Origin: an uncultured Bacteroides sp.
GTDB lineage: Bacteria > Bacteroidota > Bacteroidia > Bacteroidales > Bacteroidaceae
Assembly (NCBI GenBank): GCA_934716785.1
Contig: CAKUYM010000029.1
Coordinates: forward strand, 1 to 23,984
Direction: 5' to 3'
Length of the DNA stretch: 23,984 nt
Shown: positions 1 to 23,984 of the stretch, one piece after another
How the letters are laid out: every line of letters begins with the position of its first letter
Position numbering within the stretch: the stretch's first letter is position 1
The notes under the pieces: model-generated
Database searches by the model: none
The model's input: only the letters and a program-made list of their open reading frames with translations
Told to the model about the DNA's origin: nothing
Translations under genes and position numbers: made by a program

Positions 1-572
1 GTCTGATAGGTCTCTTTATCACTTTCTTCCGTCTCCCGGTTTAAATAGGGTGGGATAGGAAGCTCTCCGAACACTTCGAGAATATCGGCAAAGGTAACTT
101 CCGGATTATTCCATGCAAAGTCTACCCAGTGGCTGGTTCCCCGACATTCACCTCTTGTCGCGGTTAAAGTGATCGGCAATCCTTTCACGGTCATTTCCCG
201 TTTCAGGGTTCCTTCTTTCCATTTCTTCAGGTTGCCTATCATGCAGAGCCATGCGGTGTGTTCTGTCTGTTGGAAATTCAACGCATAGTCATTGGGCTGA
301 ATCGGTTCGAGGCAGAATACTTCGATCAGTGCACCAGTCTCTTTGCGGAAATGCAGTCTTGCCTGAATTACTTTCGTATTGTTGAATACCATCAAAGCTC
401 CTTTCGGCAGATAGTTTGACAAAGAGGTAAAAGTATCTTCGCTTACTTCGCCATGACGGTACACCAACAGTTTAGACTGGTCGCGAACTGGTAGCGGAAA
501 TTTAGCGATACGTTCATCCGGCAGTGGATAATTGTATTCGCTGATATGGATATGTTTCGGGTTTTCTTCCAT
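1..572 (-). CDS. queA: S-adenosylmethionine:tRNA ribosyltransferase-isomerase QueA, 5' part only
   Basis: QueA transfers and isomerises the ribosyl part of SAM onto 7-aminomethyl-7-deazaguanine in tRNA, giving epoxyqueuosine in the queuosine pathway; it is cytoplasmic. I translated the minus strand from the ATG at 570-572 and obtained 190 open codons running off the window start. The protein begins MEENPKHIHISEYNYPLPDE and continues with the family's N-terminal block PVRDQSKLLVYR, then LMVFNNTKVIQARL. The family is usually about 350 residues, so nearly half is missing because of the window edge, not a mutation. A good Bacteroides promoter sits at 597-628, leaving a leader of roughly 20 nt, too short for a preQ1 riboswitch. 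Identification is firm. Confidence 0.93.
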   Translation of the reverse strand, partial: MEENPKHIHISEYNYPLPDERIAKFPLPVRDQSKLLVYRHGEVSEDTFTSLSNYLPKGALMVFNNTKVIQARLHFRKETGALIEVFCLEPIQPNDYALNFQQTEHTAWLCMIGNLKKWKEGTLKREMTVKGLPITLTATRGECRGTSHWVDFAWNNPEVTFADILEVFGELPIPPYLNRETEESDKETYQ

Positions 573-589
573 TTTCTTTGTTATGTATT

Positions 590-1012
590 TTATCTGCAAA
601 GATACGGATAATCCTTGGACTTAACAAACCCTATCGGGTTACGGGGCTTATCCGATAGTTTCTTTTGTGTTTGCAGTTCTGCCAACGTTTGGTTAATGAG
701 TTCCAACTGCATCCTCGTTTCTTCGTTGATGTCATTATAGTCGGTGAATACTTCTTCGATATAGTCTTTGAGTTCTTGCATTTGATTTTCGACTCTGTCA
801 ATTGGGGTGAGGGTGACCATTTGGCGGATAGCAATAAATGCACGGATGATTTGAATATTAATTTCTATTGCAATATCACTGTTGAGCACGGAGGAAAGCT
901 GTGCAACGCCATGTTCGGTAAAAGCGTAAGGCATATATCGAGTGCCACCTCTTTTTGAGGTGCTGTTTTTACACCTCAAACTTTCGAACTCTTCTTTTGT
1001 CAGTTCGAACAT
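590..1012 (-). pseudogene. ORF6N-domain protein remnant, N-terminus lost
   Basis: The 140-residue frame starts [13 protein letters not shown] and contains [19 protein letters not shown], the C-terminal half of the ORF6N domain (a DNA-binding-type domain common in phage and Bacteroidales proteins). It is followed by a coiled-coil-like helix (roughly residues 70-120) and a short basic tail. Intact family members have about 50-60 more residues before this point, typically ending KRFPxDFMFxLT. Here the codons just upstream of the ATG read SPSDF in frame, while KRFP lies in a different frame. The two are joined by a run of five C (plus-strand 1022-1026); four would restore KRFPSDFM. Further upstream homology stops at the tRNA terminator. 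No ribosome binding site is evident. I read it as a broken gene, although an internally started short protein cannot be excluded. Confidence 0.75.
597..628 (-). promoter_or_regulatory. queA promoter
   Basis: Read on the minus strand, TTTG (625-628) is followed after 20 nt by TATCTTTG (597-604), matching the Bacteroides consensus TTTG / TAnnTTTG. The -7 box lies about 25 nt before the queA ATG. It overlaps the last codons of the ORF6N remnant. A 7-bp inverted repeat, CTATCGG (631-637) and CCGATAG (652-658), lies directly upstream and might be an operator, but that is only a guess. Confidence 0.7.
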
Positions 1013-1039
1013 GAAATCAGAGGGGGAATCTCTTGGAAT

Positions 1040-1072
1040 AAAAAAAGAGGTTAGATTTTACTCTAACCTCTT
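1040..1072 (-). terminator. Intrinsic terminator of tRNA-Pro
   Basis: Minus-strand stem AAGAGGTTAGA / TCTAACCTCTT is a perfect 11-bp pairing with a 6-nt loop (GTAAAA), and a run of seven T follows immediately. It begins about 14 nt after the tRNA 3' end. Confidence 0.9.
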
Positions 1073-1085
1073 TATTATCAATTCG

Positions 1086-1159
1086 TCGGGATGACAAGAT
1101 TCGAACTTGCGACCACACGCCCCCCAGACGCGTACTCTACCGGGCTGAGCTACATCCCG
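1086..1159 (-). tRNA. tRNA-Pro, anticodon GGG
   Basis: A complete cloverleaf folds on the minus strand. The acceptor stem is CGGGATG/CATCCCG with discriminator A. The D stem is GCTC/GAGT, the anticodon stem CGCGT/GCGTG with loop CTGGGGG (anticodon GGG), and the T arm GCAAG-TTCGAAT-CTTGT. There is no encoded CCA, so the 3' end must be added by CCA transferase. It has its own promoter and terminator and stands as a single-gene unit. Confidence 0.96.
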
Positions 1160-1170
1160 AATTGCGATTG

Positions 1171-1201
1171 CAAAAGTACGGATTAATTTTTAAATAGCAA
1201 A
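1171..1201 (-). promoter_or_regulatory. tRNA-Pro promoter
   Basis: On the minus strand TTTG (1198-1201), 19 nt, then TACTTTTG (1171-1178): an exact match to the Bacteroides -33/-7 consensus, placed about 11 nt before the mature tRNA 5' end. Confidence 0.85.
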
Positions 1202-1276
1202 TAATTTAAGCCTTTTTTATTGAGAAGATTTACCGCTATTTTATTTGTGTATATAAGTTATGTGTCTATGATTTAT

Positions 1277-1311
1277 AAAAACAGGAGGAGAACTTTCCGT
1301 TCCCCTCTTGT
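1277..1311 (-). terminator. Intrinsic terminator of the purine permease
   Basis: Minus-strand arms ACAAGAGGGGAAC and GTTCTCCTCCTGT pair at 12 of 13 positions (one G-T) around the loop GGAAA and are followed by TTTTT. It lies 27 nt after the permease stop codon. Confidence 0.85.
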
Positions 1312-1338
1312 ACGATTTGTATATAGAGCTATTTAATT

Positions 1339-2637
1339 TTAGAAGTAGATGTATTTTAGCACGAACAGTACTGCTAATACCCACATCGTAACATTGAGCT
1401 TCTTGAATTGCCCACACAACGCATTGATAGCCACGTAGCCGATCATACCGCAAAGGATACCGTCAGAGATACTGTAAGCTAATGGCATCATGATGATGGT
1501 GATGAAAGCGGGGATGGATTCCGAGTAGTCGTCCAGTTCGATATCTTTGATGGGAGTGAGCATGTACAAACCTACAATGACTAATACGGGTGAAGTCGCT
1601 GCTGCAGGAATACCCAAGAACAGCGGGGCAAAGAATAGCGCTATAACAAAGCAGATAGCAGTGACAAAAGAGGTGAGCCCTGTGCGTCCGCCTTGAGCCA
1701 CACCGGCTGCGCTCTCCACATAAGTGGTAGTGGTACTGGTGCCGAAACAAGCGCCGGCAACAGTAGCAACGGCATCTGCCATAAAAGCTTTGTTTAGTCC
1801 GGGAATCTTTCCGTCGGGACGCATCATGCCCGCTTTGGTGCATACACCTACCAGCGTACCCATAGTGTCGAACATATCAATGAACAGGAATGTAAGTACA
1901 ATCACTAACATATCGAGTGAGAACAGTTGCGAAAAGTCAAACTGGCAGAAGATGGGAGCAATGGAAGGCGGTGCGTCTACTACTCCGTCGAAGTGCGTGA
2001 TGCCCATCGGGATACCGATGATGGCGGTGATAAGGATACCGATCAGCAGGTTGCCCGGTACTTTCTTTACAACCAGCACACTGGTGATGATAATGCCGAT
2101 GAGTCCCAGCAGTGCACTGCCTTCGGTCACTTTGCCAAGGCTGACCAATGTAGCAGGATTATCAACGATGATGCCGGCATTCTTCAGTCCGATGAAAGCG
2201 ATGAACAATCCGATACCCGCACCAATCGCACGTTTCAGCGAAGTCGGGATGGCGTCAACAATCCATGCACGGACTTTGGTGACAGTGAGCAAAATAAAGA
2301 TAATACCTTCAATAAACACGGCCGTGAGAGCCATCTGCCAGGGATAGCCCATTGTGAGGCATACGGTGAAAACGAAGAATGCATTCAATCCCATGCCAGG
2401 AGCCAGTCCGAAAGGTTTCTTGGCATAGATGGACATGATGAGTGTGCCCACAATGGCTGCCAAGGTAGTGGCGGTGAATACAGCCTGTGTGTCCATGCCT
2501 AAGTCGGCAAGGTTGCTGAAGATACTGGGGTTGACGGCCAAGATATAGGCCATTGTCAGGAAGGTGGTGATGCCTGCCGCAATCTCAGTCTTGAAACTGT
2601 TCTTGGCAGGGTCGAAATCAAAGAACTTTTTCCACAT
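1339..2637 (-). CDS. NCS2-family purine permease, AzgA/PbuG type
   Basis: Inner-membrane permease of 432 residues, predicted to import adenine, guanine or hypoxanthine with protons for purine salvage. The sequence shows the AzgA-subfamily blocks: GITTFLTMAYILAVNP (22-37), GLAPGMGLNAFF (77-88), FIDMFDTMGTLVGV (252-265) and GTSTTTTYVESAAGV (299-313), the last two being substrate-site segments of NCS2 carriers. About 12-14 hydrophobic segments cover the chain, the usual design, and length fits the family. The start at MWKKFFDF is the normal family start, followed by FDPAKNSFKTEIAAG. It has its own promoter (2703-2734) and terminator (1277-1311), so it is a single-gene unit. Subfamily is clear; the exact base preferred cannot be told. 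Confidence 0.93.
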   Translation of the reverse strand: MWKKFFDFDPAKNSFKTEIAAGITTFLTMAYILAVNPSIFSNLADLGMDTQAVFTATTLAAIVGTLIMSIYAKKPFGLAPGMGLNAFFVFTVCLTMGYPWQMALTAVFIEGIIFILLTVTKVRAWIVDAIPTSLKRAIGAGIGLFIAFIGLKNAGIIVDNPATLVSLGKVTEGSALLGLIGIIITSVLVVKKVPGNLLIGILITAIIGIPMGITHFDGVVDAPPSIAPIFCQFDFSQLFSLDMLVIVLTFLFIDMFDTMGTLVGVCTKAGMMRPDGKIPGLNKAFMADAVATVAGACFGTSTTTTYVESAAGVAQGGRTGLTSFVTAICFVIALFFAPLFLGIPAAATSPVLVIVGLYMLTPIKDIELDDYSESIPAFITIIMMPLAYSISDGILCGMIGYVAINALCGQFKKLNVTMWVLAVLFVLKYIYF

Positions 2638-2652
2638 AATAGCTTCTGATGT

Positions 2653-2684
2653 TTTTAAATGGTTTTGAGATTTTAAATGGTTTT
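2653..2684. repeat. Tandem 14-bp direct repeat in the permease leader
   Basis: TTTTAAATGGTTTT occurs exactly at 2653-2666 and again at 2671-2684, 18 bp start to start. Both copies lie between the promoter -7 box and the permease start codon, so both are in the transcribed leader. Two copies at near two-helix-turn spacing could be a dimer binding site, or could be chance in AT-rich DNA. Confidence 0.6.
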
Positions 2685-2702
2685 TTGTTTAAAAATAAGA
2701 TG

Positions 2703-2734
2703 CAAATGTAAACAAAAAGATATTAGAAAACAAG
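2703..2734 (-). promoter_or_regulatory. Purine permease promoter
   Basis: TACATTTG on the minus strand (2703-2710) matches TAnnTTTG exactly. CTTG (2731-2734) lies 20 nt upstream as an imperfect -33 box. The leader to the ATG is about 60 nt. Confidence 0.65.
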
Positions 2735-2811
2735 AAAAAAGAGCGGAACAATGCTCATTGTACTCTCCTTTTTGTAAAAAAGAGAGTGCGGATTTGCATT
2801 GTTTCCACTCT
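2734..2811 (-). terminator. Terminator of the PUL operon, nested inverted repeats
   Basis: An outer inverted repeat, 2740-2754 against 2796-2811, pairs as AGAGCGGAACAATGC with GCATTGTTTCCACTCT (one bulge, one G-T type mismatch). Inside it is a second hairpin: ACTCTC-C-TTTTT (2762-2773) with AAAAA-A-GAGAGT (2776-2787) around a 2-nt loop. On the minus strand the outer stem ends in a run of six T. It lies between the last PUL gene and the purine permease promoter, so it should stop PUL transcripts. The double structure is larger than an ordinary terminator. Confidence 0.75.
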
Positions 2812-2836
2812 TTTCTCAACGACGCTCTCTCAGGGG

Positions 2837-4717
2837 TCAGAGGGGGGATTTAGCGTCTTTTCCAATCTGCTTGATGCAACGTATATATCGTTTATTTGTG
2901 GCTGTCTTTATCGGAGTGTCTGCCAAAGCACCGCAATAACGCTTGCCGAACCGCAAGTAAGAACCGTAGAGGTCATTCAGCTCTGTACTTCCCCAATACT
3001 GGTCACCGTTACCGGTAGTTGCCGTATTCAATTTCACACCTCCATGGTCGGTCAGTACTTTATCAAAAACTTCGCGGGCTGTTTTTTCGGCATCAGTTAT
3101 TTTGTCCGGAGTAGCATTTGTTGCCTTGTCGAACGTAGTACCGTTGTAAGCCTCAAACAAGGCCTTCAGTTCGTTGATGGCAGGCCAGTACCAGCCATTT
3201 TTGCAAAGTTTGATAGCTGGCACTTTCTCTTCGCCTTCTTTTATTAGCGTGGTGGTATTTGCCACCCCATTGTCCTCATCCGTCACATTATAACTCTTTT
3301 GCTCGGTGCTCCAAGCCTCTGTTGTTTCTGTACGTTCCAGACTGACAATCTTTGCTGTCTTTCCGTCTTCCGATACCCAAAATACGACTCCCTTAGTGTC
3401 TCCTTGCTCATAGTAACTGCCCACAGTATAGTCGGCTACAGGAGTAGCCAAGGCTTTTTGGCTAACGGAAACAGATATCGTATAATCTTTTTCGTCAGTA
3501 CCTTTCACAGTTATCAGTACGGTTGTTTCACGTGTTTTACCGCTGTCATTGTCCGATGTGGCTTTTATAGTCACTGTGTTGTCGCTCACTGTGGCGCTGC
3601 ACCAACTGTTATCCGCAGGAGTAGCTGTATAGATACTTCCGTTAGCTATTGTTGCCGTTACCGTCTGTTCGCTGTTTTGTACTCCTTCCAGTGTCACGTT
3701 CTCTTTATCAAGCTTGATGGATACAACGACGGGCTCCGGTCCCGGAGTGTAGTTGCCGATAACTTTGACACAGCGAATAAAACGTTTGGTTCCTGTCTTC
3801 TTGCACTGACCGGCACCCATGTTCACGGCAGGTACATAGAAGCGGAAGTTGCATCCGTACTTAGCATAACTCTCGTCGGAGTTGTCTTCAGTGCTTGCCC
3901 AATAGGACTCACCGTTGCCGGAAGTAGAGAGGTCGATGGCTGTGCCGCCGTTGTCGGTAAAGATCTTATCGAACTTGGCGCGGGCAATTTTCTCTTGGTC
4001 GTCTCCACCCGGTGTCTTCGAAGCCTCATCGAAACTGCGTCCGTTGTAGGCGGTAAAGAGGTCTTTCAGCTCCTCAATAGCCGGCCAATACCAACCTTCA
4101 CCGTGTGCGTCACAGAATTCCAGTGCCGGGATGCTGCCGCTCTTGCCCTCGTTACTGTTGCGTATGAGAGTGGTGTTGGTCTGTCCGTCCACCATGGAGT
4201 AGGCGCCGATGAAGGCTGTACCTTCAGTAGACCATGCTCCACCTAATCTGTCCAAAGAGACAGCCTTAGCTATAGTCTTGTCCGTCTTGTCCACCCAAAA
4301 AATGACGCCCACGGCTTTTCCCTCTTCATAATAAACATCTCCAATACTGAATTGCTGACCTTCCTCTTCTTCAAAGTAGGGAGGCATGAGCACCGTAACG
4401 GTAACATTCTCCGTTCCAATATGCAGTGTTACGGTCCCTGTCCGTTCAACACCGCTGTCATTTTGTTTATAGTTCAGGGTGAGGCATCGCCGGGTTACTT
4501 CGGCTGACAGCCATTCCTGGCAGTCGCCTGCCACAGTCGCACTCACTTGGTCTGTATTAGTCATCATCAAAATGTCAGTGCTGCCGGCTTTTCCGTTTTC
4601 CAACACAACGTCCGTTTGGTCTATGGAGTAGTGCACGGTTTCCTCTTTGTTGTCATCGCAGGCATGCAGACAGAGGCACACCAGCGCTATATACAGTAGA
4701 TTAAATATAGTCTTCAT
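2837..4717 (-). CDS. Surface lipoprotein with duplicated BACON + Lcl/DUF1566-like modules
   Basis: A 626-residue lipoprotein: a hydrophobic signal ends in LHAC with Cys20 as the lipidated residue, followed by DDNKEE, an acidic stretch typical of surface-exported Bacteroides lipoproteins. Four modules follow. These are a BACON-like beta domain (about 30-112), an Lcl/DUF1566-like domain (about 124-321), a second BACON-like domain (about 330-421) and a second Lcl-like domain (about 430-619). The repeats align clearly: GWYWPAIEELKDLF (208-221) with GWYWPAINELKALF (508-521), and KRFIRCVKVIG (311-321) with KRYIRCIKQIG (609-619). It is the last gene of the operon, 20 nt after susD, the usual place of a surface glycan-binding protein. 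By position it probably binds the target glycan outside the cell; no catalytic motif is visible. Module names are confident, the binding role is inference. Confidence 0.82.
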   Translation of the reverse strand: MKTIFNLLYIALVCLCLHACDDNKEETVHYSIDQTDVVLENGKAGSTDILMMTNTDQVSATVAGDCQEWLSAEVTRRCLTLNYKQNDSGVERTGTVTLHIGTENVTVTVLMPPYFEEEEGQQFSIGDVYYEEGKAVGVIFWVDKTDKTIAKAVSLDRLGGAWSTEGTAFIGAYSMVDGQTNTTLIRNSNEGKSGSIPALEFCDAHGEGWYWPAIEELKDLFTAYNGRSFDEASKTPGGDDQEKIARAKFDKIFTDNGGTAIDLSTSGNGESYWASTEDNSDESYAKYGCNFRFYVPAVNMGAGQCKKTGTKRFIRCVKVIGNYTPGPEPVVVSIKLDKENVTLEGVQNSEQTVTATIANGSIYTATPADNSWCSATVSDNTVTIKATSDNDSGKTRETTVLITVKGTDEKDYTISVSVSQKALATPVADYTVGSYYEQGDTKGVVFWVSEDGKTAKIVSLERTETTEAWSTEQKSYNVTDEDNGVANTTTLIKEGEEKVPAIKLCKNGWYWPAINELKALFEAYNGTTFDKATNATPDKITDAEKTAREVFDKVLTDHGGVKLNTATTGNGDQYWGSTELNDLYGSYLRFGKRYCGALADTPIKTATNKRYIRCIKQIGKDAKSPL

Positions 4718-4737
4718 TGTATTGTCTTTTTAAAAGG

Positions 4738-6354
4738 TTAGTTCCATCCGTCAGTCTGCGGGAAGTTATTAGCTCCCATTAGCAAAATCTGGTCGCTTGG
4801 AATAGGCCATTTATCGTGTTTGCCTTTGATGAAGTTTTTGCGCGCTTCGGTATAGTCTTTGTCCAAATAAGGATTTTCAGCTTTTGATTCACCCGAATAT
4901 TGCGTACAATACTTCTCAAGTAATCCCAAGCGTTTCAGCAAAGGCCAGCGCACGCCTTCAAAGTTCAGTTCGCGTGCGTACTCGTCCAGTATGTTCTCCA
5001 AGGTTAGTGTACCGGTGAATTCATCATTGCCGGCACGTTGGTAAGTCTTGTTGAAATACTTCAAGGCATTCGCATTGTCACCTTTGTGGAAGTAGGCCTC
5101 GGCGCACATCAAATATGTCTCTGCCAAACGATATACAATCAGGTCGCGGAAGCTTGACTGACGTGTGGGCAGGTCACTGTTGGTCCAGAAGTCAGCATGC
5201 TTGATAGACATAGGGTGCAGGCGTTGGCAATAGCTGGATCCTGCATCTTCCGGTTGGATAACTTCCCCATACTTGGGCGAAGTGGGATCATTGTACTTGA
5301 ACTGGTGGATGAACAGTGTGTTCTTACGGGTATCCTTTGCCGAATACAAGTCGAGCAGGTGCTGGTTGGGGTAGACGCGGCCGAAACCGTAGCCGCCTTG
5401 GTCGCTGGCACATACACAACCTTTCATGCTGCGATATTGTGAAGTGACATAGACAGAAATGGGGTGTCCTTTCAGTGTAGAACCGGTTACGGTGCCACCG
5501 CCACCTACATTTTTGGAGAACTGATAGGCGAACAGTACCTCCTTGGAACGCAAGTTCTCGCTTGAGAATACGCTTTCAGTGTTGGGTTCCAATTCGTAGT
5601 AAGCAGCACCATCGGTGAAGATGTCTTCGCACTGCTTGATGGCTGTATCCCAGTCCTTTTCCCACATGGCTACTTGTGCACGGATATGCTTGGCGGCCAC
5701 TTTAGTGTAGCGCCCATACATGGGACTGCCGTTGTAGGTGGGCAGTTCCCAACCAAGGCTTTCGACAGCTTCATCCAAGTCTTCTTTCACTACCTTGAAT
5801 ACTTCCTCGTTGGTGGCCGGCTTGTAGTCTCGGTTCAGATTGTTCACATTGGTTGCCTGCAGGTTCAGGTAGATGCGGTCATAGCGTTTCCACAACTCAA
5901 AAAACGAGCGACCACGAATCAGTTTCGCCTCTCCATAGATAGAACGGATATCTTTATCATTCAATCCCAACTGTTCGGCCGACTCAATAATCTCATTCGC
6001 CTTTCCGATAAGCGCATAGTGAAACTTCCAAAAGTCACTGCACTCCGGAGAGTCTGCATTCAGTTGGTCGAGACGTGCCACACGTGCACAGTTTCCGGCA
6101 CGGAACAGTATGAGGTCTGTGCTGAAGTCAAACGTCTGCAGCAGATAGACGATGGATTTCTCGTTCGAGTCGTCCACAATGTTGTTACGCTCGTAGATGT
6201 AAAGTCCGGCAATGGCTCTTTGCAATCCTTCCTTGGAGTCGTACAAATAATTATTCGTCACTTTCGTTTCCGATTCCAAATTCAGCAGATTATCGCATCC
6301 GCAAAAACTCAGGCCAATGAATCCGGCTATAAAATATGATGCTATTCTTTTCAT
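4738..6354 (-). CDS. SusD/RagB-family glycan-binding outer-membrane lipoprotein
   Basis: This 538-residue protein is the lid that captures oligosaccharides for its SusC partner at the outer membrane. The signal peptide ends FCGC with Cys20 lipidated. Typical SusD features follow: helical TPR-like N-terminal half (AIAGLYIYERNN, KANEIIESAEQL, EAKLIRGRSFFELWKRYD), then LRSKEVLFAYQFSK, and the C-terminal family block YRLAETYLMCAEAYFHKGD with ELNFEGVRWPLLKRLGLLEK. It ends with IPSDQILLMGANNFPQTDGW, the usual SusD finish. It starts 12 nt after susC, an invariant pairing in PULs. Substrate cannot be read from sequence; the operon suggests a GlcNAc-containing glycan. Confidence 0.96.
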   Translation of the reverse strand: MKRIASYFIAGFIGLSFCGCDNLLNLESETKVTNNYLYDSKEGLQRAIAGLYIYERNNIVDDSNEKSIVYLLQTFDFSTDLILFRAGNCARVARLDQLNADSPECSDFWKFHYALIGKANEIIESAEQLGLNDKDIRSIYGEAKLIRGRSFFELWKRYDRIYLNLQATNVNNLNRDYKPATNEEVFKVVKEDLDEAVESLGWELPTYNGSPMYGRYTKVAAKHIRAQVAMWEKDWDTAIKQCEDIFTDGAAYYELEPNTESVFSSENLRSKEVLFAYQFSKNVGGGGTVTGSTLKGHPISVYVTSQYRSMKGCVCASDQGGYGFGRVYPNQHLLDLYSAKDTRKNTLFIHQFKYNDPTSPKYGEVIQPEDAGSSYCQRLHPMSIKHADFWTNSDLPTRQSSFRDLIVYRLAETYLMCAEAYFHKGDNANALKYFNKTYQRAGNDEFTGTLTLENILDEYARELNFEGVRWPLLKRLGLLEKYCTQYSGESKAENPYLDKDYTEARKNFIKGKHDKWPIPSDQILLMGANNFPQTDGWN

Positions 6355-6366
6355 GATGTTGCTTCT

Positions 6367-9300
6367 TTAAAATGACAGATTAACTCCAAATACATATTGC
6401 TGTGACTCCGGATAGGCGCTACCTACCACTTCGGGACTGTAAGACCATACGTTGGTGAATGTGAGTAGGTTGGTTGCAGTCGCATACACGCGCAGCTTGG
6501 AGCAACGCAGTTTGGTGGTGAGTTTCTGCGGCAGCGTATAGCCTATTTGTAGCGTACGTAGGCGCAGGTAGGAAGCGTCTTGATAAGACATGGAGCGCAG
6601 ATAGGGGATATCCATGCCGTAGGTGGGACGGGGGAACTCGTTGGTGGGGTTGTTGGGCGTCCAGTAGTTCACCTTCATACCGTTGTTCTTTCCGCGCAAG
6701 TTGCCTCCATATTCTCCGTCGTAGAGCAATGGGTTGCGGATGTACCCTCCGGACACGGCATACCAGTCCATGTACAGGTCGAAGTTCTTCCAAGTGAGAT
6801 TGGACGAGAGCGATACGGTGAAATCCGGGTCACGCTTGTATACTACACGGTCTTCTTCATTAATTTTGTTGTCACCATTGATGTCACGCAGTTTTATACT
6901 ACCCGGTTCCACTACGTCAGTACGTTTTACCACAGCATCGGGTTTTCCGTCATGGTCGGTGTCTACGGTTGGTTTTAGCTCGTAGGAAAGTGCACCCGAT
7001 TCGTCCTTGGTGATATAGAAGTCGTCATATTGGTATACGCCGTCTGCTTTGTAGTCATAGTAGGCGTTGATAGGTGAACCTACAATCCAACCGTTACCCG
7101 GTTGGCTCATCGGTTTCCCGTTTTCATCCACTTGATCGTCAATCTTTACTATCTTGTTTTTGAAGTGGCTGAAGTTCACTGTGGCTGTCCATGTCAGGTC
7201 TTTGCGGCTTATCAGTTCGCCTGTGATGCCCACATCAATACCTTGCGATTTTGTTTCGCCCAAGTTGTCGAGCATAGAGGTGTAGCCCAACGATGCATTT
7301 AGCATGCGTGATACCAGTAGGTCGGTGGTGCGGGTATGGTAATATTCCACTGTTCCTGTCAATCGGTTGCCGAACAGTCCGAAGTCTACACCGATGTTGG
7401 CAGTGGCAGATCTTTCCCACTTTAAGTTAGGATTGGAGAGCACAGTTCCCGGTAGGTAGCCCATGTAGTAAGTATCGCCAAACTCGCCTTCTAAACTCTT
7501 GGCCAGCCCCAATGTGGTGTAATTGTCTATACCGTTCTGGTTGCCTACGATACCGTAGCTTACACGCAGTTTTAGGTTGTCCACCCATTCGGCTTTTTGC
7601 ATAAATGCCTCTTGGTTGATACGCCATGCCAGTGCGACAGACGGGAAGTTGCCCCATTTGTTGTTCTTTCCGAAACGACTGGAACCGTCTCGACGGTAGG
7701 CTACGTTGAGCAGGTAGCGATCTTTGAATCCATATTGTGCTCTCAGCAGCATAGATACTAAGTTGTTGCGGCTATAGTCGCGTTGCTGGTTGTTCACCTC
7801 TCCGTTGGCAATGAAGTTGTATCCCAAGTCTATCGGCATGTTCTGTGCACTGTATCCCAAGCCTTTGGAGAGTGACTTGTCTACCGACTGTACTCCCGTG
7901 ATGTTCAACTTATGGTCGCGGCTGCGGAAAGGAACATCATATTTCAACACGTTTTCTATCAGTTGGTTGGTAGTGGTGCTATTGTCGATAGAAGCAGTGG
8001 AACCTCCACCTAAATATTCTACATCACGTGCACGTCCTTCCTCATTGACACGGTTGTAGTAAGAGATGTTAAACTGATAAGTGAATCCGTTGAATAGTTT
8101 GAAGAGGGCGAAAGCATTGAAACGGTAGCTGTTTGTCTTCGATTCATGCGATTCATGTTGTGCATTGAATAGCGGGTTTTTGTCTCCCTCGCTATTGATG
8201 TAAGAAGTATAACTCCCATCGGGATTGTAGACTGTGGCGAGTGGGGTACGTGTTATGAACTGGTAGAATGAACCGTTCTCGATGGCTCGTGTGGAGAATC
8301 CTAACGAACCGTTTACACCCAAAGTCAGCCATTTGCGTATATCATAGTCTAAATTGATACGGCTACTCAGACGCTCGAAGTTGGAGTTCTGCTTTATCAG
8401 GCCGTCTTGGTAGAAATAGCCTACGCTGACAGCCGCTTTCAGTTTCTCCGTGCCACCTCTGAAGCTCACTTCGTGACTATGGTAGAGAGCTGCTTTTTTG
8501 AACATCAAGTCTTCCCAGTCGATGAACCGTCCGTTCTTGTAAGCTTCCTGCATCTCCTCATCACTCAAGGCGGTAGAGATAGGCAATTCGTTGGCTTGTA
8601 TATAGCCCATGTCGTGTGCTTTCGCTTCGCGTCGCATAGCTACCCATTCGTCTCCTGTATAGTAGTCGAAGTTGCGGTGCAGATGCTGGAAGCCTACGTA
8701 GCCGTTATAATTTATTTTGCAATCACCACTTTTGCCTCGCTTGGTGGTCACTAAGATGACACCATCGCTGGCACGTGCGCCGTAGATGGCTTGTGAGGCG
8801 GCATCTTTCAGTACTTCAATGGATTCGATATCATTGGAGTTGATCATGGCAAACTCTGTGTCACTTGCCACACTTCCATCGATGACGTAGAGCGGTGTAT
8901 TGCTGGCTGAAATGGAGCGTGTGCCACGTATCTTGATGGAAGGAACAGTGCCCGGCTGGCCGGATGAACTGGTCACCGTTACGCCCGGTGCACGTCCACG
9001 TAGCATTTCGGCTGCATTGGAAGCCGGGAAGTTTTTCATATCATTGGTATTGACCGATGTGATAGAGGTTGCCACATCACTCTTGCGCATCGTACCATAT
9101 CCCACTATCACCACATCATTAAGCACTTGGCTTTCCGATTCCATCTCTACATTGATAACATTACGTCCGTTCACGGCTATCTCTTGGTTTTTATAACCCA
9201 AGTAGCGAAATACCAAGGTGGCATTCGGTTCTACCTTGATGCTATATTTTCCGTCTACATCGGTAATAGTTCCACTGGTGGCACCTTTTAATGTAACGGT

Positions 9301-9447
9301 AGCGCCAATCACCGGAACGGTTTTTCCGTTTTCGCTTTTCTCTGTAACGGTACCTGTCACAGTATGCGCATTTTGTGCGGCTATACTCTGCATCAGGCAT
9401 AGCATACAGATAATAAACATCCATTTAATCGCTTTGTATGATCCCAT
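6367..9447 (-). CDS. SusC/RagA-family TonB-dependent outer-membrane transporter
   Basis: A 1026-residue TonB-dependent importer of oligosaccharides. It has a signal peptide cleaved near SIAAQ (about 24), a carboxypeptidase-regulatory-like domain (about 29-102), the SusC TonB-box region DVVIVGYG (111-118), a plug domain (about 120-238) containing ASNTPLYVIDGS and VLKDAASQAIYGARASDG, and then a large beta-barrel ending VFGVNLSF with terminal Phe, as usual for outer-membrane barrels. A D-rich stretch (DTDHDGKPD, then DINGDNKINEEDR) is the calcium-loop-like segment often seen in SusC proteins. There is no STN domain before the regulatory domain, so it should not signal to an anti-sigma factor; that fits regulation by the nearby XylR-type protein. 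It lies 58 nt after the GH18-like gene and is followed by susD. Confidence 0.96.
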   Translation of the reverse strand: MGSYKAIKWMFIICMLCLMQSIAAQNAHTVTGTVTEKSENGKTVPVIGATVTLKGATSGTITDVDGKYSIKVEPNATLVFRYLGYKNQEIAVNGRNVINVEMESESQVLNDVVIVGYGTMRKSDVATSITSVNTNDMKNFPASNAAEMLRGRAPGVTVTSSSGQPGTVPSIKIRGTRSISASNTPLYVIDGSVASDTEFAMINSNDIESIEVLKDAASQAIYGARASDGVILVTTKRGKSGDCKINYNGYVGFQHLHRNFDYYTGDEWVAMRREAKAHDMGYIQANELPISTALSDEEMQEAYKNGRFIDWEDLMFKKAALYHSHEVSFRGGTEKLKAAVSVGYFYQDGLIKQNSNFERLSSRINLDYDIRKWLTLGVNGSLGFSTRAIENGSFYQFITRTPLATVYNPDGSYTSYINSEGDKNPLFNAQHESHESKTNSYRFNAFALFKLFNGFTYQFNISYYNRVNEEGRARDVEYLGGGSTASIDNSTTTNQLIENVLKYDVPFRSRDHKLNITGVQSVDKSLSKGLGYSAQNMPIDLGYNFIANGEVNNQQRDYSRNNLVSMLLRAQYGFKDRYLLNVAYRRDGSSRFGKNNKWGNFPSVALAWRINQEAFMQKAEWVDNLKLRVSYGIVGNQNGIDNYTTLGLAKSLEGEFGDTYYMGYLPGTVLSNPNLKWERSATANIGVDFGLFGNRLTGTVEYYHTRTTDLLVSRMLNASLGYTSMLDNLGETKSQGIDVGITGELISRKDLTWTATVNFSHFKNKIVKIDDQVDENGKPMSQPGNGWIVGSPINAYYDYKADGVYQYDDFYITKDESGALSYELKPTVDTDHDGKPDAVVKRTDVVEPGSIKLRDINGDNKINEEDRVVYKRDPDFTVSLSSNLTWKNFDLYMDWYAVSGGYIRNPLLYDGEYGGNLRGKNNGMKVNYWTPNNPTNEFPRPTYGMDIPYLRSMSYQDASYLRLRTLQIGYTLPQKLTTKLRCSKLRVYATATNLLTFTNVWSYSPEVVGSAYPESQQYVFGVNLSF

Positions 9448-9505
9448 AGTCCGTAGATTTTTTATTGTATTATAGATGATTTTTCTGTTTTATGGCAGTT
9501 TCTCT

Positions 9506-10612
9506 TTATTCTGCCTTTTCCCACATACTCTCCAATCCTTCGTAGTTGAAGACATCAAATCCTCGGAAGGAGCCGTATGCTTTGCCTTTCTCCATGATGT
9601 ATCGGGCTGTCTCCAGCAGATACTGCCATCCCTTGGGCTGTAGCCCGTCACCTTCATCATTGTTTACGGCTGTCTTTACACATACGCTTACGCTCTGCGG
9701 CTTTTCTTTAGCTGCGGCAAGTGAAGGCTCGCTCTTGGACCAGATATCTTCTTTATTTCCCAAGTAGGACATCAACACCACCCAATCGCAAGAGGCCAAA
9801 AACTGTGGCATGGTGCCGTAGGACAGTTTGTTGGCATTGGCTTGAATTTGGAAGTTATAGGACACGGCTTCGCTGAGCTGCGGCGCTTGCTTCGTCATTA
9901 GCCCCTTTGCCTTTTGCAGGCGTTCGAGGGTGAGTTGCAGCAACTTGTCGTTGGCTCCACCTACTCCATAACCAGTCTGGCTATTCCATTCGTAGGTCAG
10001 GGCGGCAGGCTTGCTGCTTCCTTTGCAGGTGTGGGGTTCCAAGTCAGCTGCGATGCCATAGAACCGTTCGTCCGGAGCCACTGCATTGTTGTAGGTCTTG
10101 ATAAGTTCTACTTCTGTCTCCACTTTGGCTTCGTTGACATAGATACTGTTATCGGCAATGCGGAGGGCGTGCGTTTGGATACCGTAGCCTTTTAAGGTGG
10201 CGATGAAGGTACGTAGCCAAGGCGTGGCACCGGTTATCTGCTCCTTACCGGGTGAGAGGTACACATCGTTGAATCCTAATACGGCGATGCGTGCAGCAAG
10301 CTGTTCGGGATGCTCATTGTACATATTCACAGACTTGGAGTAGACATACACTCCGTTGCGTCCACCATCACCTCGGTATGTACTTTGGCGGTATTGCTCG
10401 GCATTCTCTTTCATCTTCTCCGTGATGTTTGCTGCGGCGATGCATTCGTCCGTCACCAGTACATCTTTCCGGCTGTTGTCTATGATTTGATCTTGAATTT
10501 CTTCATAGGTAGAGCCGTAGCTCGTGTTGTTGCTTTCGCAGGCCGAAAAGGCCATGAAAACAACGGCAACCAACAATAGAATTCTTTTCATCGTATAAAA
10601 TGTTTTTTTCAT
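9506..10612 (-). CDS. Lipoprotein with degenerate GH18-like TIM-barrel domain
   Basis: A 368-residue lipoprotein: signal ending AFSAC with Cys25, then SNNTS. The body looks like an alpha/beta barrel (ARIAVLGFNDVYLSPG, TFIATLKGYGIQTHALRI). FYGIAADLEPH at 184-194 matches the end of the GH18 signature (G-[ILV]-x-x-D-x-E), keeping D190 and E192, the position of the catalytic acid, but with Tyr and Ala at the two earlier Asp positions. VVLMSYLGN (278-286) resembles the GH18 strand-6 M-x-Y motif. So it may be a GlcNAc-releasing endo- or exo-enzyme, or a binding protein derived from one. It lies between GH20 and susC in the operon. A second possible start, M8 (ATG at 10589-10591), gives a more usual signal-peptide length. 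Family placement is by motif only. Confidence 0.6.
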   Translation of the reverse strand: MKKTFYTMKRILLLVAVVFMAFSACESNNTSYGSTYEEIQDQIIDNSRKDVLVTDECIAAANITEKMKENAEQYRQSTYRGDGGRNGVYVYSKSVNMYNEHPEQLAARIAVLGFNDVYLSPGKEQITGATPWLRTFIATLKGYGIQTHALRIADNSIYVNEAKVETEVELIKTYNNAVAPDERFYGIAADLEPHTCKGSSKPAALTYEWNSQTGYGVGGANDKLLQLTLERLQKAKGLMTKQAPQLSEAVSYNFQIQANANKLSYGTMPQFLASCDWVVLMSYLGNKEDIWSKSEPSLAAAKEKPQSVSVCVKTAVNNDEGDGLQPKGWQYLLETARYIMEKGKAYGSFRGFDVFNYEGLESMWEKAE

Positions 10613-10639
10613 TTAAAGTCAGTATTCTGTATGAAAGAG

Positions 10640-12184
10640 TTAGGGCAGTTGCGTGATGAGGCACTGATGAATCCGCCGCATCTTCGTCACATAGTCCCAT
10701 GTACCAAAGCTTGCTCCCGGATTTTTCAGGTATCCCGCATTCAACCTTTCAAACTGCTTGCGCAATCCTTCACTCTCCTTTATGAGTCGCCTCAGTTTCT
10801 CTGCATAAGGTTTCCGCAGAGAGGCATCGAATCGGTCTGACTCAATAACCTTTTCCGATTGTTTGAACTTCAGATAATTGATCCGTATATCCAACATCAG
10901 TAGCAAATGGCGGAAATCTTCCGCATTCTGTTTGGGGGTGAGTTTACCAAAACGCAGTCGCATGTCTGTACATTGCTCCATCGCTTGTTCTATCTTCGTG
11001 GCATCCGTCTGAGGCAAGGAGACCATATCCTGTGGCATGAACAGATAATCGGTCAAAGTATTCACTCCTGCTTCATCGAAGCCGAAATGTTCCTTTCCGT
11101 ATTTACTTATAAAGTTTTGTGCATTCCACTTCTCGTTTTTCAGAGCATCTGCATATGCCCGTTGCAGGATATCGAATCCAGCTAACGGATATACTTGGCG
11201 CACAGGTTGCAGGTCCATTACTTCCCATCCATTGTCGAAAATGTATCCGTAGCGGCCGGAAGTACTCCAAGAGGTGTTGATGAAGCCTGTATAGCCATGC
11301 TCTCTCGCAAAGGGGATGAACGTAGACAGGTTCTCGAAATGTTTGCCCCATTGTGTCAGGTAAACATTGTCGGGCGAAGAACGCAAAGCGGAGGCGCCCC
11401 ACACGGTGAATCCCTGTTGCACTAAAGTGTCCACATTGCCGAAATGCTTGGAATTCCATCCGTAGTTCCAATCTATTATGACAGTTTCGGACGGTATCTC
11501 GCTCAGGGCTTCGGGATGTTGCAGAATCATGTCGGCCCATATGATAGGCTTCTTGCCCATGTCCAGCACCAGTTTGCACATTTCCTTTATATAGTCTACA
11601 AACAACTTGGAGATGCCTTGCTTTTCCATTTTCAGTTTGCAGTGCTTGCAGTTTCCCAACAATCGGGTCTCGTCCGCACCAATGTGGAAGTAGGGCGAGG
11701 GGTGTAGGCGTGCCACTTCGCGGAATATTTCACTGAACACTTGCTTTGCCTCTTCAGTGCGCATCGGGCATACTTGTGACATGTCACTTTTGCTTTCGCG
11801 CAGGGTGGCATAGCGGTCGTGCTGCAGGATGTATTCGCAGTGGCCGAAGCAGTTTTGCAGCGGTATTACGTCCACTCCCACAGAAGTGCAATACTGCACA
11901 AAGTCATTCACTTCATCGGCAGTAAAATGGTATGCGTTGCACAGTGTGGCATGTTTGTCAAACGGGAAAGAGGCTTCATACTCCATAACCACCGTGTTGA
12001 TGCCTTCGGCAGCCGCTTTCTTTACCGTTGATTTCAGTGCCGGCAGTGTCATTACCTGCGTGCGCATATCTATATAGATACCTCTCACGGCAAACTCATT
12101 TGTCTGCACGGCGGCGTAGACGGAGACTGAGGCAAGACAGCAGGCAAGCAGCAGACCGATAACTTTTTGATATAGCTTGAACAT
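10640..12184 (-). CDS. GH20 exo-beta-N-acetylhexosaminidase
   Basis: Predicted to cleave terminal beta-linked GlcNAc or GalNAc from glycans by substrate-assisted catalysis. Its 514 residues carry an export signal (residues 1-24, ending VYAA; LLAC at 12-15 could alternatively be a lipobox). The hallmark HIGADE lies at 167-172, with D171-E172 as the polarising Asp and acid/base Glu. VIPLQNCFGHCEYIL (106-120) and WNYGW (239-243) fit the GH20 barrel. There is no separate GH20b domain before the barrel, so it belongs to the single-domain group. A CKHC cysteine pair (179-182) just after the catalytic motif could bind metal or form a disulfide. The gene ends 27 nt before the GH18-like gene and starts 22 nt after nagB, within the operon. 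Release of GlcNAc here feeds the neighbouring nagP-nagA-nagB genes. Confidence 0.9.
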   Translation of the reverse strand: MFKLYQKVIGLLLACCLASVSVYAAVQTNEFAVRGIYIDMRTQVMTLPALKSTVKKAAAEGINTVVMEYEASFPFDKHATLCNAYHFTADEVNDFVQYCTSVGVDVIPLQNCFGHCEYILQHDRYATLRESKSDMSQVCPMRTEEAKQVFSEIFREVARLHPSPYFHIGADETRLLGNCKHCKLKMEKQGISKLFVDYIKEMCKLVLDMGKKPIIWADMILQHPEALSEIPSETVIIDWNYGWNSKHFGNVDTLVQQGFTVWGASALRSSPDNVYLTQWGKHFENLSTFIPFAREHGYTGFINTSWSTSGRYGYIFDNGWEVMDLQPVRQVYPLAGFDILQRAYADALKNEKWNAQNFISKYGKEHFGFDEAGVNTLTDYLFMPQDMVSLPQTDATKIEQAMEQCTDMRLRFGKLTPKQNAEDFRHLLLMLDIRINYLKFKQSEKVIESDRFDASLRKPYAEKLRRLIKESEGLRKQFERLNAGYLKNPGASFGTWDYVTKMRRIHQCLITQLP

Positions 12185-12206
12185 GTGAGTTAGAAGTTGA
12201 TAAACC

Positions 12207-12974
12207 TTATTCTATAATGTATTTTCCGCTATCACTGTCTACATAAAGCGTGGCATAGCCATGTCTCCGCAATATGGAAGCCGGACAGGCGGGAGATACC
12301 TCTCCGTAGACTGTAGATTTCACGGCTTGTGCCTTGGTAGCGGCAGGTACGATACAGAATATCCTGTCGGCAGAGAACAACGTAGGAATGGTGAGGGTCA
12401 GTGCATAGAGTGGCACTTCGTCCAAGTTAGCGAAGCAACCGTCATGTACTTGTTGTTGGCGGCATACCAAGCCCAAATCTACTTTCTTGATGCATTGTGG
12501 GTCACTGAAGTCTGCCACATGCGGGTCGTTGAAAGCGATGTGTCCGTTCTCGCCGATACCCATAAATACGATGTCAATAGGGTGCTCTGCGAGCAATTTC
12601 TCATAATCGGCACATGCTCGTTCGGGGTCTTTTTCCGTACCTATATAGTTCACGGAAGCAAAAGGAACCTTATCGAAGATGCTGCGTTTCAAAAAATTGC
12701 CGAATCCTTGCGGGGCATCAGCGGCAAGCCCCACATACTCGTCCATGTGTAAGGCATGCACACGCTGCCAGTCGATGCCTGGTGCGGCAGCCAGTCCTGC
12801 CAGAAACTCGTTTTGAGAGGGTGCGGCGGCAAATATGGCATATACCTCTTTTTTATGGGCGAGAAGATGTCTCAAATATGCGGCAGCTTCTATTGCGGCG
12901 TTCTGCCCCATTTCTGTTCTCGAATCGTACACGTTGACGATGAGCTGATCTGTTTTGAATGTTCTGCTTAACAT
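12207..12974 (-). CDS. nagB: Glucosamine-6-phosphate deaminase-like protein (NagB family), divergent
   Basis: Predicted to convert glucosamine-6-phosphate to fructose-6-phosphate and ammonia in the cytoplasm. Its 255 residues show the NagB/SugarP-isomerase fold with HMDEYVGL (76-83; D78 equals the catalytic base D72 of E. coli NagB) and GIGENGHIAFNDP (139-151; H145 equals H143). Relative to E. coli NagB, D141 is Asn (N143) and E148 is Asp (D150). The protein is shorter than the usual 265-270 residues. The gene overlaps nagA by 7 bp (ATG inside nagA's last codons, ATGTTAA), so translation is probably coupled. The nagA pairing argues for a true GlcN6P deaminase; another sugar-phosphate isomerase or deaminase remains possible because of the altered residues. 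Confidence 0.87.
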   Translation of the reverse strand: MLSRTFKTDQLIVNVYDSRTEMGQNAAIEAAAYLRHLLAHKKEVYAIFAAAPSQNEFLAGLAAAPGIDWQRVHALHMDEYVGLAADAPQGFGNFLKRSIFDKVPFASVNYIGTEKDPERACADYEKLLAEHPIDIVFMGIGENGHIAFNDPHVADFSDPQCIKKVDLGLVCRQQQVHDGCFANLDEVPLYALTLTIPTLFSADRIFCIVPAATKAQAVKSTVYGEVSPACPASILRRHGYATLYVDSDSGKYIIE

Positions 12975-14164
12975 GATTTCTTTGTATAAATAGTGGTTCC
13001 GTTAATGATAGTTCGCTGTATATCGATATTGTTGTCGAAGATGACGAGGTCGGCATCCATTCCTTTCTTAATGCTCCCCTTATGGTGGTCGGCATGCATG
13101 ATGTGTGCAGGCGTTTCCGTCATCATACGTACCGCATCAAACAGTGTGACGTTTCCTTCGCGTATTACGGTGCGTACAAGCCGGTCGGCAGTAGCCACAC
13201 TGCCTGCAAAGGCCGAGCGGTCCAGCAACTTTGCCACGCCGTCTTCCACGATTACTTCCTGTCCTTCTGTCAGACTGCCTAAAATGCTTTTGCCTTCAGG
13301 CATACCGGCAGCACGCATGGAGTCTGTAACCAGAGCGATACGTTCGGGACCTTTGATTTTAGTTACCAACTTTAACAGTGATGAGGGTACGTGGATGCCG
13401 TCAGCGATGATTTCAATGGTCGCATTATCTTCGTAATAGCCAAACTCCAGTACGCCTGCATAGCGGTAGGCGTTTCGCCGGGTTACGGTACTCATACACG
13501 AATAGAAGTGAGTAAGATGGGTCATTCCATACTCGTAAGCTTGTTGCATCTCTTCGAAAGTGGCGTTGGTGTGTGCGGCAGCTACCAGAATGCCCCGTTC
13601 GCACAACACTTTGATAAATTCTTCCGAACCGGGAAGTTCCGGAGCCAGGCTCCAACGTGCAATACTGTCTGTGCGGTTCAGAATTTCCATATACTCTTCA
13701 GGTTTGGGCGTGCGTAGATGACTCTTGTCTTGAGCACCTCCCTGCTCTGGTGAGAAGTAAGGCCCTTCAAGGTGCAGACCTCCCAGTTGTGCTCCGTCAA
13801 CATTCCGTTTTTGGGCATCATGATAAATGTCGAATGTATCGAAGAGAACTTGGTTGCTGCTGGTCAGTGTAGTGGGGTAGAGCAAGGTGGTGCCGTGTGT
13901 GGCGTGCATACGTGCCACGGTGAGGAAAGCCTTGACGCTTCCGTCCATGAAGTCTGCCCCACCGGCTCCATGGGTGTGTAGGTCTATGAAACCGGGTGAA
14001 ACAAAGTTATTTCCGGCATCAATAATGTTCACTCCTTCGGCCAGTGTGGGGGTACCGTTCAGCACGTCCACAATCTTTCCATTTGCCATGAGCACGCACC
14101 CTTGTTCGATGATGCGTGACGGAGTAATGATGTTTCCGTTAATAATAGCGCAATCGATATTCAT
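12968..14164 (-). CDS. nagA: N-acetylglucosamine-6-phosphate deacetylase
   Basis: NagA removes acetate from GlcNAc-6-phosphate, giving GlcN-6-phosphate for NagB. The 398-residue amidohydrolase shows GFIDLHTHG (58-66), HLEGPYF (131-137, with metal-ligand E133), AAHTNA (196-201, H198), MTHLTH (214-219, H216) and catalytic D281 in ALVTDSM. These match the single-metal NagA active site. In the usual THLFNAM segment this protein has THLTHFYSCM, a local variation. Family length is normal (about 380-400). It lies 14 nt after nagP and overlaps the next gene by 7 bp, so it is clearly part of the operon. Starts at MNIDCAIINGNI, a normal amidohydrolase N-terminus. Confidence 0.94.
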   Translation of the reverse strand: MNIDCAIINGNIITPSRIIEQGCVLMANGKIVDVLNGTPTLAEGVNIIDAGNNFVSPGFIDLHTHGAGGADFMDGSVKAFLTVARMHATHGTTLLYPTTLTSSNQVLFDTFDIYHDAQKRNVDGAQLGGLHLEGPYFSPEQGGAQDKSHLRTPKPEEYMEILNRTDSIARWSLAPELPGSEEFIKVLCERGILVAAAHTNATFEEMQQAYEYGMTHLTHFYSCMSTVTRRNAYRYAGVLEFGYYEDNATIEIIADGIHVPSSLLKLVTKIKGPERIALVTDSMRAAGMPEGKSILGSLTEGQEVIVEDGVAKLLDRSAFAGSVATADRLVRTVIREGNVTLFDAVRMMTETPAHIMHADHHKGSIKKGMDADLVIFDNNIDIQRTIINGTTIYTKKSC

Positions 14165-14178
14165 AACTCTTATTATTT

Positions 14179-15516
14179 TTATTTAGCTGAAGCTTTTCTG
14201 CTCCAATGGTTTATTTTATGCCCGTAAAGAGCGTAGTATATCATGAACAGGAAGCAGGGTATCAGCACCCAATAGGCTGTGTGAAGGTCACCCGTCAGGT
14301 CGGCCACATAGCCGTAGACCAATGGCAGCAGGGCATTGCCGCAAAGTCCCATCACTAATAATGACGAACCGATGTTGGTGAAGCGTCCCAAGTCGTGGAT
14401 GGCGAGTGGCCATATCCCGGCATAAATCACAGAGTTGGGAATGCCAAGCAATACTAAGAACCAGATGGATATGTGTGTCCGGAAACCGAATAAGGTGATT
14501 TCACCCGGCATGAAGAGTACACATAGCGACAGTACAAGTCCGGTGATGGTAGCTATCACCAACGCTTTCTGCTGTGACAGGTATTTGGGTATCAGGCACA
14601 CTCCGCACAGATATCCTATCAGGATACAAGCCAATGTGGCAGAGGGGAATACTTTGGCATCAAGCATTGAGATGCCCATACTTTCGGCATAACCTATAAT
14701 GGTATTAATGGAAATCACTTGTGAACCTACATGGAACATCAAAGCCACTGCGCCTAATATGAGGTAAGGGTAGGCAAAGACAGATTTCCTGTCCTCCGTT
14801 CCTTCCGTGGAGGGTTTACTGTCTTTGTTGGGGTTGATGTTTGGGATGGATGATCTGCTGAACACAATTCCAAACAGGAAAAGCAGTATGGCAAGGGCGC
14901 AGTAGGGAGGTACCACTCCGCGTATCAGTTCGTTTAGGGCTTGCTCTTTGGCAGCTCCGTCCAACAGATTCTGGCTGATTTGTTCCATGATTATTTTGTC
15001 GGACGGCTTGATGACGAGGAAGGCGAACACCAACGGTGCGATGATGCCGGCAAACTTGTTGCAGATGCCCATGATACTGATGCGGCGTGCTGCGCTTTCG
15101 ATGGGGCCGATGATGGTGACGAACGGATTGGCGGCTGTTTGCAGCACAGCCAGTCCGGTGCCCATGATGAAGAGGGCCAATAGAAACATATTATAGGTGC
15201 GTGTGTAGGCTGCCGGCATGAACAGCAAAGCTCCCAAGGCTAATATCCAAAGTCCGTATTTCACTCCATTTTTGAAGCCAATGCGGTTGAGAAGAATAGA
15301 AGCCGGGAAGGCCATTACCAAATAGGCAATGTAAAATGCGAAATTAGCCAAATAGCTCTGCACTTCGCTTTGTAGTTCGCAGGCTATCTTGAAGTAGGGG
15401 ACCAAGATGGAATTTACCCACGACACCAAGCCGAATATGAAGAATAATAATCCGAGCATGACAAGTGAGACGAAATAGTGTCTTTTGCTCATAGACAGGT
15501 TGTTGGATGAACTCAT
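14179..15516 (-). CDS. nagP: FHS-family sugar/H+ symporter, probable GlcNAc transporter NagP
   Basis: Inner-membrane major facilitator protein of 445 residues with about 12 hydrophobic segments, of the fucose-galactose-hexose symporter group. Landmarks are VSLVMLGLLFFIFGLVSWVN near the start, VQSYLANFAFYIAYLVMAFP, and VLQTAANPFVTIIGP in the central N-half, all typical of FucP/GluP/NagP proteins. Association with nagA, nagB and GH20 points to GlcNAc as cargo rather than fucose or glucose. It is the first gene of the operon and follows a promoter with a possible operator (15545-15577). MFS import leaves the sugar unphosphorylated, so a GlcNAc kinase is required; none is in the window. Specificity is inferred from context. 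Confidence 0.85.
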   Translation of the reverse strand: MSSSNNLSMSKRHYFVSLVMLGLLFFIFGLVSWVNSILVPYFKIACELQSEVQSYLANFAFYIAYLVMAFPASILLNRIGFKNGVKYGLWILALGALLFMPAAYTRTYNMFLLALFIMGTGLAVLQTAANPFVTIIGPIESAARRISIMGICNKFAGIIAPLVFAFLVIKPSDKIIMEQISQNLLDGAAKEQALNELIRGVVPPYCALAILLFLFGIVFSRSSIPNINPNKDSKPSTEGTEDRKSVFAYPYLILGAVALMFHVGSQVISINTIIGYAESMGISMLDAKVFPSATLACILIGYLCGVCLIPKYLSQQKALVIATITGLVLSLCVLFMPGEITLFGFRTHISIWFLVLLGIPNSVIYAGIWPLAIHDLGRFTNIGSSLLVMGLCGNALLPLVYGYVADLTGDLHTAYWVLIPCFLFMIYYALYGHKINHWSRKASAK

Positions 15517-15544
15517 AGTAATATGATTTTATGTTTTGACACAG

Positions 15545-15577
15545 CAAATATAGAGCAAGCATATTGGCTTGATATAT
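15545..15577 (-). promoter_or_regulatory. Candidate PUL operon promoter with overlapping imperfect palindrome
   Basis: On the minus strand TATATTTG (15545-15552) is a perfect -7 box about 28 nt before the nagP ATG, but there is no TTTG 19-20 nt upstream. Instead an imperfect palindrome centred at 15563/15564 (CAAGC-6 nt-GCTTG, extended to 15550-15577 with two mismatches) fills the -7 to -33 space. That is where a regulator could act in place of the missing -33 contact. The regulator identity (XylR-type protein next door) is inference. Confidence 0.5.
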
Positions 15578-15653
15578 GAAAAAACGCAAAGGTTTTATCA
15601 AAAAACGAAGAATCTGTTTCTAAACATAAAATACATTTATTCTTTGTTTCCCG

Positions 15654-16802
15654 TTAAAGGCCTGTGTCTCCCTTCCGGCGATATTCCTCCGGTGTACAGT
15701 TTTTGTATTTCTTGAAGATATGCGTCACGTTGTTGTAGTCTTTAAAGCCCACTTCGATGCTCAGGTCGCGCAAGGAGCGCCGGGTGGAGAGCAACAGACC
15801 TGCCAGCAGATTGCAGCGACATATTAATATATATTGGTAGATAGAGACTTTCATCGTTTGCTTGAATTTAATCTCTATGCTCCGGCGCGACAATGGAATG
15901 TCGGCAAGCATGGACTCGATGGAGAGATTGGATAGCGTGTAGTGATTGTCAATGTAGCGCACTACCTCTCGTACATGAGGGTCGGAGATGTTATATTTTT
16001 CGGTAGATTGCCGTAATTCAATGCGGATGGGCTTGATGACGATATTGAAGTTGCTGTTGTATTCTTTTTTCAACTGCATGTCTATTAGCTTTCCCATCAT
16101 GTAGCCGCCCCGTTCAATACCCAACTCAATGGAAGAAATGGGAGGATCTGAAATATGGCACATCAGCTCATCGTTGTCCACCCCTAACAAGGAAATTTCT
16201 TCAGGAATGCGGATGCCGCTCATCTTGCAGGTCTCAGAAATGAACAAGGCATATGCGTCATCGCAGCAAAACAGGGCAACGGGCTTGGGCAGTCGTTGTA
16301 GCCATGAGGTTACGTCAGCTCTTATCTCAGCTTCCTGTTTGTCTGACTCGAAACAGTAGAAATATCCTCCGGCATGTGTCACTTCCTGCTGATATCCTTC
16401 GCGCCGTTCATCGGACCACACTATTCCTTTCACGCCGCAGTAGGCAAAGTTGCGGAACATCCTTTTGATAAAGAACTGTGCTGCCATCTTGCCCGTTTCC
16501 TTGTAGTCGCCGGTCAGATTGGAGTAGGTGATACTGCGGTGATGATAGTTCTGTAGCGCCACAGGAATGTCCAGTTCTTTCAGTAAGTCCATTTTCTCAT
16601 TGTCCCATTTGCCCACAATGGCATCAGCTTTCCATTCTTTGGCCCAGTTGAGAATACCTTGTTCTCCATACATCTCTATATAATAGGTGGGAAGCCGGTA
16701 GAAAAGCCACGGTCCTTTTTCTTTGGAATATTGCACCAGTCCTCGGAGTAGTTTCCTGTCAAAATCGCTGGAGTAGTCTATCAATAGAAGAATCTTAATC
16801 AT
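15654..16802 (-). CDS. XylR-type hybrid regulator (LacI-like sensor + AraC HTH)
   Basis: A 382-residue cytoplasmic regulator. The N-terminal about 265 residues are a periplasmic-binding-protein-like ligand domain (MIKILLLIDYSSDFDRKLLR at the start, FFIKRMFRNFAYCGVKG, FCCDDAYALFISETC, LLGVDNDELMCHISDPPISS). The last about 100 form an AraC helix-turn-helix pair (LSIESMLADIPLSRRSIEIK and SLRDLSIEVGFKDYNNVTHI). This layout is that of XylR and related sugar-sensing activators. An earlier in-frame TTG at 16839-16841 adds 13 residues, but it lies inside the TACATTTG promoter box; I therefore start at the ATG at 16800-16802, which also gives the family's usual N-terminus and has AAAGGA upstream. It lies 137 bp before nagP on the same strand with no terminator between, and probably senses GlcNAc or a derivative. 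Confidence 0.88.
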   Translation of the reverse strand: MIKILLLIDYSSDFDRKLLRGLVQYSKEKGPWLFYRLPTYYIEMYGEQGILNWAKEWKADAIVGKWDNEKMDLLKELDIPVALQNYHHRSITYSNLTGDYKETGKMAAQFFIKRMFRNFAYCGVKGIVWSDERREGYQQEVTHAGGYFYCFESDKQEAEIRADVTSWLQRLPKPVALFCCDDAYALFISETCKMSGIRIPEEISLLGVDNDELMCHISDPPISSIELGIERGGYMMGKLIDMQLKKEYNSNFNIVIKPIRIELRQSTEKYNISDPHVREVVRYIDNHYTLSNLSIESMLADIPLSRRSIEIKFKQTMKVSIYQYILICRCNLLAGLLLSTRRSLRDLSIEVGFKDYNNVTHIFKKYKNCTPEEYRRKGDTGL

Positions 16803-16838
16803 GGGTATCCTTTGCCTCTTATAATTGTTGAAACAGCG

Positions 16839-16846
16839 CAAATGTA
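16839..16846 (-). promoter_or_regulatory. -7 box of the XylR-type regulator gene
   Basis: TACATTTG on the minus strand matches TAnnTTTG, about 37 nt before the chosen ATG. A TTTG (16861-16864) lies upstream but only 14 nt away, shorter than the usual 19-20, so the -33 box is uncertain. Confidence 0.55.
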
Positions 16847-16995
16847 CACAAAAAATAACACAAAGATTAAGGAATATATAATAAAACTAAATGTGGAATA
16901 GTTGAATGAACCATCAATCGGAGAATTTGTTTATAAATTAATGCAAATAAACAATGTGCTATTCTTTTTATGTAGTTTAGATAGAGAGGTATTAA

Positions 16996-17859
16996 ATGAT
17001 TGACTTAAAAAACAGAGATGCATTAGAGATATACATCCTAAGTGAGGAATTTAAATTTTATCAAAATATAAGATATCTTCCTCTGCCTGCTTATCCTTCC
17101 AACATACAATCGGCTCTGATTGTATATTGTTTGAGAGGCAGGGCAAAGCTCACGGTACACGGGGATGTACACTGGATACAGCCGAAGGAACTTATCGTGC
17201 TATTACCCGGACAGTTTGTCTCATTCAGTGAGCCTGACGAAGATTTTTTGACCATTTCGGTGATGGCATCATCTTCTTTGTTCAGTGATGTATTGAGTGG
17301 GCTTCCACGATTCTCACCGCATTTTTTCTTCTATATGCGAACCCATTATTGCTATCCGTTGGTGGAGTCGGATATTTCCCGGCTATCCGGTTTTTTGGAA
17401 TTGATAAAAGAAAAAGTCAAGTCTCAGGATATATACAGGCGGGAATTGATAATTCTTCTGATGAAGTATTTCTATTTGGAATTATTCAATGCCTATCAAA
17501 AAGGCTCAGCACTGACGGAGCGTAAGGATACGCGTAAAGAGGAGTTGGCTAATCAATTCTTCGAACTCATCGTGAAGCACTTCAGAGAAAATAAGGAGGT
17601 AGCTTTTTATGCGGATAAGTTGTGTATCACTTCCAAGTACCTGACTATGGTTGTCAAAGAGACAAGCGGCAAGTCTGCCAGAGATTGGATTGTGGAATAT
17701 GTCATATTAGAGACCAAGGCTCTGCTGCAGAATACCAACTTAAGCATTCAGGAGATAGCTGCTAAGATGAATTTCGCCAATCAATCCTCACTCGGACGTT
17801 TCTTTAGGAAGCATACCGGAATGTCATTGTCTCAGTATCGTATGAGCAATCTTGGCTGA
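16996..17859 (+). CDS. AraC-family transcriptional regulator with cupin-like N-terminus
   Basis: A 287-residue regulator. The N-terminal half looks like an AraC cupin sensor (ALIVYCLRGRAKLTVHGDVH, then ELIVLLPGQFVSFSEPDEDF). The C-terminal 100 residues are a two-part helix-turn-helix (VAFYADKLCITSKYLTMVVK and LSIQEIAAKMNFANQSSLGR, ending FFRKHTGMSLSQYR). It is transcribed divergently from the XylR-type gene, 193 bp apart, and convergently with aroB, 17 bp apart. This class often controls efflux or stress genes, but nothing nearby names its target. It could regulate the divergent regulator or lie outside the PUL circuit. The 5' region (16921-16980) is AT-rich, with only a 7-of-8 match to the -7 consensus (TAGTTTAG at 16973). 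Confidence 0.9.
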   Translation: MIDLKNRDALEIYILSEEFKFYQNIRYLPLPAYPSNIQSALIVYCLRGRAKLTVHGDVHWIQPKELIVLLPGQFVSFSEPDEDFLTISVMASSSLFSDVLSGLPRFSPHFFFYMRTHYCYPLVESDISRLSGFLELIKEKVKSQDIYRRELIILLMKYFYLELFNAYQKGSALTERKDTRKEELANQFFELIVKHFRENKEVAFYADKLCITSKYLTMVVKETSGKSARDWIVEYVILETKALLQNTNLSIQEIAAKMNFANQSSLGRFFRKHTGMSLSQYRMSNLG

Positions 17860-17871
17860 AAGCGAGAGTAC

Positions 17872-17886
17872 GGGGATTAAATCCCC
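17872..17886. terminator. Short hairpin between convergent genes
   Basis: GGGGAT-TAA-ATCCCC is a 6-bp stem with a 3-nt loop sitting between the AraC gene and aroB and covering the aroB stop codon. There is no T-run on either side, so a terminator role is weakly supported. Confidence 0.3.
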
Positions 17887-18941
17887 ATACATTCACGATA
17901 AAAGTCCAACATCTCAAAAATGGTATCTTTGTCGGCAGTCTGGTTGATGCAGATATCTCCGATGTCTCTCAGCAAGGTAAAGTTGATCGTACCTGCCGAA
18001 GCATTCTTTTTGTCGTGCGTCATATAAGCATAAAGTTGTTCGTACTTCTTGCAATCGAATGTAAACACACCGTAATTGTCTTTGATGAATTGGATCGTCT
18101 GTCTCATTTTCTCTTTCGGGAAACCTACTTTGGTGTGAGACAGGTACAGCTCGCATACGATTCCCCAGGCTACTGCGTATCCGTGCAGCACCGGGCGGTT
18201 CTCTGCCAATGCCATACTTTCGAATGCATGCCCGACGGTGTGGCCTAAGTTCAACGCTTTCCGGATGCCATGTTCAAAAGGATCCTGTGCGACAATATCT
18301 TCTTTTACTTGTACAGATTCGCCAACCAACTGTTTGAGGGCGGCATAATCAATGTCGGAAGTGTTGAAATTCAGCAGCTCCGCCCAATGGGAGACATTGC
18401 TTATCAGACCGTGTTTGAGCATTTCCGCATATCCGGAGAAGAAATTGTGCATGTCCAGCGTGCGTAGAAATTCAGTCTCAATCAATACGCTATTTGCAGG
18501 GGCGAATGCGCCTATCTCATTCTTCAATCCGTTGAAGTTGATTCCTGTCTTTCCACCGACTGAAGCATCCACCATCGCCAACAAGGTAGTCGGTATATTG
18601 ATATAAGAGATGCCCCGTTTGAAAGTGGCTGCTGCAAAACCTCCTAAATCCGTTACCATCCCCCCGCCGAGGTTTATAAGCAGAGAATGGCGGGTAGCTC
18701 CTTGTGTGCTCAGTGCCATCCATACGGAAGCAAGCGTTTCCAATGTTTTATGTACGTCCTCCACTCCGATGCAGATCTCGATGGCATCTTTCAGTAGGGA
18801 TGTCTCTTTCAAGGTGGGCAGGCAGAGACGTTTGGTATGCTCATCAGTGAGGATGAATAATTTGTCATGCGGACACTTCTCAATGGCGTGGCTCAGACTC
18901 GTTTCCAAGCTTTCACAGAGGATAACTTCTTGTTTACTCAT
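17877..18941 (-). CDS. aroB: 3-dehydroquinate synthase
   Basis: AroB converts DAHP to 3-dehydroquinate, the second step of the shikimate pathway, using NAD and a divalent metal in the cytoplasm. The 354 residues show the NAD-binding glycine block NLGGGMVTDLGGFAAATFKRG (90-110), PTTLLAMVDASVGGKTGI (117-134), GYAEMLKHG (170-178, metal ligand E173), LNLGHTVGHAFE (230-241, H234) and LHGYAVAWG (252-260, H253). All expected active-site segments are present and the length is normal. It stands alone on the minus strand, with no other aro gene beside it. The start at MSKQEVILCE is supported by the promoter box at 18964-18971, about 22 nt upstream. Confidence 0.97.
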   Translation of the reverse strand: MSKQEVILCESLETSLSHAIEKCPHDKLFILTDEHTKRLCLPTLKETSLLKDAIEICIGVEDVHKTLETLASVWMALSTQGATRHSLLINLGGGMVTDLGGFAAATFKRGISYINIPTTLLAMVDASVGGKTGINFNGLKNEIGAFAPANSVLIETEFLRTLDMHNFFSGYAEMLKHGLISNVSHWAELLNFNTSDIDYAALKQLVGESVQVKEDIVAQDPFEHGIRKALNLGHTVGHAFESMALAENRPVLHGYAVAWGIVCELYLSHTKVGFPKEKMRQTIQFIKDNYGVFTFDCKKYEQLYAYMTHDKKNASAGTINFTLLRDIGDICINQTADKDTIFEMLDFYRECMGI

Positions 18942-18963
18942 GATTCTTTTGCTTTTTACCCTG

Positions 18964-18971
18964 CAAATGTA
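18964..18971 (-). promoter_or_regulatory. -7 box of aroB
   Basis: TACATTTG on the minus strand matches the consensus and lies about 22 nt before the aroB ATG. No TTTG is visible 19-20 nt upstream; that space is occupied by the opposing promoter box at 18994-19001. Confidence 0.6.
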
Positions 18972-18993
18972 TATAAAATATCTTTTTTATGCT

Positions 18994-19001
18994 TACTTTT
19001 G
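18994..19001 (+). promoter_or_regulatory. -7 box of the small membrane protein gene
   Basis: TACTTTTG matches TAnnTTTG and lies 20 nt before the ATG at 19022. It rules out the earlier in-frame ATG at 18989 as the usual start because that codon is upstream of the box. Confidence 0.55.
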
Positions 19002-19021
19002 TCCGGTTAAAACGTTCAATT

Positions 19022-19426
19022 ATGAAAGCATTATTACCTGTATATTGTCGTCCTTTGGGATATGTCGTTCTGTTGATAGCTTTGTTCATTCCTTTTCTTT
19101 TAGTGATGCAAGGAATGGTGACCGATAACAACCTGTTGTTTTATAAAGAATGTACAAAACTGCTGATGATGGCAGGTTGCTTGTTGATTATCTTCGCTCT
19201 GAGCAAGCATGAAAGCCGTGAGACGGAGCAAATTCGCAACTCGGCTGTCCGTAATGCCATATTCCTGACATTCCTGTTCGTCTTCGGCGGTATGTTGTGG
19301 CGTGTCATGCAAGGGGATGTGATAAATGTAGACACTTCTTCTTTTCTTACCTTTTTAGTATTTAATGTGCTTTGTTTGGAGTTTGGTCTGAAAAAAGCGC
19401 TTGTTGATCGATTCTTTAAAAGATAA
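19022..19426 (+). CDS. Small four-helix inner-membrane protein, function unknown
   Basis: I do not recognise a functional family. The 134-residue protein has four hydrophobic segments: about residues 9-31 (LGYVVLLIALFIPFLLVMQG), 43-58 (LLMMAGCLLIIFAL), 77-97 (AIFLTFLFVFGGMLWRVMQG) and 105-122 (SFLTFLVFNVLCLEFGL). A charged cytoplasmic-type loop (SKHESRETEQIRNS) joins helices 2 and 3, and the end is basic (FFKR). The start at 19022 is preferred over 18989 because of the promoter box. It is divergent from aroB and followed 83 bp later by the outer-membrane barrel gene on the same strand, with no clear terminator between, so they may be co-transcribed. Confidence 0.75.
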   Translation: MKALLPVYCRPLGYVVLLIALFIPFLLVMQGMVTDNNLLFYKECTKLLMMAGCLLIIFALSKHESRETEQIRNSAVRNAIFLTFLFVFGGMLWRVMQGDVINVDTSSFLTFLVFNVLCLEFGLKKALVDRFFKR

Positions 19427-19509
19427 TTTTCTTTTCAATTAAACCTTTTGCGATTCTATTGGTCAAAAAGACATTGTTATTGCTACTAATATAATCGTAA
19501 TTTAGGTAA

Positions 19510-22452
19510 ATGAAAAGATTTTCAGCAGGATTGGTGCTGATGTTGCTATGCACCTTCTCAATTTTCGCACAGAATAAGGTTATTACCGTTTCGGGACGTG
19601 TCGTGGAGTCCGATTCGAAAGAACCGGCGGCACAGGCCACGGTTCAACTGTTGTCACTACCCGATAGTGCTTATGCTGCCGGTATAGCCAGTGGCAATCA
19701 GGGGTGGTTTACTCTCCCCAAAGTGAAAGCCGGGAAATACGTATTGAAGGTTTCCTATATCGGTTTCCAAACAAAATTCGTACCGGTGCAACTGGCTGCT
19801 AATATAACAGAAAAGAAGTTGGGAACGATTGCACTGGAGCCGGATGCGGTCATGCTGAAGGAAGCGGTGGTCACTGCTGAGGCTCCTCAAGTGGTAGTGA
19901 AGGAGGATACGCTCGAATATAATTCGGCGGCTTATCGTACTCCCGAGGGGGCTATGCTCGAAGAACTGGTCAAGAAACTTCCGGGGGCGGAGATTGATGA
20001 TGACGGTAACGTCAAAATCAATGGCAAGGAGGTGAAGAAGATCATGGTAGACGGTAAGGAGTTCTTTGGCGGTGATGTAAAAACCGGATTGAAGAACTTG
20101 CCCGTTGACATGATAGACAAACTGAAAACGTATGATAAGAAGTCGGATCTGGCTCGTGTCACCGGAATTGATGACGGGGAAGAAGAGACTGTCCTCGACT
20201 TGAAGGTGAAGAAGGGAATGAATCAGGGATGGTTTGGCAATGCGAGTGTTGCCGGTGGTACGGAAGACCGCTATGCCAGTAACTTGATGCTGAACCGATT
20301 TGTAGAAAACAGCCAATTCTCTTTGATAGGGTCTGCCAATAATGTGAACGACCAAGGATTCTCCGGTGGAGGAGGTGGACCGCGTTTCAGAAATAACAAC
20401 GGCCTGACTGCCACCAAGATGCTGGGAGCCAACTTTGCCACGCAGACGGATAAACTCGAATTAGGCGGTAGTGCCCGTTATAATTTCAGTGACCGCGACG
20501 CCGGTTCTACAAGTTATTCGGAACGTTTCTTGCAGAATGGAAACTCTTACTCTAACTCAAATAGTAAAAACCGCAGTAAGAATACGAATTTTAATGCCGA
20601 TTTCCGTTTGGAATGGAAGCCGGACACACTGACTAATATCATTTTCCGACCCAACTTTTCTTATGGAAAGTCCAATGGATATTCTATCTCCGAGTCGGGT
20701 ACTTTCAGTGAAGATCCGTTCAATATCAGTTCCAATCCGAATGCTTATTTGAATAAGATTTTTTGGGAAAGTGCGGATGATCCTTTTGAGAAGATCCGTG
20801 TCAATGCCAGCAATAGTGAATCCTCATCCAAAAGTAACAGCCTGTCGGCAAATGCTTCTTTGCAGTTGAATCGTAGATTGAACAACCGAGGCAGGAATAT
20901 CACATTCCGTGGTACGTTCGGCTATGGAGACAATGATAGCGAATCGTTGAGTGAGGCATTGACACGCTACTTTGACAATGCTGCCGGAAAAACGAATGAC
21001 GACCGGAGCCAGTATACTACTACTCCGACGACGAACTATAATTATACTGCCGAGCTGACCTACAATGAACCGGTTGCGAAAGCTACCTTTTTACAATTCC
21101 GTTATAAGTTTCAATACAAATATAGCGAAAGTGACAGAAGTACATACAGCTTGGTTCCGGATGAGGAGAAGGGACAGGATTGGTTATGGCACTTTGGCGA
21201 CGAACTGCCCGAAGGGTATGAAAACAACAAGGATATGAGCCTGAGTAAATATGCCCAGTATAAATATTACAATCATGATATCAATGCCGGAATGAACATT
21301 ATCCGCGAGAAATACAGATTCAACTTTGGAGTGTCTTTGCAACCGCAGAATACCAGACTGGATTATAAGAAGGCTGAAATAGATACTGTAGTAAAAAGAA
21401 ATGTATTTAATTTCGCTCCTAATGTCGACTTCCGTTATCGGTTCTCCAAAGTGAGTCAGTTGCGCTTTACGTATCGTGGAAATGCCAGTCAGCCAGGTAT
21501 GGAAAACCTGTTGGACGTGACAGATGATTCGAATCCGTTGAGAATCACTAAGGGTAATCCGGGATTGAAGCCGTCTTTTACTCATTCCATGCGGTTGTTC
21601 TATAATACCTATGACGGTGATAAACAGCGCGGGATGATGGCACATGCCAACTTTAATATGACTCAAAACAGGATTACCAATGCCACGACATATAATCAGA
21701 CAACCGGTGGAACAATCTCGAAGCCGGAGAATATCAATGGCTATTGGACAGCAATGGGAATGTTCGGATTCAATACTGCTCTGAAAGATAAGCGCTTTAC
21801 CATCAATTCTTTCTCACGTGCCAACTATACGAATGATGTATCTTTCCTTTACAATGAAGAAACCAAACTGAATGACAAGAATACAAGTACGTCACTGACT
21901 TTAGGTGAGAACTTGAACGGGACTTTCCGTAATGACTGGCTTGAGTTTTCCATCAATGGCTCCATCAATTACAACTTCGAACGTAACAAACTGCGCTCGG
22001 AAAACAATCAGGAACCATATACTTTCGGATATGGCGCAAGCACCAATATCTCTTTGCCGTGGAATATGACGCTGTCTACCAATATTACGAACAATTCACG
22101 TCGTGGCTATCGTGATGCCAGCATGAATAGAAACGAACTTCTTTGGAATGCTCAGATTGCCCAGAACTTCCTGAAGGGCAATGCTGCGACAATCAGCTTT
22201 GAAGTATATGATATCTTGAAGCAGCAAACCAATATCAGTCGTTCGCTGACAGCCGATATGCGTTCCGTTTCAGAGTATAACGGAGTGAACAGCTACTGTA
22301 TGCTTCGCTTTTCTTACCGCCTGAATGTCTTTGGCAGTAAGAAAGCACGTGAAAATATGCGCCCCGGTGGCTTTGACGGTGGAGGACCTCGTGGCCCTCG
22401 CGGTCCTCGTGGCGGTGGTCCCGGTCCCGGCAGAATGATGATGCCTTTCTAA
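19510..22452 (+). CDS. TonB-dependent-receptor-like outer-membrane beta-barrel protein
   Basis: A 980-residue outer-membrane protein of the Bacteroidetes OMP_b-brl_3-type group. The signal peptide ends IFAQN (about 20). A carboxypeptidase-regulatory-like domain follows (about 25-112, VSGRVVESDSKEPAAQATVQ), then a plug-like region with KEDTLEYNSAAYRTPEGAML and KIMVDGKEFFGGD, then an Asn/Ser/Tyr-rich barrel. It has no susD partner, so it is not a Sus transporter; members are of unknown cargo. The last about 27 residues are odd: after the final strand (SYRLNVFGSKKARE) comes a Gly/Pro/Arg tail with repeated GPR triplets, ending RMMMPF. A strong terminator lies 22 nt after the stop. Confidence 0.88.
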   Translation: MKRFSAGLVLMLLCTFSIFAQNKVITVSGRVVESDSKEPAAQATVQLLSLPDSAYAAGIASGNQGWFTLPKVKAGKYVLKVSYIGFQTKFVPVQLAANITEKKLGTIALEPDAVMLKEAVVTAEAPQVVVKEDTLEYNSAAYRTPEGAMLEELVKKLPGAEIDDDGNVKINGKEVKKIMVDGKEFFGGDVKTGLKNLPVDMIDKLKTYDKKSDLARVTGIDDGEEETVLDLKVKKGMNQGWFGNASVAGGTEDRYASNLMLNRFVENSQFSLIGSANNVNDQGFSGGGGGPRFRNNNGLTATKMLGANFATQTDKLELGGSARYNFSDRDAGSTSYSERFLQNGNSYSNSNSKNRSKNTNFNADFRLEWKPDTLTNIIFRPNFSYGKSNGYSISESGTFSEDPFNISSNPNAYLNKIFWESADDPFEKIRVNASNSESSSKSNSLSANASLQLNRRLNNRGRNITFRGTFGYGDNDSESLSEALTRYFDNAAGKTNDDRSQYTTTPTTNYNYTAELTYNEPVAKATFLQFRYKFQYKYSESDRSTYSLVPDEEKGQDWLWHFGDELPEGYENNKDMSLSKYAQYKYYNHDINAGMNIIREKYRFNFGVSLQPQNTRLDYKKAEIDTVVKRNVFNFAPNVDFRYRFSKVSQLRFTYRGNASQPGMENLLDVTDDSNPLRITKGNPGLKPSFTHSMRLFYNTYDGDKQRGMMAHANFNMTQNRITNATTYNQTTGGTISKPENINGYWTAMGMFGFNTALKDKRFTINSFSRANYTNDVSFLYNEETKLNDKNTSTSLTLGENLNGTFRNDWLEFSINGSINYNFERNKLRSENNQEPYTFGYGASTNISLPWNMTLSTNITNNSRRGYRDASMNRNELLWNAQIAQNFLKGNAATISFEVYDILKQQTNISRSLTADMRSVSEYNGVNSYCMLRFSYRLNVFGSKKARENMRPGGFDGGGPRGPRGPRGGGPGPGRMMMPF

Positions 22453-22474
22453 GAGCGTACATTATGAAGATGGA

Positions 22475-22518
22475 AAGTCCTGGTTGCAACGATTGATAGT
22501 TGTAGCCGGGACTTTTTT
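22475..22518 (+). terminator. Intrinsic terminator of the outer-membrane barrel gene
   Basis: Arms AAGTCCTGGTTGCAAC and GTTGTAGCCGGGACTT pair over 16 positions (13 Watson-Crick, 3 G-T) around the loop GATTGATA. The last two stem T plus four more make a T6 run. Confidence 0.9.
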
Positions 22519-22546
22519 GTTAATCCGATAATTTATTCTATATTTG
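22516..22546 (+). promoter_or_regulatory. cls promoter, overlapping the preceding terminator
   Basis: TTTG (22516-22519), 19 nt, then TATATTTG (22539-22546): an exact Bacteroides consensus with ideal spacing, 31 nt before the cls ATG. The -33 box uses the last three T of the terminator tract. Confidence 0.8.
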
Positions 22547-22577
22547 TTGTGCAGTATCTGTTAAAAAAACGATTCCT

Positions 22578-23984
22578 ATGATTGATTGGAACTATATACT
22601 CAGTCAGATAGCAACAGTAGCCTTTGATATACTCTATTTCGGGGCCATTATCGGTACGATTGTCATCATCATTCTCGACAATCGTAATCCGGTTAAGACT
22701 ATGGCGTGGATACTGATATTGCTTTTCCTTCCTATTGTAGGTCTTGTCTTGTATTTTTTCTTTGGCAGAAGCCAGCGCCGCGAACGTATTATCAGCCGGA
22801 AGAGCTACGACCGTCTGCTGAAGAAGCCAATGGCGGAATACTTGGCTCAGGATTGTTCGGTAGTTCAGCATGAGTATTCCCGCCTTATCCAATTATTTCA
22901 GCATACCAATCAGTCGTTCCCCTTCGAAGGCAACCGGGTGGCTGTCTATACGGAAGGTTATACCAAACTGCAATCCTTATTGCGCGAACTTCAGAAGGCG
23001 AAGCAGCACATCCACATGGAGTATTATATCTTTGAGGATGATTCCGTTGGGCGTCTGGTCAGGGATGTACTGATTGAAAAAGCCTCTCAGGGAGTGGAAG
23101 TAAGGGTGATTTATGATGATGTGGGATGTTGGCACGTCCCTAATCGTTTTTTTGAGGAGATGCGCAATGCCGGCATTGAGGTACGTAGCTTCCTGAAGGT
23201 GCGGTTCCCGTTATTTACCAGCAAGGTGAACTACCGTAACCATAGAAAGATTGTCGTTATCGACGGACAGGTCGGTTTTGTGGGCGGAATGAATCTTGCG
23301 GAACGCTATATGCGCGGTTTCTCTTGGGGAATTTGGCGCGATACGCATATTCTGTTGGAGGGCAAGGCTGTGCATGGTTTGCAAACAGCCTTCCTGCTTG
23401 ATTGGTATTTTGTAGACCGCACACTCATAACGTCATCCCGCTATTTCCCGAGAATAGACTCTTACGGCAGCTCTTTGGTTCAGATAGTCACAAGCGAGCC
23501 TATCGGACCATGGAAGGAAATCATGCAGGGGCTGACTGTGGCAATTACCAATGCCAGAAAATATTTCTATATGCAGACTCCCTATTTCCTACCCACGGAG
23601 CAAATTTTGGCAGCCATGCAGACTGCCGCCTTGTCAGGGGTGGATATACGCTTGATGTTGCCGGAACGTGCGGATAATCGGATTACCCATCTCGGCTCCT
23701 GTTCCTATTTGGCAGATGTGATGCAGGCCGGGGTAAAGGTCTATTTCTACAAGAAAGGGTTTCTGCATTCCAAACTGATGGTATCGGACGATTTGCTTTC
23801 TACGGTAGGTTCAACCAATCTTGACTTCCGCAGTTTTGAGCATAATTTTGAAGTAAATGCTTTTATCTACGATATGGATACAGCGCTTGAGATGAAAGAA
23901 ATATTCCTTCAAGACCAGCGTGAAAGTACGCAGATATTCCTGAAGAACTGGATAAAGCGCCCGTGGAGACAAAAAGCAGCGGAG
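22578..23984 (+). CDS. cls: Cardiolipin synthase (phospholipase D family), 3' end cut by window
   Basis: Joins two phosphatidylglycerol molecules into cardiolipin at the inner membrane. I translated 469 open codons from ATG 22578 to the window end. Two N-terminal membrane helices (about 11-32 and 41-62) precede the soluble part. The duplicated PLD active sites are NHRKIVVID (H222, K224, D229) and HSKLMVSDD (H397, K399, D404), each followed by the usual GGMN and GSTN segments. Family members are around 480 residues, so only about 10-20 C-terminal residues are missing. The order of helices and HKD motifs fits bacterial ClsA-type enzymes. It has its own promoter and lies after a terminator, so it is transcribed independently of the upstream barrel gene. 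Confidence 0.95.
   Translation, partial: MIDWNYILSQIATVAFDILYFGAIIGTIVIIILDNRNPVKTMAWILILLFLPIVGLVLYFFFGRSQRRERIISRKSYDRLLKKPMAEYLAQDCSVVQHEYSRLIQLFQHTNQSFPFEGNRVAVYTEGYTKLQSLLRELQKAKQHIHMEYYIFEDDSVGRLVRDVLIEKASQGVEVRVIYDDVGCWHVPNRFFEEMRNAGIEVRSFLKVRFPLFTSKVNYRNHRKIVVIDGQVGFVGGMNLAERYMRGFSWGIWRDTHILLEGKAVHGLQTAFLLDWYFVDRTLITSSRYFPRIDSYGSSLVQIVTSEPIGPWKEIMQGLTVAITNARKYFYMQTPYFLPTEQILAAMQTAALSGVDIRLMLPERADNRITHLGSCSYLADVMQAGVKVYFYKKGFLHSKLMVSDDLLSTVGSTNLDFRSFEHNFEVNAFIYDMDTALEMKEIFLQDQRESTQIFLKNWIKRPWRQKAAE

Follow-up and report, generated by a model that had tools for sequence, protein, structure and literature searches.

How much of the route from a surface glycan to cytoplasmic GlcNAc catabolism is encoded in a single operon here, and which glycan does it serve? 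The window (the whole stretch of 23,984 nt that was analyzed) carries a predicted eight-gene operon on the minus strand, running from 15516 to 2837 in the order MFS-nagA-nagB-GH20-GH18L-susC-susD-lipoprotein, where GH18L is the protein first called GH18-like. Its features are listed in Table 1; 16 window proteins were scanned against Pfam and NCBIfam profiles. The operon combines the surface capture of a sugar polymer with most steps of GlcNAc catabolism.

Table 1 Features of the operon and its flanks, in transcription order.
Feature	Position	Strand	Basis or remark
XylR-type regulator (LacI-type sensor domain + AraC HTH)	15654..16802	-	Upstream of operon, same strand; ATG 16802
TATATTTG, -7 box match, putative operon promoter	15545..15552	-	Pattern scan; 29 nt before MFS start
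MFS sugar transporter, NagP-like	14179..15516	-	NF046060, TIGR01272
nagA, N-acetylglucosamine-6-phosphate deacetylase	12968..14164	-	TIGR00221, structure matches, motifs
Divergent nagB-like glucosamine-6-phosphate deaminase	12207..12974	-	PF01182 61.3 bits; 7-bp overlap with nagA
GH20 beta-hexosaminidase, catalytic domain only	10640..12184	-	PF00728; signal peptide by eye
GH18L, putative lipoprotein (Cys25), predicted TIM barrel of no named family	9506..10612	-	
susC-like TonB-dependent outer-membrane transporter	6367..9447	-	TIGR04056 875 bits, cut-off 368.25
susD-like surface lipoprotein	4738..6354	-	PF07980 97.1 bits, PF14322 49.3 bits
Putative surface lipoprotein, putative glycan-binding, BACON + Lcl_C (DUF1566)-like parts	2837..4717	-	PF13004, PF07603, model
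Terminator-like hairpins + U-runs	2750..2836	-	After last gene; folding

The gaps between the genes were measured as 14 bp (MFS-nagA), 22 bp (nagB-GH20), 27 bp (GH20-GH18L), 58 bp (GH18L-susC), 12 bp (susC-susD), and 20 bp (susD-lipoprotein), and nagA and nagB overlap by 7 bp. The coordinates agree with the first-pass annotation, which had described eight same-strand genes spaced from a 7-bp overlap to a 58-bp gap. The identical order was found in L001, L021, L009, L036, and L037, five of the 12 other genomes carrying GH18L, which argues against a chance layout. MFS-nagA-nagB adjoins GH20-GH18L in 10 of these 12 genomes; the two exceptions are L039, where the contig is too short, and L002, which is without the block. 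The proposed merging of surface capture with a transporter, a deacetylase, and a deaminase is thereby upheld as a single conserved unit. Adjacent susC and susD homologues over the cut-offs of TIGR04056 and PF07980, linked to a GH20 over its cut-off and to a XylR-type regulator, make the locus a predicted Bacteroidales PUL.

The regulator matches PF13377 (Peripla_BP_3, 97.6 bits) and PF12833 (AraC HTH, 49.9 bits), a pair of domains that we take to be the XylR architecture, and these matches confirm the earlier assignment. L001 and L021 also have a regulator ahead of the operon, 66-67% identical to this one. The pattern TAnnTTTG, presumably the Bacteroidales -7 box, was scanned on the operon strand from the regulator to the permease. 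Six matches were found, three intergenic (before the regulator, before the MFS gene, and before the permease) and three intragenic (one each in nagA, nagB, and the permease); the nag/sus junction has none. Ahead of the MFS gene the box is a consensus match only, with no TTG at the usual -33 distance. For the 87 nt 3' of the last gene the predicted folding energy is -22.2 kcal/mol (z -2.39), a value matched by 4 of 200 shuffles. This terminator-like fold agrees in part with the "one strong terminator" proposed earlier, but the U-run is itself paired in the predicted fold, the consensus terminator scan listed no terminator there, and "strong" is a matter of reading. The promoter-box and terminator patterns would fit one transcript for all eight genes and stop short of proving it.

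The identity of nagA was supported by a TIGR00221 score of 278 bits, over the equivalog cut-off of 225.65; the second model, NF008371, gave 216.8 of 483 and its cut-off was missed. The window protein matched NagA structures (best 3egj, E 2.9e-48), and the NagA motifs are conserved in relatives. The protein named nagB does belong to the NagB-like family by PF01182, and its nearest structures are GlcN6P deaminases, but it is divergent, with a TIGR00502 score of 110 against the equivalog cut-off of 236.9. It carries GHIAFND. All 17 members carry the motif FNDP, as against FNEP in the two best structure matches; the position equivalent to E148 (E. coli numbering) is D in every one of the 17. Similarly, the name nagP holds at the level of an MFS sugar transporter that passes the gluP subfamily cut-off (TIGR01272, 223 over 202.55), but not at the level of the NagP equivalog (NF046060, 348.6 bits, cut-off 625).

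MFS import delivers unphosphorylated sugar, and NagA requires GlcNAc-6-P. The scan of 16 window proteins turned up no kinase family, and a ROK query gave no window match. ROK proteins are present in 15 of 15 related genomes, and the ROK gene stands beside the operon block in just one of them and elsewhere in all the others. The earlier description of the locus as "self-contained", with "complete cytosolic GlcNAc catabolism", is therefore not supported.

At the cell surface, the susC, susD, and lipoprotein assignments were all supported by family matches (TIGR04056, PF07980, PF14322, and PF13004). The last lipoprotein matches PF13004 (BACON) in two stretches with 41.5 bits over a cut-off of 25, and PF07603 (Lcl_C) with 28.1 bits, below the cut-off of 34.9. 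The BACON and Lcl_C-like parts repeat in tandem in the predicted structure model, and the precomputed domain lists of many homologues include both domains. A Foldseek search with the model returned mostly tandem Ig-like/cadherin chains and nothing specific, with query TM below 0.2 in all 50 rows listed.

The GH20 family assignment stands, with the qualification that only the catalytic domain is present. The protein scores 70.6 bits with PF00728 (cut-off 22.3), has the catalytic D-E pair, and gave no match to the GH20b domain in Pfam. It carries HIGADE and DWNYGW; HIG[AGC]DE and DWNYGW occur in 23 of 24 GH20 rows, window included, and the 24th (L022) is truncated by its contig. The nearest structure is that of Trichuris suis HEX-2 (8qk1, E 5.4e-19), a GH20 of subfamily 1. 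As far as the cited text describes HEX-2 (PMC11308363), the two proteins share a catalytic domain without a GH20b match, the D-E pair, and W-N-Y. Unlike HEX-2, the window GH20 is bacterial and has its own C-terminal part outside the Pfam model; it is a candidate for the same subfamily. HEX-2 prefers aryl beta-GalNAc in vitro, and its active site is said to fit both sugars (PMC11308363).

GH18L, a predicted TIM barrel, shares with the GH18 glycoside hydrolases a D-x-E after strand 4 and an M-x-Y after strand 6. D190-x-E192 and M281-x-Y283 are invariant in 42 GH18L sequences. In contrast to the GH18 motif DxxDxDxE, whose D, D, D, and E are all invariant in 27 aligned true GH18 sequences, the window protein reads YxxAxDxE; the two earlier aspartates are replaced, and only the last D and E are invariant in the 42 sequences. 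GH18L matched no Pfam family even at E 10 and no NCBIfam model, PF00704 had no match in the eight operon proteins at E 0.001, a GH18L-GH18 profile comparison gave a low probability of 8.4, and a profile of the 42 sequences found no glycosidase among solved structures. Membership in GH18 by sequence was therefore rejected, and "GH18-like" survives as a resemblance of fold. Judged from the two motifs and the common fold, GH18L may be catalytic. In all 12 other genomes that carry it, GH18L has a GH20 as its neighbour; a weak match in G207 (E 1.8e-4, L026) entered none of the counts. Among its fold matches are Cwp19, SleL, and PgaB. A peptidoglycan target, prompted by Cwp19 and SleL, was set aside, since such folds are widely shared and the 16 scanned window proteins showed no MurNAc-specific match. 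PgaB led to poly-GlcNAc being considered as a target.

The best explanation, to which we give a probability of roughly 70%, is that the eight genes form a single operon, a Bacteroidales-type PUL directed at a glycan containing beta-GlcNAc, with a flow that we infer from the observed gene order, families, and conservation. SusD and the BACON/Lcl_C lipoprotein would bind the glycan outside the cell, and the lipoprotein GH18L would make an endo cut at GlcNAc. SusC would import the oligosaccharides, and the periplasmic GH20 would remove terminal GlcNAc. The MFS protein would bring GlcNAc into the cytoplasm, where a kinase encoded elsewhere would form GlcNAc-6-P, and NagA with the NagB-like deaminase would convert this to fructose-6-P. 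The XylR-type regulator would sense a sugar from this flow. The NagP and NagB scores, far under their equivalog cut-offs, speak against this explanation and leave room for another amino sugar.

PULs with built-in GlcNAc catabolism are already known from the Flavobacterium johnsoniae chitin locus, ChiUL (PMC5127042), the only close case of a PUL with built-in nag genes in a literature search by titles, abstracts, and passages. As described in passages of that paper, ChiUL resembles the window in having SusC/SusD, GH20, an inner-membrane MFS, and NagB in one locus, and a deletion mutant of its MFS gene did not grow on chitin, GlcNAc, or glucose. It differs in its two SusC/D pairs, its two-component regulator, and a further GH18 besides ChiA, which itself carries two GH18 domains; nagA is missing from the eleven genes listed there. 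In the window a single SusC/D pair stands with nagA and a XylR-type regulator, and GH18L takes the place of GH18. A locus closer in its core was found in Bacteroides cellulosilyticus DSM 14838 (L003), with an MFS-nagA-nagB-GH20 core 52-59% identical to that of the window and a SusC gene upstream. Unlike the window, L003 has nagX, a true GH18, and a second, two-domain GH20, with no GH18L in the locus DNA examined, and its SusC matches that of the window at 27% over part of the length. Six loci have this core without GH18L (L003, L004, L006, L007, L010, and L011), all with nagX, and two of them have a GH2 bearing an exo-beta-glucosaminidase Ig domain. The count of core loci excludes L022 and L012, whose contigs are short, the Opitutales loci that lack nag genes, and Alistipes L008, L019, and L020, where about 8 to 9 kb separate MFS and nagA from GH20; a 23% match in L019 to the heparinase II/III-type lyase described below, about 7 kb from the L019 GH20, was also not counted.

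The beta-GlcNAc oligosaccharide named at first is a fair target. Which one is less clear. A chitin or chitooligosaccharide target, with the operon as a gut form of the chitin utilization locus in which GH18L replaces the GH18 chitinase, is tentative and falls somewhat short of even odds. The F. johnsoniae precedent (PMC5127042) agrees with it, as do L003, L006, and L010, where the nagX-MFS-nagA-nagB-GH20 core is paired with a SusC gene and a GH18 (147.1 bits with PF00704 in L003; assigned by 65% identity in L006 and L010). No locus among those examined has both GH18L and a true GH18. The window has the GH20, MFS, and NagB of such a locus, the MFS and NagB-like proteins below equivalog cut-offs, but no GH18 profile match, and GH18L is without two GH18 motif residues. 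NagX is reported, in the part of the source consulted, as frequent in chitin operons (PMC9007349), but nagX was found in only 2 of 12 GH18L genomes within the locus DNA examined. Hexuronate genes, which chitin does not need, accompany GH18L in six of the 12 and suggest a glycan of GlcNAc and uronate in those genomes. Two of the six, G001 and G008, have nagX-uxuB-uxuA as an extension of the operon. The other four, G462, G509, G572, and G590, have a SASA esterase, uxuB, and uxuA after GH18L and a heparinase II/III-type lyase upstream; G509, G572, and G590 add a KDG kinase. At GH18L in G584, where the contig is 4.7 kb long, SASA is joined by KDG kinase and KDPG aldolase. These SASA, uxu, and lyase families were profile-tested on L040 and assigned by similarity in the other loci. 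The operon-linked uxuA is the only uxuA of the genome in all six, and the locus DNA examined shows no uxuA, uxuB, or lyase of this type in the six core loci that lack GH18L.

A GlcNAc-hexuronate heteroglycan, hyaluronan- or heparosan-like or a bacterial exopolysaccharide cut by GH18L at GlcNAc next to uronate, is nevertheless a doubtful target for the operon. The window, L009, L036, L037, L043, and L002 have no uronate gene or lyase, and three of the latter five have the exact gene order of the window. The six uronate-linked genomes form two families, so only about two events are independent, and the route is less clear in G462, G509, G572, and G590 because UxaC was not found there. Lcl C-terminal domains bind sulphated glycosaminoglycans, according to the consulted portion of PMC11162425, but the window match to Lcl_C is below cut-off, and the binding concerns sulphated chains. 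Chitooligosaccharide remains the main alternative to a GlcNAc/uronate glycan. GalNAc in place of GlcNAc is improbable. The HEX-2 preference and the divergence of the NagB-like and MFS proteins would suit it, but NagA is over the GlcNAc-6-P deacetylase cut-off, the scores of the NagB-like protein are 110-113 for nagB models and 66 for galactosamine-6-phosphate isomerase, and the scan of 16 window proteins gave no agaS-type match. The clustering of nagA with nagB is a published sign for GlcNAc in the passage cited (PMC5583593).

In 11 of 12 related genomes, 10 of these with GH18L, no TIGR00221 match other than the PUL nagA exceeds the cut-off. The PUL nagB stands alone as a Glucosamine_iso protein in 2 of 12, and the other 10 have at least one more. 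These counts rest on relatives' genomes, whose completeness is not given and which do not include the window's own genome. The PUL nag genes are probably no extra copy, and general growth on GlcNAc probably depends on this operon, because the PUL nagA is the sole copy found in most relatives tested. The contrast drawn at first with PULs whose monosaccharide catabolism is left to core genes thus loses novelty through the F. johnsoniae chitin locus and gains a sharper biology, the PUL nagA usually being the sole copy. A bolder proposal is unlikely as a whole: that GH18L is an undescribed glycosidase family, a substrate-assisted endo-hexosaminidase replacing GH18 in this PUL lineage and cutting GlcNAc next to hexuronate, and that the PUL feeds on a GlcNAc/uronate heteroglycan with the cell's only GlcNAc-6-P deacetylase in its operon.

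GH18L is conserved, probably secreted, and outside Pfam and NCBIfam, with an invariant catalytic-looking pair, and its gene neighbours indicate which glycans to try. If the PUL nagA is the sole copy, growth on GlcNAc from any source would hinge on one operon tied to one glycan.

The eight genes, which extend from 15516 to 2837 on the minus strand of the window, are separated by gaps of 12-58 bp, with a single 7-bp overlap. A terminator-like fold (z -2.39) lies 3' of the last operon gene, and no terminator at this place is in the simple scan's list. The box TAnnTTTG, the Bacteroidales -7 promoter consensus, was found between genes solely before the regulator, the MFS gene (here without a -33 TTG) and the downstream purine-type permease; three more boxes in this regulator-to-permease stretch are intragenic. 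By sequence, the layout reads as one operon. Elsewhere in the window, the partial ORF6N-domain gene by tRNA-Pro is possibly a mobile-element remnant.

Features of the window and of related loci
Feature	Location	Strand	Description
Gene 1		-	MFS transporter, NagP/GluP kind
Gene 2		-	nagA
Gene 3		-	divergent nagB
Gene 4		-	GH20, catalytic domain alone
Gene 5		-	lipoprotein, 368 aa (GH18L)
Gene 6		-	susC
Gene 7		-	susD
Gene 8		-	lipoprotein, 626 aa, BACON and Lcl_C-like parts
XylR-type regulator	137 bp upstream of the eight-gene block	-	
ORF6N-domain gene	window 590-1012		first half of the domain missing (profile 44-86 of 86)
tRNA-Pro gene	window 1085-1159		adjoins the ORF6N-domain gene
Interrupted nagA	L037:5918-6805		in-frame TAG
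GH18L gene pair	L043:8809-11042		tandem
uxuA and uxuB adjoining the GH18L operon	L044:16224-18293; L045:16868-18943; L038; L040-L042		six genomes

GH18L, a putative lipoprotein with a predicted TIM barrel, was searched by profile in three overlapping genome sets. Matches were found in 4/393 genomes in the order of G001 (a related genome), 2/7 in its family and 8/299 in the family of G005; the weak match in G207, one of the four, was left out of the counts. A strong match is present in 12 genomes besides the window's (loci L001, L002, L009, L021 and L036-L043). The exact eight-gene order recurs in five of them (L001, L009, L021, L036, L037), and the layout described by the first-pass annotation is real and conserved. 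Despite this order, nagA is interrupted in L037; it is the sole copy over the cut-off in that genome (G516), and the stop codon may reflect an error or decay. GH20 adjoins GH18L in all 12 genomes, the GH20 of L043 being the two-domain kind; two such GH20 genes share the cluster with its GH18L pair. MFS-nagA-nagB is linked to GH18L in 10 of the 12, the exceptions being L039 (a 4.7-kb contig) and L002, which is without the block. Longer GH18L homologues (P0075, P0077, P0079) have 623-637 aa; in P0075, CBM_4_9 and a secretion tail are matched weakly, both under the cut-off.

The GH20 query against the named genomes gave 22 loci. Besides the 12 genomes with GH18L, six loci carry the core MFS-nagA-nagB-GH20 without it (L003, L004, L006, L007, L010, L011), all with nagX and two with a GH2 having an exo-beta-glucosaminidase Ig domain. 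Opitutales MAGs (L013-L017) also carry the GH20, with no nag or sus matches in the DNA examined there.

The target has three possible readings. Chitooligosaccharide would match both the sister loci that pair the core with a GH18 (L003 of Bacteroides cellulosilyticus DSM 14838, Pfam-tested; L006 and L010, 65% identical) and the Flavobacterium johnsoniae chitin utilisation locus (PMC5127042). GH18L and a match to the L003-type GH18 were found together at no locus among those examined. A GlcNAc/hexuronate glycan is suggested by neighbouring genes in relatives. In G001 and G008, nagX and the genes for mannonate oxidoreductase (uxuB) and mannonate dehydratase (uxuA) extend the operon; in G462, G509, G572 and G590, a SASA esterase and then uxuB/uxuA genes follow GH18L, with a heparinase II/III-type lyase upstream and, in the last three, KDG kinase (the esterase, uronate and lyase families were tested on L040, and other loci assigned by similarity). 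The adjoining uxuA is the only one found in each of the six genomes, and uxuA, uxuB and the lyase are all absent from the DNA examined at the six core loci without GH18L. However, the six supporting genomes represent two families, none of these uronate-linked genes is in the window, L002, L009, L036, L037 or L043, and the search for UxaC, on the route from hexuronate to mannonate, was negative in four of the six (G462, G509, G572, G590; loci L038, L040-L042) despite uxuA and uxuB by GH18L. A GalNAc target is a possibility, since this is the sugar preferred by the closest GH20 structure (PMC11308363), but the nag scores favor GlcNAc, as does a published rule on nagA-nagB clustering (PMC5583593).

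The window NagA scores over the curated GlcNAc-6-P deacetylase cut-off (278 vs 225.65), and the NagB-like protein scores far under its family cut-off. FNDP is present in 17/17 NagB-like members, with FNEP at that place in the two best structure matches. Among 12 related genomes (10 with GH18L, two without), the PUL nagA product is the sole protein over the deacetylase cut-off in 11, and B. gallinarum has three. The PUL nagB-like product is the sole Glucosamine_iso protein in two, with between one and four additional such proteins in each of the remaining 10. Gene absences in relatives are provisional, since many assemblies are drafts or MAGs of unstated completeness. The PUL seems to carry the main GlcNAc-6-P deacetylase, not a second copy.

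The MFS transporter imports free GlcNAc and NagA acts on GlcNAc-6-P, so a kinase is required between them. None was found among the 16 window proteins scanned (the edge frame 3-599, queA-like judging by its letters, lies outside this set), and a ROK query had no match in the window. "Complete" GlcNAc catabolism and a "self-contained" PUL, as first proposed, are therefore overstated. ROK-family proteins are present in 15/15 relatives searched (two sets, 8 and 7); with the single ROK query, which a very distant ROK could escape, the gene adjoins the block in L011 (B. gallinarum) only.

The operon is a real, conserved variant on an already known type of system. The points of most interest are the apparently single nagA and GH18L, a barrel family without a name or a Pfam or NCBIfam match.
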